Below, in pieces: positions 1 to 64,000 of a DNA stretch of 64,000 nt. Under the pieces are notes generated by a model. It saw nothing but the letters and a program-made list of their open reading frames with translations. It ran no database searches and was not told the DNA's origin. Source of the stretch: Alteromonadaceae bacterium (GTDB taxonomy: Bacteria > Pseudomonadota > Gammaproteobacteria > Enterobacterales > Alteromonadaceae); NCBI GenBank assembly GCA_014872785.1, contig WKFJ01000045.1, forward strand, positions 62,001 to 126,000. The letters run 5' to 3'. A program made the position numbers and the translations under genes. How positions within the stretch are numbered: position 1 is the first letter of the stretch; each line of letters begins with the position of its first letter.

Positions 1-736
1 TCGTTTTAACGCCATAACCTATGCCACGTGACGCAATCCCATCCCCTGCAAACTGCTCTTCTGCTGGAGTTGAGATGGCATAACCATTATTGCGACAAAA
101 GAAAATAGCAGGCGAATTCAAAACAGCGGCCATGTTTAAGCCTGCGTGAAAGTCCCCCTCAGAAGCAGCACCTTCACCAAAGTAGCAAATCGTGACCGCA
201 TCAAGTCCAGCCATTTTTTGACCGTACGCATAGCCCGTAGCTTGGGGAATTTGAGTACCAAGAGGTGATGAAATAGTCATAAAATTCAATTCCACCGCAC
301 CGTAGTGAATTGGCATTTGACGACCTTTATTTGGCTCTCGCTCGTTACTGAACATCTGGTTCATAAACTGCTCGGTGGTATAGCCACGATACGCCAAAGC
401 CCCCTGCTCTCGGTATTGCGACATTATCATATCCTGAGATTCAAGCGCCGCAGCACTCGCTACAGTGCTTGCCTCTTCACCTGTTGAGGCGAGATAAAAA
501 CTAATACGCCCTTGTCGCTGGGCAGCAACCATGCGTTCGTCAAGAATACGCGTGTACTGCATTGTTTCGTAAATTTTAACCGCGGTTTGCTGGTCAAGGT
601 CAGGAACACTTGCTTGCTCATTAACCGTTCCGTCGGCATTGAGTATTTGCAACATGGGGATGTCCAACAAACCATTGCTGATAACATCAACCTGATGCAC
701 TACTCCCACTTGTGCGAGATGATTTCTGGTTTTCAT
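1..736 (-). CDS. bkdA1: 2-oxoisovalerate (branched-chain 2-oxoacid) dehydrogenase E1 component, alpha subunit (3' end outside window)
   Basis: About 245 N-terminal residues are present and the gene runs off the left edge. The minus-strand reading begins MKTRNHLAQVG and continues without stops. It contains the thiamine-diphosphate motif of E1 alpha subunits, GEGAASEGDFHAGLNMA followed about 15 residues later by RNNGYA, and an upstream SQYREQGAL segment typical of the branched-chain enzymes. With an E1 beta and E2/E3 subunits, expected beyond the left edge, it would decarboxylate the 2-oxoacids of valine, leucine and isoleucine. The ATG at 736-734 is the natural start; a good Shine-Dalgarno is not obvious. 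A pyruvate or acetoin dehydrogenase alpha subunit is a less likely reading. Confidence 0.88.
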   Translation of the reverse strand, partial: MKTRNHLAQVGVVHQVDVISNGLLDIPMLQILNADGTVNEQASVPDLDQQTAVKIYETMQYTRILDERMVAAQRQGRISFYLASTGEEASTVASAAALESQDMIMSQYREQGALAYRGYTTEQFMNQMFSNEREPNKGRQMPIHYGAVELNFMTISSPLGTQIPQATGYAYGQKMAGLDAVTICYFGEGAASEGDFHAGLNMAAVLNSPAIFFCRNNGYAISTPAEEQFAGDGIASRGIGYGVKT

Positions 737-1247
737 TCTTATATGCCTATGTCAAACCGACTGTAGTCGTTTTTTTAAATACAATGTCTAAAAAAACATA
801 CGTAGGGTAATCGGTAGATTTACTAAGTGGATAAATGGTAGTGCAGAAACTCAGCAAGCGTTTTGCCATTTTTTTAAAAAAAGTATTGTAGTGAGCACAG
901 AGACCTCATTATTACCTAACGAGATAGGATATTTATCCTATTTTTAACAAACCATTAACTGATTTATACAAAAAACCTACATATCTGGAATAAAATAGTT
1001 CGTATTTTCAACAGGCCTTTAAGCCATGTAGATAAGCGCTATACTGTTTTTTGCTACTAGCTACAAAATTAATACAAAAACTTTCTAGGGCAACTATGTA
1101 AATTAAAAGCACAATGTGTTACTTATTTCCACTTCTTCCGATAAGTACAAACAGAATCTGGAAGAGTTTTCAAAATCGACGTTGCTGTACCCACACTCAT
1201 TACAGGAAAAAGCAAACGTCTCATAACACCAAAAATGGGAACAGGTC
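737..1247. other. Divergent intergenic region between bkdA1 and the S8 protease gene
   Basis: AT-rich stretch of 511 bases that must hold the promoters of both flanking genes. No convincing ORF was seen. Two symmetric elements stand out: a perfect TTTTTTTAAAAAAA palindrome at 869-882, which would be bendable and UP-element-like, and a 7-bp inverted repeat ATAGGAT-ATTT-ATCCTAT at 924-941 followed by T residues, which could be an operator or a weak terminator. I could not assign a promoter with confidence. Confidence 0.5.
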
Positions 1248-4200
1248 ATGAAGAGAAACATACTTTCGCTGGCTGTCGGCGCGGCACTTGTCGCAGGCGT
1301 ATCATCAGCATCCTCCTTAACCTTGCAAAAAACAAATCCACACGCAAATCAACAAGTAGCAGTGGACGCAACCTTTGAAAAAGACAGATTTCGTCATGCT
1401 ATTAACCTAGGTGAAGGCAAAGTACGCGTTATTTTCCAGTTAGAAGATGCGCCTACCGCGTTATTTCCTGCGGTTAACCCTGCGGTCAATGCCCAGGCCA
1501 AAGGCAAAGTTGTTGGTGACATAGATTTTTCTTCACAAGCAGCAAAAGAATACAAAGCATTTTTGAATCAAAAACAGAATCTAGTTATTAGCTCTGCGAA
1601 ACAAATCGACAGTACTTTAAAAGCCGATATTCGGTTTGACACCCTAACTAACGGTTTTGCAGCGGTTGTTGACAAGAGTAAACTACAACAACTTAGTAAA
1701 CTTGCTGGTGTAAAGGCAGTTTATCCAGACACGTTAATGCACGCGACAATGGATAGAAGTCTTGATGTTGTGAATGCGCCTGAAGTTTGGGAAATGTTGG
1801 GCGGTTACCCTGAAGCGGGTAAAGGCGTTAAAGTTGCGATAATTGACAGTGGCTTACGCCCAGAAAACCCATTATTCAGCGGTGAAGGGTTTGAGGCACC
1901 GGACGATGTACCAACAGATGATTATTGTGCAACAGTTGATGCATCATTCTGTAATGGTAAGGTGATTGCTGCTCGAGCGGCTGAAATACCAGAAGGATTC
2001 TCAGTAGTAGAAGAAGAATTTATGTCGCCTATGGCCTTTAATGGTCATGGCACGCACGTCGCAGGTACCGCAGCAGGTAACTGGGGTGTCGAAGCGACGC
2101 GTGGCGATTTAACAGCTACTATTAGCGGCGTGTCTCCAGCTGCTTATCTAATGATTTATAAAGGTTTGTATGCAACGCCTGCAAACCCTGCATCAAGCAG
2201 CGGCTCAAATTCGATGCTAGTTAGCATGCTGGAAGCATCGGTTGCCGATGGTGCCGATATTGTCAATAACTCTTGGGGGGGGGGTCAGCTGTAGTCGCGC
2301 CGTTCTATGAAGAAATATTTGTGGCGGCAAAAGCAGCTGGTTCCACTATGGTATTTGCAGCGGGTAATGATGGTCCTGGCTCTGGCACCATTGGTAGCCC
2401 AGGTACTAGCGGTGAGGTGTTAACCGTTGGTGGTTCTACCACAGACAGATTTACTGCGAATTTCTTTAGCCTTGCGGGTTCTGACGTTCAAAACACACTT
2501 GCGCTTACAGCCGGTCCAGTGGCTGTTAGTGAAGATATTACCCTTCCGATCGTTTACGCAGGCTCGGTAGACGAAGCCAACTTTGAAGGTTGTACTGCTT
2601 GGGAAAACACTGAAGCCTTTACCGGTGCAATGGCACTTATTTCTCGTGGAAGCTGTACCTTTAACGATAAAATTGTCTTCGCACAAGATGCAGGTGCCTC
2701 TGGAGTCATTATTTTTAACAATCAACCTGATGCTGGACCAATTGGTATGGCCGTTGACGACTCGTTATTGACTGTTCCGGCGGCAATGATAGGTACCAAC
2801 GCAGGTCTTGCAACTGTAGAAGCCTTAGGTGCAGATGCAGAAGCCATGGCTACACTGACCGCGTCAGTGGGAGTAGAAGACTCCATGTACAATGCCAGTT
2901 CTCGAGGCGCTAATGCAGATCCTGAAGTGTTCAAGCCTAATTTAATAGCCCCTGGCGTACAAATTTTCTCAGGTGAATCGCCTGTAGCACCTGGCCATGA
3001 AGGTGAAAACTTCTCTTTGAAAAATGGTACTTCAATGGCTTCGCCACACGTTGCGGGTGCTGCGGCTTTAATAAAACAAATGAATCCTGACTGGTCTGCA
3101 GAGCAAATCATGTCTGCGGTTACCTCTACTGCCGTTAGAGATACATTGGTGAGTGAAGATTTAGAATCTACTCCTGATGCATTTGACTATGGCGCAGGTC
3201 GTTTAGATATTTATCGTGCAGCTAATGCACAACTTACCTTCAGTGAACTTGGCCTAGCTACCAACGATTGTTTCTTGTCGTGTGAATGGACACTGGAAGT
3301 TACAAATACAGCTGATTCAGATATTTCTGTAACCGTTGATAGCATGATCGGACAAGGTTACGAACTTTCAGTGTCTCCAGCTGACGCCACATTAACAGCG
3401 GGCTCAACAACTGAGCTAACCATTACAGTTGATACTACTAACGGTCAGGCATTTGACACTTGGGTCTTTGGTGGTATCGAGTGGAATGATGGTAATAGCG
3501 AAACACCGGAATATTTCATACCGATAGCAGTTAACGCTGTAGAGACAGAAGCTCCAGGCTTCTTAAGTACTAGTGCAAGTCAGACAGTTGTTGAAGCAGG
3601 TGAATCAGTAACACTTGGTGCTTCAATCGATAATATTGCTATCTTAGAACCAATTACATTGAACGCTGAATTCGGTGAAGGGTTTGTTCTGGATGCAGAT
3701 GGTGTTTCAGCTACTATCAACGGCGAAGCTCAAACAGTAACGGTTGATTCGGATGCGGGTACTGCAAGCTGGACTGGTACATTGGGTGCAGCAGATTTTA
3801 GCATAACTCCAGACACCAAGCCTGCCGATGACTTAGCGGTATTCGGTGTGCCTGGGTATTTCCCAGTCTCTGCGTTGCTAGGTACAGCTCCGTTAGAGTG
3901 TTCTAGTTCTTGTGATGACACGTTCATCACTGTAGACCTAGATACGCCAATTCCTTATCTAGGCGATGAATACACCACCATGCATGTATCTTCTAATGGT
4001 TTTGTTGTATTAGGTGACGATGCCACTGGCGCTAATTTTTCTCTGACACAGCCCCTTCCTTCTACGGATGCTCCTAACAATGTCATCGCTCCTCTTTGGA
4101 TGGACTTAGATTTAGATGGTGGCGACGGCGTAGGCGGCGGAACTGTTTCGGTAGCAACAAATATGAATCTAAATGATTTTGGATGTGGACCTGCTTGTGG

Positions 4201-5209
4201 AAACTATGTCGTAGTAGAATGGCAAGATGCTGAAATTTATCAGGTTGAAGGTGAAGTATATTCTTTCCAACTTTGGTTAGATAAAGATACTGGAGACAGT
4301 TACTTCTATTATGGAGCGGTTGGTAGCTTCCCTGCTATGCTAAATCAGTTTGGTTTAGGAATGACAGTAGGTGCAGAGAATGAAACAGGACAAGTTGGTA
4401 TTACCCAGGCTCGTATAGAATCTGATAATACGCTAACCGGTACCTTGCCTGCTGCAGGCGACATCTGGAAACTAAGTGTCGGTGCAGGTGAATCTCTTGA
4501 ATTCTCAGCTGCTGGTTCTTTGGCGGAACGTGACGAACTTATCGGTGATAACGTTGAGTTAACTGAAGATGGCACCGCAAGTTTTGACGTTCTGGCAAAT
4601 GATGTTGTTGAACCTATAATCAACACGATAACCGTCAGTAGTGGAATGCAAAGCGCAAGAGCGTTTAAGACATTAAACTATGATTTTGCTGACTTCGATG
4701 CATCATCATTGGCAATATCAACCGCGCCAATGAACGGTACTGCTGAAGTAGTTGAAGGTAGCGTTCAATATACTCCAGTTGCAGATTATAACGGTGCAGA
4801 TAGCTTCGAATACAGCGTAATGGACGATGGCGAAATGTACACAGCAACCGTCAACGTTAACGTAACGCCTGTGAACGATGCGCCTGTAATCAATGCGATT
4901 AACGTTCCTGCCACGACTGTTGAAGGTGGATTTGTAACTGTATCGGTTGACGCTTCTGACATTGATGGAGATAACCTAACAGTTACCATCAACGGTAATG
5001 AAGGTGCTTCTGCGTCGCTACTAGCGCCGCAAGTTAGCCGCGATGGTGGTTCTCTAGACATCACTGTTACCGTTAGTGACGGTATCGAAACCGTAACGCA
5101 AACGACAGCGGTTACAGTTAACGATGCTCCTAAAGGCAGCGGTTCAATGGCATGGTACAGCTTATTACTTCTACCACTAACTTGGTTGCGTAGAAGAAAG
5201 CAAGCTTAA
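1248..5209 (+). pseudogene. Secreted S8 (subtilisin-like) serine protease with PA domain and GlyGly-CTERM tail, split by a frameshift
   Basis: Two overlapping frames (1248-2294 and 2273-5209) together encode one roughly 1320-residue protease. The first has a Sec signal peptide (residues 1-22), an inhibitor-I9-like propeptide, catalytic Asp200 (VAIIDSG) and His267 (NGHGTHVAG), and reaches NNSWGG. The second continues with the oxyanion Asn (AAGNDGP), a protease-associated domain, the catalytic Ser (NGTSMASPHVAG), beta-sandwich domains with a VNDAP motif, and ends in a Gly/Ser stretch, one hydrophobic helix and RRRK, which is a GlyGly-CTERM sorting tail. The frames join if one G is removed from the ten-G tract at 2275-2284, giving NNSWGGSAVV. 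The start ATG follows GGGAACAGG. Predicted role: extracellular protein degradation after rhombosortase processing. It may be a sequencing error, a phase-variable gene or a true pseudogene; the domains themselves are intact. Confidence 0.85.
2275..2284 (+). repeat. Ten-G homopolymer at the protease frameshift
   Basis: An uninterrupted run of ten G residues lies in the codons for the conserved SWGG motif. Nine G residues would keep the full-length reading frame; ten lead to a TAG stop at 2292-2294. The run is long enough for replication slippage and is also a classic site of base-calling error. Confidence 0.95.
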
Positions 5210-5251
5210 TCAACGCTTTTGACATCGACCTAATAGGTTGAACTCAATATT

Positions 5252-5280
5252 AAAAGGCCGGTTTTATAATCGGCCTTTTT
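5252..5280 (+). terminator. Rho-independent terminator after the S8 protease
   Basis: Stem AAAGGCCG / CGGCCTTT with an AT-rich loop, followed by a T tract, 42 bases after the protease stop codon. Confidence 0.85.
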
Positions 5281-5397
5281 ATTGGGGGGGATTAAGTTCA
5301 CGCAAAGTTAAGTTAAGATTGGTTACCATTGCGTAATAGATAGTTAAGTCTGCAAGAGTTTTGTTTTATAACGCTACAAGATCTAAGGGGCAATACA

Positions 5398-5802
5398 TTG
5401 AAAAAAATGATGCTAAAGTCTTTTTTTATTCTCCCATTTCTTTTTGCCTGCCAAGAAGATTCAACTACCGTGGCACCTTCTGAAAATTCAGAGCAAACGG
5501 TTACCACTAGCGAGATCAAAAAAGAGCACAAGTACATGATAAAAGACCAAGCTAGCGTTCAGTTTGTTGGCACCATTTTGTTTAAAAACTTAGAAGGCGG
5601 ATTTTGGGCAATCGACGCGGACAACGGACAACACTTTTTACCTTTAAATCTCGCACCAGAGCTTCAAAAAGCTGGATTGCGTGTTGAAATAAGCGCAGTA
5701 AAAAAAGAAGGGATGACTATCGCGAATTATGGTTTCCCGATTGAAATCCAGTCCGTGAATGTCATCGGTCAAATTGAAACAGACGGCAAAGCGACACATT
5801 GA
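5398..5802 (+). CDS. Small predicted lipoprotein of unknown function
   Basis: 134 residues. The N-terminus MKKMMLKSFFILPFLFAC is a lipoprotein signal with the lipobox LFAC, so lipidation at Cys18 is predicted. The mature part has a Ser/Thr-rich linker (residues 19-45) and then a compact domain rich in beta strands (about 50-125, with FKNLEGGFWAIDADNG and LRVEISAVKKEG), which resembles small OB-like domains of periplasmic lipoproteins; this fold suggestion is inference. The TTG start at 5398 is preferred because AAGGGG lies 8 bases upstream, whereas the ATG at 5407 is too far away. It is a single-gene unit between the protease terminator and the rplY leader. Its role is unknown. Confidence 0.75.
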   Translation: MKKMMLKSFFILPFLFACQEDSTTVAPSENSEQTVTTSEIKKEHKYMIKDQASVQFVGTILFKNLEGGFWAIDADNGQHFLPLNLAPELQKAGLRVEISAVKKEGMTIANYGFPIEIQSVNVIGQIETDGKATH

Positions 5803-5920
5803 CTTATAAACTGTTCTCCATCATAAAAATAAGATTGTTAATGGCTTACGCTAGTGTTAGAATTCGCCGCCGTTTTTGTTGAGGAACAACTTATTTCCCT
5901 AGCATTAACGAAGCGTACAA

Positions 5921-5959
5921 CCTGATTTTGGTCGCAAAAATCAGGACTTTTTATTTTTT
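5921..5959 (+). promoter_or_regulatory. Terminator-like leader hairpin immediately before rplY (candidate L25 autoregulatory leader)
   Basis: CCTGATTTT / AAAAATCAGG forms a stem with a six-base loop and is followed by a T-rich run that ends directly at the Shine-Dalgarno GGAG of rplY. It cannot be the normal end of the lipoprotein transcript only, because it sits within 25 bases of the rplY start. Ribosomal protein leaders commonly regulate their own genes, so attenuation or L25 binding is inferred. Confidence 0.55.
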
Positions 5960-5969
5960 GGAGAACATT

Positions 5970-6599
5970 ATGTCTGAAGCGATATTTAATTTAGACGCAG
6001 AAGTTCGCACTGATATAGGGAAAGGTGCGAGCCGCCGCCTACGTCACGCGGATAAAGTTCCTGCGGTTTTATACGGTGCTGGTAAAGATCCAGTTTCTTT
6101 AACTCTAGCTCACAACAAAGTATTTCAAGCTCAAGAGTTTGAAGCTTTCTACTCTCACGTTCTAACATTGAACATCGGTGATGAGAAAGTTGAAGCGGTT
6201 GTTAAAGATATGCAGCGCCACCCTTACAAGCCAAAGATCATGCACTTGGACTTTATGCGAGTTGACGCGTCTCACGCTTTAACTACTCATGTACCATTGC
6301 ACTTCATCAATGAAGAAAACGCACCATCTATTAAACTACAAGGTGGTCACGCAGAGCACCACTTAGCTGATATCGAAATCAGTTGTTTGCCTGCTAACTT
6401 GCCAGAGTTCATTGAAGTTGACTTGAACGACTGCGAACTAGGCCAGACACTTCACCTATCTGACATTAAATTGCCAGAAGGCGTAACTTCTGTTGAGTTA
6501 CAAAAAGGTGAAGGTCATGACCAAGCAGTTGTTACAGTAAAAGCTGCTAAAGGCGGAAGCGCTGACGCTGAAAGCGAAGGCGAAGAAGCTGCGGAATAA
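5970..6599 (+). CDS. rplY: 50S ribosomal protein L25 with C-terminal CTC/TL5 domain
   Basis: 209 residues starting [23 protein letters not shown] in the ATG at 5970, with GGAG 7 bases upstream; an upstream in-frame GTG at 5928 lies inside the leader hairpin and is rejected. Residues 1-95 form the 5S rRNA-binding L25 domain ([20 protein letters not shown]), and the rest is the TL5/CTC-type domain with the acidic tail found in the longer bacterial L25 proteins. It binds 5S rRNA in the large subunit. It is followed by pth after 5 bases, an arrangement common across gammaproteobacteria, so rplY-pth-ychF are probably cotranscribed. Confidence 0.95.
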
Positions 6600-6604
6600 T
6601 CTGC

Positions 6605-7195
6605 TTGTCGGATATTCAGCTTATCGTGGGTCTGTGTAATCCAGGCCCCGAATATCAAAACACACGTCACAATGCCGGTAGTTGGGTCATTGAACTCCTT
6701 GCTCGGCAAGCAAACATCCCTCTTAAGTTAGACAACAAATTTTACGGCTACACTGGTCGCGGTAATATTGCCGGCAAAGATGTCAGACTGCTAATACCCA
6801 CTACTTACATGAACAAAAGCGGACAATCCGTTGGTGCATTTGCAGGCTTTTATAAATTGGCACCAGAAAATATCTTGGTGGCATTTGATGAATTAGATTT
6901 ACCTCCGGGTGTTGCTAAGTTTAAGGTAGGTGGCAGCTCTAGCCAAAATGGCATTAGAGATATCGTAAAAAGCTTAGGTAATGATAAAAACTTTTTGCGT
7001 CTTCGAGTGGGAATTGGTCACCCTGGTAACAAACAGCAAGTTACCGGACATGTGCTAGGCAAAGCGCCTGCCGCAGAGCAAGAAAAAATAGACGCAGCAA
7101 TTGATGAAGCCAGTCGTTGTGTTGAAATTTTACTAAAACAAGATTTAAAAACGGCTATGAACCGTCTACACAGTTTTAAAGTAGATCAAACATAG
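6605..7195 (+). CDS. pth: Peptidyl-tRNA hydrolase
   Basis: 196 residues. It releases tRNA from peptidyl-tRNAs that drop off the ribosome. Key residues are visible: Asn in CNPGPEY, the catalytic His in NTRHNAG, the YMNKSG motif and the catalytic-dyad Asp in FDELDLPPG, plus [12 protein letters not shown] near residue 115. The TTG at 6605 gives [17 protein letters not shown], which matches the family N-terminus; there is no ATG nearby. The gap to rplY is only 5 bases, which suggests translational coupling. Length is normal for the family. Confidence 0.96.
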
Positions 7196-7216
7196 TCTGG
7201 TAATACAGGAACTATT

Positions 7217-8308
7217 ATGGGATTCAAATGTGGTATCGTCGGACTGCCAAACGTTGGTAAGTCGACTCTTTTCAACGCACTGACGAAAGCAGGTATCGAA
7301 GCAGCTAATTTTCCTTTTTGTACCATTGAACCTAACACGGGTGTGGTTCCCGTTCCTGATTTACGACTAGATAAACTTGCTGAGATTGTTAATCCTCAGA
7401 AAGTTATTGCAACAACCATGGAATTTGTCGACATAGCAGGTCTTGTTGCGGGTGCCTCTAAGGGTGAAGGCTTAGGTAATAAGTTTCTTGCCAACATCAG
7501 AGAGACAGATGCAATAGGTCACGTAGTGCGTTGTTTTGAAGACGAAAACATCGTGCATGTTGCAGGGCAAGTGAATCCACAAGACGATATTGACGTGATC
7601 AATACAGAACTTGCACTTGCCGATCTTGAGACCACGGAAAAAGCACTTATTCGTATTGGTAAACGCGCTAAAGGCGGTGACAAAGACGCTAAATTCGAAC
7701 TTACCGTACTAGAAAAATTAAAACCACATCTTGACGAAGGTCTATTACTGCGCTCATTGGAATTAACCAAAGAAGAGCATGCAGCAATCAGCTACATGAA
7801 CTACCTTACGTTAAAGCCTACAATGTACATTGCCAACGTTAATGAAGATGGCTTTGAAAATAACCCTTACCTGGATCAAGTACGAGCTATTGCTGAGTCC
7901 GAAAACGCGGTAGTTGTGCCCGTTTGTGCCGCAATAGAAGCGGAAATCGCAGAATTAGATGAAGAAGAAAAAGTCGAGTTTCTCGATGAAATGGGCTTAG
8001 ACGAACCAGGTCTTAACCGCGTTATTAGAGGCGGCTATAACCTGCTAACACTGCAAACCTACTTTACCGCGGGCGTGAAAGAAGTCCGAGCGTGGACTTA
8101 CCCGGAAGGCTCAACTGCTCCACAAGCAGCCGGTAAAATACATACAGATTTTGAAAAAGGCTTTATTCGCGCCGAAGTTATTGGTTTTGAAGACTACGTT
8201 GAGTTTAACGGTGAACAAGGTGCCAAGGACGCGGGTAAATGGCGACTTGAAGGTAAAGACTATTTAGTAAAAGACGGCGATGTCATTCATTTCCGTTTTA
8301 ACGTTTAA
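7217..8308 (+). CDS. ychF: Redox-regulated ATPase YchF (Obg-family P-loop NTPase)
   Basis: 363 residues, the usual length. The N-terminal P-loop is GLPNVGKST, and [17 protein letters not shown] carries the G3 region. The usual NKxD motif is replaced by NVNE ([10 protein letters not shown]), the trait that makes YchF/OLA1 prefer ATP. The C-terminal TGS domain (about 275-363) includes [14 protein letters not shown] and ends [11 protein letters not shown]. YchF binds ribosomes and is linked to oxidative stress responses and leaderless mRNA translation. It sits 21 bases after pth, and the operon ends in the terminator at 8331. Confidence 0.97.
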
Positions 8309-8330
8309 TAGTTAACCCGAATCAATTACT

Positions 8331-8356
8331 AAAGGCCACTGACGTGGCCTTTTTTA
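8331..8356 (+). terminator. Rho-independent terminator after ychF
   Basis: AAAGGCCAC / GTGGCCTTT stem with a TGAC loop followed by T residues, 22 bases after the ychF stop. Confidence 0.9.
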
Positions 8357-8454
8357 TGGTGGTTAACCAGATTCAGAATGAACTTTGGCAATCATTTTTG
8401 CGACAATGACAAGTCTGGATTGCTTTTACGGCAGCGATTTACGCATTTTATAAA

Positions 8455-8748
8455 ATGAGAAGAGAGCACGCGTTGCAAAAAGCATTGTCACCGGCCAGCG
8501 CTATTAATAGACAAAAGAACAACGTAATCTTTGCAACTAATGATTTAGGCAGTAATCAAGCTCTCAATATCACCAAAATAGGTACTGTCTCCTACTCCAA
8601 GAACTGTGCGTCCATCAACATAGGAAAAAATCGTAACCGTTACGACTTTTTCATTCGAGATTCAGCTGATTCAATCAAACAGTACCTTGAAGCCATAATT
8701 ACGCCTGATGATTGGTTACAATCATCTTTGGACAGGTTTAAAAGTTAA
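8455..8748 (+). CDS. Small hypothetical protein, possibly N-terminally incomplete
   Basis: 97 residues from the ATG at 8455, not recognised. The sequence is polar and basic with no clear motif. There is no Shine-Dalgarno before this ATG. In the same frame, the codons upstream of the ATG, back to a TGA at 8407-8409, read as a hydrophobic stretch (VWIAFTAAIYAFYKMRRE) that looks like a membrane helix flanked by positive charges, but no ATG, GTG or TTG is available for it. Either the real gene begins further upstream in another frame and has suffered a frameshift, or an unusual start is used. It converges on the RDD gene. Function unknown. Confidence 0.45.
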   Translation: MRREHALQKALSPASAINRQKNNVIFATNDLGSNQALNITKIGTVSYSKNCASINIGKNRNRYDFFIRDSADSIKQYLEAIITPDDWLQSSLDRFKS

Positions 8749-8774
8749 TCTGAAAGACTTTTTTCAAAACCTGT

Positions 8775-9902
8775 TTAATTGAAATCAGCATCTTCATTCA
8801 GCAGATCTTTTTTAGGTTTATCTAAGTCGATGACCAGTGTTTCAGAGATTTTATCTTGGATGCATTGCCGGTTTGGATCCCAATAGATTTGTAGAAAACC
8901 CATCAACCCGGTTGCTAGTCCTGCGCCGTAGCCACCGTAACGTCCAAACGCCTCCCACAAATTAGGTGTTTGCCCATTTAATTTAATAACTTTTATTTTG
9001 ACCACTTTTTTACCTAGCGATTGTCCGTAAAACCATCCAGTCATCACACTAGAATAAATAAGAGGCCAGCCAAACTCGAAGGCAAATTCTTCAAACAAGT
9101 CTTTTATCAACGCATTAAGTGACCTTGTGACTTCATCTGTCGCTTCTACCACAGCCTGTTCTATTATCGGATGTTGCTCTCTTGCGTTTTTCACACTTTC
9201 ATTAACTAAACTTACGAACTCTTCTTCGGAAATATTGTTGAGGTGTGGGTTGTATGTGGTGTTGAGTAGTTCAACAAGATCTATTGAAGGTTCTAATTTA
9301 GCAATGTTGATTGCCGCTCTTTCCAAATGCTGTTGCCAGCATTCTTGCTCCACACAAACGCCCTCTTCTACTCGCGTCTCTATCTCTTTGGCTTTATCTT
9401 CAGCTTCAAGCTGCATTGCTGAAATCGCTAAACCGCCAGCAACCGAGTAATCTTGCTCTACTTGGCGTTTGTCAGCGGTAAAATCAAAAATATTGGTCTT
9501 CTCATCACCGCTTATGTATTTCAAACAACCGATAACAAATACCAAAGCGCTTATAATACCAATGCCGCGCATTATCTTACGGGAAATACCGTATTTACCC
9601 TTGGCTTTTAATTGATTGCTCGCTTTAATTAATACAAATGCAAAAGCCCCAGCTAAAACAAAATCACTCAACTGAGTCAAAAGTCCAATCATGGCAAAGT
9701 CTATTAACAGTGCAAACAAACGTTTATGAGGACTTGCCAAAGGCGTTCCAATAAGTTCATTAGGAATACCAAAAGCATAAGGCGTGACATAATCTTTGTT
9801 TTCGGGAATGGATCCGGGCTGAGCAACTTCATCTAAATCAATGAAATCAACATCACCTTGAAACGTAATAGGTTTGAGTGCCTTAGAATCATCCTTTTCC
9901 AT
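8775..9902 (-). CDS. RDD-family membrane protein with a large inserted domain
   Basis: 375 residues. The RDD family signature is visible as KRLFALLIDFAMIGL (about 60-75, with the conserved Arg and Asp) in the first transmembrane helix, followed by further helices to about residue 127. A hydrophilic insert of about 150 residues (130-275) includes a CVEQEC pair that could form a disulfide. The family motif then resumes with GWFYGQSLGKKVVKIKVI and a final segment ending in IQDKISETLVID. RDD proteins are often ion or osmolyte transporters, but this substrate is unknown. It is the last gene of a MoxR-VWA-RDD operon, 26 bases after the VWA gene, so a role together with that chaperone pair is inferred. 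Confidence 0.8.
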   Translation of the reverse strand: MEKDDSKALKPITFQGDVDFIDLDEVAQPGSIPENKDYVTPYAFGIPNELIGTPLASPHKRLFALLIDFAMIGLLTQLSDFVLAGAFAFVLIKASNQLKAKGKYGISRKIMRGIGIISALVFVIGCLKYISGDEKTNIFDFTADKRQVEQDYSVAGGLAISAMQLEAEDKAKEIETRVEEGVCVEQECWQQHLERAAINIAKLEPSIDLVELLNTTYNPHLNNISEEEFVSLVNESVKNAREQHPIIEQAVVEATDEVTRSLNALIKDLFEEFAFEFGWPLIYSSVMTGWFYGQSLGKKVVKIKVIKLNGQTPNLWEAFGRYGGYGAGLATGLMGFLQIYWDPNRQCIQDKISETLVIDLDKPKKDLLNEDADFN

Positions 9903-9928
9903 AAATTCTCCAAAAATAGCGCAATAAT

Positions 9929-11098
9929 TTAGCCGAGTTGTTTCATGCCCTTAACTAACCCTTCTACTGTCATGGGCACCATCCTATCTTCCATTATTTC
10001 TTTGATAATTTGAATAGAGCCATAATAAGACCAATATTGCTCAAGCTGTGGGTTGATCCAGACCGCCTTAGTGAAGTGATTAAGCAGCCTTTGCATCCAC
10101 ACAGAACCAGGTTCTTCATTCCAATGTTCAACGCTACCACCCGGATAGGTTATTTCGTACGGCCCCATAGTAGCGTCGCCAACGATGATAACTTTGTAAT
10201 CAGCCCCGTATTTGTTGATTATTTGCCAAAGCGGAATAGAGTCAGTGCGGCGACGACTGTTGTCCTTCCACACACTTTCATAAATGCAATTGTGGAAGTA
10301 AAAGAACTCCAAATGTTTAAACTCTGCATGAGCGGCCGAGAAGAGCTCTTCACAACTTTTAATAAAGCCGTCCATTGAACCACCAATGTCGAAAAACATA
10401 AGAACTTTAACGGCATTATGGCGCTCTGGCACCATCTTAATATCTAAGTAGCCAGCATTCTTGGCTGTAGAGCCTATTGTGTCATTTAAATCTAGCTCTT
10501 CGGCTGCGCCTGTTCTGGCAAACTTTCTAAGCTTACGCAAAGCGACTTTGATGTTGCGCGTGCCTAGTTCAATATCATTAGCTAAGTTTTTGAACTCTCG
10601 TTTATCCCAGACTTTAACCGCAGAAAAATTGCCATTTTTATGCTGCCCGACTCTCATTCCTTCCGGGTTGTATCCATGAGCCCCAAATGGAGATGTCCCA
10701 CCTGTACCTATCCATTTGTTGCCGCCTTGATGACGCTTTTCTTGTTCTTCTAAACGCTTTTTCAGGGTCTCCATGAGTTCTTCAAGACCACCCATTTTCT
10801 GTATTTCTGCTTTTTCTTCGTCCGTAAATACGCGGTTTAGCTGTTTTTCCAACCAGTCCTTGGGGATATCTTTAAACAGATCCAAAGACTCAATGCCTTT
10901 AAAATAGTCTGAAAACGCCCTATCAAATCTATCGTAATGACTTTCGTCTTTTACTAGACACAACCTAGCAAGATGATAGAACTCTTCTACATCGGCAAAC
11001 ACCAAGTTTTTATCGAGAGCAGTGAGTAAATCTAATAATTCTCGGATGGTCGAGGGTACCTGATACTCACGTACTTTTAAGAAAAAAGGAATTAGCAT
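9929..11098 (-). CDS. CoxE-like VWA domain protein, partner of the MoxR ATPase
   Basis: 389 residues. The N-terminal 150 residues are helical and charged (EEFYHLARLCLVKDESHYDRF). A Gly-rich stretch (NKWIGTGGTSPFGAHG) follows, then a von Willebrand A domain with the MIDAS-like motif FFDIGGSMD (a variant of DxSxS) near residue 235 and the downstream IIVGDATMGPYE. Proteins of this build pair with MoxR AAA+ ATPases and help insert cofactors or remodel target complexes. The gene starts 11 bases after the moxR-type gene ends, so translation is probably coupled. The client is unknown; the RDD membrane protein downstream is the obvious candidate. Confidence 0.85.
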   Translation of the reverse strand: MLIPFFLKVREYQVPSTIRELLDLLTALDKNLVFADVEEFYHLARLCLVKDESHYDRFDRAFSDYFKGIESLDLFKDIPKDWLEKQLNRVFTDEEKAEIQKMGGLEELMETLKKRLEEQEKRHQGGNKWIGTGGTSPFGAHGYNPEGMRVGQHKNGNFSAVKVWDKREFKNLANDIELGTRNIKVALRKLRKFARTGAAEELDLNDTIGSTAKNAGYLDIKMVPERHNAVKVLMFFDIGGSMDGFIKSCEELFSAAHAEFKHLEFFYFHNCIYESVWKDNSRRRTDSIPLWQIINKYGADYKVIIVGDATMGPYEITYPGGSVEHWNEEPGSVWMQRLLNHFTKAVWINPQLEQYWSYYGSIQIIKEIMEDRMVPMTVEGLVKGMKQLG

Positions 11099-11109
11099 TT
11101 AGTCTTTCC

Positions 11110-11946
11110 CTAACGGCGAGACATGAATGCTAGTTTTTCAAACAAATGAATATCTTGTTCGTTTTTCAGCAGTGCACCATAAAGTGGTGGGATCGACTTC
11201 TTATCGCTTGCCTCATGCAACACCTCTGCAGGAATGTCTTCAGCAACGAGTAATTTTAACCAGTCTAGTAACTCAGAAGTGGATGGCTTTTTCTTTAATC
11301 CAGGTACTTCTCGTAGGGCGAAGAACGATTCTAAAGCACGAGACAAAAGGTCTTTCTTCAAGTCCGGATAATGCAGATTAACAATCTCTCGCATCTCATT
11401 CTCATCGGGAAAGTTAATGTAATGAAAGAAGCAACGTCGGAGGAATGCATCCGGTAGGTCTTTTTCGTTATTGGAAGTAATAATAACAACTGGACGCTGC
11501 TTGGCGACCACGGTCTCTTGAGTTTCATATACGTGAAACTCCATCTTATCGAGATCTAACAACAAATCATTTGGGAACTCGATGTCTGCCTTATCAATTT
11601 CATCTATTAATAGAACAACCCTCTTCTCTGCGCTAAAGGCTTGCCAAAGTTTTCCTTTTACTATGTAATTTTTAATGTCATGAACACGGTTGTCACCCAA
11701 CTGCGAATCTCTCAAACGCGATACCGCGTCGTATTCGTATAACCCCTGCTGGGCTTTTGTGGTTGATTTAATATGCCACTGCAATAATTCGGTATTTAAG
11801 CTATTTGCTAGTTCTTGTGCCAATACCGTTTTGCCTGTGCCCGGCTCGCCTTTAATGAGCAACGGTTTTTCCAATGCAATAGCAGCATTGACCGCCATTT
11901 GTAATTCTTTACTTGCAACGTAATTTTGGCTTCCGGTAAATGACAT
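11110..11946 (-). CDS. MoxR-family AAA+ ATPase
   Basis: 278 residues. Walker A is GEPGTGKT at residues 33-40, Walker B is VVLLIDEIDKAD near residue 110, sensor 1 is in VVIITSNNEKDLPDAF and the arginine finger region is FLRRCFFHYI, all standard for MoxR. It would act as a cytoplasmic chaperone-like ATPase with the VWA protein encoded next. It is first in a three-gene minus-strand operon and is divergent from cysK across a 203-base gap. The ATG at 11946 is preceded by a good GTGGAGAAA Shine-Dalgarno. Confidence 0.92.
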   Translation of the reverse strand: MSFTGSQNYVASKELQMAVNAAIALEKPLLIKGEPGTGKTVLAQELANSLNTELLQWHIKSTTKAQQGLYEYDAVSRLRDSQLGDNRVHDIKNYIVKGKLWQAFSAEKRVVLLIDEIDKADIEFPNDLLLDLDKMEFHVYETQETVVAKQRPVVIITSNNEKDLPDAFLRRCFFHYINFPDENEMREIVNLHYPDLKKDLLSRALESFFALREVPGLKKKPSTSELLDWLKLLVAEDIPAEVLHEASDKKSIPPLYGALLKNEQDIHLFEKLAFMSRR

Positions 11947-12149
11947 GTTTTCTCCACTGTGACAGAAATATTTTTGAAGTTATTCGGTCTGTATCTTAGC
12001 GCAAAACTTCAAACGCGTGTTTAAAAATCAGTTAACAACTAATTAACCATAACATATAGCAAAATGCACTTTTAATTTGGGTAATTCGGCCTAATCTAAT
12101 ACCCAACGGCGAGATGCGCCAATTTCCTACGAATGTAAAAGGAATCAAG

Positions 12150-13115
12150 ATGAAATTTTTTGAAGATAATTCACAATCCATTGGTAAAACACCGCTGGTT
12201 AAACTTAATCGAGTCGTAAACGGCAATGTTTACGCGAAAATGGAAGCTAGGAACCCAAGCTTCAGTGTTAAGTGCCGTATAGGCGCTAATATGATTTGGG
12301 ACGCTGAAAAACGCGGAGTACTTGACCAAAGTAAAGAGTTAGTTGAGCCAACGTCGGGTAACACTGGTATTGCGCTAGCATTCGTTGCTGCATCACGTGG
12401 TTATAAACTAACGCTCACAATGCCAGCTAGCATGAGTTTGGAGCGTCGAAAATTATTGAAAGCATTAGGCGCGAACGTTGTGCTTACCGAGCCACCAAAA
12501 GGTATGAAAGGTGCTGTAGCAAAAGCGCAAGAAATCGTAGCTTCAGATCCTGAAAAATATGTGCTTTTACAGCAATTTGACAACCCTGCTAATCCAGAAA
12601 TCCACGAAAAAACGACCGGGCCTGAGATTTGGGAAGACACTGACGGTGAAGTCGATATCTTTATTGCTGGTGTAGGTACCGGTGGCACCATCACAGGTGT
12701 TAGCCGTTACATCAAAAACACCCAAGGTAAGGCGATTAAAACGATTGCTGTTGAGCCGACAGATTCTCCAGTTATCACACAAGCGAAAGCCGGTGAAGAC
12801 TTAACACCTGGCCCTCACAAGATACAAGGTATTGGTGCAGGTTTCATTCCTGGTAACCTAGACCTCGACTTGGTAGACGAAGTAGAGCAAGTAAGTAACG
12901 AAGACGCCATGGCCATGGCTCATGAGCTTATGAAGCAAGAAGGTATTCTTGCAGGTATTTCTTCAGGCGCAGCCATTGTCGCGGCAAAGCGCGTTGCTGA
13001 AAGACCAGAAAATGCGGGTAAAAACATCGTGGTAATCATGCCTAGTTCTGCGGAGCGTTACCTATCTAGTCCATTATTTGCTGGAGAATTCACGGAAGCT
13101 GAGCTCGAACAATAA
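12150..13115 (+). CDS. cysK: Cysteine synthase A (O-acetylserine sulfhydrylase)
   Basis: 321 residues. It makes L-cysteine from O-acetylserine and sulfide using PLP. The PLP-binding Lys lies in [14 protein letters not shown], the substrate loop is [12 protein letters not shown], the phosphate-binding loop is [10 protein letters not shown], and the C-terminal part has [12 protein letters not shown]. These match CysK closely rather than CysM. The start chosen is the ATG at 12150, which follows AAAGGAATCAAG; an in-frame extension to 12114 would add residues not seen in the family. It stands alone, with hairpins at 13124-13141 and 13159-13181 downstream. Confidence 0.96.
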
Positions 13116-13158
13116 TTACTTGAAATCTGTTTTTACAGATTACACCGATTTTTTTATT

Positions 13159-13181
13159 AAAGGGAGGCTTGCCTCCCTTTA
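13159..13181 (+). terminator. Hairpin terminator after cysK
   Basis: Perfect AAAGGGAGGC / GCCTCCCTTT stem with a TT loop, with a modest T-rich tail. A smaller hairpin AATCTGT-TTTT-ACAGATT lies just upstream at 13124-13141. Confidence 0.7.
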
Positions 13182-13241
13182 CTTTTGCTCATAAAAAAAT
13201 CAGACTATTCGCCTCCACTTTTTAGTTGTATAAGCCAAACT

Positions 13242-13706
13242 ATGAAACGAATCAGCACCATAATTTTTTTAGCCTTATTATCTCTGACGGCCTGTAAAAA
13301 AGAAGCTAGCACAGGCGGTGGTGGCCAAGGCAAATTTGGCATGATGCAAAATGATTCTGCCGAAGGCGCTGCATTGGAATTTTTCGACAGTATATACAAC
13401 AAGCGAGATCTGAATATCGCGCTTAAGTATTCCACTCCAAAAATGGCGCGTTTACTGCGGTCTTACCACACAACCAAAGCAGTCGCACGACACGTCATTA
13501 ACTTACGTTATGAAAGCAAAGTTAAGTTAGAAATAGACGCTGGTGATAATGTTGGGCGTCAGCAATACGCCACCAAACAACAAGTTTCCATCTATTTTTC
13601 TGGCACCTACCAAGGCAATACAATAGACGAGTTACGCACGGTGAGGATGATCCGCGAAGACGGATTATGGAAAGTAGATGCTATTTTGGCCGATAGATAT
13701 TCATAG
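13242..13706 (+). CDS. Predicted lipoprotein with an NTF2-like/DUF4878-type domain
   Basis: 154 residues from the ATG at 13242. MKRISTIIFLALLSLTAC is a lipoprotein signal with lipobox LTAC; a Gly-rich linker follows. Residues 45-154 show the pattern of small NTF2-like lipoproteins: a helical start (EGAALEFFDSIYNKRDLNIALKY) and a strand-rich end with VRMIREDGLWKVDAIL. Such proteins are anchored in the periplasm and mostly have no known function. In-frame codons upstream to 13185 overlap the cysK terminator and are excluded. It is followed by a strong bidirectional terminator. Confidence 0.78.
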   Translation: MKRISTIIFLALLSLTACKKEASTGGGGQGKFGMMQNDSAEGAALEFFDSIYNKRDLNIALKYSTPKMARLLRSYHTTKAVARHVINLRYESKVKLEIDAGDNVGRQQYATKQQVSIYFSGTYQGNTIDELRTVRMIREDGLWKVDAILADRYS

Positions 13707-13720
13707 AAAAATTTAGAGAC

Positions 13721-13749
13721 AAAAAAAGCTGCATCATGCAGCTTTTTTT
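13721..13749. terminator. Bidirectional terminator between the lipoprotein gene and ggt
   Basis: AAAAAAAGCTGCAT / ATGCAGCTTTTTTT stem with A and T tracts on both sides, serving the plus-strand lipoprotein gene and the converging ggt gene. Confidence 0.92.
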
Positions 13750-13777
13750 ATTTTGGATTAAACTAAACAAAAGCAAA

Positions 13778-15550
13778 TCATTGCCCTACAGCAATCCCCT
13801 CTCTTCTCGGGTCGGCACCGCCGATAAGAAACCCATCTTTAATCTGAATACCGTGTAAACCACTATTTAAGTCGATCACCCGTACGTTGTGGCCTTTAGC
13901 TTCAAGCGGTGCTTTAAGACTCTCTGCCGTTGTGCCCTTTTCAAGCGCAGTGTAATCATTCCGGTTCGTAACTTTAGGCAAATTAATCGCTTGTTGCATG
14001 TCCAAACCCCAGTCAAGTATTCCAACCAAGGTTTGTGCGACATAGCTAATAATACGACTACCACCAGGGGAACCAATTACCACCATAAGCTCGCCTTCTT
14101 CATCAAATACCATGGTAGGTGACATAGAACTTCTAGGACGTTTTCCGCCTTCAACAGCATTCAGTGCTCTGTAGCCGCCACGACTGGGTAAAAAGGCAAA
14201 ATCAGTCAATTGATTGTTTAGTAAGAAACCATCTGTCATCAAACCTGAGCCGAATGCAAACTCAATACTACTGGTCATTGACACCGCATTCCCCTCTTTA
14301 TCAACAATAGAAATATGCGAGGTATTAGGTAGGTCGTAAGAGTTATCTTTTTGTAAAAATGCCTGTGGATAAGCGCTACCTGGTCGCGCTCGTCTAATAT
14401 ATTTATCTAAACCAATGTCTTCAGCTCTACGAGACAAATAGGTTTTGTTAATCAACGCACCCACAGGGTTAGGCATAAAATCGGCATCGGCGATATACAT
14501 GTCTCTATCCGCATAGGCCAGTTTTGAGGCTAGCGTGAATAGGTGCATCGCATCGGCCTGATTTGGCGAGTACTGAGACATGTCAAAGCCTTCGAGCATC
14601 TTCAAAATCTGTAATACTGAAATACCACCGGAGGCAGGCGGCGCCATCCCACAGATTCGGTATTTCCTATATTCACCGCAAATTGGGTCGCGCTTAACTG
14701 CTTGGTAGTTTTTAAGGTCTGACAATGACAGTTTACCAGGTGCGATCGCCGCTTTTTGAACCTTGTTTACCATGCGTTTTGCGACATCACCTGTATAAAA
14801 GTAATCGCTACCGTTTTCAGCGATTCCTCTTAATACCCTCGCTAATTTGCCATTTTTTCTCACATACCCTGCTTTAATTGGTTTGCCGCCAGGATAAAAA
14901 TACACTTTGGTGGTTGTGAACTGGGTTAGTCCTGGATGGATATCTAACGCCACCAATTTTTCGAGTCTTGGAGTAACTTCGAAGCCGTTCTCCGCTATTA
15001 ATGCGGGGTCATCAAAAAGTTTACGCCATTCCAACTTACCAAACTCTTTATGAGCAATTTCAAGAGCTCGAACCGTGCCAGGAACGCCTACTGAGCGTCC
15101 GCCTACAACAGCTTCTTTCCAGGGGATTTTTTTGCCATCGCGCATGAATAAATAGGGTCCTACATCCGCTGGCGCAGTTTCTCGTCCGTCAAAGGTGTGT
15201 AAAGTCTTGGTTTTGTTATCCCAGTAAAGAATAAATGAGCCACCACCGATACCTGATGATTGAGGTTCTACTAGGGTTAACATGGATTGCACTGCGACCG
15301 CGGCATCAATGGCATTTCCACCCGCTTGAATTATGCGTTTACCCGCCCATGATGCATAAGGGTGCGCAGCATTAACAATGTATTCTTTGGCTCTGAATGC
15401 TTTTTTCTGGTTGTAGCCCGTAGCGGCTTCAGGCTCACCATCTTCTCTCACTTTTTTGTCTTGTGCATAAACCTCAAACGACAACAACAACATCGCAAGA
15501 GAACACCAAGTGAAAACAATTCTAAACACTCTTATTAATTTCCTTTTCAA
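13778..15550 (-). CDS. ggt: Gamma-glutamyltransferase (glutathione hydrolase)
   Basis: 590 residues. It cleaves and transfers the gamma-glutamyl group of glutathione in the periplasm or outside the cell. A signal peptide spans residues 1-29. The precursor is cut autocatalytically before Thr410 (DLPNTSHISIVD), which becomes the nucleophile of the small subunit. Arg123 in DGRETAP and the GSPGGSRII glycine loop are conserved. The cleavage motif is TSH where Escherichia coli has TTH. The TTG start at 15550 has no strong Shine-Dalgarno, so a nearby alternative is possible. It converges with the lipoprotein gene and is divergent from the rhombosortase gene. Confidence 0.93.
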   Translation of the reverse strand: MKRKLIRVFRIVFTWCSLAMLLLSFEVYAQDKKVREDGEPEAATGYNQKKAFRAKEYIVNAAHPYASWAGKRIIQAGGNAIDAAVAVQSMLTLVEPQSSGIGGGSFILYWDNKTKTLHTFDGRETAPADVGPYLFMRDGKKIPWKEAVVGGRSVGVPGTVRALEIAHKEFGKLEWRKLFDDPALIAENGFEVTPRLEKLVALDIHPGLTQFTTTKVYFYPGGKPIKAGYVRKNGKLARVLRGIAENGSDYFYTGDVAKRMVNKVQKAAIAPGKLSLSDLKNYQAVKRDPICGEYRKYRICGMAPPASGGISVLQILKMLEGFDMSQYSPNQADAMHLFTLASKLAYADRDMYIADADFMPNPVGALINKTYLSRRAEDIGLDKYIRRARPGSAYPQAFLQKDNSYDLPNTSHISIVDKEGNAVSMTSSIEFAFGSGLMTDGFLLNNQLTDFAFLPSRGGYRALNAVEGGKRPRSSMSPTMVFDEEGELMVVIGSPGGSRIISYVAQTLVGILDWGLDMQQAINLPKVTNRNDYTALEKGTTAESLKAPLEAKGHNVRVIDLNSGLHGIQIKDGFLIGGADPRREGIAVGQ

Positions 15551-15770
15551 TTCAGTTACGGGGGGCGGTTTAAAAATAAAACTGCATCTAGCTTAGTAAA
15601 TGTGAGTCAGGTGTCGCCGTTAGGCAAACAAATAAGCCTCGACGCATTACAATATTTTATACAACGTTACGATACAAAAAAACCAACCGATGTAAATACA
15701 TGCTCGTTCGGTCAACTTCCGGACTCAAAACCACTTAATAGTTCTATTAATATACCATGATGTGATATTA

Positions 15771-16427
15771 ATGGGAGTCTCTAAGCTATCTACAATAAGA
15801 TCTAATTCATTGACAATATTACAAAATTTTTCATTACCTCTTGCCAGAACACAGTGGACAGGTCCCTTTTGTTTATTGTTGTGCGCATTCGTACTCGAAC
15901 TGTCTCCGCTTTTTACCTATGAACACCTTGCCTACCACCGCGATTCCATCGCGACTGGTGAAGTATATCGACTGATAAGTGGGCATCTGCTGCATACCAA
16001 TTTTATTCACTTATTACTCAACACCGGCGGTGTCTTACTGCTTTGGTTACTACACGGTGATTTTTACAGAACAACCTCTTATTTAGCTCAATTTTTATTT
16101 TTTGCGCTGCTTTGTTCAGCGGGTTTATGGTTTTTTTCTACTGACATGCAGTGGTATGTGGGTTTATCCGGCGCAATCCATGGGATGTTTGTATTTGGCG
16201 CCGTAGACGACATAAAGCGAAAAATCAGTTCTGGTTGGATATTGTTGCTAGGTGTTGTGATAAAGATTGTTCTGGAACAAACCCAAGGAGCAAGTGAAAG
16301 CGTGGCCGTACTTATTGACGCAAATGTTGCGGTCGACTCTCACCTTTATGGCGCCATTGCTGGACTTATGTTGGCCGTTGGATACTTAGTAGTGGAGAAA
16401 GCAAAAACACCTCCTCCACTTAGTTAA
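15771..16427 (+). CDS. rrtA: Rhombosortase (rhomboid-like intramembrane serine protease)
   Basis: 218 residues from the ATG at 15771; a GTG at 15762 would add three residues. It has about six transmembrane helices. The rhomboid catalytic dyad is visible: Ser133 in GLSGAIHG and His191 in DSHLYGAIAG, with the N-terminal GHLLHTNFIHLLLN signature. The short form without extra domains and the overall pattern fit the rhombosortase family, which cleaves GlyGly-CTERM tails of exported proteins. A GlyGly-CTERM substrate, the S8 protease, is encoded 10.5 kb upstream. The 3' end stops 3 bases short of the converging S9 peptidase gene. Confidence 0.87.
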   Translation: MGVSKLSTIRSNSLTILQNFSLPLARTQWTGPFCLLLCAFVLELSPLFTYEHLAYHRDSIATGEVYRLISGHLLHTNFIHLLLNTGGVLLLWLLHGDFYRTTSYLAQFLFFALLCSAGLWFFSTDMQWYVGLSGAIHGMFVFGAVDDIKRKISSGWILLLGVVIKIVLEQTQGASESVAVLIDANVAVDSHLYGAIAGLMLAVGYLVVEKAKTPPPLS

Positions 16428-16430
16428 TTT

Positions 16431-18932
16431 TTAATCTACTGGCTTAACATGCGTTTCAAACAATTTGTAGATACGTCTGTATTCATCTAGCCAAGAGCTA
16501 GGTTGTCTGAAGCCGTGAGGCTCGACAGGATAAATTGCAGTTTCGAAATTTTCTTTTTCTAACTCAATGAGTCTTTGCACCAATCTCACTACATCAACAA
16601 AAAAGACATTATCATCAATCATGGGGGCATTAATGAGTAACGGCTTAGTTAACCCTTCTGCAAAATAAATAGGCGAACTGCGCTCAAAAGCGATCGGGTC
16701 GTCATCAGGTGTATTTAATATGTTTGAGGTATATCCGTGATTGTAATGAGCCCAGTCCGTTACCGGACGCAAAGCCGCACCCGCTTGGAATAAGTCAGGC
16801 TCAGTAAATAACGCCATAAATGTCATAAAGCCACCATACGAGCCGCCGTATGTGCCTACTCTATCGCGATCTACCTGCGCATTTTCAACCAACCAATTAA
16901 CGCCATCAACTAAGTCCTCAGTCTCAGGCTTACCCATTTGACGATATATGGCAGTTCGCCAATCTCTTCCATAGCCCATCGAAGCTCGATAATCCATATC
17001 CATCACAATATAGCCTTGCTGGACTAAAAAGCTGTGAAACATAAATTCTCTAAAATACCCAGAAAAACCGAGGTGGGAGTTTTGTAGGTAGCCTGCTCCA
17101 TGATTAAAAATAACAGCCGGATATTTCTTATTCGCTTCCATAAATTTAGGCATGTAAACACGTGAATATACTGGATGTTCTGTATGTGACGATTGCACTG
17201 GTACGACACTTGGCACTACCCAGTCAAATGCAGCGAATTCTGCAGATACAGTATTTGTTAATTGCGTAACAGATTCGCTCGACACTGGCACCACATAAAG
17301 TTCATCTGGCTTTGCCAACCTTGAGTGCGTCAACAGCAAACGGCTTTCATCGGGACTTAATTGATAATCAGTGCGGCCATTGAGCTCTGTTAACGTTTCA
17401 AGTTCTGCCGTGTCAGTATTAACGCGATATATCTCATAAATGCCAGGATGTTTTTTATTGGCCTGGAAATATATGAATTTATCATCAGCACTTAAGGTTA
17501 ATTCGTCGACTTCGAAGCTACCGGCAGCGATAGGACGTGCACCGCCATTTAGCGATTTAACATATAGGTTCGCATAGCCAGATTCTTCTGAAATGTAATA
17601 AAGAGTTTCACTCAAATTAAACCAGCCGAAACTGTTAAACTTATAAGAAATCCAAGCCTCATCGTGTAATCTGTGCTGCTGTTTTAGGGTTTTATTTTCG
17701 ACATCCAGCGTCGCTATCCAGCGGTCTTTGTTATCCCATGCCTCTAGCATCACGGCAACTTGCTGCCCATTGTTGTGCCACTGGATGGGACTTTGCTGCC
17801 AATACCAGTCTTGCATTAATCGAATGTCACGAGGCAATCGATTAACGGTATATTCTTCTCCTTTTGCCTGGGCATTCTCACGTTTTACTGAAGCAAGAAC
17901 ATCCTCGTTAAATCCCTCTAGGGTCTCATACCCCAGTTTTACACGCTTACCGGAAACTAAATCTAGATACCACAACTGATGGTTTACAGGTTCAGCATCG
18001 GCTACACGACGGCGCACACTTTCCGCTTTAATTCGACCATTTTCTTTTATGTAATTTGGCATGATGTCATTGTCACCGCGCCAAGGAACATCTTTGGTGG
18101 TCACTAGTATTGCATGAGCAGCGTTTGGTGAAATACTGACTTCAACTAGGCGGTGTGTCTTATCAAAATAAAACGGCTGGTTCGCAACATTATTATTTTG
18201 TTTCAAAATCGCTTGTTCATGAGCAAAGCGCTTAGCTCGGTTTTGGCGTTCTTGCGCAACATATTCAATTAACTTGATTTGTTCTTCGGCGATGTAATCA
18301 GGTGCGTCTTTATTCGCTTTAGGTTTATCCGCAAATTCCCAGCTAAATAACTTCTCTACCATTCCAGTCGCAATAGAAATTGCATAAATAGCGCTACCAT
18401 CTTGATACGATAGCTTGTCACTGGATAAAAATTTGAGGTTGCTTGGATTGCCCACACCTTTGGTGAGTTGCGTTACGTTGCTGCCTTTAGCATCACTTAA
18501 AAACACACTTTTGCGGTACACCCATGCTACTAGAGATTTAGAGCTATCAAAAACACGCTCAGAGGTATCCCATAAGTGCAACTCTGATAAGTTCACCAAC
18601 TCACCATTGTTGGTTTCACTAAGGTTATCGACACGCCATAAGTCTCTGACAGGACTACCTTCACGTTTTCTCGAATACAACACGGAATTGCCATCTGGCG
18701 ACCAAAACGCATTACTCGGACTGCGCCCCATCCAGTCTGGATCGGACATGATTTTTTCTAACGTAATATCGGTAGGCTCTTGCTTGTTCGCGAGTGCCGC
18801 TACCGGTGGTGGCACCATGTCTGGTGGCAAAACAGTAGGCTTAGACTGACCTAAAGATTCAGACGTTGCACTGCACGCCATCAACATAAATAAACTGCTG
18901 ACCAACAGCGATTTTGTTTTATTTATTCTCAT
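16431..18932 (-). CDS. S9-family (prolyl oligopeptidase/dipeptidyl-peptidase IV-like) exopeptidase, predicted lipoprotein
   Basis: 833 residues. MRINKTKSLLVSSLFMLMAC is a lipoprotein signal with lipobox LMAC. Residues about 50-590 form a beta-propeller built from WD40/TolB-like segments (SPDGNSVLYSRK, SADDKFIYFQA). The C-terminal alpha/beta hydrolase has the Ser in GTYGGSYGGFMTF, the Asp in APMIDDNVFF and the His in EPHGFRQPSS. It would remove dipeptides or cut short peptides in the periplasm. Family and catalytic residues are clear; substrate preference is not. It overlaps nothing and converges tightly with the rhombosortase gene. Confidence 0.92.
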   Translation of the reverse strand: MRINKTKSLLVSSLFMLMACSATSESLGQSKPTVLPPDMVPPPVAALANKQEPTDITLEKIMSDPDWMGRSPSNAFWSPDGNSVLYSRKREGSPVRDLWRVDNLSETNNGELVNLSELHLWDTSERVFDSSKSLVAWVYRKSVFLSDAKGSNVTQLTKGVGNPSNLKFLSSDKLSYQDGSAIYAISIATGMVEKLFSWEFADKPKANKDAPDYIAEEQIKLIEYVAQERQNRAKRFAHEQAILKQNNNVANQPFYFDKTHRLVEVSISPNAAHAILVTTKDVPWRGDNDIMPNYIKENGRIKAESVRRRVADAEPVNHQLWYLDLVSGKRVKLGYETLEGFNEDVLASVKRENAQAKGEEYTVNRLPRDIRLMQDWYWQQSPIQWHNNGQQVAVMLEAWDNKDRWIATLDVENKTLKQQHRLHDEAWISYKFNSFGWFNLSETLYYISEESGYANLYVKSLNGGARPIAAGSFEVDELTLSADDKFIYFQANKKHPGIYEIYRVNTDTAELETLTELNGRTDYQLSPDESRLLLTHSRLAKPDELYVVPVSSESVTQLTNTVSAEFAAFDWVVPSVVPVQSSHTEHPVYSRVYMPKFMEANKKYPAVIFNHGAGYLQNSHLGFSGYFREFMFHSFLVQQGYIVMDMDYRASMGYGRDWRTAIYRQMGKPETEDLVDGVNWLVENAQVDRDRVGTYGGSYGGFMTFMALFTEPDLFQAGAALRPVTDWAHYNHGYTSNILNTPDDDPIAFERSSPIYFAEGLTKPLLINAPMIDDNVFFVDVVRLVQRLIELEKENFETAIYPVEPHGFRQPSSWLDEYRRIYKLFETHVKPVD

Positions 18933-19095
18933 TTTATGGTTGTTCCTATTGGACGTTCCCTTTTAGTATAGGGTGTAAGGTTTATTCGGGAAGACTAAAC
19001 CAGATAATACCTCTGTGTAATTTGTAAAGATGACTCAGGTTGATCTTAACCTCAACAGAATTAGTACAACGATTAAAAATAATATGGACTCTACT

Positions 19096-19644
19096 ATGAA
19101 ACTTTTTACTAGATTAGCCCTACTCCCTTTGTTGTTCGTGTCTTTTTCAAGCTTTTCGAACGAGTGCCCCAGCGTCTTAAAACATATGAAGCGAAAATTA
19201 AATTCGCAAGAAACGGTTAACCTTTGCAAAGAATACCGAGGCAAGACTGTTTTATTTGTAAACACCGCGAGTTACTGCGGCTTTACACCTCAGTTTGAAG
19301 GTCTTGAAGCCTTATACAGCCAGTATAAAGAAAAAGATTTTGTTGTACTTGGATTCCCTTCGCATGACTTCAACCAAGAAGACAAAGACGAGTCGAAAAC
19401 AGCAGAGCTGTGCGAACTGACTTATGGCGTAAAATTTCCGATGTTTGAGGCGCTGTCTGTTAGAGGCGATGACGCTGACCCATTGTTCAAAATGCTATCT
19501 ACGCAATCAGGTGTTGAAGTTAAATGGAATTTTTACAAATACCTTATGGATAAATCGGGCAAAGTTACGGGCTATTCGTCTTACACCAAACCAGACGATC
19601 CTAAATTCATAGCCGATTTAGAAAACGCAATTACCGCACCATAA
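19096..19644 (+). CDS. Exported glutathione peroxidase-like protein (copy 1)
   Basis: 182 residues from the ATG at 19096 (an ATG at 19084 would add four). Signal peptide LFTRLALLPLLFVSFSSFS. The thioredoxin-fold peroxidase has the peroxidatic Cys in NTASYCGFTPQ, the catalytic Gln in FNQED and the Trp-Asn pair in VKWNFYKYL. The usual FPCNQFGxQEPG segment is altered to FPSHDFNQED: it lacks the Cys often used for thioredoxin-dependent turnover and is one residue shorter. Likely role: periplasmic reduction of peroxides, with an unknown reductant. A close paralogue follows 77 bases downstream. Confidence 0.87.
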   Translation: MKLFTRLALLPLLFVSFSSFSNECPSVLKHMKRKLNSQETVNLCKEYRGKTVLFVNTASYCGFTPQFEGLEALYSQYKEKDFVVLGFPSHDFNQEDKDESKTAELCELTYGVKFPMFEALSVRGDDADPLFKMLSTQSGVEVKWNFYKYLMDKSGKVTGYSSYTKPDDPKFIADLENAITAP

Positions 19645-19721
19645 ATTATAGTTAAACTTGCACTGAGAGGGTTTTCAGCATAAAACTATGAAAATCCTCT
19701 AATAACCTTTGAATTCCAGAA

Positions 19722-20336
19722 ATGAGTTTTTTTGGCATCAAAAACTGTGTAAGTAAATTTTCTAACAAGGGCATAATTAGCAAAAGACTCTGTTCCAGTT
19801 CAATACTCGCCGGAACCCTGAGCGTTTTTCTTTCATTTTCTGTCTCAGCAAACCAATGCCCCTCGGTACTTAAGCACTTAAAGCGCAAATTAAATTCGCA
19901 AGAGACTGTAAATTTCTGTGAAGCATACAAAGGCAAAGCAGTACTTTTTGTTAATACCGCGAGCTATTGTAATTTCACGCCTCAATATGACGGATTAGAA
20001 GCTCTTTATAAAAAATACAAAGATAAAGGGCTTGTTATTTTGGGTTTTCCCTCCCATGATTTTGACCAAGAGGATCGTGATGAAGCGAAAATCGCGAAGT
20101 TATGCCGCCTCACCTACGGTGTGGAATTCCCTATGTTTGAACCTATTTCAGTGCGTGGTGAAGACGCGGACATATTGTTTCAACAGTTAGCGAGAAAAAC
20201 TGGAATTGAACCCAAATGGAACTTTTACAAATATCTAATGAATATAGATGGTAGTGAAATTAAAGGTTATAGCTCGCGAACTAAACCTTGGGATCCAGCA
20301 TTTATGGAAGAAGTTGAATTGGCATTGCTGCGATAA
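19722..20336 (+). CDS. Exported glutathione peroxidase-like protein (copy 2, tandem paralogue)
   Basis: 204 residues. It has a longer N-terminus than copy 1, with the hydrophobic signal segment at about residues 24-43. After the signal it follows copy 1 closely: CPSVLKHLKRKLNSQETVNFC, NTASYCNFTPQ, FPSHDFDQED and PKWNFYKYL. The same altered FPSHDF segment is present, so the change predates the duplication. The two genes are in the same direction and probably share a promoter before copy 1. The ATG at 19722 lacks a strong Shine-Dalgarno, so an internal start is possible. Confidence 0.85.
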   Translation: MSFFGIKNCVSKFSNKGIISKRLCSSSILAGTLSVFLSFSVSANQCPSVLKHLKRKLNSQETVNFCEAYKGKAVLFVNTASYCNFTPQYDGLEALYKKYKDKGLVILGFPSHDFDQEDRDEAKIAKLCRLTYGVEFPMFEPISVRGEDADILFQQLARKTGIEPKWNFYKYLMNIDGSEIKGYSSRTKPWDPAFMEEVELALLR

Positions 20337-20365
20337 GCACCGCAATTATTAACATAAATAAAAAA

Positions 20366-20386
20366 GCCCGGTACATTGTACCGGGC
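20366..20386 (-). terminator. Terminator for the azoreductase gene (minus strand)
   Basis: A perfect GCCCGGTACA / TGTACCGGGC hairpin. The A tract on its left side becomes a T tract on the minus strand, so it serves the gene at 20479-21084 and may also limit readthrough from the plus strand. Confidence 0.75.
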
Positions 20387-20478
20387 AATAAGCACACTCA
20401 ACTTGGAACACACTTTAGCGATAGACGTTGCGTCGGGTGACAGCTAACGCCTTATTTGCTAACTGCATAAATTCAGAC

Positions 20479-21084
20479 TTAAAGATTTCCGATAAGTTCA
20501 ATTATTTTTTCATTCGCTTGTAAAAAAGCATCATTATAGCTTTGCTCCCCCATCGCCAACCCCTCAGCGTAGACAAATTCAACGTCATCAAGTCCAATAA
20601 AACCGAAGACGTCTTTCAAATACTGAGTTTGAGTATCTTTTGGTGTGCCAGCATACATCCCCCCTCTCGCAGCAAGTACGATAACTTTTTTGTTATCCAA
20701 TAATCCTACTGGACCTGTTGGCGTATACTTAAAAGTGATTCCTGCACGTGCCACTCTATCTATCCAAGCTTTGAAAACTGACGGAATACCAAAGTTGTAC
20801 ATTGGCATACCCAAAACAAGTACATCAGCACTCATTAATTGTTCAATATAGTTATCAGAAACCGCCGCTAAAGTTTGTTGTCTTTGCGTTCGCTCTTCTG
20901 GTGTGGTTTGCCAACTCGTCATTTCTTCAATTGATAAATGAGACAGTTCGGCCGCATTTAAGTCCACACTACTTACTTTAACAGCTAGACTTTCTTGTGC
21001 TTTTTCTACAAATGTATTTGTCAGTTTGTTCGAATTACCGTTTTCGCCGTTTAAGCTGCTATTCAACACCAGTATATTTTTCAT
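20479..21084 (-). CDS. azoR: FMN-dependent NADH-azoreductase
   Basis: 201 residues. Flavodoxin-like fold with the FMN phosphate loop NSSLNGENGNSNKL near the N-terminus, the PMYNFGIPSVFKAWIDRVARAG motif (about 95-117) and AARGGMY (about 140-146), all typical of AzoR. It reduces quinones and azo compounds with NADH and protects against thiol-reactive quinones. The ATG follows a strong TTAGGAGACGAACTG ribosome-binding site. Single gene, followed by the terminator at 20366. Confidence 0.93.
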   Translation of the reverse strand: MKNILVLNSSLNGENGNSNKLTNTFVEKAQESLAVKVSSVDLNAAELSHLSIEEMTSWQTTPEERTQRQQTLAAVSDNYIEQLMSADVLVLGMPMYNFGIPSVFKAWIDRVARAGITFKYTPTGPVGLLDNKKVIVLAARGGMYAGTPKDTQTQYLKDVFGFIGLDDVEFVYAEGLAMGEQSYNDAFLQANEKIIELIGNL

Positions 21085-21398
21085 CAGTTCGTCTCCTAAT
21101 TAATTATGTTCATTATTCATTTCCATTAAAGTAAATAAAAGCGCAATAATTAGCCGATTAGATTCGATTTATTAGAACAAACAAGAAGAAGTGGAATATT
21201 TGCAACGTTTGCTACAGTGATTAAGGCTCGTTTTTGTGCACTGAAACAACGACCTAACGGGCTTTAATTGAATAGCCAGTGCTAATTTATTGATCAATTT
21301 GACTAGTTACTAAGCAGTTAATAAATTTGTAATAAAAAGGGGTTGACGCGCCTAGGTCAGATACGCATAATACGCGCCACTCGACAGGAGTCGGGTAC
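21085..21398. other. Intergenic region holding the tRNA operon promoter
   Basis: 314 bases between the azoR start and the first tRNA. The only strong element seen is the tRNA promoter at 21343-21371. The rest is AT-rich without an ORF. Confidence 0.6.
21343..21371 (+). promoter_or_regulatory. Sigma-70 promoter of the tRNA operon
   Basis: TTGACG (21343-21348) and CATAAT (21366-21371) are separated by exactly 17 bases. The bases after the -10 box are GC-rich (ACGCGCCAC), the discriminator type associated with stringent control of stable RNA genes. The first tRNA begins 28 bases downstream of the -10 box. Confidence 0.85.
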
Positions 21399-21475
21399 GG
21401 CTAAGTAGCTCAGCTGGTTAGAGCACATCACTCATAATGATGGGGTCGCAGGTTCGAGTCCCGCCTTAGCCACCA
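21399..21475 (+). tRNA. tRNA-Met (CAT), elongator
   Basis: 77 bases including encoded CCA. The acceptor stem GGCTAAG pairs with CTTAGCC, the anticodon loop is CTCATAA, and the body closely follows Escherichia coli elongator tRNA-Met rather than the initiator or the lysidine-modified tRNA-Ile. Confidence 0.96.
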
Positions 21476-21485
21476 TCAAATTTTT

Positions 21486-21570
21486 GCGGAAGTGGTGGAA
21501 TTGGTAGACACGCTGGATTTAGGTTCCAGTGCTTCACGGCGTGAGAGTTCAAGTCTCTCCTTCCGCACCA
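21486..21570 (+). tRNA. tRNA-Leu (TAG), copy 1
   Basis: 85 bases with encoded CCA. Acceptor GCGGAAG/CTTCCGC, anticodon loop TTTAGGT (TAG), and a long variable arm (GCTTCACGGCGTGAG region) as expected for a class II tRNA. Confidence 0.96.
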
Positions 21571-21575
21571 TTTGT

Positions 21576-21650
21576 TGGGGTATAGCCAAGCGGTAAGGCA
21601 GCGGGTTTTGATCCCGCCATTCGTTGGTTCAAATCCAGCTACCCCAGCCA
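21576..21650 (+). tRNA. tRNA-Gln (TTG), copy 1
   Basis: 75 bases with encoded CCA. Acceptor TGGGGTA/TACCCCA with the unpaired first base typical of tRNA-Gln, and anticodon TTG in the loop TTTTGAT. Confidence 0.96.
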
Positions 21651-21730
21651 TATTCCAGACTGTCATCAGTTGATAATAGACATGATGTCGAGGGACAGTC
21701 AGAAGGACGCTCAATTGGGCGAGATACCAT

Positions 21731-21805
21731 TGGGGTATAGCCAAGCGGTAAGGCAGCGGGTTTTGATCCCGCCATTCGTTGGTTCAAATCCAGCTACCCC
21801 AGCCA
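21731..21805 (+). tRNA. tRNA-Gln (TTG), copy 2
   Basis: 75 bases, apparently identical to copy 1. It is separated from copy 1 by an 80-base spacer. Confidence 0.96.
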
Positions 21806-21848
21806 TCTTTCTAGTTTAGTAAAATTACTAGGCCAGACGATGTAAAAC

Positions 21849-21933
21849 GCGGAAGTGGTGGAATTGGTAGACACGCTGGATTTAGGTTCCAGTGCTTCAC
21901 GGCGTGAGAGTTCAAGTCTCTCCTTCCGCACCA
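21849..21933 (+). tRNA. tRNA-Leu (TAG), copy 2
   Basis: 85 bases, apparently identical to copy 1. Last gene of the Met-Leu-Gln-Gln-Leu array, 9 bases before the terminator. Confidence 0.96.
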
Positions 21934-21942
21934 AACAAGTTA

Positions 21943-21970
21943 GCCTCTGCAGTAATGCAGAGGCTTTTTT
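21943..21970 (+). terminator. Terminator of the tRNA operon
   Basis: GCCTCTGCA / TGCAGAGGC stem with a GTAA loop, followed by six T residues. Confidence 0.93.
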
Positions 21971-22003
21971 GTATCTGCTAAATCAGATTAGCTTCCTTCC
22001 CTC

Positions 22004-22864
22004 TTACTTAATTGGAAGATAAATATCTGTCAATAAATCACACTCATCCACTTCGTGTACGAAATTGAGGTAATCAAAGTAAATTGGGTGGTCTCTGACT
22101 TCTTCACCACTCTCAGGTAACCAATCGCGATACATGCGGTAGATAGTATCGTCCATTGTTGCATGACTTCCCTTGTGCCTTACGACTGCACAACGTCCCC
22201 CGGGTATTTCACTATTGATAACCCCAAAATCATTGTCTGGAACTGGCGATACTACAGAGCCACATACATCCCAGCGAAAGTGATTAGGATCAGTGGTGTT
22301 TGGATCACTATGGGGAATACCAAAGGTACGGCTTGTTTTAACCGGTGATAACCCGGTTTGCTTACGCCAAGCAATAAACTTACTCGCCGTTTCAAATACT
22401 TTTTCCGGTGCGCCACAATGTGATAATAATGCTACTTGAGTCGTCTTAAAATCGACAATTTCTATATTCATAATGGAAGTTCTCTTCTCTTTCTTTTTAA
22501 ATTCAAATCTCTCGTGCCATTGTGGCCAAAGAGGATCTTTCCTGAATTCAGTAGGTGTTTGATTAAACTCCCGCTTAAACGCTCTTGAAAATGCTTCTGG
22601 ACTATCAAACTGTGCTTCCAATACGATGTCTATTACTCGTTTATCCGATTCAAATGCAAGCCTAAAAGACGCCCTGCGCAATCGTGCAAGTTGAATATAC
22701 CCGGTCAAACTAATACCTTTTATGGCAGTGAATAGTCTATGAAAATGAAACTTCGATAGACACGCCAGTTCGCTCATATCTTCAAGTGATGGTGAATCAT
22801 CCAAATTTGCATTGATAAACTCACAAACTCTTGCAAAACGTTGGTCATACTTATGTGTCTTCAT
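22004..22864 (-). CDS. AraC-family transcriptional regulator with GyrI-like effector domain
   Basis: 286 residues from the ATG at 22864, which follows AGGGTGAAT; a TTG at 22903 would add 13 residues but has no clear ribosome-binding site. Residues 1-110 hold two helix-turn-helix motifs of the AraC type (LEDMSELACLSKFHFHRLF and SPEAFSRAFKREFNQTPTEF). Residues about 130-286 form a GyrI/Rob C-terminal-like domain (IEIVDFKTTQVALLSHCG at its start), which in relatives binds small hydrophobic or cationic ligands. It probably controls a drug- or stress-response gene; the target is not evident. The converging tRNA operon ends 70 bases away. Confidence 0.9.
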   Translation of the reverse strand: MKTHKYDQRFARVCEFINANLDDSPSLEDMSELACLSKFHFHRLFTAIKGISLTGYIQLARLRRASFRLAFESDKRVIDIVLEAQFDSPEAFSRAFKREFNQTPTEFRKDPLWPQWHERFEFKKKEKRTSIMNIEIVDFKTTQVALLSHCGAPEKVFETASKFIAWRKQTGLSPVKTSRTFGIPHSDPNTTDPNHFRWDVCGSVVSPVPDNDFGVINSEIPGGRCAVVRHKGSHATMDDTIYRMYRDWLPESGEEVRDHPIYFDYLNFVHEVDECDLLTDIYLPIK

Positions 22865-23111
22865 ATTCACCCTAGCTAAACCTTTAAACTCTTCTAAATT
22901 CAAGACCAGAACATTGTCGCGCTATCTTTAATGGCTTTCCTGATTCAAATTGCTGTTTAACTTAGCCCGTTAGTCCTGCAAAACAATGTCGCGATCAGAA
23001 AGGGCTCAAGTTAAACAAAACTTATACCGCAAAGATAAACAGGCTCTAGGGCTTTACAACTATAACTAATATCGTCAGTATCTTAGCAAAATAATAAAAA
23101 AGGCCTTTCTT

Positions 23112-24551
23112 TTGATTCAAGACGTCCATGATATCGTTTCCGCAATAAATAACGTTCTATGGGGAAGCGCAATTGAAGTCCCTGTAATAGGCGCTGTGCC
23201 AATCTTGATTCCCATGCTGGTTTTTGCTGGCTGTTGGTTTTCTTACAAATTAGGTTTCCTGCAATTTAGACACTTTTTTCACATGTTTAGTGTGATGAAA
23301 GGCAGTACCAAATCAGATAAACAAGGCATTAGTTCATTTGCAGCCCTGTGTACCAGTCTTTCAGCCCGTGTTGGCACTGGAAACTTAGCTGGCGTCGCGG
23401 TGGCAATATCGCTTGGCGGAGCCGGTGCGGTTTTCTGGATGTGGATGATTGCAATTTTAGGTATGGCGACGGGTTTCGCAGAAAGTGTACTAGGTCAATT
23501 ATATAAGGTGCGCGACGACAAGGGAGAATTCAGAGGCGGGCCAGCTTATTATATTCAACAAGGGCTGAATAAACGTTGGTTAGCGGTTGCCTTTTCTCTT
23601 TGCCTGTTTTTGGGTTACGGCTTTATTTTTAGTGCTGTTCAAGCCAATACTATCACCGATGCCCTGGCAAACGCGTATCAAATTGACACCTTCTACAGTG
23701 GTTTAGTGATCATTATCATTGCAGGCGCAATCGTTGTGGGTGGTCTGAAACGCATAGCAAACTTTGCCGAATGGATAGTGCCATTTATGGCGGCTGGTTA
23801 TGTACTCGTAGCACTCGGTATTACTGCAATGAACATCGAGCATTTGCCAGGCGTATTGTGGGATATCATCTCTTCAGCTTTCGGTTTACAAGAAGCCGGC
23901 AGCGGCGCTTTGGGCGCAGCTATTAAAAACGGTATTCAGCGCGGACTCTATTCTAATGAAGCTGGCTCGGGCAGTGTTCCTCATGCAGCTGCAGGTGCCT
24001 CACCTAACCCTAACCACCCTGTTTCTCAAGGGTATGTACAAATGTTAGGCGTTTTTGTTGATACCTTAATCCTTTGTACTTGCACCGCATTTATTATTCT
24101 ATTAGCCGGTGGGTCGCAGTCAGAGCAAATGGAAGGTATACGCCTCACCCAGTCTGCAATGACCTCTCATCTTGGTTCAAACGGCGCAGACTTTGTGACG
24201 GCAGCGATTAGTCTATTTGCTTTCACTTCTGTTGTGGCCAATTACGCCTATGGAGAAAGTAATCTGCATATGTTTAAGCTAGACAATACGCTGGGCAGAG
24301 CCGTTTATACGGTAGGTTACTTAGCGATGATTTTATGGGGTGCGCAGGCATCACTGCCCAAGGTCTGGGCTATGGCAGATATGGCGTTAGGCATGATGAC
24401 GGTTATTAATATAATCGCCATTGTATGGATGACACCAACCATTGTATCTATCAGTAAACACTATTTTAAAATGCGTGATGCAGGTGAGGAGCCAGAGTAC
24501 AGTGACGGAGACTGTGAAATTCAAGGGAAAACCGAAAAAGGCATTTGGTAA
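23112..24551 (+). CDS. Alanine/glycine:cation symporter (AGCS family)
   Basis: 479 residues, about 11 transmembrane helices in the inner membrane. Family signatures include SLSARVGTGNLAGVAVAISLGGAGAVFWMW split across helices 2-3, the GGPAYYIQQGL segment and NEAGSGSVPHAAAGA. Relatives take up alanine or glycine with sodium. The TTG at 23112 is chosen because it gives the usual N-terminus VSAINNVLWGSAIEVP; the next in-frame ATG would remove the first helix. It stands alone and ends in the hairpin at 24577. Confidence 0.93.
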   Translation: MIQDVHDIVSAINNVLWGSAIEVPVIGAVPILIPMLVFAGCWFSYKLGFLQFRHFFHMFSVMKGSTKSDKQGISSFAALCTSLSARVGTGNLAGVAVAISLGGAGAVFWMWMIAILGMATGFAESVLGQLYKVRDDKGEFRGGPAYYIQQGLNKRWLAVAFSLCLFLGYGFIFSAVQANTITDALANAYQIDTFYSGLVIIIIAGAIVVGGLKRIANFAEWIVPFMAAGYVLVALGITAMNIEHLPGVLWDIISSAFGLQEAGSGALGAAIKNGIQRGLYSNEAGSGSVPHAAAGASPNPNHPVSQGYVQMLGVFVDTLILCTCTAFIILLAGGSQSEQMEGIRLTQSAMTSHLGSNGADFVTAAISLFAFTSVVANYAYGESNLHMFKLDNTLGRAVYTVGYLAMILWGAQASLPKVWAMADMALGMMTVINIIAIVWMTPTIVSISKHYFKMRDAGEEPEYSDGDCEIQGKTEKGIW

Positions 24552-24576
24552 CTCAGCTTAAGTAGCAAATAACACG

Positions 24577-24603
24577 AGAGCCCCGATTATTTTTTGGGGC
24601 TCT
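24577..24603 (+). terminator. Terminator after the AGCS symporter gene
   Basis: AGAGCCCC / GGGGCTCT stem with an AT-rich loop, followed by a short T-rich tail. It lies only two bases from the end of the converging small membrane protein gene and may serve both. Confidence 0.7.
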
Positions 24604-24605
24604 TG

Positions 24606-24782
24606 TTAAAAGAAAAGCATCTTTATCAACGAGGCTACTAAAGAAATACCAATAAGCGGCCAAAGCCATTTTGTGATCCCTGCTAATTCCTCTTCGGTGT
24701 GACGCTTACCGTATTTTTCAACCAAGGTCACAACAACAAATAAGGAAACAAATAGGATCCCGATTATCACAAACACATTCAT
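24606..24782 (-). CDS. 58-residue small membrane protein of unknown function
   Basis: Reads MNVFVIIGILFVSLFVVVTL, then a charged linker (VEKYGKRHTEEELAGITK), a second hydrophobic helix (WLWPLIGISLVASLIKM) and a stop TAA at 24608-24606. The ATG is preceded by TTGGAGCAGTAA, a clear ribosome-binding site. Two transmembrane helices with a charged loop are predicted. It begins 37 bases after the ubiF stop, so it is probably the second gene of that operon. I do not recognise a family; a link to ubiquinone synthesis is only a guess from position. Confidence 0.75.
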   Translation of the reverse strand: MNVFVIIGILFVSLFVVVTLVEKYGKRHTEEELAGITKWLWPLIGISLVASLIKMLFF

Positions 24783-24819
24783 TTACTGCTCCAATATTGC
24801 TACAACACACTTTTTAGCA

Positions 24820-25971
24820 TCAGATACCGAGCGCTTGTTTGAGCGCCATATTTTTTAACGTACCCGCCTTATCGGCTAAGGCTAAGCCAATGTTACGTAA
24901 CGCTTTCAAAGGTAAATGCTGATTGCTAAAACCAGCATAAAAGCCATCCATCACACTCATCATTTTGAGATTTTGAAACTTGCGTGCCGCTTCGTAGTCT
25001 TTAAGTACCGACGAGACGTTACTCTCCGTTAGTTTGCCCAAAGCATTTAACAAGGCTGAAACGTCCTGAAAGCCTAAATTGACTCCTTGTCCGGCCAAAG
25101 GATTGATAATGTGTGCGGCATCACCCACCAACACCACTCTGTCTTTAACATATTGGTGCGCATGGAGTCTTTTTAAAGGGAATGAGGCTGTTTTTAATAT
25201 CGTAAATTGTGCTGACAACGCGGGAAAAGATGCGCAAATTTCGGCTTCAAGTTCATTATCTGACAAACTTTTTAATAGGTTTACTTGTTCCGGTGCACAG
25301 TACCAGACCAACGATGCGTATTGACCGTATAACGGCAGAAAAGCGCGAGGACCAGTTTCAAAGAATTGCTGCCATGTATGATTGCCACTATCGCATTCAA
25401 GTTTGATATTAATTGCAAAAACCTGCTGTTGATATTGCCAGCCCGATATGGGGAACTGCATTTGTTGTCTGAGCGGCGAGTTACCGCCATCTGCCGCAAC
25501 AATCACCTTGGCTTGCGAAACTTTACCATCGAGTTCAACTTCACCAGATTTAGCATCTATTAAACTACCCGATGCAAACATCGAAACACAGTCATGCTCA
25601 TCTAACGACATTAATGCAGCCTGTTGCAAATGCACATTTTCCATCAAATGTCCCAAGTGACTCAGTTGCAATTCAGACGCCATAAATTGGGTTTTAAACT
25701 CCGGAAGCTCCCATACAGAGAGCGTGTCATAGACTTTTAATCGGAGCTTTTGCAACCCCGACCAAATCCCTAACTCTCGCAATAGGTTTTCCGAGCCAAG
25801 GCTTATTGCTGATACGCGAAGATCGGGGGCTGGTGTTGTTATATCAAATTGAGGGATATGCGGCTCGACTATCGCGATATTCTTGCCTTGTCGAGCTAAT
25901 CCCTTTGCTAACGTAGCGCCCACCATACCGCCGCCGAAAATGACAGCATCGAAAGTATATTGACTCGTCAC
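24820..25971 (-). CDS. ubiF: 2-octaprenyl-3-methyl-6-methoxy-1,4-benzoquinol hydroxylase (UbiF; UbiH/COQ6 FAD monooxygenase family)
   Basis: 383 residues. FAD-dependent ring hydroxylase of ubiquinone biosynthesis. The dinucleotide-binding motif is GGGMVGATLA near the N-terminus and the second FAD motif is VGDAAHIINPLAGQGVNLG (about 280-298). The C-terminal MDGFYAGFSNQHLPLKALRN and the DLRVSAIS and SLVWY segments match UbiF more than UbiH or UbiI as I remember them. The start is a GTG at 25971 with AGGAAG upstream. The next gene downstream encodes the 58-residue membrane protein. Confidence 0.86.
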   Translation of the reverse strand: MTSQYTFDAVIFGGGMVGATLAKGLARQGKNIAIVEPHIPQFDITTPAPDLRVSAISLGSENLLRELGIWSGLQKLRLKVYDTLSVWELPEFKTQFMASELQLSHLGHLMENVHLQQAALMSLDEHDCVSMFASGSLIDAKSGEVELDGKVSQAKVIVAADGGNSPLRQQMQFPISGWQYQQQVFAINIKLECDSGNHTWQQFFETGPRAFLPLYGQYASLVWYCAPEQVNLLKSLSDNELEAEICASFPALSAQFTILKTASFPLKRLHAHQYVKDRVVLVGDAAHIINPLAGQGVNLGFQDVSALLNALGKLTESNVSSVLKDYEAARKFQNLKMMSVMDGFYAGFSNQHLPLKALRNIGLALADKAGTLKNMALKQALGI

Positions 25972-26191
25972 CCTGCTTCCTGAACCTCGCTGGAATATCT
26001 TGCAAAACTAAATAATAACCTTGCGAATTAAACAATAACAGGATTAAAAGCGAGATCTGTAAAATGGCTGAGACGATTGATTTCTATAGAAAAAATTTGA
26101 AATAAGCCAAACAAGTATATTTGGTAACCAACGCACTTGGCGGTGAACTGAACTAACCTATGGATAAATTACTGAACTCACTGCTATGTCT

Positions 26192-27436
26192 CTACTCTCC
26201 AATCGCAAGTTCAAGTTGCGCTCTTGCAATTGAAAAAGCGCCTCTCGCTTGTAGCAAGTCATTTCTGGTACTGGTTAGCAGGTCTTGCGCATCTAGGACA
26301 TCATTCGCAGTACTGAGTTGTTCTTTGTAACGTATCTCTGTGACTCGAAAATTCTCCTCAGCCTGAGCCATTGATTGCTGCAACACTGCGTAATTTTGTC
26401 GTGCTTCTTGTAGTGCCAGCCAAGCAACATGCGTTTCTTGTTGTACTAGTTCTTTAACTCGAGATTCATTCTTTAGTGCAATTTGTACATCGTGATGCGC
26501 GGCTTTATTACGACTGACATTGGCCATGGTATCCCATAACGTCCAGCTCATATTAATACTCAGTTGTGTATTACGGCTATTGTCAGAAAATTCGAAGTCA
26601 TCGGACAGATTGTTCTGCGTAATTTGCGCGGTAACAGTTGGCCAATAAGTGGCATTGGCACTGGATTTATCTTTTTTTGCAATCTTGACTGAAAGACTTT
26701 GTTGTTTGAGATCCGGACGACGTTGCACAGCACTTAACAAACTATCCTCAAGCCCCATGTTCCAATCTAGGTCAACAGGCTCAGCTTCTGCTGTTACGCT
26801 TGTAAGAATGTTTTGATTTAGTAATACGTTTAAGCTTGTTTGGCTTCTTTGAACCGCATTTTGAGCAATGAGCAGACTTTGTTCGCCTCTAGCAACTCGC
26901 ACATCCGCTTGCAATAAGTCATTGCGCCAAATACTGCCATTCGCATATAAATGCTGAGCATTCTTGCGGTGTTGTTGCAAACGCTTAAGTGATTCCCTCG
27001 CCTCCTGCGCCAGCGCAATATCCGTTAAAAATTGATACCACACTTGTTTTACCGAAAAAGTAAGCGTTTGTTTTTGCCTCAAAAAGCTCAATTCCGCGAT
27101 AGCGAGTTGCAATTCAGCCTTCTTCCAACCATTAAAAACTGAAGGGTCGTATAAGGTTTGATTTACCTGTAATCGTGCTTGGTAGCCTGTATCATTTTCT
27201 GCGCCTTGGTTGTTACTCAGCTGTTCGTTTCTAGCTCCACTAAGCGACAAGGTTGGGTATAATCTTGAATAGGCGATATGCTCGGTGTGTTTAGCCTTTT
27301 GTATTTGCTCGAGACTAATTTGGTATTCCAAATTGGCGTTAAACGCCTTCTCGAGCGCTTGCTCTAACGTTATAGCACTGGCACTTGCGCAGCAAGCCAA
27401 TGCGAAACACAGTATGTAGAGTCGCTTTAAAACCAA
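26192..27436 (-). CDS. TolC-family outer-membrane channel protein
   Basis: 414 residues. A signal peptide (LYILCFALACCASASA) is followed by ITLEQALEKAFNANLEYQ, the usual start of outer-membrane efflux proteins, and two internally similar helical halves with WTLWDTMANVSRNKA and PDLKQQSLSVKIAKKD segments. It would form the trimeric outer-membrane exit duct. It begins at a TTG that overlaps the end of the HlyD-like gene by 10 bases, so the two are translationally coupled. Last gene of the predicted export operon that starts at 32322. No pump gene accompanies it, which is unusual for a TolC homologue inside an operon. Confidence 0.88.
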   Translation of the reverse strand: MVLKRLYILCFALACCASASAITLEQALEKAFNANLEYQISLEQIQKAKHTEHIAYSRLYPTLSLSGARNEQLSNNQGAENDTGYQARLQVNQTLYDPSVFNGWKKAELQLAIAELSFLRQKQTLTFSVKQVWYQFLTDIALAQEARESLKRLQQHRKNAQHLYANGSIWRNDLLQADVRVARGEQSLLIAQNAVQRSQTSLNVLLNQNILTSVTAEAEPVDLDWNMGLEDSLLSAVQRRPDLKQQSLSVKIAKKDKSSANATYWPTVTAQITQNNLSDDFEFSDNSRNTQLSINMSWTLWDTMANVSRNKAAHHDVQIALKNESRVKELVQQETHVAWLALQEARQNYAVLQQSMAQAEENFRVTEIRYKEQLSTANDVLDAQDLLTSTRNDLLQARGAFSIARAQLELAIGE

Positions 27437-28221
27437 GGTTCTAGCTCCACGTATCTTCCGGAGATCAGGACTGAGCTAGTTGTTGTTACTTCCCACACTA
27501 CGCGTCTCAGTCCACTTGAAGGCTGTAACAATGGAAATAACCTTTTCACCGTTGCAGTACCTATTTTATTTCCTTGAAAATTGACAGATGTGGTTTGCCC
27601 GAGACTCAAAGTGTCAGTTAATCCGGGCGGAATATCTATCGACATGACCAAAGATTCCAGACTCGCAAATTCTATAATTGGATCCCCTTGCTTCGTCCAT
27701 TCCCCTCGTTTGAGCTTGGTATCCGCAACCACACCTTCAAAAGGGGCATAAAGAATAGCGTCTTCAACGGCAAGCTTAGCAATATGATATTTTGACTCAC
27801 TCACTTCCAAATTGGCTGAGGCCGTTTGCACACTAAACTCCGCTTCGGTTAACGCAATATCTGAAAGAATATTTTCATTTACTAAGCGACGGCTTTTCTC
27901 TAGGCCGTGTTTAGCTGCAGCAAGTTCGGCTTTTGCCGCTTGCAGCAAGGCTCTGGCCTGGTGATATTGCGCGCTGAGCTGTGCTGGATTTATCTCTGCT
28001 AACTTTTCGCCTTGTTTTACGATACTGCCGCTCGGTGCGATAAAACGTAGAACGCCATTTTGATTCATAGACAAATTTACCTGCTCAGCAGGTACTACAA
28101 CACCACGCAAATGCACGTTGCTCGCGTTGTCAGCATGCACATTACTTACCGTAGTAAAATAGGCTGTAAGTACAAACCATAGACAATATAAAATAGGGCT
28201 GCTTTTTCGTTTTAAAGCCAT
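27427..28221 (-). CDS. HlyD/RND-type periplasmic adaptor protein (short)
   Basis: 264 residues. A signal peptide (about 1-30) precedes a barrel-sandwich/lipoyl half (GVLRFIAPSGSIVKQGEKLAEI), a helical hairpin of about 60 residues (HQARALLQAAKAELAAAKHGLEKSRRL region), the second lipoyl half (DAILYAPFEGVVADTKLKRGEWTKQGDPI) and a partial beta-barrel. Such adaptors bridge inner-membrane components to TolC. It is shorter than typical RND adaptors. The ATG overlaps the end of the M50 gene by 10 bases and the stop overlaps the tolC-type gene. I infer that it links the M50/HlyD protein to the TolC homologue. Confidence 0.87.
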   Translation of the reverse strand: MALKRKSSPILYCLWFVLTAYFTTVSNVHADNASNVHLRGVVVPAEQVNLSMNQNGVLRFIAPSGSIVKQGEKLAEINPAQLSAQYHQARALLQAAKAELAAAKHGLEKSRRLVNENILSDIALTEAEFSVQTASANLEVSESKYHIAKLAVEDAILYAPFEGVVADTKLKRGEWTKQGDPIIEFASLESLVMSIDIPPGLTDTLSLGQTTSVNFQGNKIGTATVKRLFPLLQPSSGLRRVVWEVTTTSSVLISGRYVELEPWF

Positions 28222-30287
28222 AAATCCGCTCTGAAGAATTTTCTAAGTTTGAAAGTTAAGTGTTGCCATAAAGGCAAAGTCTCACCGTAAAGTTTAGCCT
28301 CTCCACCCAAACCGACGGGTAAATAAGGATCATCTTGCCAACCTTTTAATAACAAGCGTACTAATACTTTCTGCTCCACACCAGAGGACATGGCAATTGC
28401 AGATTTACTTATTACCTCGGCATCATACACGTTACTCATGCCGGCGTTTAACCTAACCAGTGCATTATCACCGACACTCAAATAAGCAACATCTCGTTGA
28501 TCAACAATGGCGTCAAAAAATCGCTCTTGTTCAGAAATTAAGGTGAGAACCTCTTGCTGTTCAGAAAAAAAGCGCCCTTTTAACAAATCTGGAGGTAAAC
28601 CATCCACTGACCAAAACCCTTCGGGCAGCGTCAACTTTAACAAGGCGGCTTTGGCCAGCGCATTATCAAGTTGTTCTTTTATTAAATTTAACTCAATGGA
28701 GGTGCGCGCCACTTCAGCAGATTCATCTTCCAAAATAGCAGATACCTTTCTGCCTTCAAGGGCTTGTTGGCTCGCTTGCAAATCACTGATTTGCATTATT
28801 AATTCAGGAGAATGCATTTGTAGAAAAACACTATTGACCGAATCAACGGAAATTTTCCTATCAGTGTCGTATGCTACCGACTCCACGAAGGCATTTGCAG
28901 GGGAATACAACACATGACTTGTTGACTCAACCGTTCCCTCAGCCACTAACGTCAGTTTGGGCTGCCAAAATACCATTACAGCCGTTGCGAACAATGAAAT
29001 AACGCCGGTTCTTATTTTTGTAGCCTTAGTAGACCACAAACGAGTTTTAAACCAATTTAACAAGGTACTAATCCAATTTCCGGTAATGCTTCTCACAAAA
29101 ATAAATACGACATATAAGAAGCCTATAATCGCCAAAAACCCAAATTGGGCATACACAAATTGATAGCCCAACCATCCAATAAAAGAAAGGAACAAGGTCA
29201 TATAAACCGCAACTGCGGTTCCGTAAATCCAATAAACGCGCTTTTCTCTTTCACTGGGTTCAAAAGGCTTTTCATCTTCGGCTCCAAATAACTTAGTTTT
29301 TAAGTTCCATGAAAACCACGCGAGCGAATTTTGTCGTAGGTTCTGCATTTCTAACCAATCAGTGAGAATGTAATATCCATCAAACTTCAATAGCGGGTTT
29401 AAGTTCACCAATAATGAACTGGCCGTGCCAATGGTCATTAACACAAATGCGATATAACCAACGGGATTGTGCACATCCACCGCTAACCACACCAGGGTAG
29501 CGAGCGCCGCAACGAGCAACTCGACCCAAACGCCCGCCAACGCCACCTGGATCTTGTGATTTTTGTTTTCAAACAGCCATGCATCATTCACGTTACAATA
29601 TAAACAAGGCTGAAAGGCAAGCAGAAGGAACCCCATCTCATGTACGTCACCGCCATAATACTTGCAGGTCAAGCCATGGCCGCACTCATGCAGCGCAATC
29701 GCGACCAGCGCAATAATCCAAATATAAATGACGCCACTCAATTGCGTTTGTAAATATACTTGCGTGAAGTCTTGTGCGAAACGCTGTCCATTCCAGGCAA
29801 TCAAAAAGAATGCGAATAAAATGAACATCGTCTGGAATTTAATAGCTCGTGGCGACCACACAAAACGAATACTGTCGATGATGTGATCAAACCACTTATT
29901 AGGGTCAACAAGTTTAAAACGCATCATTAGCACACTGCCTTTCGCCTGTATCAGTGATTTTTTGCGCTCTTCGCGGATTCGTTCGAGCAGAGCAACGTTT
30001 TCTTCCTGCTTGGTTCGTTGTAATACTTGATAATCTCTGCAAGCATTGAATACTGCTTGTGCAGCATCAACATCATATTCATATTCGTCGGAAGTCTCGT
30101 TAAATTTATTGACGATAGCGGTGAGGTCATGGATACCATCGAACAGCCGGATCAGTTGATACTGAGGTACGGTGAACCGGTAATACTCCTGTTTATCAGG
30201 TTCTTTGAGTACATAGCTGACTTGGCCTTGTTGCACTAATTTACGGACTTTTACATCTTCTCTTAAAGGTGCCGGAGCGCTACTCAT
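28212..30287 (-). CDS. PqqD-like/M50 metalloprotease/HlyD-like membrane fusion protein
   Basis: 691 residues. Residues 1-95 resemble a PqqD-type winged-helix domain (YYRFTVPQYQLIRLFDG), the kind that binds peptide leaders in RiPP systems. A charged helix follows, then a membrane region with the zinc motif HECGH at 200-204 and the partner motif NPLLKFDG at 297-304, both diagnostic of site-2-type M50 proteases and apparently intact. More helices follow to about residue 430. The last 250 residues look like an HlyD adaptor (lipoyl-like halves around a coiled coil, EGTVESTSHVLYSPANAFVE). RBS is AGGAGTATCT. It probably recognises, cuts and/or hands over a substrate; that function is inference. Confidence 0.85.
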   Translation of the reverse strand: MSSAPAPLREDVKVRKLVQQGQVSYVLKEPDKQEYYRFTVPQYQLIRLFDGIHDLTAIVNKFNETSDEYEYDVDAAQAVFNACRDYQVLQRTKQEENVALLERIREERKKSLIQAKGSVLMMRFKLVDPNKWFDHIIDSIRFVWSPRAIKFQTMFILFAFFLIAWNGQRFAQDFTQVYLQTQLSGVIYIWIIALVAIALHECGHGLTCKYYGGDVHEMGFLLLAFQPCLYCNVNDAWLFENKNHKIQVALAGVWVELLVAALATLVWLAVDVHNPVGYIAFVLMTIGTASSLLVNLNPLLKFDGYYILTDWLEMQNLRQNSLAWFSWNLKTKLFGAEDEKPFEPSEREKRVYWIYGTAVAVYMTLFLSFIGWLGYQFVYAQFGFLAIIGFLYVVFIFVRSITGNWISTLLNWFKTRLWSTKATKIRTGVISLFATAVMVFWQPKLTLVAEGTVESTSHVLYSPANAFVESVAYDTDRKISVDSVNSVFLQMHSPELIMQISDLQASQQALEGRKVSAILEDESAEVARTSIELNLIKEQLDNALAKAALLKLTLPEGFWSVDGLPPDLLKGRFFSEQQEVLTLISEQERFFDAIVDQRDVAYLSVGDNALVRLNAGMSNVYDAEVISKSAIAMSSGVEQKVLVRLLLKGWQDDPYLPVGLGGEAKLYGETLPLWQHLTFKLRKFFRADLWL

Positions 30288-30333
30288 AGATACTCCTCAT
30301 CATCAATATGAAGAGCAAGAAGGTCGGCCATTA

Positions 30334-32322
30334 CTACAGTCCCAAAGTAAAAATAAAAAAGTTTCTAATACGTCGCCATTGCCTTTGTACGATGGATGTT
30401 TCTGGCGTGTACACCAAAGCTTGCCCAGTCATGCCTGGCAAGACTGGGTAGTCAGAGCTCGTTATCAATACTTCCGCAATAAATCCCGTTTGTAATTCAG
30501 AGGTGTCTACCTCTTCTTCGGCTTCTAGAATTGTGGTTGGAACCTCGTAAGAACGTCCAATATGCAGCACCTCTCCGTAAACATAGGCACCGGGTCTGGC
30601 ACGTAAAACCGCTCTTACTTCTTGTCCGACTTTGACATCTAATACATCCTCTTCGGCAACGTGCACTACTAGGCGAAACTTATCTGGGTCTGCGACACGA
30701 AAAATTTCAGAACCAGTACTGAAACTGCGTCCCGTTAATTCACGTAAATTGGTATTCAATACCACCCCAGCGAGCGGCGCTAGAATATTGGCATTATTTA
30801 GGTCTTGTTGGATTTTGCTTACGCGGGCAAGCGAGGATTCCCTTTCGATCATTGCGTTTGAGAGCGCAAATGAGTCTTTCTCTGATCGCGCTTCAACAAT
30901 CTTGCGCTCGGCAATGGCCATTTGGGCTTCAGCCTCGGCCAGTTGAAGAGACAATGCGCTGGTATCCATTCTTGCAACCAGTTCTCCTTGCTGTACTGTT
31001 TGGCCTTCATTCACTAGGACTTCACTGATGCGACCGTCAACAGGGGTAAAAACGCCCTGGCCTAATTGAGTTTCAACTGTAGTTGGCGCTGAAACCCATC
31101 GTAAAACCGGTAGAAAATGCAGTGCGAGCACCAAGGCCACAACCGCACTGCTAATTAACCCAGCTCGTTTACCGCGTTTTCGCCACCACTTTTGTGTGGA
31201 TTCCTGCAGTCCTTTTAAAGAAGCACGGTTGGTAATACTTTTAAATAAGCTAGCGTTCCTAAGTGCCACTGTGGCTTGTGAAGCCATGATATGCAGTAAA
31301 TCAGCTTTGCCGGCATCTGCAAAACCTGCACTATCACTTTCAAACCAAATAACGCCTAACACCCCTTCTTCGTCTTTTAATGCCACGCTCCATAGCGCGT
31401 TAACATTGTGTTCGGTGACGTATTTAGTCCATTCATTTTGTTTCCCCCGTTGGGAAGCAATGTAACGACCGCGTTCCGCGATGTATACCGAGCGCTGAAT
31501 GTTTTGTACTTGCGACATTAGCTCAAGAATTGCTCGCTGCTTGGTATTTTTACTATCAAGTGCTTGTCCACCAGAAAGCACCGTCAATGCTAATTCGCTG
31601 TCATCGTCGTCAAGCAAAGCAATTGCACCAAAGCTAGTTTCAACTAATTCGTTGGTTCGATTGACCACCAGATTTAACACTTGATCAATGTCTAGCGTCG
31701 ACACAACTTCGTTTGAAATTGTCATTAACGCATTCATTTCTTTAACTTTGCTTTCCATTTCCATCAGGCGCGCATTTTTCATAGAAATCGCAGCACTAAT
31801 GGCCAAATCTTTCACTAGCTCACAGTCACTGGTGTCAAATTGACCTCCAACCCCGTGACGCTTATTGACGATTTGAATGGCGCCATAAGATTCCTCGTCA
31901 ATTATCAAAGGAACACATATCATCGATTTAGTTGCGAATCCGGTTTTTTGGTCAACAGTTTGGGAAAACTCTTTGCTCTTAGCCGTATCGAGAATAATTT
32001 TAGTGCGCTGCGTTTCTATGACTGCGCCAACAATGCCAACACCAAAATCAAGCTTCATGCCTATGACATTGCGCTTTACCGGGCCTTCCGCTAGCTGACA
32101 TACATTTTTTTGTAATTTGTCATCTTTTACCCACAATGATCCTGCTTCAGCATCGAGCGCATTCAAAATGCGATCAAACACCAATTGCATTAGGTTTTTT
32201 ACATCGTATGCCTCGCCAATAAATTCCTGGGTAAGCTTTCGGGAGGTCGTGAGGATTTTAACTTTGCGTTTAAGATCCAAAACTTCTTTGCTGGGTGCAG
32301 TGGAACCAGGTCTATTTACCAT
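30334..32322 (-). CDS. GAF-GAF-TM-HlyD fusion protein (sensor-linked periplasmic adaptor)
   Basis: 662 residues. Two cytoplasmic GAF domains are visible: about 35-180 (LDAEAGSLWVKDD, MICVPLIIDEESYGAIQIVNK) and about 210-365 (TSFGAIALLDDDD, ALWSVALKDEEGVLGVIWFE). A single transmembrane helix lies at about 388-408. The periplasmic part is HlyD-like: lipoyl half (GVFTPVDGRISEVLVNEG), coiled coil, second half (ILAPLAGVVLNTNL) and beta-barrel up to PGMTGQALVYTP. A fusion of small-molecule sensor domains to an efflux adaptor is unusual and suggests that export is gated by a cytoplasmic signal. It lies 46 bases upstream of the M50 gene and is the first gene after the terminator at 32391. Confidence 0.86.
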   Translation of the reverse strand: MVNRPGSTAPSKEVLDLKRKVKILTTSRKLTQEFIGEAYDVKNLMQLVFDRILNALDAEAGSLWVKDDKLQKNVCQLAEGPVKRNVIGMKLDFGVGIVGAVIETQRTKIILDTAKSKEFSQTVDQKTGFATKSMICVPLIIDEESYGAIQIVNKRHGVGGQFDTSDCELVKDLAISAAISMKNARLMEMESKVKEMNALMTISNEVVSTLDIDQVLNLVVNRTNELVETSFGAIALLDDDDSELALTVLSGGQALDSKNTKQRAILELMSQVQNIQRSVYIAERGRYIASQRGKQNEWTKYVTEHNVNALWSVALKDEEGVLGVIWFESDSAGFADAGKADLLHIMASQATVALRNASLFKSITNRASLKGLQESTQKWWRKRGKRAGLISSAVVALVLALHFLPVLRWVSAPTTVETQLGQGVFTPVDGRISEVLVNEGQTVQQGELVARMDTSALSLQLAEAEAQMAIAERKIVEARSEKDSFALSNAMIERESSLARVSKIQQDLNNANILAPLAGVVLNTNLRELTGRSFSTGSEIFRVADPDKFRLVVHVAEEDVLDVKVGQEVRAVLRARPGAYVYGEVLHIGRSYEVPTTILEAEEEVDTSELQTGFIAEVLITSSDYPVLPGMTGQALVYTPETSIVQRQWRRIRNFFIFTLGL

Positions 32323-32390
32323 AAGAATTGACCTTGCCTCCGTGATGCAGGTCTAATAAGTAAGTATCTAAAAGTAAAGCTAAAAATAAA

Positions 32391-32430
32391 CAAACCAGCA
32401 AGTCTAAATGGACTTACTGGCTTGTTTTTT
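32391..32430 (-). terminator. Terminator between the basic-peptide gene and the export genes
   Basis: Near-perfect 14-bp stem (CAAACCAGCAAGTC against GACTTACTGGCTTG) with T-rich tracts on both sides. On the minus strand it would end most transcripts carrying the repeat-protein and peptide genes before the GAF-HlyD gene, so the export genes would be expressed at a lower level or from their own promoter near 32323-32390. Confidence 0.88.
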
Positions 32431-32438
32431 TAGTAGTG

Positions 32439-32564
32439 TTAGTTTGATTTCGCTCTAGCCTTTGCGGTTTGTGCACGCGCTGCTAGTTTGAAACCTTTTA
32501 CTTTTGCGCCAGCTACAGCGGCTTCTGCTTTTTGCTTAATTTTATCTGCTTTTGTAATAGCCAT
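32439..32564 (-). CDS. 41-residue Lys/Ala-rich basic peptide
   Basis: Reads MAITKADKIKQKAEAAVAGA, then KVKGFKLAARAQTAKARAKS and a final N before TAA. It has nine Lys, two Arg and only two acidic residues, and thirteen Ala, so it is a strongly basic, probably amphipathic helical peptide without Cys. A strong ribosome-binding site GGAGAGACGATA precedes the ATG. It lies 59 bases after the repeat-protein gene and directly before the terminator at 32391, so it is a real translated gene by context. I know no family for it. Possible roles are a second export substrate, a partner that neutralises the very acidic repeat protein, or a leader-like peptide for the PqqD/M50 protein; none is proven. Confidence 0.78.
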   Translation of the reverse strand: MAITKADKIKQKAEAAVAGAKVKGFKLAARAQTAKARAKSN

Positions 32565-32613
32565 TATCGTCTCTCCGATTAATAAAAATTAAATAAGTAC
32601 AATCTGTTTATTA

Positions 32614-32635
32614 GGAGCTCCAGTTAAGGAGCTCC
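32614..32635 (-). promoter_or_regulatory. Hairpin spanning the stop codon of the repeat-protein gene
   Basis: Two copies of the palindrome GGAGCTCC separated by six bases can pair across the TAA stop codon. The downstream tail is AT-rich but lacks a solid T tract. It could set mRNA stability or partly end transcription, which would alter the ratio of repeat protein to basic peptide. Confidence 0.45.
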
Positions 32636-35600
32636 GTCCATATCAGGCATTTCATCTAAGTCCAGTACCAAGGTTACTGTGCCATCACCATTGTCAATAA
32701 CTTCAGCAATTGGCCAGCATTGTATGATGTAGTTACCATCTTCATCTGGGCCTATCGCTTCAGGTGGAATGCCACCTTCCCATTCACCGATCATATCGCC
32801 TGAAATAATGAAAGTTGAGTTCTCTAGGTCAACATCCGCCATATCAATTGGCAGTGTCCAACTGGTCGGACCGTCTGAATCGTAGTCTAGTCCCCACTCC
32901 GCAGGGTCAGAACCACCCTCGAACAGAGGCAAGATGAATTCGTTGACATAACCGTTTGGATCAGGTGGAGGTGTGCCATAACTACCAGCATCGCCCTCAC
33001 CGTCATCAAAGCCGTCAGGCATATCAGGCCCAACCGTGCCGTCTTCTGGCATTATTGGATCGTCTCCCGCAGCCCACTCTTCAACCGTACCATCAGGATA
33101 AGTTACAGAACCAGAGCCGTCGGGGTTAATGCTATATACCGTGCCATCGGGCTCCGTATGGGTGCCAGATCCATCAGCCCCCCAACTACCATAACTACCA
33201 TCGGCATTAGTATAACTGCCTGACCCATCAGCGTTATAAGTACCAGAGCTACCGTCTGCAGACGACCAACTGCCCGAACCATCAGCGCTAAATGTCCATG
33301 TATTGCCTTGACCGTCATCATAGGTACCGTTGCCTTCACCATCCCAGGTTTCCACTGCACCGTCTGCGTAGGTTATTGAACCAGAGCCATCAGCGTTCCA
33401 AGTTTCTACAGTGCCATCAGCATAGGTTATGGTGCCTGAACCATCTTCATTGAATTGTTCATCTACGATTTCACCGCTGTGGTCATCAGGATAACCGTCG
33501 CCAGGTTCACTGCCGTCACCACCGTGGTACGTGCCATCGGCACCCCAGGTTTCTGTAGTGCCATCAGGATAAGTAATAGATCCGGAACCATCTGCATTTT
33601 GTTGGTAAACCGTGCCATCGGCGTCGGTATGCGTATAAGAACCATCCGCACCGTATGAACCATGGCTACCATCAGAGTTGGTGTAACCGCCTGAACCGTC
33701 GGCATTGTGGTAACCACTGCTACCGTCTGAGCTTGTCCAGCTACCAGAGCCATCAGCATTCCAAGAGTAGCTGTTACCTTGGCCATCATCCCAAGTGCCG
33801 CCACCTTGACCGCCCCAAGTTTCGCTTGAACCATCAGGGAAAACAACCGAACCAGAACCGTCTGGATTAAGGGTTTCTACAGTGCCATCGGTGTAGGTGT
33901 TGGTAACGGTGCCATCATCAGCGGTTTGCTGGTCGGCAATTTCACCCCAAGTGCCATGGGTATCATCACCATCACCGCCATCACCAGGATCGCTGGTGTA
34001 ATTACCACTTGAATCCCACGTTTCAGTAGAACCGTCAGGATAGGTTACAGAGCCGGAACCATCGGCATTAAAGTTGTAAGTGGTTCCATCTGCTTCAGTG
34101 TGACTACCGGAACCGTCTGAATTCCAATAGCCATAGCTGCCATCGCCATTAGTGTAGCTGCCAGAGCCATCGGCGTTATAAGTGCCTGAGCTGCCGTCTG
34201 AACTGGTCCAACTGCCTGAACCATCGGCATTCCAAGTGGAAGTATTGCCCTGGCCGTCGTCCCAAGAGCCGCCACCTTGGCCATCCCAGGTTTCGGTCGA
34301 ACCATCAGGGTAGACTCGTGAGCCAGAACCATCTTCATTCCATGTTTCTACCGTGCCATCTGGGTGAGTTGTGGTGCCAGATGTAGGCTGTTCTTCGCCT
34401 GGGTCAGAGCCTGGATCACTACCAGAGTCACCTTCACCAGACGGCTCACCAACTGGGTTACCGGATGAATCCCATTCTTCAACGGTTCCATCAGGGTAAG
34501 TGACTGAGCCGGAACCATCGGGATTCTGCTGATAAGTTGTACCATCTGCCTCAGTATGACTGTACGAACCATCTGCGTTGTATGTGCCGTGACTACCGTC
34601 AGCATTCGAGTAGCCGCCAGAACCATCGGCATTGTGGTAACCACTGCTACCGTCTGAGCTTGTCCAGCTACCAGAACCGTCGGCATTCCATGTAGAAGAG
34701 TTGCCTTGCCCATCGTCCCAACTACCACCGCCTTGACCGTCCCAAGTTTCACTTGAACCGTCTGCGTAATTCACAGAGCCCGAGCCATCAGCATTCCATG
34801 TGTAGGCTGTGCCATCAGCTTCGGTATGAGTACCGGAACCGTCAGCATGGTATTCACCGTGGCTGCCGTCGGCATTTGTGTACCCACCTGAGCCATCTGC
34901 ATTGTAATAACCACTGCTACCATCTGAACTTGCCCAGCTGCCGGAACCATCAGCATTCCATGTTGACGTATTGCCTTGGCCGTCATCCCAGCTGCCACCA
35001 CCCTGTCCATCCCAGGTTTCGGATGAGCCATCGGGCCAGGTTCTGGAGCCAGAACCGTCTTCATTCCAAGTTTCAGTCGAACCATCAGGATGAGTTGTTG
35101 TACCTGAAGTTGGGTCTTCCGCGCCCGGATCATGCCCTGGATCGCCGCCTGGGTCTGTTCCCGGATCAGAGCCCGGATCACTACCGGGATCGCCGCCTAC
35201 TGGATTGCCTTCGGCATCCCAGGCTTCCGTCGTTCCATCTGGATAAGTGATAGAACCAGATCCGTCTGGATTACCTTGATATGTCGTTCCGTCAGCCTCT
35301 GTGTGAGAGTAAGATCCATCAGCACCATATGTGCCATGGCTACCATCTGCATTATTGTAACCACCTGATCCGTCGGCATTGTGATAGCCGCTGCTACCGT
35401 CCGCACTTGTCCAGCTACCAGAACCATCAGCACTCCATGTGGCAGTATTGCCTTGACCATCATCCCAAGTTCCACCACCTTGTCCATCCCAGGTCTCACT
35501 ACCTCCATCCGGGTACACTATTGAGCCTGAACCATCGGGATTGTGGGTTTCTACTGTGCCATCAGGATGCGTTGTGGTATTCGAGCCGTCTCCACCATCA

Positions 35601-35824
35601 CCTGTATCGTCAGGAGGTGAATCCCCGGGTGAATGTTCACCGGTGGGAGGTTGGTCACCACCATCTGGAGGAGTAACTGTATCATCGGTAGTGGATACTC
35701 CTGCGTCACCACTTACACCTAAATCACCGACTAAGCCACCTATACCGCCTGGGGCTATTCGGTCTTCAAGTTTTTCGATATTCGAATCAACTTTTTTCTT
35801 GCTAGAGCCTTTTTCATCAGCCAT
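32624..35824 (-). CDS. Large acidic Asp-Gly-Ser repeat protein with N-terminal LEDRIAP motif
   Basis: 1066 residues, no Sec signal or membrane helix. The N-terminus is Lys-rich (KGSSKKK) followed by IEKLEDRIAPGGIGG at residues 16-30; related LEPR/LEDR motifs mark the N-termini of some large surface or exported proteins, and the Gly pairs after it resemble a processing site. Residues 84-920 are six long repeats of about 120-150 residues, each containing W/Y-DDGQGN and a run of nonapeptides of type xADGSxxxx, with Asp/Gly/Pro/Ser linkers. The last 146 residues are a non-repeat domain with the only Cys. The protein is extremely acidic. RBS is AGGAGCAAGTAAG. I infer an exported fibre or matrix protein handled by the adjacent M50/HlyD/TolC genes. 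Function unknown. Confidence 0.85.
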   Translation of the reverse strand: MADEKGSSKKKVDSNIEKLEDRIAPGGIGGLVGDLGVSGDAGVSTTDDTVTPPDGGDQPPTGEHSPGDSPPDDTGDGGDGSNTTTHPDGTVETHNPDGSGSIVYPDGGSETWDGQGGGTWDDGQGNTATWSADGSGSWTSADGSSGYHNADGSGGYNNADGSHGTYGADGSYSHTEADGTTYQGNPDGSGSITYPDGTTEAWDAEGNPVGGDPGSDPGSDPGTDPGGDPGHDPGAEDPTSGTTTHPDGSTETWNEDGSGSRTWPDGSSETWDGQGGGSWDDGQGNTSTWNADGSGSWASSDGSSGYYNADGSGGYTNADGSHGEYHADGSGTHTEADGTAYTWNADGSGSVNYADGSSETWDGQGGGSWDDGQGNSSTWNADGSGSWTSSDGSSGYHNADGSGGYSNADGSHGTYNADGSYSHTEADGTTYQQNPDGSGSVTYPDGTVEEWDSSGNPVGEPSGEGDSGSDPGSDPGEEQPTSGTTTHPDGTVETWNEDGSGSRVYPDGSTETWDGQGGGSWDDGQGNTSTWNADGSGSWTSSDGSSGTYNADGSGSYTNGDGSYGYWNSDGSGSHTEADGTTYNFNADGSGSVTYPDGSTETWDSSGNYTSDPGDGGDGDDTHGTWGEIADQQTADDGTVTNTYTDGTVETLNPDGSGSVVFPDGSSETWGGQGGGTWDDGQGNSYSWNADGSGSWTSSDGSSGYHNADGSGGYTNSDGSHGSYGADGSYTHTDADGTVYQQNADGSGSITYPDGTTETWGADGTYHGGDGSEPGDGYPDDHSGEIVDEQFNEDGSGTITYADGTVETWNADGSGSITYADGAVETWDGEGNGTYDDGQGNTWTFSADGSGSWSSADGSSGTYNADGSGSYTNADGSYGSWGADGSGTHTEPDGTVYSINPDGSGSVTYPDGTVEEWAAGDDPIMPEDGTVGPDMPDGFDDGEGDAGSYGTPPPDPNGYVNEFILPLFEGGSDPAEWGLDYDSDGPTSWTLPIDMADVDLENSTFIISGDMIGEWEGGIPPEAIGPDEDGNYIIQCWPIAEVIDNGDGTVTLVLDLDEMPDMDGAP
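33065..35575. repeat. Six-unit tandem coding repeat in the acidic repeat protein
   Basis: Roughly 2.5 kb with a basic 27-base (nine-codon) period nested inside blocks of about 360-470 bases. Each block carries one WDDGQGN or YDDGQGN codon set (six in all). The low-complexity code produces long open frames on other frames and on the plus strand that are not genes. The similarity between blocks makes the region prone to recombination and to assembly collapse. Confidence 0.9.
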
Positions 35825-36298
35825 CTTACTTGCTCCTAAGATATAACGATTTTGCTACTCTGTGTTTGATATCCATGGTGTTTTGAGTTGAGTTCCTTCT
35901 CTTGCGCAATTCTTAGTAGACGACTTCATAGGTCGCGACAAGTTAAGCCGTCTTGATGTTTGCTACTTACAAATTTAGATCAACGAATCTACAAATCCAC
36001 CCCAATGTGGATTATTTTTCTACATAATGGGATGCGGTTCACAATATCCTTGTATAAACAAAAATACCTAAAAAGTTGGTATCATCGATGCATTAATGCG
36101 GGTATTTAAACTAGCCCAGCCGTATTCCAATGGGTGAAAGTCAAATAAAGATGTGAGAATTCAAGATTTTCATTAACTGAGTTCATTCATTTCTGGATAT
36201 AGCTAAGATTTGTCGATAAAATACGCGCCCTTTTATTTTTGGTGGATTTTCGCTAATACAGACGCGAACTTGAGATTGTTGTGGAGACAAAGAGATAA
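35825..36298. other. Divergent intergenic region between the repeat-protein gene and miaB
   Basis: 474 bases without a credible ORF. It must carry promoters for both directions. I saw no consensus sigma-70 pair that I would defend. An imperfect inverted repeat (CCCAATGTGGA against TCTACATAATGGG) lies near 36001-36032. The last 60 bases form the miaB leader with the ribosome-binding site GTGGAGAC. Confidence 0.5.
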
Positions 36299-37729
36299 AT
36301 GAGTAAGAAGCTGTACATTAAAACTTGGGGTTGCCAAATGAATGAGTATGACTCCGAAAAAATGGCGGATTTGCTTGACAGTACTCATGGATATACTGCT
36401 GCTGAAGATGCGGAGTCGGCAGACGTAATATTGCTCAATACTTGCTCCATTCGCGAAAAAGCCCAAGAGAAAGTATTTCATCAGTTAGGACGTTGGAAAA
36501 ACCTCAAAAAAACCAATCCAGAACTTATCATTGGTGTAGGTGGATGCGTTGCTTCACAGGAAGGTGATGCTATAAGACAGCGTGCTCCTTTTGTAGATAT
36601 CGTATTTGGTCCGCAAACACTCCACCGCTTACCAGAAATGATCAATCAGGTGAAAGGTGACGCAGAATCGGTTGTCGATATTAGCTTCCCAGAAATAGAA
36701 AAGTTTGACCGCCTGCCCGAACCTCGTTCTGACGGGCCAACAGCTTTCGTGTCTATCATGGAGGGATGTTCTAAGTACTGCAGTTTCTGCGTTGTTCCCT
36801 ATACTCGCGGAGAGGAAGTCTCTAGACCGGTTGATGATGTTATTTACGAAATTGCACAGTTGGCCGAACAAGGTGTGCGCGAAGTCAATCTTTTAGGACA
36901 AAACGTAAACGCGTTTCGCGGCGAGCATCACGATGGTTCTATCTGTCGTTTCTCGGAGTTATTGCATCTTGTTGCTGCAATTGATGGCATCGACCGCATC
37001 AGATACACAACATCTCACCCGGTTGAATTCACTGACGATATCATTGATGCTTATACGACGATCCCAGAACTCGTTGATCATTTACATCTTCCTGTTCAAA
37101 GTGGCTCAGACATGGTGTTAACCATGATGAAACGCGGGCACACTGCGCTCGAATACAAGTCAAAGATCCGCAAGCTCAAAAAGGTACGTCCAAATTTGAG
37201 CATGTCCTCTGATTTCATTATTGGTTTCCCAGGAGAAACTGACGCAGATTTTGAAGCAACGATGAATCTTATCAAAGATGTAGATTTCGATTTGAGTTTC
37301 AGCTTTATCTACAGTGCTCGTCCAGGGACTCCAGCTGCTGACGCAGTTGACGATGTGGGTGAAGATGTTAAAAAGCAAAGATTGCAAATATTACAACAAC
37401 GAATCAACCAGCAAGCTCAGCGCATTGCCCGTGACATGGTAGGCACAACACAGCGCGTCTTAGTCGAAGGTCCATCAAAGAAAAACATCATGGAATTATC
37501 GGGTAGAACCGAAAACAATCGTGTTGTTAATTTCGAAGGTAACCCTGAAATGATTGGGAAATTCGTCGACATAGATATCACTGATGTATTTGCTAATTCT
37601 CTACGCGGAAACGTTATTCGTACAGAAGCAGAAATGGATCTTCGCGTTGCCACTGCACCTGGCGAAATCCTAAGCAGCAAACCAGATGTTACACCTGACG
37701 AAATCGGCGTAGCACAGTTTCGCCCCTAA
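36299..37729 (+). CDS. miaB: tRNA-2-methylthio-N6-dimethylallyladenosine synthase
   Basis: 476 residues. Radical SAM methylthiotransferase that modifies A37 of tRNAs reading UNN codons. The N-terminal UPF0004 domain has the three cluster Cys residues ([25 protein letters not shown]). The radical SAM motif is [17 protein letters not shown] at about 155, and a TRAM domain follows near residue 380. First gene of the conserved miaB-ybeZ-ybeY-corC-lnt order; the next start lies 26 bases downstream. Confidence 0.97.
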
Positions 37730-37755
37730 ATATTACATAATCTCAGAGGTATTCG

Positions 37756-38799
37756 TTGAGTAACCTGATAGCCACTGAAACCGTGGAACTTGAGCCGGCA
37801 GACAATCGAAGTCTGTCGAGCCTTTGTGGTCCGTTCGATGATCACATTAAAATAATAGAACGACGTCTTGGCGTAGAAATAAGTCACAACCAAAACAAAT
37901 TTAAAATTGTCGGTAAGCAAGCTGTAGTCGACGCGACAGTGACTATGCTAAAACGCCTATACTTGGAAGCGACGCCCGTAAAAGGTCAGTATAAAGAATT
38001 AGAGCCGCAAGATATTCATTTGGCAATTCAAGAAGCAAATGTCATGGAACAAGGCAACAGCGATGATTACGGTAAGGAAGTTCACATAAAAACCAAACGC
38101 GGCGTAATCAAACCGCGTAACCCCAATCAATCCCAATACGTGATGAATGTAGTGCATCACGATATCACCTTTGGTATTGGCCCTGCCGGTACCGGCAAGA
38201 CTTATTTAGCCGTAGCCTGTGCCGTAGACGCTTTAGAAAGGCAAGAAATCCGGCGTATATTGTTAACCCGCCCTGCAGTTGAGGCAGGTGAAAAACTAGG
38301 TTTTTTACCGGGTGACTTGTCGCAAAAGGTCGACCCTTACCTACGCCCTCTTTATGACGCACTGTTTGAAATGCTGGGGTTTGAGAAAGTCGAAAAATTA
38401 ATAGAGCGCAACGTCATTGAAGTAGCCCCTTTGGCCTACATGCGAGGTAGAACCCTTAATGACGCCTTTATTATTTTGGACGAAAGCCAAAATACCACAG
38501 TGGAACAAATGAAAATGTTCTTAACTCGTATTGGTTTTAATTCCAAAGCAGTGATTACAGGTGACATTACTCAAATTGATTTACCAAGAGGCGCACGCTC
38601 TGGATTGCGTCATGCGATTGAAGTGCTCAAAGAAGTGCCAGACATTTCGCTAAACTTTTTTACTGCAAATGACGTGGTTAGGCATCCTGTTGTGGCTAGA
38701 ATTGTAAGAGCATATGAGCAGCACGAAGCAGAACAAAACGCCGCCAAAGAAGCTGAAAAAAAGGCGAAATTAGAGGCTGCTAACAAGGAGCCGCAATAA
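37756..38799 (+). CDS. ybeZ: PhoH-like ATPase YbeZ
   Basis: 347 residues. P-loop ATPase of the PhoH family with Walker A GPAGTGKT near residue 141 and the Walker B-like ILDESQN. An N-terminal KH-like segment (DDHIKIIERRLGVEIS) suggests RNA binding. It partners with YbeY in 16S rRNA maturation and ribosome quality control. The start is a TTG at 37756 with CAGAGG upstream; the C-terminal tail is a Lys/Glu/Ala helix. The gene ends 3 bases before ybeY. Confidence 0.95.
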   Translation: MSNLIATETVELEPADNRSLSSLCGPFDDHIKIIERRLGVEISHNQNKFKIVGKQAVVDATVTMLKRLYLEATPVKGQYKELEPQDIHLAIQEANVMEQGNSDDYGKEVHIKTKRGVIKPRNPNQSQYVMNVVHHDITFGIGPAGTGKTYLAVACAVDALERQEIRRILLTRPAVEAGEKLGFLPGDLSQKVDPYLRPLYDALFEMLGFEKVEKLIERNVIEVAPLAYMRGRTLNDAFIILDESQNTTVEQMKMFLTRIGFNSKAVITGDITQIDLPRGARSGLRHAIEVLKEVPDISLNFFTANDVVRHPVVARIVRAYEQHEAEQNAAKEAEKKAKLEAANKEPQ

Positions 38800-38802
38800 C
38801 GG

Positions 38803-39285
38803 ATGACTCAATCAACGGAACTTGCGGTTGACCTTCAAGTTGCATGTGAAGATGAATCAGACCTGCCGTCTGAAACACAAGTGCACCAATGGGCGTTACA
38901 AGCACTAGAAACTGCAGGGTTTAAGGAACACAGCGCTGAAGTAACTATTCGTATCGTTGATGAAATGGAAATAGTGCAATTAAATTCAGAATTTCGTCAC
39001 AAAAATAAACCAACCAATGTGCTATCTTTTCCTTTCGAGCAACCCATTGGCATGACCTTACCCTTACTTGGCGATATTGTCGTCTGCAAGCAGGTAATGC
39101 AGAATGAATCAGTGGAACAAGACAAAGCACTGTTTGATCATTGGGCACATTTAATTGTGCATGGAACCTTGCATTTATTAGGCTTCGACCACATTGACGA
39201 GGCTGAGGCGGAAGAGATGGAAGCCTTAGAAGTGCAAATTTTAAACAATTTAGGTATTGACGATCCCTATCGCGATCATCAATGA
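38803..39285 (+). CDS. ybeY: Endoribonuclease YbeY (16S rRNA maturation)
   Basis: 160 residues. The zinc-binding motif HGTLHLLGFDH (three His) is intact near residue 123, preceded by the conserved RHKNKPTNVLSFPFE. YbeY trims the 3' end of 16S rRNA and degrades defective ribosomes. Start ATG follows GGAGCCGCAATAACGG, and the 3-base spacing from ybeZ indicates coupled translation. Confidence 0.96.
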   Translation: MTQSTELAVDLQVACEDESDLPSETQVHQWALQALETAGFKEHSAEVTIRIVDEMEIVQLNSEFRHKNKPTNVLSFPFEQPIGMTLPLLGDIVVCKQVMQNESVEQDKALFDHWAHLIVHGTLHLLGFDHIDEAEAEEMEALEVQILNNLGIDDPYRDHQ

Positions 39286-39326
39286 TACTAAACTCTCATT
39301 TTAATTAATGGATAAACAAACAATCT

Positions 39327-40208
39327 ATGAATAATGACGACAACCCTCACTCTAGCAACGGTTCTCCAAGCAAGAGTTGGTTAGATAAAATAGTCCAAAC
39401 CTTCACTGGGGAACCCAAAAGTAGAGAAGAACTCGTCGAAGTCATTAACGAGGCACAACAGCAGGACGTTATTGACCCAGGAACACGTGAAATGATTGAA
39501 GGTGTTCTGGAAGTCGGAGAAATCAAAGTACGCGACATCATGATCCCGCGTGCACAAATAGTCACAATCGATGTTGAACAATCAGTAGAGGAATTCCTAC
39601 CCATTGTTTTAGAAACAGCACATTCTCGCTTTCCTGTTGTAAACGAAAGCAAAGACCACATCGAAGGGATTCTGCTAGCGAAAGATCTTTTGAGATACGG
39701 CTTTTCAGAGACCGATAAAATCGACCTTAAATCCATTATTCGCCCTGCCATGATAGTACCAGAAAGTAAACGAGTCGATGTGTTACTCAGAGAGTTTCGT
39801 CAACACCGCTATCACATGGCAATTGTCATTGACGAATACGGTGGTGTATCAGGACTTTGCACGATTGAGGACATCCTTGAACTAATCGTTGGTGAAATCG
39901 AAGACGAGCATGATGCAGAAGATGTTGAATCAGAAGACATTAGAGTGCTAAATACATACACCTATTCGGTCAAGGCACTGACATCAGTGGAGGACTTTAA
40001 CAGTTTCTTCGGTACGAGTTTTGATGAGGAGCAAGCCGATACCATTGGCGGTATTGTTCTGAATAATTTCGGGCACATGCCCTCAAAAGACGAAACAATT
40101 GAAATCAATGATATAGAGTTCAAAGTAAATAATGCTGATGGACGAAGGCTAATACAATTAAAGGTTACCTTGCCAAAAACGATGGCAGACAACTTAGCCA
40201 GTGCATAA
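39327..40208 (+). CDS. corC: CorC/YbeX: CBS-pair domain protein linked to Mg/Co efflux and ribosome function
   Basis: 293 residues, soluble. Two CBS domains lie at about 65-190 (VRDIMIPRAQIVTID and RQHRYHMAIVIDEYGGVSGL) and a CorC_HlyC transporter-associated domain at about 205-290. Relatives affect magnesium/cobalt homeostasis and 70S ribosome maturation. It overlaps the lnt start by 8 bases, so the two are coupled. Confidence 0.95.
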   Translation: MNNDDNPHSSNGSPSKSWLDKIVQTFTGEPKSREELVEVINEAQQQDVIDPGTREMIEGVLEVGEIKVRDIMIPRAQIVTIDVEQSVEEFLPIVLETAHSRFPVVNESKDHIEGILLAKDLLRYGFSETDKIDLKSIIRPAMIVPESKRVDVLLREFRQHRYHMAIVIDEYGGVSGLCTIEDILELIVGEIEDEHDAEDVESEDIRVLNTYTYSVKALTSVEDFNSFFGTSFDEEQADTIGGIVLNNFGHMPSKDETIEINDIEFKVNNADGRRLIQLKVTLPKTMADNLASA

Positions 40209-41745
40209 AAAACCAATCCAAAACTTATTGGCTCTTTTATTAGGTGCGTTGCTAACACTAGGCTATGCACCTTTTTCCTATTCTATCGTAGTACCAATAG
40301 CGTTAACCGCTATTTTCTATATTTGGTTGAAACTTGTTGATAAAAAACAAGCTGCCTGGTTAGGGTTTAGTTTTGGCCTTGGTTGGTTTGGTGCAGGTAT
40401 CAGCTGGGTTCACGTGAGTATTGCGGACTTTGGCGGATTACCATTAATAGGCTCGCTAACCTTGATGGCCTTATTAGTAAGCTATCTAGCATTGTTTCCC
40501 GCCTTAATATTTTATTGCTCAACACGCTATTCTCAGGCTTGGTTACAACCTTTTGCACTAGCTGCTTTTTGGGTGTTTTTCGAGTGGATTAGAAGTTGGT
40601 TTCTAAGCGGATTTCCTTGGCTATCGCTCGGCTACAGCCAGCTAGATAGTTTGTTTACTGGCTGGTTTCCTATCGCAGGAGAGACAGGTGTTACATTCAT
40701 TTTAGTGCTAAGTTCCGCTCTTTGTGCACAGGTTATGTGTAGAAGCTTTAATCAAAGCGCATTTGTCATAACCAAAGAGTCGAGCTTTCTATTGATAGTA
40801 ATAATTTCCAGTTTGCTGGTAAATCGTCTTGAATTCAGCGAAGTCGAGTCGGAAAAAGTGTCGATAGCCATGGTACAAGGTAACATTGAACAAGAGCTTC
40901 GTTGGGTACCTGAACAAGACATTCCAACGATGAAAAAATATCTATATATGACCAGAGAATTGTGGCATAACCAAATCATCATTTGGCCAGAAGCCGCTGT
41001 TCCCAGATTAGAGCCATTAGCGCTGGACTATCTAACGCAAGTTGATGATGAAGCGTTTAGCTCTGATACAGGGTTAGTGACGGGAATTGCTAATTACAAT
41101 TTCACAACTACTGAAGCCCATAATGCCCTCATCGTTCTTGGTAAATTCAATAGCGCGCAAACTGAACCGCAGTATCAGTACTTGCATCAGAATCGTTACG
41201 CAAAACATCACCTGCTGCCCATTGGTGAGTTTATCCCACTGGAGTCTTGGTTAAGAGGGCTCGCACCAATCTTCGATTTACCTATGTCATCGTTTAGTAG
41301 AGGGGACTATGAACAGGCAAGTTTATTGGTAAACAACTATCGATTGCTGTCTGCAATTTGTTTCGAGATTGCATTTCCTCGGCAAATCAGAGCCAACCTT
41401 CGCTCAAACACAGACTTCATATTAACCGTGAGTAACGATGCTTGGTTTGGCGCGTCTCATGGCCCAGCACAGCATCTAGAAATCGCTCAAGTAAGAGCCG
41501 CGGAATTTGGCATTCCAGTGCTTAGAGCGACTAACAATGGCATTACGGCCTTTATCGATCACCGTGGAAAGGTAATTAAACGAGCCCCTCAATTTGAAGC
41601 AGCGAGTATTGAAACTGAGTTGGCACGCGTTGGCGGAATAACCCCCTACCGGTGGTACGGCGACTGGCCACTTTGGGTTTTAGTTTCGGTTATTTTCATG
41701 GTGGTAGGGCTGAGTTATACACGTCGCTCACAATCCGCCAACTAA
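40201..41745 (+). CDS. lnt: Apolipoprotein N-acyltransferase
   Basis: 514 residues. It adds the third acyl chain to lipoproteins on the outer face of the inner membrane. Six N-terminal helices are followed by a nitrilase domain with the catalytic triad visible: Glu in IIWPEAAVPR, Lys in AKHHLLPIGEF and Cys in LSAICFEIAFP. The GTG start at 40201 lies inside the corC end, which is the common arrangement. It serves the several lipoproteins predicted in this window. No terminator was seen downstream. Confidence 0.96.
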   Translation: MHKKPIQNLLALLLGALLTLGYAPFSYSIVVPIALTAIFYIWLKLVDKKQAAWLGFSFGLGWFGAGISWVHVSIADFGGLPLIGSLTLMALLVSYLALFPALIFYCSTRYSQAWLQPFALAAFWVFFEWIRSWFLSGFPWLSLGYSQLDSLFTGWFPIAGETGVTFILVLSSALCAQVMCRSFNQSAFVITKESSFLLIVIISSLLVNRLEFSEVESEKVSIAMVQGNIEQELRWVPEQDIPTMKKYLYMTRELWHNQIIIWPEAAVPRLEPLALDYLTQVDDEAFSSDTGLVTGIANYNFTTTEAHNALIVLGKFNSAQTEPQYQYLHQNRYAKHHLLPIGEFIPLESWLRGLAPIFDLPMSSFSRGDYEQASLLVNNYRLLSAICFEIAFPRQIRANLRSNTDFILTVSNDAWFGASHGPAQHLEIAQVRAAEFGIPVLRATNNGITAFIDHRGKVIKRAPQFEAASIETELARVGGITPYRWYGDWPLWVLVSVIFMVVGLSYTRRSQSAN

Positions 41746-41827
41746 TCCACTGCCGTTCTAACTACTTGTTTTGCTTATCTTAACCGACTAATCTTTGGCT
41801 TCTACTAATTCTTTTGAAGGGGTCGCT

Positions 41828-43108
41828 ATGAAGCTTTTCCAACGTCTATCAATGGCCATCGCAATTGCAGGCTCACTTGCCACTAGTGGTCAAGTTTACG
41901 CTGAACTAACACAAATCAAAGCTGGCAAATTGATTGATGTCGTGCAAGGTAAGGTGGTTAGCGCCCCTGTCGTCGTTATTGAGGATGGCATTATTGTGTC
42001 TGTAACCGCAAACGGCAAAATCGATAACACAGCCAGATTAATTGACTTATCAGATCACACGTTGATTCCGGGGCTAATGGATATGCATGTGCATCTGACC
42101 TCCGATGCCAACAAACACGGTTATAAACGACTCGCTAGCTCATTACCCGACGTAACCATAACAGGTGTCAACAACGCTCAAGTTACGTTAATGGCTGGCT
42201 TTACTACTGTTAGGAATGTGGGTGCTCCTGGCTATGCCGATGTAGCTTTAAAGCGCGCTATCGAACAGGGTTCAATTCCCGGTCCCCGCATGTTTGTGTC
42301 TGGCCCATCAATAGGGGTGACGGGCGGTCACTGTGACAATAATTTACTCCCGCCCAGCTACAACGTGAAATCAGGAGGGGTTGCTGATGGGCCTTGGGCA
42401 ATAAGAGAAAAAATTCGACAACACATTAAATACGGTGCAGATGTTATTAAGTTTTGTGCGACCGGGGGGGTGTTATCAAAAGGTACTAAGGTCGGTGCAC
42501 AACAATATAGTCAAGAAGAAATGAACGCCCTCGTAGCAGAGGCTAATTTGCGTGGTCTGGTAACAGCAGCACATGCCCACGGCAACGACGGGATAAAGGC
42601 GGCCATTAAAGCAGGCGTTAACTCCATTGAACACGCAAGCTTTTTAGACGAAGAAGCCATCCAATTAGCCTTGGAGATGGGGACTTACTTTTCTATGGAC
42701 ATTTACACCACCGAATATATTTTATCCGAAGGTGAGAAAGCGGGAATCCTACAGGAAAGCTTGGATAAAGAGCGCGTGGTTGGACAACGCCAGCGGGACA
42801 GCTTTTCGGCAGCTGTGAAAGCTGGCGTTAAAATGGTATTTGGTTCTGATGCAGGTGTTTATCCTCATGGCACAAACGGCGCACAATTCTCGAGAATGGT
42901 TCGCTTTGGTATGACCCCCATGCAAGCAATACAGGCCTCGACAATTAACGCGGCCACCTTGCTAAGGCAGGAATCAAACATTGGCAGCATTGATGTTGGT
43001 AAATCCGCAGATATTATCGCGGTAAAAGGCGACCCAATGGAAAATATATCCCTTTTAGAGGCAATACCGTTCGTCATGAAGCAAGGCATTGTTTATAAAC
43101 ACGATTAA
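41828..43108 (+). CDS. Exported metal-dependent amidohydrolase (imidazolonepropionase/prolidase-like)
   Basis: 426 residues from the ATG at 41828, which follows GAAGGGGTC. A signal peptide spans about residues 1-26. The amidohydrolase metal ligands are visible: HVH in GLMDMHVHLT, a probable carboxylated Lys in DVIKFCATGG, His in TAAHAHG and IEHAS, and Asp in FGSDAGVYPHG. Enzymes of this subgroup hydrolyse the C-terminal residue of dipeptides such as Xaa-Pro or Xaa-Arg; which one here is not known. It probably acts in the periplasm. The next gene follows after 24 bases. Confidence 0.87.
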   Translation: MKLFQRLSMAIAIAGSLATSGQVYAELTQIKAGKLIDVVQGKVVSAPVVVIEDGIIVSVTANGKIDNTARLIDLSDHTLIPGLMDMHVHLTSDANKHGYKRLASSLPDVTITGVNNAQVTLMAGFTTVRNVGAPGYADVALKRAIEQGSIPGPRMFVSGPSIGVTGGHCDNNLLPPSYNVKSGGVADGPWAIREKIRQHIKYGADVIKFCATGGVLSKGTKVGAQQYSQEEMNALVAEANLRGLVTAAHAHGNDGIKAAIKAGVNSIEHASFLDEEAIQLALEMGTYFSMDIYTTEYILSEGEKAGILQESLDKERVVGQRQRDSFSAAVKAGVKMVFGSDAGVYPHGTNGAQFSRMVRFGMTPMQAIQASTINAATLLRQESNIGSIDVGKSADIIAVKGDPMENISLLEAIPFVMKQGIVYKHD

Positions 43109-43132
43109 ACCATAAACGACGGGTAAACGGCA

Positions 43133-44122
43133 TTGATTAGCCTACAAAACTTACGTGCCAGCAAACAAGGGGTTTGGCTGGCCATTGATTTTGCCATGAT
43201 GTTTCTGTTGGCAGTCAATCTCCTACTTATCCTGTTCGATGCTCTTTATAGCACCGCTACCGTATTTCGATTTTTTACAGATAACATCCCCCTTCTGACT
43301 AACCTTTATCAACCTGTTCACGAAAATTTCTTTTTTGTTGATTTGGGTTTTATCGCGATATTCTTAAGTGAATTTTTGCTTCGCTGGATTGTTGCGGTAC
43401 GTAACAAAGAGTACTTACGCTGGTACTTTTTCCCTTTTGTACACTGGTATGACTTAATCGGCTGTATTCCCGTTGACGCAGCTCGAATCTTCCGCGTACT
43501 GCGCATTGTGTCGATATTATATCGCCTTCACAAATATCAAATCGTCGATTTCAAAAACACGGGTTTATTTCGCTTCTTAACCTTTTATTACAATGTGTTT
43601 TTGGAAGAGTTGAGTGACCGCATTGTCGTAAAAGTTCTTTCGGATGCACAAGAAGATATCGCGATGGGTTCACAGCTTATAGAGAATATTACCAGTCAGG
43701 TGCTCAAACCTCGAATGAGCACAGTTACGCAATGGGTAGCCCTCACCTCGCAACATTTTGGTGATGTCATTAAGAATCATGAATCTGGCGAGATAATTCG
43801 ACATCATATTGCCCAAAGCGTCTCTCGTTCAGTGCGAGAAGACCCTCAAATTAGGAATCTAGATTTCATTCCAGTGCTGGGAAGCAATATAGAAAAACGC
43901 TTGGAAACGGCCGTTGCAAATATTGTTGTCAACAGCATTGTGAATCTTCTTAGCGATATAGATGAGCAGAAAGTACAACAGTTTATGGGGGCAGGACTGC
44001 CTGAGTTTTCCTCAGCTGAACAAGAATTAAATCAAGAGATTCTTGTGATTATTAATGAAGTGTTGGACTTAGTTAAAGAACATGTTGCCAATAAACGTTG
44101 GCAGGAAAAACTCAATAAATAA
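43133..44122 (+). CDS. Voltage-sensor-like four-helix membrane protein without an evident pore domain
   Basis: 329 residues. Hydrophobic helices lie at about 14-36, 65-88 and 96-113, then an S4-like segment with Arg at 118, 121, 124 and 131 (RIFRVLRIVSILYR). No selectivity-filter motif or further pore helices follow; the remaining 190 residues are soluble and mostly helical with repeated amphipathic segments (VANIVVNSIVNLLSDI). Annotation systems would likely call it an ion transporter. A voltage-sensor-only protein or a membrane-anchored scaffold are both possible. The TTG start at 43133 follows GACGGG. Probably cotranscribed with the amidohydrolase. Confidence 0.65.
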   Translation: MISLQNLRASKQGVWLAIDFAMMFLLAVNLLLILFDALYSTATVFRFFTDNIPLLTNLYQPVHENFFFVDLGFIAIFLSEFLLRWIVAVRNKEYLRWYFFPFVHWYDLIGCIPVDAARIFRVLRIVSILYRLHKYQIVDFKNTGLFRFLTFYYNVFLEELSDRIVVKVLSDAQEDIAMGSQLIENITSQVLKPRMSTVTQWVALTSQHFGDVIKNHESGEIIRHHIAQSVSRSVREDPQIRNLDFIPVLGSNIEKRLETAVANIVVNSIVNLLSDIDEQKVQQFMGAGLPEFSSAEQELNQEILVIINEVLDLVKEHVANKRWQEKLNK

Positions 44123-44181
44123 CCAAGCCCCTTTCTCTTAACTTGAAATCAGTTCAATTCATCGGATTATTTTTGTCATAT

Positions 44182-44212
44182 TTGACAATTTTGTGCCTTA
44201 AAGGACTATAAT
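44182..44212 (+). promoter_or_regulatory. Probable sigma-70 promoter of the YfiR/kinase/cyclase operon
   Basis: Both hexamers are perfect consensus: TTGACA (44182-44187) and TATAAT (44207-44212). The spacing is 19 bases, longer than the optimal 17, so activity may depend on an activator or be moderate. Confidence 0.65.
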
Positions 44213-44318
44213 CAAAATTGAATATAATGAGCAACTTACCTCGCTTTCGCGTGGTTAAGACAATTTATTAATCGCGAGAACATCCCGTTTCTTCGCTTTT
44301 TGTGAGCATAAGCAAATC

Positions 44319-44924
44319 TTGGCAAATTACGGATTACAAAAATTAGGACAATGCTTGTGCCTAGTCATGCTGTATCTATTCGCCAGTAACATTCACGCCC
44401 AGTCGTTCGATGAAGAACAAGAACGCAGAGTGAGAAGCGGCCTGCAAATGTTTCGCTCTATCCTAAGCGCTGATAAAGACATCAACAAAAAACACAATGA
44501 ACAACAAGGAATCGACATTGTATTTGTTTACGACAAAGATTTAGAGCGCGCACAAGCGCTTGCCAGGCGTTTTGTTCGCATGGGGCGAGGCGATAAAAAA
44601 GGCAAAATTAAAGATCTCCCTATCACCATACACATAATGAGAAACCTGGCAGGTATCGCTCAGGAAAATATTCAAGCCGCAGGTATTTTCATACTCGAAA
44701 AAGTGGAATCCGAGCGTATTCAACAAACCGCTGAATATGGATTGCAAAACAACATCGTAACCTACTCTCCTTATGAAGGAGACGTTGAAATGGGCATTAT
44801 GAGTGGGCTTATGATTGCCACTCGACCCAAGCCTTATTTTAATCAGGCCACGCTAAATGGCTCACAGATCAGAATCAAACCCTTCATGCTAAAGGTGGCT
44901 GAGATTTATGAACCTGAAAGCTGA
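44319..44924 (+). CDS. YfiR-family periplasmic protein (DUF4154)
   Basis: 201 residues. A signal peptide ends near residue 28 (LFASNIHA-QS). The rest follows the YfiR/DUF4154 pattern: VFVYDKDLERAQALARRFV near 65-85, ITIHIMRNLAG, and a final GSQIRIKPFMLKVAEI. YfiR proteins sit in the periplasm and restrain a membrane signalling partner, classically the diguanylate cyclase YfiN. Here the next gene is a hybrid histidine kinase with a periplasmic domain, overlapping by 17 bases, so the kinase is the likely partner. The start is a TTG at 44319; the ATG at 44367 would destroy the signal peptide. Confidence 0.83.
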   Translation: MANYGLQKLGQCLCLVMLYLFASNIHAQSFDEEQERRVRSGLQMFRSILSADKDINKKHNEQQGIDIVFVYDKDLERAQALARRFVRMGRGDKKGKIKDLPITIHIMRNLAGIAQENIQAAGIFILEKVESERIQQTAEYGLQNNIVTYSPYEGDVEMGIMSGLMIATRPKPYFNQATLNGSQIRIKPFMLKVAEIYEPES

Positions 44925-47900
44925 TAATTTTATTCAAAAAACACCTCAAAGCATTTCAGTCGTGTTCGTAATACTGGCTATTTGCTTGCAAGTATCACTC
45001 GCTTTTTATTGGTTAAACATTCTTCAGCCAAAATTAAAAGACGAGGCCGCGGCAAATGCAAAAATAATTGCTCAGTCGCAGTCTTCACAACTCTTAGACG
45101 TGCTAAAAAATGCGCAGTTAGATGACGACATGGAACCAGTAGAATCCATGTTAGACCAACTCCTGTTGTACCAAGAGCCCGGAACAGGATTACCCTTTTT
45201 TAAACAGATATCCTTAGAACTAGACACCAGTTTGTACTCTGAAAATGCCAATATCCTAAGAGGACAAGAGGTGTGCAATACTTGTTTTGAAGTTGATGTG
45301 GCGCTCTTTTCTCCTGAAACATTTGAAATTCTGGGTATCGCTCATTTTGAAGTATCAGATGAATTCTTTAAAAACCTTTCCCGACAAGTACAGGCTCAGA
45401 TAATTACCGTTGGTGTCATCACCATCATTTTACTCGCCCTCGCCTGGTTAACGTCTCTGCTACTCATTCGTTCTTTGAAAAAGGAAATGCATTTACGTAA
45501 AGCTTCTGAAGAAGCCTTAGAGGAAAACAGGGAGAAATATCACAGATTAGTAAGCAGCCTCAATCAGTATTTTGTTTATACCAGAACACCCACAGGAGAT
45601 CTCAATTACTCTAGTGAAGCGGTTAAACAATTATATGGCTTTGAACCAAACGAAATGAGTGACCTTACGCAGCACCTGACCAATAACCCAATTAATAAAG
45701 TAGCGCGTCACTATTTAAACAAACCTTCGTCTGAAGAGAGCCAAGTTGAGTTTGAGATTGAAATAAAAGACAAAGCCGGCGAATCTCGTTGGTTGATGCT
45801 GTCTGAAATCAACCTGTTTGACCAAGCCAACAACTTAACCAATGTAGAAGGTCTTGCAAGAGATATCACCAAGCAAAAGCAAGTGGAAAAAGCCTTGGTA
45901 GCAGCGAAAGAAGAAGCCGAAATAGCGAGCAAAGCAAAGGGACAATTTCTGGCCAATATGAGTCATGAAATCCGCACCCCAATGAATGCAATCATTGGTA
46001 ACTGCTACTTAATGCAAAAAACACCTTTGAGCATCAAACAACAGCAATTTGTTAAACGCATAGATTCCTCAGCTCACGTATTACTTGGACTGGTCAATGA
46101 CGTATTGGATTTATCAAAGATAGAAGCTGGAAAAATGGAACTGGAGAACATTCCCTTTCAGCTGGATGAAGTGTTAGAAAATCTCTCCAACGTGGTCATC
46201 AATGCGGCTCAAAATAAAGGCCTAGACATTATCTTTGACGTAGAGCCAGGGATCGAACAGGGACTCATCGGCGACCCATTACGGCTAGGACAAGTCATTC
46301 TGAACTTGGTAAACAATGCCATTAAATTCACTGAAAAAGGTGAAATTCTGTTGCGAATTCGCTCTTTGGAACAGCGAGACGACAAAATTAACTTTGAATT
46401 TGCGATTAAGGATGATGGTATCGGCATTCAAGAATCAAAACAAAAGATGTTGTTCCAGTCGTTCAATCAAGTTGATAGTTCGATGACACGAAAGTTTGGC
46501 GGCACAGGATTGGGGCTCGCTATCTGTCAGCATCTAGTGCATATGATGAAAGGGAATATTGGCGTCCAGAGCGAGTATGGCAAAGGTAGCACCTTCACTT
46601 TCAATGCCGAATTTGGTTTGAGTACTCAAGCATCGGTACAGAAGGTTGCCTTGTTTGAACAAGACGCTCATGACCATGTTCTTGTCGTAGATGATAGTCA
46701 TACCTCTGCCAGTATACTTGGGAATCTACTGGAGCACTTGGGTATTCAGGCAGCCCTTGCCCACTCTGGTGAACATGCCCTCGAATTATTGAATGAAAAA
46801 GCGGCCTCTCATCCATTCACTACCGTCTTTCTCGATTTGCGTATGCCGGGTCTTAATGGCATTGAAACCGCTGCGAAAATACACAGTCAAATGGCAAGTG
46901 GCACCATTCCAACACTTATTCTCATTACGGCTCATGGGCTAAGTGACCTAGACTCCGAAGAGATAGAGAGTTTCTTTGCCACTATGATACAAAAACCTAT
47001 CACCGAGTCGTCACTAATTAATTGTCTTAACAGTACCGGCAAAAACCAGGATAACCTGCCGCAACCGCCCACCGAAAGAACTGAAAAAAGTGATAGTGAC
47101 TTTTCCGAGAAAAGTGTTCTGCTGGTAGAAGACAATTTTATCAATCAAGAGGTGGCAAATGCACTGTTAGAAGATGTCAAGATTGATGCGTTTATTGCGA
47201 ACAACGGTTTAGAAGCTATAGATATGCTCAAGAAGCGCAGTTTTGACATTATTTTGATGGATATTCAGATGCCTGTTATGGATGGCCTAACAGCCTCCCG
47301 AAAAATCCGTCAAGAATTAAAGCTTGAAACGCCAATCATTGCGATGACAGCGCATGCCATGGAAGAAGATAGACAAGCGAGTGAACAAGCCGGCATGAGT
47401 GACTATCTGACTAAACCGATAGAAGTTGATGCGTTTTATGCCATGTTGAACAAGTGGCTTGCTACGGGGCATACAGAGCCGCATGCTGACACAGCGGAAT
47501 CAGAGAGTGTGGTAAGCTCCGATATTATTGAAGGTATCAATTTACCTTCCGCTTTAAAGCGAGTGGCTAACAAGCAAGCATTACTCGATAAGCTACTCAA
47601 TGAGTTTGCGGTTCATTACTCAGATTTCAGCACGCGTATGTTGCAACATGTAAAAGACGGTGCCGAGCAAGAACAACTTTCTGTATTGCATAAACTCAAA
47701 GGGGAATCTGGCAATATATCAGCCTATCAGGTACATGAAATTGCAAGCTTGTTAGAAGACTATTTACGCCAAGGTAACGCGCTCAACGAAAGACATATTG
47801 AACAATTAGGCTTAGCCTTAAAACACCTGCTTATTAACATCAATGCGTATTTAAATGCCAAGATAAAACAAAATGAAGAGCACGTAATAGAATCAGAACA

Positions 47901-48153
47901 AGCCACTTGTGAAAAAGTTGAGTTGGACAATTCCGCCAAGGCTGATTTAGAGAGTACGATCAATACATTAAATCAGTACCTCGAAGACAATGCACTTGAT
48001 GCAGTTGATGTGGGTGATGAATTAATACGTAAATACGGTTTATATTTGGATGGAGAATTAACACAAAACTTTTCGAGCGCTTTAAATCAACTAGACTTTG
48101 AACTAGCGAACGAAATTTTACAGAAACTCTCTCAAGCTATTGGTCAAGAATAG
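44908..48153 (+). CDS. Hybrid sensor histidine kinase (periplasmic sensor, PAS, HisKA, HATPase, two receivers, Hpt)
   Basis: 1081 residues. Transmembrane helices at about 17-38 and 165-188 enclose a periplasmic domain of about 125 residues with a CNTC pair. A PAS domain (209-320) is followed by HisKA with His353 ([14 protein letters not shown]), the ATPase with N box LNLVNNAIKFTEKG and G boxes DDGIGI and GGTGLGLAI, a receiver with Asp643, a second with Asp785 (MDIQMPVMDG), and an Hpt domain with His928 (LHKLKGESGN). The full phosphorelay set is present. It overlaps the YfiR-like gene and is followed by the response-regulator cyclase gene, its probable target. Confidence 0.94.
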   Translation: MNLKADNFIQKTPQSISVVFVILAICLQVSLAFYWLNILQPKLKDEAAANAKIIAQSQSSQLLDVLKNAQLDDDMEPVESMLDQLLLYQEPGTGLPFFKQISLELDTSLYSENANILRGQEVCNTCFEVDVALFSPETFEILGIAHFEVSDEFFKNLSRQVQAQIITVGVITIILLALAWLTSLLLIRSLKKEMHLRKASEEALEENREKYHRLVSSLNQYFVYTRTPTGDLNYSSEAVKQLYGFEPNEMSDLTQHLTNNPINKVARHYLNKPSSEESQVEFEIEIKDKAGESRWLMLSEINLFDQANNLTNVEGLARDITKQKQVEKALVAAKEEAEIASKAKGQFLANMSHEIRTPMNAIIGNCYLMQKTPLSIKQQQFVKRIDSSAHVLLGLVNDVLDLSKIEAGKMELENIPFQLDEVLENLSNVVINAAQNKGLDIIFDVEPGIEQGLIGDPLRLGQVILNLVNNAIKFTEKGEILLRIRSLEQRDDKINFEFAIKDDGIGIQESKQKMLFQSFNQVDSSMTRKFGGTGLGLAICQHLVHMMKGNIGVQSEYGKGSTFTFNAEFGLSTQASVQKVALFEQDAHDHVLVVDDSHTSASILGNLLEHLGIQAALAHSGEHALELLNEKAASHPFTTVFLDLRMPGLNGIETAAKIHSQMASGTIPTLILITAHGLSDLDSEEIESFFATMIQKPITESSLINCLNSTGKNQDNLPQPPTERTEKSDSDFSEKSVLLVEDNFINQEVANALLEDVKIDAFIANNGLEAIDMLKKRSFDIILMDIQMPVMDGLTASRKIRQELKLETPIIAMTAHAMEEDRQASEQAGMSDYLTKPIEVDAFYAMLNKWLATGHTEPHADTAESESVVSSDIIEGINLPSALKRVANKQALLDKLLNEFAVHYSDFSTRMLQHVKDGAEQEQLSVLHKLKGESGNISAYQVHEIASLLEDYLRQGNALNERHIEQLGLALKHLLININAYLNAKIKQNEEHVIESEQATCEKVELDNSAKADLESTINTLNQYLEDNALDAVDVGDELIRKYGLYLDGELTQNFSSALNQLDFELANEILQKLSQAIGQE

Positions 48154-48165
48154 TTGGAATTATCG

Positions 48166-49098
48166 ATGCAGCCCGAAAGCCAACAGGAAAATGAAAAACA
48201 AACCGTATTGGTGGTAGATGACGCCATCAGTAACATAAAGATGTTGGGCGAAATCTTGCGTGATGAATGTAATGTTATCTTCGCAACAAACGGTAAAACC
48301 GCGTTGGCACAAGCCCAGAAAATGCGTCCTGACTTAATTTTATTAGACGTCATTATGCCTGAAATGGACGGTTACGAAGTGTGTCGGTTGCTAAAAGAAA
48401 ACAATTATACTTCGCACATTCCTATTATTTTCGTGACCGCTTTGGACAACATTCAAGATGAAGAGAAAGGTCTTGAGTTAGGTGCAATTGATTATATCAC
48501 TAAACCCTTCCATCCACCGATTATAAAGATGCGTATTCGCAATCACCTTGAGTTGGTGCAACATCGAGAACGTTTGAAAATGTTGTCCACCACGGATGGC
48601 TTAACTGGCATTGCCAACCGTCGCCGATTTGATGACCTGTTAAATAAAGAATGGCGTAGAGCATTTAGAGAACGCGAGTTCATTAGTATCTTACTTATCG
48701 ACATTGATAACTTCAAAAAATACAACGACTTCTATGGCCATCTGCAAGGAGATGAGTGTCTTAGGCACGTGGCTCAAGCGCTTAGCCAATCGCAAAAACG
48801 CGATACCGATGTTATCGCCCGTTATGGAGGTGAAGAGTTTGCGTCAATCCTGCCCAACACAGATCTTATTGGTGCTGAGTCATTTGCACAAAAATTAATG
48901 GAAAAAATTGAAGAACTAAATATCCCTCATCAAAACAATGCGGATTTTGGTCGCATAACGTTGAGTATTGGAATCGCCTCCGTGAAACCGCAAGACAACG
49001 TTCAAATAGAGGACATTATTTCGTTTGCAGATGGTTGCCTTTATGAAGCCAAGGAAAATGGCAGAAACAAGGTCGTAGGACGTCTATTCACCACATAA
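48166..49098 (+). CDS. Response regulator with diguanylate cyclase (REC-GGDEF)
   Basis: 310 residues. The receiver domain (about 13-125) has the acidic pair VVDD and the phospho-acceptor Asp in LILLDVIMPEMDG. The GGDEF domain (about 145-308) has the active-site form RYGGEEF and, five residues before it, the product-inhibition I-site RDTD, so an active cyclase under feedback control is predicted. The start chosen is ATG 48166, 12 bases after the kinase stop. With the kinase and YfiR-like protein it forms a complete periplasm-to-c-di-GMP pathway. Confidence 0.94.
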   Translation: MQPESQQENEKQTVLVVDDAISNIKMLGEILRDECNVIFATNGKTALAQAQKMRPDLILLDVIMPEMDGYEVCRLLKENNYTSHIPIIFVTALDNIQDEEKGLELGAIDYITKPFHPPIIKMRIRNHLELVQHRERLKMLSTTDGLTGIANRRRFDDLLNKEWRRAFREREFISILLIDIDNFKKYNDFYGHLQGDECLRHVAQALSQSQKRDTDVIARYGGEEFASILPNTDLIGAESFAQKLMEKIEELNIPHQNNADFGRITLSIGIASVKPQDNVQIEDIISFADGCLYEAKENGRNKVVGRLFTT

Positions 49099-49117
49099 AA
49101 AAACTGAGTCAAAGTGT

Positions 49118-49144
49118 AAAACTTCTATAAGCTATAGAAGTTTT
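49118..49144. terminator. Bidirectional terminator between the cyclase gene and terB
   Basis: A perfect 12-bp stem (AAAACTTCTATA against TATAGAAGTTTT) with a three-base loop and A/T ends. It serves both converging genes. Confidence 0.88.
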
Positions 49145-49147
49145 CGC

Positions 49148-49596
49148 CTATCCCTTGTCTTCTCCACTTGCATCAAGTTTCGTTTGAATAAACTCTGAGT
49201 GTCTTAAATGCAGTAAATCAGCGATACGTCTAATTAAATGTTCCTCGTCTGCATCTAGGTGACCATCAGCCATAGACAGATGCCAAAGCGATGTGAGAAT
49301 GCGTTTTTTCTGGTCAATACTGCACAGGCTTCATTAATTACTCTTGTAAACTGAGCAAAGTCGACAGCTTTTCGCGATGAATTTTCTATTTGTTGAAAAA
49401 TCGATTCAAACTCAGACTCAGGTATAGCAAACTCTTGAAGAACAAGACGTTCAAACATTTCAATTTCATCGACGTCCAACTTATCGTCGGCACGAACAAT
49501 TTCGTAAAATAAAACCGCGGTCGCCATTGGTACTGACAACTCTTCTTTTATTTCAGCCTGCTCAGCACCCAAAAGTGCAAGTAACTTATTAATCAC
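49148..49596 (-). pseudogene. TerB-like (tellurite-resistance/DUF533-type) protein gene with a dinucleotide frameshift
   Basis: The intact frame from the GTG at 49596 (RBS AGGAGTGG) reads 100 or so TerB-like residues (VPMATAVLFYEIVRADDKLDVDE), then diverges into an unrelated tail and stops at 49255. In the other frame the family pattern continues: IDQKKRILTSLWHLSMADG, HLDADEEHLIRRIADLLHLR, ending at 49148. Removing one TG from TGTG at 49323-49326 restores a single frame through EACSIDQKK. TerB domains are helical, cytoplasmic and metal-binding; their roles are poorly defined. It is either a recent pseudogene or an indel error. Confidence 0.82.
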
Positions 49597-49684
49597 GTAC
49601 CACTCCTAAAATCCGGTCGCTTAATTTGAATATGGATATTCCGCTAGAAAGGTTTGTTTCAACCGCATTTTTTTAATCAGTACC

Positions 49685-50779
49685 TTATTTTGCAAACACA
49701 ATGACATGCTCAGGTGCAATTCTCACAGCCAGACTGTCCTCTGACGAATGAATATGGTGACTATTTGCCAAGCAAAGCACCTGCTCAACGCTTTCGTGTA
49801 GATTGCCTTTCTGTTCTGTACCCACAGAGTCCTGGCTCAACTCTAGGGTAAACATTACATTGGCACCGCGGAAATCTCTTTTGACTATTTTTGCCCTTAA
49901 CGGAGACTTATCATCGTGTAATACATCATCGGGACGCAATAATACGTTCACTTTAGAAGACACTTCAAAATCGTGATTTTCATTTATTAACACCCCAAGA
50001 GCTGTAGCGATTTTATCTTCATCAACTATCGTTCCCTCGATAAAACAACCCTCGCCAATAAAGTCAGCTACAAAGGCATTTACTGGCATGTGATAGAGGT
50101 TATACGCCGTATCCCATTGCTGCACACTTTGCTCGCCTAAGACAGCAGTTTTATCGGCAAAAGAGAAGGCTTCGTTCTGATCATGCGTGACTAAAATCGC
50201 ACTTATCCCCTGCTGCTTAAGGATATCGCGAATTTGGTAAGACAAGTCTTTGCGCAAATCAGTATCGAGACTGGAAAACGGTTCATCCAACAATAGTAAA
50301 TCCGGCTGAGGAGCGATGGCGCGAGCTAACGCGACACGCTGTTGCTGGCCACCAGATAAAGCATGAATAGACCTATTTTCAAAGCCTTCCAAGCCAACCA
50401 ATGACAGCATTTCTAATACTTTTTCCCTTCTCCTTTCTTGGGTTTTGAATTCCGGACTATCACTGATTCCAAACGCGATATTTTGTCCAACAGTCAAATG
50501 AGGAAACAAAGCAAAATCTTGAAACATCATACCAACATGACGGTGCTCAGGGGCAACAAACTCAGACGTTGAAGCTATCACCTTGCCTTTTAAACTAATA
50601 GCTCCTTCAGACACTGGATGAAAACCTGCAATGGCTCTTAAAAGGGTTGATTTACCGGAACCAGATGCGCCGAGCAAACACCCAATTTCACCTTTTTCAA
50701 GCGCAAGATTTACATGTTTAACTATTGTGGACTGGTCATAACCAACACTAACATCACGCAGTTCTAAAATCGTATTCAT
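49685..50779 (-). CDS. fbpC: Ferric iron ABC transporter, ATP-binding protein
   Basis: 364 residues. Walker A GASGSGKST (about 37-45), Q-loop in MMFQDFALFPHL, signature LSGGQQQR, Walker B LLLLDEPFSSLD and the switch His in VTHDQNEA are all intact. The C-terminal 120 residues form the TOBE-like regulatory domain of the FbpC/PotA group (VNVLLRPDDV). It energises uptake of ferric iron by the permease encoded next to it. Third gene of the Fur-boxed operon, 11 bases after the permease gene. Confidence 0.93.
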   Translation of the reverse strand: MNTILELRDVSVGYDQSTIVKHVNLALEKGEIGCLLGASGSGKSTLLRAIAGFHPVSEGAISLKGKVIASTSEFVAPEHRHVGMMFQDFALFPHLTVGQNIAFGISDSPEFKTQERRREKVLEMLSLVGLEGFENRSIHALSGGQQQRVALARAIAPQPDLLLLDEPFSSLDTDLRKDLSYQIRDILKQQGISAILVTHDQNEAFSFADKTAVLGEQSVQQWDTAYNLYHMPVNAFVADFIGEGCFIEGTIVDEDKIATALGVLINENHDFEVSSKVNVLLRPDDVLHDDKSPLRAKIVKRDFRGANVMFTLELSQDSVGTEQKGNLHESVEQVLCLANSHHIHSSEDSLAVRIAPEHVIVFAK

Positions 50780-50790
50780 AGTAAGTCTAT

Positions 50791-52404
50791 TTAGGCATCG
50801 ATTATTTTATTTCGTCCGATTAACACAACTGGAATCAAACCGATAAGGATGATAAGTAACGCTGGTACAGATGCATCGGTAAGCCGCTCATCTGATGCCA
50901 ACTCATAGGTTTTGACGGACAATGTATTAAAATTAAAGGGACGTAAAATGAGTGTTGCTGGTAGCTCTTTTAATACGTCGACAAAAACCACTAAGGTAGC
51001 AGCAGCCAATGTTGGTGAGAGAATAGGAATATGCACCTTGGTAAATATTTGCATTTTACTTTTCCCTAAACTCTGAGCCGCTTCTTCCATATGCGGCGAT
51101 ATTGTCAAATAACCAGATTGCACGTATTGCAAACCCACGGTCGCAAAGCGCACAACATAGGCAAAAATTAGCGCAAACAACGAACCTGATAGTATCAATC
51201 CTACTTTGTCTTCGAATAACCACTGCGTAAAAACGTTTATTTGTCTGTCCATAGTACTCAGCACAATCATCGCGCCTACTGCGATTACAGCTCCTGGAAA
51301 AGCATATCCTAAACTTACAATTTTAATTCCCAAGTTAGTGGTACTGCGGTTGAGAAAACGAGCAAGCGCGCTCATGAATACGCACAATAAGGTCACAGCA
51401 CAGGCTGCTACAATAGCGACTTTAAAACTATTTAATAGCAAAGACAGTAACTCGTAATCTATTTGTGCAAGAATCGATAAATATGCCCAATAAAGCAGCT
51501 GCGTAACAGGAAACACAAAGGCGAGCGCCAATAAAGAAATGAGAAACATATACACGCCCAAAGCCGTTGAGGTCTTGCTGATGGGTCGACGAGAAATAGA
51601 TTTTAGTACCTTATTAGAAAATAGCTTTTGCTTGCGTCTTGCATAATGTTCTAGCAATAACAAAAATAAAATAAAGCTCACCATCAATGCTGAAAGCTGT
51701 GCGGCAGCCAACCTATCTCCCATACCAAACCAAACTTTGAAAACACCAGTGGTTAGTGTGGGAACACCAAAATAGTCAACGACACCATACTCCGCAAACG
51801 CTTCCATAATGCTCAACATCGCACCAGCGAATATAGCGGGAAAGGCCAGAGGAAGTGCAATTTTAACAAAGAATTGACCTTCAGTTTTACCGTGATTTTT
51901 AGCGACCTCATAATGACTTTGCGGCAGTTGACTAAAGGCAACAAGCGCTAGAGCATACACATAGGGGAACAATACCAAAGACATCACGAAAATAGCACCT
52001 GGGAGAGATTGGATCTCTGGTACCCAGGAACTTGAGCCAAACAGCTCCCGTGTGAGCGTCTGCACTACCCCAAAGTAGTCCAGCATCCCAGAATAAGTAT
52101 AGGCGTTTATGTAGGCGGGAATAGCGAGTGGTAAAAGTAAACACCATTGCATGACTTTTCGCCCGTGAAACTCAAACTGACTGACAAACCAAGCTGCTAA
52201 AGTACCTGCAATTGCGGTAAAGACACCGACACCCAGTGCAAGAGCAAATGTGTTAATAAAGTAATCGGTTAGCAGATTGTCAACAATGTGCTGCCAGGTT
52301 TGCCATTGAGGAGATAACCAACTGAAGAAGACAAAAAGTGTTGGGGAAGCTAGTAATAGAGCACAAACGAGCACTGTATAAGCAAAGAAAGCCTGGTTTT
52401 TCAA
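50791..52404 (-). CDS. fbpB: Ferric iron ABC transporter, permease
   Basis: 537 residues, about 12 helices in two homologous halves, as in FbpB/SfuB/HitB. Each half has a binding-protein-dependent transport EAA loop (VAKNHGKTEGQFFVKIALPLAFPAI and AAQSLGKSKMQIFTKVHIPILSP regions) that contacts the ATPase. It lies in the inner membrane and starts 31 bases after the binding protein gene. Confidence 0.93.
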   Translation of the reverse strand: MKNQAFFAYTVLVCALLLASPTLFVFFSWLSPQWQTWQHIVDNLLTDYFINTFALALGVGVFTAIAGTLAAWFVSQFEFHGRKVMQWCLLLPLAIPAYINAYTYSGMLDYFGVVQTLTRELFGSSSWVPEIQSLPGAIFVMSLVLFPYVYALALVAFSQLPQSHYEVAKNHGKTEGQFFVKIALPLAFPAIFAGAMLSIMEAFAEYGVVDYFGVPTLTTGVFKVWFGMGDRLAAAQLSALMVSFILFLLLLEHYARRKQKLFSNKVLKSISRRPISKTSTALGVYMFLISLLALAFVFPVTQLLYWAYLSILAQIDYELLSLLLNSFKVAIVAACAVTLLCVFMSALARFLNRSTTNLGIKIVSLGYAFPGAVIAVGAMIVLSTMDRQINVFTQWLFEDKVGLILSGSLFALIFAYVVRFATVGLQYVQSGYLTISPHMEEAAQSLGKSKMQIFTKVHIPILSPTLAAATLVVFVDVLKELPATLILRPFNFNTLSVKTYELASDERLTDASVPALLIILIGLIPVVLIGRNKIIDA

Positions 52405-52435
52405 TCAGGCTCTCCCTTGGACTTTCGGATAATGC

Positions 52436-53449
52436 TTATTTCCAACCTGCTTTGTCCATTAATTTAACGGCGGCTTTGTTAAGCTCACCCACTTTAGCCA
52501 TAGGTACTTGTTCGGCTTTAAAGTCACCAAACCCTTGCAATAGTTCGCTAGTAGCGACACCGTCTCGTACAGGATACTCGTGATTAGTTTCCGCATACCA
52601 ACGCTGACTTTCCTCTGAAATCATGTATTCCATGAGCAGTTTCGCATTCTTAGCATTGGGGGCATGTTTTGCAGCAGCAATGCCTGAAACATTGATATGG
52701 GTACCCTCACCTTCTTGGTCTGGCCAGAATACTTTTAATTGTTTCGCTATGTCAGCATTCGCTTTATTGCTATCAGCCAGCATACCGCCTAAATAGTAGG
52801 TATTTGCAATGGCAATATCGCACTCACCAGCAACAACTGCTTTAATTTGGTCTCTGTCGCCACCTTTTGGTTTACGCGCAAAGTTTTTAACAAAACCAGA
52901 GGCCCAATCTTGTACAACTTTCTCGTCATATTTAACCATCATCGCGGCGATCATAGACTGATTGTATATATTTCCAGACGAACGAATACAAATACGGTTT
53001 TTCCAAGTATTCCCCGCAAGTTCGAGAATACCGCTTAACTCTTCGGGATTAACGCGTTCGGGGTGATACATGATTGGACGAGCTCGAATGGTTAACGCAT
53101 ACCAATGTCCGTCTCGATGCCTTAGGTTTTCAGCGATATGTTGGTTCAGAACAGCAGACTCGACAGGAGTTGTTAATCCCATTTCACGCGCACGCTCCAG
53201 TCGCCCGACATCGGTAGTTAAGATAATATCAGCTGGACTAAACTCGCCTTCTGATTGCATCCGAGTTAGTAAAGCATCAGCTTTACCTGTTACTAGGTTT
53301 ACCTTAATGTTGTGCTCTTCTGAAAACTTATCTAACAACGGCTTAATCAAGGCTTCTTTGCGTGCTGAATAGATATTTAACTCATCAGATAATGCTACAG
53401 TACTGGTTACTAGCAGCGGTAAAGATAATAAAAAAGCTTTTAATTTCAT
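52436..53449 (-). CDS. fbpA: Ferric iron ABC transporter, periplasmic binding protein
   Basis: 337 residues from the ATG at 53449; a 12-residue upstream extension lacks support. A signal peptide (MKLKAFLLSLPLLVTSTVALS) precedes ELNIYSARKEALIKPLLDKF, the hallmark of FbpA/IdiA/FutA-type proteins. The iron-ligand tyrosine pair appears in IANTYYLGG. It captures ferric iron in the periplasm for FbpB/FbpC. First gene of the operon, with a Fur box 48 bases upstream of the start. Confidence 0.93.
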   Translation of the reverse strand: MKLKAFLLSLPLLVTSTVALSDELNIYSARKEALIKPLLDKFSEEHNIKVNLVTGKADALLTRMQSEGEFSPADIILTTDVGRLERAREMGLTTPVESAVLNQHIAENLRHRDGHWYALTIRARPIMYHPERVNPEELSGILELAGNTWKNRICIRSSGNIYNQSMIAAMMVKYDEKVVQDWASGFVKNFARKPKGGDRDQIKAVVAGECDIAIANTYYLGGMLADSNKANADIAKQLKVFWPDQEGEGTHINVSGIAAAKHAPNAKNAKLLMEYMISEESQRWYAETNHEYPVRDGVATSELLQGFGDFKAEQVPMAKVGELNKAAVKLMDKAGWK

Positions 53450-53496
53450 GTTTTTACTTATTGTGATTTGAAAAACTGTTTGCAAGAATAATGTAA

Positions 53497-53513
53497 TTGA
53501 GAATCATTCTCAA
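53497..53513 (-). promoter_or_regulatory. Fur box upstream of fbpA
   Basis: TTGAGAATCATTCTCAA is a perfect 8-bp inverted repeat around a central C and closely matches the core of the Fur consensus (GAGAATCATTCTC). Its place before the ferric iron transporter genes fits iron-dependent repression. Confidence 0.88.
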
Positions 53514-53611
53514 CATTTGAGCGTTTAAATTGTCGCAGATTATAGTACACTTAACGCACCGAACAGGCAGTGTTGTAGATCGTGCTAACGTGAGAACTGG
53601 TTCTGAAAAAG

Positions 53612-55270
53612 TTAAGCTTGGTCGCTTATCAAAAAGACTGCGTCCACGCGCGTGCCTCCCTCTGTGTACTCCAATTTGTCAGCTAGTTCTGCAACAAGAG
53701 CGACACCTCTTCCAAACGTATTATCTGAGTCAGCTTGCGTTGCAATGTTTTGGGTATCAAAGCCTTCACCGGAGTCTTTAATAGAGAAAACAATTTGCGC
53801 AGGTTCCACCACATAACTTGCATGAATTTCAATATTACCCTCTTGCAAGTTAAATAAGCGGCTCTCGCGCTCTCCAAAGTATTCCATAAACCCTTCAGGG
53901 GATTCTTTGAGTTTGGAGTCGAGCTTTAACAGACCGTGATCTAGCGCATTGTTGTACAGCTCGCTAATGACCGTAAAAATGTTTGACCTTATCCCGTGAA
54001 AAGCCATATGCCCGGAAATCATTTCCACAATTTGAGAAACTGGGTCGCCCGTTTTTAGTTCGTTGGCGTCCAGATTAAGGGTCAGGTCAAAAGGAACTTT
54101 TGGTAATTGGGCAATCTGCTTACTCAAACCCAATGTTTGGAATTCATAGGAAAACATCGTGATATCATCGGCTTGTTCTTTAGACGCTTGATACCCTTTA
54201 ATTTTTTCCATTATTTCGGTAGTTTTAATCCCTGGATCAGATTCAATCCAAGCTTCAAGGCCATCTTCACCCAGCATCTCACCATCAGCATCACTCAACT
54301 CGATTACACCATCGGTATAACCAAACAAGCGCTGTCCATATTCTCCTTCGTAACGCTCAACGTCTTTTTCAAAATCTTCCGGGTCAAGAATACCCAGTGC
54401 CATATGTTTAGATTCGAAGCGCTTTACAATTTTACCTTCCGGGTTAGTTAAAATGAGATGCGGTAATCCGCCATTCCAGATATCGATAGTTCTACCCGAT
54501 TCTGATACTTCAATAACCGCCGCTGCGAAGAACATCCCCCCCGGCAAGAAATCTAGAAGTGTTCGGTTGAAGGTCTCAGCAATTTCACCCACCGAAATCC
54601 CCTTTTCGGCCATCGTTTGAAAGGCTCTAGTGATAGGGATCGCGCCAATCGCGGAAGCAAGTCCATGTCCGGTAAAATCCCCCAACAAGATATATAAACC
54701 TGCATTTGGACTGCGCTCAATCAGCAACATATCGCCGTTAAAGTTGCTTGCCGGTGCTAAGTGATGGTCTAAAAACTTAGTGAGTCGCTTATTAAGGGTC
54801 AGTACGTTGGCGAAGATATGCTCAACAATAGCGTGCTCACGCTCGATGTGTTGTTGGTGAAATTTAAGCTATCTGTTTTGCTGCTGAGCGCGCTTACTCA
54901 ATAAACGCGTTCTTGCGTGTGCCTTGAGCTTTGCTGAAAGAATCACTTTATTGAACGGCTTAGCCACAAAATCATCACCGCCAACGGCGAGACATTTCAC
55001 CAAGCTCTCTTCATCATCCAATGCGGTGATAAATACGATTGGGAGGTATATGTCGGTCTGCATCGCCTTTAATTTAGGTGCCACATCGTGACCACTTAAA
55101 CCTGGCATAACAACATCAAGCAAAACAATGTCAGGAACTATTTCTTCTGCCTTTTGCAAGGCTTCCTCACCCGAGCTTGCTTCATAACAGTCCTTGAAGC
55201 CGTTTTCCGCCAACATGTGAGTCAATAGGAAACGGTTAAGGGACTCATCGTCGACTACTAATATGCGCAT
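53612..55270 (-). pseudogene. crsR: CrsR-like REC-PP2C phosphatase-HATPase partner-switching regulator, interrupted by an in-frame amber codon
   Basis: One continuous frame from the ATG at 55270 to the TAA at 53612, broken only by TAG at 54871-54869. Receiver: residues 1-120 with Asp52 (LLDVVMPG). After the stop, the frame continues with a coiled linker (FHQQHIEREHAIVEHIF) and a SpoIIE/RsbU-type phosphatase (GDFTGHGLASAIGA to QADDITMFSYE). An RsbW-like HATPase follows (ELYNNALDHGLL, DSGEGFD). The domain order matches CrsR of Shewanella, which binds RpoS and switches partners with the STAS protein CrsA. Codon 134 is probably GAG or CAG in relatives. No good internal start serves the downstream half, so the phosphatase and anti-sigma functions are probably lost or need readthrough. 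Confidence 0.85.
54869..55270 (-). CDS. Receiver-only product upstream of the amber codon
   Basis: 133 residues that would be made if translation stops at the TAG. It holds a complete receiver domain (VVDDE, Asp52, the Thr in FITALDD and the Lys in FVAKPFN), so a stable stand-alone receiver is plausible. It would accept phosphate but has no output domain. The gene lies 30 bases after the STAS gene, in the same operon. Confidence 0.6.
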   Translation of the reverse strand: MRILVVDDESLNRFLLTHMLAENGFKDCYEASSGEEALQKAEEIVPDIVLLDVVMPGLSGHDVAPKLKAMQTDIYLPIVFITALDDEESLVKCLAVGGDDFVAKPFNKVILSAKLKAHARTRLLSKRAQQQNR

Positions 55271-55299
55271 TAATTCTTCCTGATGTAGACTGTTTGACG

Positions 55300-55605
55300 T
55301 TATTTGATCGTGAATTTCTTGTCAAAGCGAGAGATTTGCAGAATTTTTGCAACAGGTGGTCGGCTATTAATAATATGGAATTCCGATACTTGGCCTTGTA
55401 ACGTCTTTTGCATGTTTAACAACATACCCAGTGCCGAGCTATCCATGTACTCAGTGTTAGCTAAATCGACTACAATTTTTGTCACGCCTTCAGAGCCTGA
55501 AGTATAGGCTTCTCGAAAGTCCTGAACTTTTCCAAAATCAAACTTATCATCCAATATAATCGTAAGGGTCGTGCCGTCTGCAGATAATTCTTTTTCAAGA
55601 CTCAT
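55300..55605 (-). CDS. crsA: STAS-domain anti-sigma factor antagonist (CrsA/RsbV-like)
   Basis: 101 residues, a single STAS domain. The phosphorylatable serine region is MDSSALG at residues 54-60, with VVDLANTEY before it. In partner switching the unphosphorylated STAS protein binds the anti-sigma kinase domain and frees the sigma factor, RpoS in the Shewanella case. It is the first gene of the operon with the interrupted crsR-like gene. Divergent from yciH. Confidence 0.86.
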   Translation of the reverse strand: MSLEKELSADGTTLTIILDDKFDFGKVQDFREAYTSGSEGVTKIVVDLANTEYMDSSALGMLLNMQKTLQGQVSEFHIINSRPPVAKILQISRFDKKFTIK

Positions 55606-55732
55606 CGATTTACTCCATTTAATTAAACTTTAGTCGTACTTAGTACTATTTAAATTCATTACACGTATCAAATAATACAAAATAACGATTTTTTCTAATA
55701 GAATCGAAAAATAATTTATTATTGGTTCTAGT

Positions 55733-56053
55733 ATGACAAATAATCCTCTGGTGTACAGTACCGACTTTGGTCGAATTAAAGAATCAGCGCAAACGCCCGA
55801 AAAACCGACTGGCGATGGCATTGTCAGAATTCGAAGAGAAACGAAAGGCCGAAAAGGGAAAGGTGTAACTACCATCTCCGGTCTTATTATGGACAATAAC
55901 GAACTCAAAGGCTTGGCTAAAGAGCTGAAAAAAATTTGCGGTACAGGTGGTGCCGTGAAACAACAAACTATAGAGATTCAGGGTGACAACAGGGACAAAA
56001 TTAAAGCTTACCTTGAGCAAAAAAACTTCACCGTCAAATTAGCCGGTGGTTAA
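55733..56053 (+). CDS. yciH: SUI1/eIF1-like translation factor YciH
   Basis: 106 residues. The C-terminal two thirds are a SUI1 domain: RETKGRKGKGVTTISGL, then LAKELKKICGTGGAVKQQTIEIQGD and a final strand VKLAGG. Bacterial YciH affects start-codon selection and expression of stress genes. Normal length for the family. It precedes the double-receiver gene by 21 bases, so they may be cotranscribed. Confidence 0.94.
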   Translation: MTNNPLVYSTDFGRIKESAQTPEKPTGDGIVRIRRETKGRKGKGVTTISGLIMDNNELKGLAKELKKICGTGGAVKQQTIEIQGDNRDKIKAYLEQKNFTVKLAGG

Positions 56054-56074
56054 TCAAAAAGTAAAGAGTACCTT

Positions 56075-56875
56075 ATGCACAACATCAGTCTATCTGAATT
56101 AAATATCTTATTGCTTGAGCCTTCTGACACCCAGCGCAAGATTATTACGTCCTTACTATTAAAGGAGAATGTTGGCGAAATAGACTCGGTCTCGTCAATC
56201 GCAGAGGCGACAACGGCGCTCAAAGCACATGGTGCAGATCTGGTTGTCAGTGCCATGTACTTCGCTGATGGTACAGCACTTGACCTGCTGCGCAGTATGA
56301 AAGAAAACACCGAAACCGCGTCGGTGCCATTTATGCTTGTTTCAAGTGAGACTAAGGTAAGTAAGCTCGAAGAGTTTAAACAAGCGGGCATTGCAGCAAT
56401 TCTGCCCAAACCCTTCAAACCAGAACACTTGACCCGAGCTTTGAAAGCCTCGCTTGATCTGATAAATGAAGAAGAACTTGAACTAGAATTATTCGACGTG
56501 GAAGAAGTGCGGGTACTGCTAGTTGACGATAGCCGTCTTGCGAGAAATCATATTAGGCGCGTTCTCGAAAATATGGGCTTGAAGAAAATTGACGAAGCAG
56601 AAAATGGTGCAGAAGCCGTGTGTTCTGTCAAAGACAATGAATACGACCTCGTCGTAACCGACTACAACATGCCAGAAATGGATGGTCGTGAATTGTCAGA
56701 ATTTATTCGTTTCAACCCAGCCACTGCACACATTCCAATTATTATGGTGACGTCTGAAAACACCAAGAGTGCACATATGGCTAACATTCAACAAACGGGT
56801 GTAAATGCCTTATGCGATAAGCCGTTCGAACCGGAGTTGGTTAGAAAAATGTTGGCTAGTCTTTTGAGTGATTAG
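56075..56875 (+). CDS. Double-receiver response regulator, first receiver degenerate
   Basis: 266 residues, two CheY-like domains and no output domain. In the first (about 7-130) the acidic pair is replaced (LLLEPSDTQ) and the phospho-acceptor position reads VVSAMYFADG, without the usual Asp, although the Lys in LPKPFKP is kept. The second (about 146-266) is canonical: LLVDDSRLARN, Asp in VVTDYNMPEMDG, the MVTSENT switch and CDKPFEP. It may act as a phosphate sink or as a scaffold in the nearby kinase network. It converges on the second hybrid kinase gene. Confidence 0.88.
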   Translation: MHNISLSELNILLLEPSDTQRKIITSLLLKENVGEIDSVSSIAEATTALKAHGADLVVSAMYFADGTALDLLRSMKENTETASVPFMLVSSETKVSKLEEFKQAGIAAILPKPFKPEHLTRALKASLDLINEEELELELFDVEEVRVLLVDDSRLARNHIRRVLENMGLKKIDEAENGAEAVCSVKDNEYDLVVTDYNMPEMDGRELSEFIRFNPATAHIPIIMVTSENTKSAHMANIQQTGVNALCDKPFEPELVRKMLASLLSD

Positions 56876-56907
56876 GGCGGGTTATAAACTAAGAGTTTAT
56901 TAAACTA

Positions 56908-56934
56908 GAAGGGGCACTCGCCCCTTTTATTTAT
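56908..56934. terminator. Terminator between the double-receiver gene and the hybrid kinase gene
   Basis: GAAGGGGC / GCCCCTTTT hairpin with T-rich tail on the plus strand. It overlaps the last codons of the converging kinase gene. Confidence 0.75.
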
Positions 56935-59900
56935 TTTCGAGTAAATTACCCAAAGTAAATCGCAGCGTATCAATGGCAATTGGTTTGGTCATATAGTCCG
57001 TCATTCCAGAGACCAAACAGCGCTCTTTATCGCCTTGCATTGCATTGGCAGTTAACGCAACTATCTTGATACTGCGATATTGTTGCCCCGCTTCACCTTT
57101 TCGGATTCGACCTGTGGCTTCAAAACCATCCATTTCAGGCATTTGGCAATCCATCAATATGAGGTCAAATTCTTCGTTTGCGCTTTGTTTAAGTATATTG
57201 ATCGCCTCTAAGCCGTTGTCAGCAATGGTTACAGTCAAGTGTAATTGAGCCAACATGTTCTGCGCAATTTCTTGATTAATTGGGTTGTCTTCCACTAACA
57301 AAATGCGTTTACCCTCTAAACTGGGCATAGATTCGAGATGAAGTCTCTTATTCTCTTCAATGTACTCCTGATTATTTTCAATCGCGTTGGCAAGTTTAAG
57401 CGGGTTGATTGGCTCGGCGCAAATCCTTGCTTTTCTCTCGAGTAAAAAGTCAGGTAATCGATATGAGACTTTTCCCAACACCACGAAGACATCATCTTCG
57501 TTCAGTAACCGTGTTGGATCTGACTCTTTTTCTATCGTCGAGTTAGCGCTGTCCCATATTACGAGTAAGCGGCCATCTCCAACGACATTACGTATGCGTT
57601 CCAACGCAACATCGTATTGAGCTGGAGAAACTTTTAATAAGCTACCTTGCATGGAAACAATCAGATTTTTAAGATGATTAGTAGCTGTTGACTGCACCAG
57701 TAAAACTTTGGCAAATGAAATGGGAATATGCGGCATTGCAGGAGACTCGCCACCCTTTAACAGCGTGGCGCGGACGGAAAAGATACTGCCACTGCCCTTT
57801 TCACTTTCAACCTGAACACTGCCATTCATCAAATGCGCGAGCTTTTGACAAATAGCCAAGCCCAAACCAGTACCACCGTACTTGCGCGTGGTAGAAGCAT
57901 CAGCTTGAGTAAACGGTTGAAATAATGCATCCACCTTATCCTTTGGAATACCTATACCAGTATCATGAACCGCAATGACCAGCGATACTTCACGACCTCG
58001 CAATTGTGTTTCGACGCAAAGTTTGACCATCCCATTTTCAGTGAATTTAAGCGCGTTGCTCAGTAGGTTATTTACGATTTGACGCAGCCGTGTGGGGTCT
58101 CCCACCAACATGCGTTGTGATTGTTGCTCCCCATCGAAAAACAACTGGTTATTGCGCGTTAACGCCGTATGAGTATAGGAATCTAGCACATTGCCCAACA
58201 GTGCTAGCATGTCAAACTCAATTGATTCCAACTCTATTTTGCCGGAATCGATTTTAGAGAAATCCAAAATATCATTAATCAGATTGAGCATTGATTTGGC
58301 ACTAGACTGCGCCACATTGACTTTATTTCTCTGTTCATTATCTAAATGAGAATGCGATAACAACTCCAACATGCCCAAAACACCATTCATAGGTGTGCGA
58401 ATTTCATGGCTCATGGTGGCTAAAAATTCAGATTTTGCCTGGTTGGCTTGACGGGCTTTATAAAGTGCAGTTTGCAGCGCTTCAGTTTGTTCGTCCACTC
58501 GCGCTTCTAGCTCTCGATTGAGCTTAGCCAACGCTTCATTAGCAATTACCGTCTCGCTCTTTGCGTCTTCTAGCGCATGTATTGTGTTGCCTAATTGTTT
58601 CGAGAACTGCTCTAAAATAGGTGTCATCGTATGCACTTCAACAATAGGCGAGTCGCTCAATCGAAATTCCAAATTATCGTAACGCTCTGTTAGGCTGGCT
58701 TTGGACAATCGTCTGGCAATTGAGCTGAGTGGCGCGCTTATTAAGCGCGACAACTTCTCACTAACAAGGAAGGCAAAAAGAATGGCTAACCCAATAATCG
58801 ACAACGAGTTTATGACATAATTAGCAATACGATGTTCATATACTGCCCTTGGAATAAAAGTGACAATCTGCCAACCCAACTTGTTAGCAGAAACAGATTC
58901 AGCAATGCGGTAATCGCCTCCTCTATCGATAAAGAAGTAGGAGTTCGATTGCGTTAAATAATTTTGCAAAGGGGTGTTGTTGAGTGTTTCCAAAAACTCA
59001 TAAGGCAAATCTTTCGAGCTAAATATCACTCGGTTATTGATATCCAGTACTAAAAGACTTTGTTGTTCGATATAGCGCTGATTTAATTCACTTAATCGCT
59101 TTAAATTCAAAGAAGCTTCAACAATACCCGTGAAACCTAGTTCGTCCTGCTTAGCAACTGATATAGCAACAATAGGGTCTGTCCCCAAACCTCGCCCCAA
59201 AAACACATCTGAAACAAAAGACTCGCCAGTATCGCGAACAACAGTAAAATACTCTCTGTCAGCGACATTCGCTTTATCCCCTCCAGAACGCCTGATTTGT
59301 GTCAACAAACTCGCAGGATAGACGGCTTCAACATTACCTATTGCGTCGGTGGTAATCATGGTAAGAATACCTGGATAGGTTGAACCAATTTGCTCCAACG
59401 CATCGAACCACACTTTGGTTTGACTTTCATTTTTGTTGAGATAGCTAGCCAGCTGTAATGCTTGAGTGTGTTTTTGAACGTACTGTTCTAGGTTTTCTGA
59501 AATGTTATTTGCAGCGCCCCTCAATTGCGTTTGGTACTGCATCAAAATATCTTCTTGAGCATTTCTTAACCAGTAATAGGTAATAGACAGTCCACTGGCA
59601 ATAAGGGCATATAGCATCAATAACGACATCACTCGACTTAAAGGCAAGGTTGCGCGCCAATCGGTTTTGACAAGACGGTAACAGCCAATTGCGATACCGT
59701 AGCCAATAAGTACGTTTAACACGCCGTTAATTGCGTACTTAACGATGATCGCATTTTTCGTTTCATCCATGTATACCGTCAACTGATAGTATTCTATTGC
59801 CACCAGAGCAGCACCGACAGAAAACCAGTAGGCAAGTCCATAAAAAATGAAATTCTTGGATTTTCGTTTTGCCCAATCAATGACAAAAATTTCTAAGGCA

Positions 59901-60142
59901 AATGGCAACAACACCAATAAGTGCTGCCAATTCAGATAAGTAACTAATCCTGCAAGAATGGAACAGGCAATGCCTACCCTACCACCAAAAAGAATAGTTA
60001 GGGCAACAGCAAAAACGTTACCAAAAACTAATTGAGCACCGGTAAAAAATGGTAGTGGAAAATAATTACAGACCATCGCCAGCCCAGTGAAGAGCAAAAA
60101 CGTACAACGCAAATCAAGTTTTGGTAATTGGGTTTGTTGCAT
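56927..60142 (-). CDS. Hybrid sensor histidine kinase with multi-helix N-terminal membrane domain and Cache-like sensor
   Basis: 1071 residues. Residues 1-160 hold five or six helices resembling MASE-type sensory membrane domains, then another helix near 172-191. A periplasmic Cache-like domain (about 195-455) is followed by a helix, a HAMP region and a coiled coil. HisKA has [18 protein letters not shown] near residue 575; the ATPase has [21 protein letters not shown] and [10 protein letters not shown] pseudo-receiver-like stretch and a C-terminal receiver with [10 protein letters not shown] complete it. There is no Hpt domain, so a separate Hpt protein is needed. The double-receiver protein next door is a candidate partner. 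The ligand is unknown. Confidence 0.91.
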
Positions 60143-60320
60143 CTGAGCTGTTTTTCTTTCTATGAATGTTATTCCAATATTGTACGGTTTGAATATACGC
60201 GAATTTACAGTCTTAGGCTTTACAACTTTTGGTTTACGGTAAGTTCAAAAAGTCGCCCAAGAAAGGATATGCCAGAATGTAAGAAAAGCCCTAAAAATCG
60301 AATGGTGATATCGATAATTG

Positions 60321-60644
60321 TTATCTATTTATATTTCTAGCGGCTTTATCCCATGGGTTGTTCTTTTGTTTATCAGAATCACCATTAGCAAAAGGGGAGG
60401 CTTCCTTGGGCGCTTTTTTCGCCAACTTCACTCCTTTACTTTTCAAATACAATCGCTCTACCTTCTCCCTTGCCCATGGCGTTCTGCGAAGAAACGTCAA
60501 ACTGGATTTGAGGCTTGGATTACTTTTGAAGCAGTTTATATTTATTTTTTCGCTCAAGCCCTCCCACCCCATGCTTTCTTGTAGTTCAGTCAGCATCATT
60601 TTTAACGTTACGCCGTGTAACGGGTCTTTTTGATGAGAAGTCAT
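60321..60644 (-). CDS. VF530/DUF2132-family protein
   Basis: 107 residues. Residues 5-70 follow the VF530 pattern closely: [49 protein letters not shown]. The family is small, helical and described as DNA-binding on the basis of structure; its role is unknown. The C-terminal 35 residues are a basic, Lys/Asn-rich extension beyond the usual domain. Single gene. Confidence 0.88.
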
Positions 60645-61506
60645 ACTTTTGTAGGTTGCCTTTTAATTTGAATAGCGATTTTATTCTAACACTTTTTCGA
60701 GCACTTACCTGACAACAAATACAGGGTTATATTTTCACCCAAAAAGCACAGAAAATCATATACCTAGTCAACATAAACGTAGCGGTGACACGTTGATAAT
60801 TGGTCGCCTGCGTGGATGTTGTGTAGTTTTTTTGTACACATTTAAGCATATCCAAAACAATGCCTATTGCCGATTTTGTTGCATCGGAAGACGAATATTT
60901 AATAACGCAATACGATTAACAAAGTTAACATGTTCGTAACATATCAGTTTGATGAAATTGTTTTTTAGCAAGCGCTGGTTTTATTTACTAAGTAGTGCGA
61001 CGTTAAAAACTCAAAGTTGGAAACTAGGATAGATGTTGATAACAAACTCGCCACAAAGCACTGATAAAAAGGTTCTTTCACCTTATTCAAAGCGTGGTGT
61101 TGACATTGTTAAGGGTTGTATCTCATGTATCAATGGGCTCAATTTGCGTGCATCTCTATCTATTTTCAAAACCGTTTTAACCTCCTCTAAAAAACTAATG
61201 TTATCAAACTTGTTAACAATTGCGGTCAGTTCACTTTCTCATATACTTCACATTTCAAATGCTAATCACGACGATTAATTCACATCATCACCTGACCAGT
61301 GAGTCGATGTTTTTGAAATTGAGTAACACGAGAAGTGAAAGGGTCACAATAGGTCTGCAGCGCAATTATTGAAGTTATAGGTCGAGATAAGCGCATTTAA
61401 CCGCAGACTGAATCGGAAGCTGTGTTTTTAGTCTTAACCAAATGAGCAGAAGTGGGTAAGTAAATTCACAGTTCAGCACAATAACAACCTATAGAGAGAA
61501 CATACA
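60645..61506 (+). other. Long intergenic region upstream of the TonB-dependent receptor gene
   Basis: About 860 AT-rich bases. A weak 81-codon plus-strand frame at 61033-61278 has no recognisable family and is not called. The region around 60918-60945 (GTTAACATGTTCGTAAC) has imperfect dyad symmetry and could be an operator. The last bases contain the receptor ribosome-binding site AGAGAGAAC. No RNA gene or repeat was recognised. Confidence 0.45.
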
Positions 61507-64000
61507 TTGAAAAACAAACACTTTTCTAAAACACCCATAGCAATGAGCCTTTCGCTCATTTTGGGTGTTGCAGCTACACCACTGATGGCTCAGGAAGCGG
61601 ATGACGATACCGAAGTAATTGAAGTATCTGGTATCCGTGGCTCTGTCATTAAATCCATGGACGTAAAGCGTTCATCAGATGGGATTGTTGACGCAATCTC
61701 TGCAGAAGATATTGGTAAATTCCCCGATACTAACCTAGCAGAAGCATTGCAACGTATCTCGGGTGTGTCGATAGACCGTAATAACGGTGAAGGACAGAAA
61801 GTCACCGTCCGTGGTTTCTCGGCCTCCCGTAACCTTGTTACATTAAACGGACGTCAACTGGCCAATACTACTGGAGATCGTTCATTTAACTTCGACAACC
61901 TTGCCGCAGAAGGCATTTCAAGCTTGGAAGTGTATAAGACCTCTCAAGCCAAATTGGCAACAGGTGGTTTGGGTGCAACAATTAACTTGATCACCAGCAA
62001 ACCTCTAGTCGTAGGTCAAGAAAAAGCATCGTTTAGCGCTAAGGTGCTTAATGATGACTCTACCGATAAAGGCAGTGCAACACCTGAATTCTCTGGCATA
62101 TATTCAAATGTATTTGCCGACGGCAAGCTGGGTGTTTCTATCGCCGCTAACTATGCAGAGCGTGAGTCCGGCAGCCAGCAAGCGGAAGTCGGCACGGGGT
62201 GGCGTTCGTTTAACGCTATTCAAAATCAGGACTGGTCAGGTAACAATGCCACTTGGGGTGGCGTTCCTTATGAGAACCAAGTGAATCGTCCAGATCCAGC
62301 CAGTGACGATATCTATTCAGTTCCTCAAACCACTATCTATAAATTCGAAGAACAACAACGTTCGCGTTTAAATTCTCACTTGGTACTGCAATATCAGCTT
62401 AGTGATGACATCAGAGCCACAGTTGATGCCTTGTATATCGAAAAAGAAGTCGACCTACAATATAACGATATCTCAGCTTGGTACACTTTTGCACCATCTG
62501 AAAACGTATGGTCAGATGGTCCAGTATCATCACCGCTTCTATACTCAGAGTATTATGGCGAAGGCTCATTACAAGATTTATCAATGGGTGCTCGCGATTC
62601 TGGTACGCGTGAAGAAACAACGATGATTGGCTTTAACCTTGACTGGCAAGTTAACGACAATCTGCACTTAGAATTCGACCACCACAGTTCTTCTTCTGTT
62701 GAAGAACCAAACCACAAATATGGAAGTGCAAACGTATTGTCCTTGATGGCGCGAATCCGTGAAGGTGCGGCAACCGACTTTACTGGTGCCCTTCCAGTAC
62801 TTGCAGTACTTGGCTCTGAAACATTATCTCCTGAGCAAGTAGAGGTAGCAGGTAGCTGGTTCCGTAATGATAATACCGATATGGAGCTAGATCAGACTCA
62901 AATTAACGGTACTTATGAGCTAGAAGAATACGGTTCAATCGACTTTGGTGCTGCCTACATGAAGGCAGAAAACCACAGAAGAGAAGCGCCTCAAGTACAG
63001 CGTGATGATTGGGGTGGTTTAGGCGCGGGTGTGTTCAGTGCCGCAGATTTGCCAGAGGCGACAATTCACGATCGTTTTGACATAGGTGGCGGTTATTTTG
63101 CTGATTTCCAAAACTTACCAGCAGGCAGCTGGAACATAGTTAACAGATTTTACGCCTGGGACTTCAACACTATCGTGCCAATCGCGGAGTCGCTCTACGG
63201 CTTGCCGGCGAACACCATTTGTGGCACTAACTTCTGTCCTTCGGACAACTTCGCGGCGGGTACTGACCGATTTGTTGAAGAAACATTGACGTCTCTATAC
63301 GTGCAGTATAACTACGAAGGTGAGTTAGGCGATATGCCATATGACGTGCACCTTGGCCTTCGTTACGAAGACACTGATGTATCGAGTACATCGGCAGTAA
63401 TTAACTACGAAAGCTATGACAGTTGGGTTGCAGAAACAGAGTTCTATCTAACCCCAATTGATGGCGACTTCATCTATCAAAACCGTGAAGGTGGTTACGA
63501 CCACTTGCTACCTTCAATTAACTTCAACTTAGAAGTGACAGATGACCTAATCTTCCGCGCAGCTTACAGTGAAACCATTAGCCGCCCTTGGTACGGTGAC
63601 ATGTCTGGTGGTATCGTAGTTGGATCAGGCCACAACCTTGCAGGTGCAGGTGGTTCTTCAGGTAACCCAAGCTTATTGCCACTGGAATCAGAAAACATCG
63701 ACTTGTCGATTGAATGGTATTATGCAGAAGGCAGCTATGTATCGGCTGCATACTTTGACAAGACTATTACCAATGCTATTACCAGCACAGTTGATAACAG
63801 TCTAGCGCCGTTTGCGGTGAACACGCCTATTGGTGGTGACCGCTGGAATGAAGCTGTGGCCGCTGTAGGTATTGCAGACAAGAATGCAATGCGTCAATGG
63901 ATTTACGATAACTATGCCGATGGTGAGACCGTTTACTTGAACGATTCAGGCTTTATCGTCATTGAAGGATTACCAACTGATCCGTTATTGCCATTTGCCA
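61507..64000 (+). CDS. TonB-dependent outer-membrane receptor (3' end outside window)
   Basis: 831 residues are present and the frame stays open to the right edge. The TTG at 61507 follows AGAGAGAACATACA. A signal peptide ends near ATPLMA-QE. The plug begins with EVIEVSGIRGSVIKSMDVKR and contains FPDTNLAEALQRISGVSIDR and VTVRGFSASRNLVTLNGRQL, the pattern of the large Alteromonadales/Xanthomonas TonB-receptor group. The following beta-barrel strands are visible to the edge. Members take up oligosaccharides, siderophores or other nutrients with TonB energy; the substrate cannot be read here. Confidence 0.93.
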   Translation, partial: MKNKHFSKTPIAMSLSLILGVAATPLMAQEADDDTEVIEVSGIRGSVIKSMDVKRSSDGIVDAISAEDIGKFPDTNLAEALQRISGVSIDRNNGEGQKVTVRGFSASRNLVTLNGRQLANTTGDRSFNFDNLAAEGISSLEVYKTSQAKLATGGLGATINLITSKPLVVGQEKASFSAKVLNDDSTDKGSATPEFSGIYSNVFADGKLGVSIAANYAERESGSQQAEVGTGWRSFNAIQNQDWSGNNATWGGVPYENQVNRPDPASDDIYSVPQTTIYKFEEQQRSRLNSHLVLQYQLSDDIRATVDALYIEKEVDLQYNDISAWYTFAPSENVWSDGPVSSPLLYSEYYGEGSLQDLSMGARDSGTREETTMIGFNLDWQVNDNLHLEFDHHSSSSVEEPNHKYGSANVLSLMARIREGAATDFTGALPVLAVLGSETLSPEQVEVAGSWFRNDNTDMELDQTQINGTYELEEYGSIDFGAAYMKAENHRREAPQVQRDDWGGLGAGVFSAADLPEATIHDRFDIGGGYFADFQNLPAGSWNIVNRFYAWDFNTIVPIAESLYGLPANTICGTNFCPSDNFAAGTDRFVEETLTSLYVQYNYEGELGDMPYDVHLGLRYEDTDVSSTSAVINYESYDSWVAETEFYLTPIDGDFIYQNREGGYDHLLPSINFNLEVTDDLIFRAAYSETISRPWYGDMSGGIVVGSGHNLAGAGGSSGNPSLLPLESENIDLSIEWYYAEGSYVSAAYFDKTITNAITSTVDNSLAPFAVNTPIGGDRWNEAVAAVGIADKNAMRQWIYDNYADGETVYLNDSGFIVIEGLPTDPLLPFA

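Follow-up and report, generated by a model that had tools for sequence, protein, structure and literature searches.

A six-gene cassette on the minus strand of a 64,000-nucleotide stretch of DNA from an Alteromonadaceae bacterium (the window) is probably a branch of a widespread export module that would recognise, and probably cleave, a tag on LExR-tagged surface proteins lacking an ordinary Sec signal. The module is outlined by gene order, co-occurrence with the tag, folds, catalytic residues, tag subtypes that track its protease and operons without a pump. A preliminary description of this DNA had proposed an undescribed export system, in which a repeat protein would be recognised, cut and passed through adaptors and TolC. 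That interpretation has gained from the co-occurrence, the pump-less operons, the RRE fold and the protease motifs, and it needs amending on two points: the cargo is recast as a small, divergent member of a widespread module, and its tag had earlier been put forward as a planctomycete signal for export, according to the excerpted text of PMC8567305.

The six open reading frames, whose coordinates were checked, span positions 26192-35824, all on the minus strand. A putative cargo, the LEDR repeat protein (1066 aa, 32624..35824), is very acidic (pI 4.05) and built of Tcp10_C/G-box repeats; it is followed by a 41-aa basic peptide (32439..32564, pI 10.8). These two genes are set apart from the machinery genes by a terminator-like hairpin of 17 pairs with a T-rich tail after it (32388..32427), a pattern match only. 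As a class, terminator-like matches were about as frequent as in shuffled sequence (11 versus 9.9), and therefore only this longest hairpin is reported; promoter-like matches (11) were fewer than in shuffles (16.9). The machinery comprises a GAF-GAF-HlyD adaptor (662 aa, 30334..32322), an RRE(PqqD-like)-M50-HlyD protein (691 aa, 28212..30287), a short HlyD adaptor (264 aa, 27427..28221) and a TolC-like outer-membrane factor (414 aa, 26192..27436). ORF coordinates and family profiles bear out the earlier statement that six same-strand genes lie here without a pump, and that the last three overlap by 10 bases each (28212-28221 and 27427-27436). None of the six is an ABC, RND or MFS gene, and the ORF list contains no pump between the flanking FAD-monooxygenase (24820-25971) and MiaB-like (36299-37729) genes.

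The central component is the 691-aa protein, whose model folds like leader-binding RRE domains at the N-terminus, like site-2 proteases in the middle and like MacA at the end. Against Pfam, its M50 (18.7 bits) and HlyD_3 (18.0 bits) matches are both under the cut-offs; among NCBIfam models it matches the daptide metalloprotease NF041824 best (E 2.9e-55), at 187.9 bits short of the cut-off of 300, and the epipeptide protease model NF058609 (E 3.6e-16) is under its curated cut-off as well. PqqD had no match in the window protein itself in Pfam/NCBIfam-type libraries, and a profile of 49 relatives found PqqD 3g2b (E 2e-4, profile positions 13-102). The RRE/PqqD-like domain is placed by VIA and PqqD 3g2b matches at residues 1-91 (30015..30287, minus strand), and the modelled residues 3-91, with three predicted strands followed by three helices as in the RRE fold, match lasso-peptide RREs with bound leader (VIA Z 10.8 to 6jx3 and 10.0 to 5v1v), scores to be read against a Z of about 13, under which VIA may be picking up a common arrangement for helical folds, and against long-helix matches to unrelated proteins at Z 8.5-10.5 in the same list. 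The middle part matches 3b4r with Z 9.7 over 161 residues, which lies in the tool's unsure range for helical folds. It carries both motifs of site-2 (M50) proteases, HExxH at residues 200-204 (29676..29690, minus strand) and [NS]PxxxxD; H200, E201, H204, N295, P298 and D303 are invariant in a 20-row (A1) and a 49-row (A2) alignment. A HlyD/MacA-like domain occupies residues 444-670 (28278..28958, minus strand), with VIA Z 14.3 to MacA 9qgy_G and E 3e-20 to 4dk1. Foldseek on the whole model gave adaptors only, among the matches listed, and the other domains come from a VIA second look that, by its own caveat, barely tests regions outside 421-678. The PqqD-like domain of the preliminary description thus has an RRE-type fold in the profile and structural matches, and its intact M50 protease holds in the catalytic motifs of both alignments.

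In the remaining machinery genes, the short HlyD protein passes the cut-off of RND_mfp (122.9 bits, cut-off 94.9), and its hydrophobic N-terminus reads, by eye, as a putative signal peptide. The larger adaptor joins two GAF stretches to HlyD according to family profiles, GAF being detected in some, not all, of its homologues. The TolC-like protein matches OEP above the Pfam cut-off (E 4.1e-56), and type_I_sec_TolC with E 2.6e-44 and 151.9 bits versus a cut-off of 225. In the slot of the 41-aa peptide, five other cassettes likewise carry basic peptides of 42-64 aa as called (pI 11.2-11.6), two of them in L043.

The cargo is recognised by its repeats (Tcp10_C, E 1.7e-68 over 11 stretches; MiiA motif, 24.1 bits at a cut-off of 24) and by an N-terminal tag, IEKLEDRIAPGG, at residues 16-27 (35744..35779, minus strand). 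Cargo homologues occur in five related cassettes, one ending at a contig edge and another interrupted by a frame change, and the tag is identical in the four that retain the cargo start: KLEDRIAPGGIGGLVGDLG is unchanged in L041, L042, L044 and L045, the cargo start of L043 being off the contig. Its core IEKLEDRIAP, aligned with 21 other tags, conforms to an N-terminal [LIV]ExLExR-x-x-P/L pattern, and L, E and R are invariant among these 22 tags. At the position of the window tag's Gly pair, 20 variant tags have FDGA, FDAA or FSAT, never GG; a double-glycine (C39) leader reading of APGGIGG, inspected by eye only, was set aside. No Sec-like hydrophobic stretch was seen by eye at the N-termini of the window cargo and the variant-tag ORFs. 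Searches with named families gave no match of NF012209 (LEPR-XLL) in the window cargo or in the window's genome (G000), none of PF07595 in the window protein or in G000, G197, G198, G208 and G248, none of RTX or type I signal families on the window cargo in Pfam/NCBIfam-type profile libraries, and none of PHROGs at 0.01 on the cargo or the 41-aa peptide. Type I secretion signals often escape detection.

The same gene order is found in five homologous cassettes of other genomes (G197, G198, G221, G208 and G248), and the six-gene arrangement is therefore more than chance. Beyond this family, the adaptor/M50 core is also present in Planctomycetota, Verrucomicrobiota, proteobacteria and further groups. 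Elsewhere the module adjoins very large LEPR-XLL/DUF4347-type proteins. Such proteins are the cargos of related cassettes, with NF012209 above cut-off in L048 and L050 and DUF4347 (PF14252) in L050, L056 and L058; the window cargo differs from them by lacking an NF012209 match and by carrying G-box repeats where they have cadherin/VCBS domains. Within the widespread module, the acidic LEDRIAP protein stands as a small and divergent putative cargo.

Co-occurrence of LEDR/LEPR-type tags with the M50 gene, a test requested in the preliminary description, was strongly positive, 39 of 40 tag genomes having the M50-HlyD protein. Among 349 genomes of the window's phylum (taken as Pseudomonadota), at least 87 encode a full-length M50-HlyD, and LEPR-XLL occurs in 39 of these versus 1 of the 262 others (Fisher 3.5e-26), the lone exception being the fragmented, 86% complete G468. 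Counted by genus, all 23 tag genera fall within the 45 M50 genera, out of 185 (3e-17). M50-positive here means a best E below 1e-100, which leaves G386 (4.5e-52) and G437 (6.9e-35) as negatives, and since few candidates were scored per genome (3 in this sample, 9 in the planctomycetes) some M50 positives may be missed. Moreover, of the 48 M50-positive genomes negative for NF012209, 20 were opened, and in all 20 the span of at most 40 kb read around M50 contained a large ORF bearing a variant tag. The variant motif, formulated after examples had been seen, occurs in 1 of 714 110-aa windows taken further along the 35 large ORFs of these loci, and in none of their 444 ORFs of 300-999 aa. Among 119 Planctomycetota genomes, the 7 with NF012209 all belong to the at least 28 that are M50-positive (p 2e-5), and TolC and tagged ORFs seldom adjoin the trio in planctomycete loci. 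A tag profile of our own was positive in 9 of the 119, 2 of them M50-negative; one positive, G579, is the sample's centre and contributed tags to the profile. PF07595 was found in 3 of the 119, one of them M50-negative (G643, below cut-off), and was dropped as a phylum-wide probe, being too narrow for co-occurrence.

Tag subtype also follows the M50 tree. With four states and 22 rows, leaving out two 'other' rows and one 'IAPA' row, 3 changes suffice versus a minimum of 8 in 500 shuffles, and all 25 labelled rows need 6 (shuffled minimum 11, mean 14.3); none of the 500 shuffles was as low as observed in either test, on tag classes assigned by hand by the analyst. A three-state test without the window clade gave 2 changes in 18 rows, versus a shuffled minimum of 5. 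The tree comes from a quick search with SH-aLRT only, and because the window clade sits on a stem of 2.03 changes/site in it, the place of that clade is unsure. Such agreement would also be expected if whole cassettes were simply inherited together.

From these parts we infer transport, cleavage and an outward direction. The RRE/PqqD-like domain would bind the tag in the cytoplasm; the site-2-type M50 protease would cut at or just after it, near small residues (APGG, FDGA, SAD); the HlyD portion of the M50-HlyD protein, with the GAF-HlyD and short HlyD adaptors, would line a periplasmic passage to TolC; and the acidic repeat protein would fold outside the cell. Energy may be drawn from the proton motive force, from folding outside or from an ATPase whose gene lies elsewhere. 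Speculatively, the basic peptide of this branch might offset the strong acidity of the cargo ahead of export. A further step, tentative and on balance not the one we would back, is that this is a new secretion class, in which an RRE fused to an intramembrane protease and an adaptor reads the LExR tag and exports very large proteins through adaptors and TolC without a dedicated ATPase, the same core serving planctomycete LExLExR proteins.

The main rival concerns that ATPase: an unlinked or shared ABC exporter would energise the route, making it a type I system in which the M50 protein only processes the tag. The cassette does share with type I secretion (HlyB-HlyD-TolC) a membrane fusion protein and a TolC-type outer-membrane factor, but the window operon encodes no ABC transporter, the tag is N-terminal, and an RRE and an M50 protease are fused to the adaptor. 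Homologous loci consistently carrying an ABC or RND pump in the operon were not found. From 120 loci, 7 were dropped as the ORF picker had missed the M50 ORF, and the same-strand runs around M50 in the 113 kept hold a single ABC gene, a Znu-like neighbour in G420, ABC genes having been found by motif and other multi-span neighbours judged unrelated by eye; one further motif match falls inside a cargo ORF (G140). At the genome level, ABC exporters match at E <= 1e-80 in each of the 22 M50-positive genomes examined, as they do in 12 of 14 controls, and an unlinked pump may therefore take part. An LssB-type transporter lies above cut-off in 11 of the 22, which leaves 11 without one among the 32 candidates scored per genome. 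The probe TIGR01842 had been dropped for matching 14 of 14 control genomes, and TIGR03375, used instead, matched 12 of 14 at E <= 1e-80, none above cut-off. G292 and G469 reach at best, among the candidates scored, 293 bits (positions 274-690) and 311 bits (192-690), less than the 363 bits scored by the PrtD-type transporter of G248. The window's own genome has, on another contig, a 740-aa exporter beside its own HlyD gene, which favours the rival; its best match is of the NHLM bacteriocin type (530.7 bits, below cut-off). Cargo of the VCBS/cadherin type in related loci is similar to type I adhesins. Signals for type I secretion typically lie at the C-terminus, unlike this tag. A classical type I route does suit the published Vibrio LEPR-XLL protein, which has RTX domains at its C-terminus in the portion of PMC10868602 consulted. 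We regard this rival as unlikely.

Two other explanations keep the M50 protein and dispense with export or with the large cargo. The M50 protein and the adaptors could process, retain or monitor tagged proteins that leave otherwise, as a GAF/M50 signalling or quality-control relay: M50 proteases are often regulatory, with SpoIVFB:pro-sigmaK among the fold matches, GAF domains are sensory, and TolC is present in just 31 of the 113 same-strand runs. This is rather improbable given that the window family, like many of the 20 opened loci, encodes adaptors and TolC together with the cargo, and that the cargo N-termini show no Sec-like stretch by eye. Alternatively, M50-HlyD could mature a RiPP-like peptide such as the 41-aa one, daptide or epipeptide style, the large protein being incidental. 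The M50 core is indeed that of the daptide and epipeptide metalloproteases, a daptide model is the best NCBIfam match, the N-terminus has an RRE fold, and the window family has kept basic peptides throughout; but the window protein is fused to HlyD and under the curated cut-offs of both protease models, profile libraries detect neither a radical SAM protein nor any other RiPP enzyme among the six genes, the putative cargo has 1066 aa and is no peptide, and the wide co-occurrence is with the tagged large protein, all of which makes this reading very improbable. Peptidase-containing ABC exporters (PCAT/C39) recognise a leader, cleave it and export the product within a single complex, a logic that a tag-reading export module would share, with an M50 protease for C39 and an operon without an ATPase.

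The tag itself has a history. Studholme et al. 2004 (as cited in the excerpt of PMC8567305) put forward a short motif, located at the N-terminus of surface proteins of very large size, as a signal for export, and the same excerpt gives the patterns RRLxxExLExRxLLA in R. baltica and LxLExLExRxxP in T. immobilis. The planctomycete signal (PF07595) and the tag of the module share an N-terminal core, [ILV]ExLExR followed by P or LL, on very large surface-type proteins, and IEKLEDRIAP agrees with the LExLExRxxP part apart from an I in place of L; they differ in that PF07595 misses the window protein and that the signal is reported, in that excerpt, as a motif without named machinery. Named machinery for it was likewise found in none of the open full-text papers, as far as their retrieved passages go, preprints and most subscription journals being outside this scope, and the six-gene set is described in none of the material consulted, including the retrieved passages of PMC8567305, PMC10952558, PMC1569441, PMC10868602, PMC8277102, PMC12288469 and PMC2754498. 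If the export reading is true, the module would be the apparatus that acts on a tag first reported 20 years ago, and an exception to the rule of an ABC, RND or MFS pump behind every adaptor-TolC conduit. With the tag tied to a single small gene set in several phyla, there are specific candidates for its receptor, protease and conduit, and the window cassette, with its 1066-aa cargo, is small enough for transfer to a laboratory strain.

Six genes on the minus strand of the window (G000:C60:62001-126000, in a genome of 4.66 Mb and 66 contigs) encode, in order of transcription, the LEDR repeat protein, a 41-aa basic peptide, GAF-HlyD, the PqqD-like/M50/HlyD protein (M50-HlyD), a short HlyD and TolC, and are flanked by an FAD-monooxygenase gene (24820-25971) and a MiaB-like gene (36299-37729). 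Among the final three, both junctions are 10-base overlaps, and the open reading frames thus bear out the gene arrangement originally pointed out in the preliminary description. Searches of the window proteins with Pfam and NCBIfam gave GAF, HlyD, RND_mfp-type adaptor and TolC matches above cut-off and an M50 match below it. The N-termini of the short HlyD and TolC are read as signal peptides, and one transmembrane helix is predicted for the GAF-HlyD homologues and five to seven for those of M50. In the putative cargo, the LEDR protein, G, D, S, T and N make up 63% of the residues; its pI is 4.05, its repeats match Tcp10_C/G-box in 11 stretches, and all five of its lysines fall within the first 18 residues. 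A terminator-like hairpin of 17 pairs, found by pattern match at 32388-32427 between the basic peptide and GAF-HlyD, may allow an excess of cargo and peptide over the machinery.

Within the family (147 genomes searched), full-length GAF-HlyD homologues occur in five further genomes, at 75% (G197) and 74% identity (G198) in the genus of the window, and at 53% (G221), 51% (G248) and 51% (G208) elsewhere. All five loci keep the LEDR protein, GAF-HlyD, M50-HlyD, short HlyD and TolC in unchanged order, the G221 contig beginning within the cargo gene, and the tag KLEDRIAPGGIGGLVGDLG shows no differences among the four cassettes in which the cargo start is present. A basic peptide (pI 10.8-11.6) occupies the same slot in every cassette, with two copies in G221. 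Since the flanking genes differ in G208 and G248, the set seems to be mobile as a unit. The G198 copy (L042:3619-9163) may be damaged, because its cargo gene is broken by a frame change and two extra ORFs, by eye possibly an insertion sequence, separate the basic peptide from GAF-HlyD. Two other loci carry tandem short ORFs of 40-43 aa 3' of the cargo gene (L044:12015-12363 and L045:11890-12153), which reiterate the C-terminal end of the cargo (WQYNPDGSGSVTYADGTTEQW or similar), as though this part of the gene had undergone several duplications. G248 also has a paralogous second cassette (L048:13648-15972), whose short HlyD carries fused SPOR domains (PF05036, in three stretches) that might anchor an adaptor to peptidoglycan.

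An AlphaFold model of M50-HlyD (49 sequences; mean pLDDT 87.6, pTM 0.68) places three strands and three helices at residues 13-85, followed by a helical membrane region and, after residue 440, strands with a helical hairpin. VIA matched residues 3-91 to a lasso-peptide RRE with its leader (6jx3, Z 10.8, 84 aligned, rmsd 3.3) and to 5v1v (Z 10.0), and residues 444-670 to MacA (Z 14.3). Residues 121-376 matched the site-2 protease 3b4r (Z 9.7, 161 aligned, rmsd 4.0) and residues 130-315 SpoIVFB:pro-sigmaK (8vjl, Z 9.6), Z values that for helical folds can reflect a common arrangement, as the tool itself warns, so that the protease assignment leans also on motifs. In this regard, H200, E201, H204, P298 and D303 do not vary in either alignment, which suggests that the protease is intact, as had been proposed. 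Sequence profiles (PqqD 3g2b, E 2e-4; 3b4r, E 0.0016; MacA-MexA chimera, E 3e-20) agree with the fold matches, and the predicted RRE fold together with the 3g2b match likewise favours the PqqD-like domain originally postulated.

The cassette has more distant relatives. An M50 match was found in 18 of 197 genomes of the order, including that of the window; in four the M50 proteins are all short, with open frames of 391-433 aa, and for the long ones 14 loci were fetched (L050-L063), all with a GAF-HlyD-type adaptor adjoining M50 and 12 with an ORF longer than 1000 aa. Visible cargo starts read LEPRLLYSAD, LEPRILLSAD, LESRILLDGA and LEARMLFDGA; the LEPR-XLL domain (NF012209) scored above cut-off for the L048 and L050 cargos, and DUF4347 (PF14252) for those of L050, L056 and L058. 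A scan of named genomes gave at least 80 loci; among the matches listed, 44 were titled Planctomycetota (our own count) and 8 Verrucomicrobiota or its classes, the remainder being mainly proteobacteria plus a nitrospirote. Among these same listed matches, a tagged ORF lies alongside in some, for example in Halomonas cupida, Marinobacter sp. F4216, Zoogloea oleivorans, Alteromonas lipolytica and Chthoniobacter, and few planctomycete loci have one adjoining. The Chthoniobacter locus (L099:6572-10044) has two neighbouring large ORFs tagged LEPRIAPA, close to the LEDRIAPG of the window, beside M50-HlyD and its neighbouring adaptors. Across 113 loci, where many contigs stop inside the region, the same-strand run with M50 included a GAF-HlyD-type adaptor (89 loci), a short HlyD (78), TolC (31) and an ORF loosely matching LExR (28). 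M50 proteins without HlyD were seen in other gene contexts (L064:10136-11269 and L065:9561-10805), possibly peptide-maturation clusters.

The preliminary description had proposed looking for tagged proteins together with the M50 gene, and the two do co-occur. In one sample of 349 genomes from the phylum of the window, M50-HlyD (full-length match, best E below 1e-100) was present in 87 and NF012209 in 40, of which 39 were M50-positive (Fisher 3.5e-26); by genus (185), the 23 with the tag all fall within the 45 with M50 (3e-17). The lone exception, G468, is fragmented, and its LEPR ORF reaches the end of an 11.3-kb contig. Twenty of the 48 M50-positive, NF012209-negative genomes were opened, and in all 20 a large ORF near M50, with a visible length of 1033-5149 aa, bore LExR-hh-[FL]-[DS]-[GA] or a near variant within its first 110 residues, a motif defined after examples had been viewed and thus biased in its favour. 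Less exposed to this bias is the contrast with later 110-residue windows, where the motif occurs in 1 of 714 (35 large ORFs of those loci); it is found in none of their 444 ORFs of 300-999 aa. In Planctomycetota (119 genomes, 28 M50-positive), NF012209 occurs in seven genomes, all M50-positive (p 2e-5), and PF07595, the planctomycete export-signal family, in three, two of them M50-positive. A profile of 22 tags matched nine, seven of them M50-positive (p 5e-4), but these include G579, the chosen sample centre, which contributed tags to the profile.

Moreover, the tag subtype follows the M50 tree. A quick tree was built from 68 M50-HlyD proteins, and rows were labelled by the residues after LExR in the neighbouring cargo. 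On it, the four states IAPGG, SAD, D[GA]A and LLA (22 rows) require three changes, the minimum possible, against at least eight in 500 shuffles; all 25 labelled rows require six, against a shuffled mean of 14.3. Such agreement fits direct recognition of the tag, though inheritance of the whole cassette would also produce it. As to how a recognised cargo would leave the cell, the earlier claim that no pump is encoded holds for the operon and not necessarily for the cell: ABC genes in the same-strand runs amount to one, a Znu-like neighbour in G420, in 113 loci checked of 120, and exporters lie unlinked elsewhere, therefore the operon is pumpless and the cell not necessarily so. Unlinked ABC exporter matches occur in 22/22 M50-positive genomes, LssB (TIGR03375-type) being above cut-off in 11; G292 and G469, which carry the cassette, have best ABC matches of 293 and 311 bits (32 candidates scored in each), and LssB did not reach the cut-off in the genome of the window. 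The other multi-span genes in the 113 runs look, on visual inspection, unrelated. On another contig of the window's genome (L169:8286-11743), an ORF for a 740-aa NHLM/HlyB-like ABC exporter overlaps an HlyD ORF.

Tags of this kind were already described in planctomycetes. According to PMC8567305, the form in R. baltica is RRLxxExLExRxLLA, and T. immobilis has 52 genes with LxLExLExRxxP, a motif borne by 8 of its 10 longest proteins; 20 of the 52 were seen by mass spectrometry, eight of these in the SDS-soluble fraction only. The window tag, IEKLEDRIAP, fits the T. immobilis motif from its second L onward, with I replacing L. No export machinery for the planctomycete tag is named in the available parts of PMC8567305 or of the other open literature searched. 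Altogether, the preliminary description saw something real, and its export reading is the best current one, as a candidate route, but its scope was too small: the cassette is at present best regarded as a branch of a cross-phylum putative tag-and-export module, of which the LEPR-XLL/planctomycete tag is the best-known feature.
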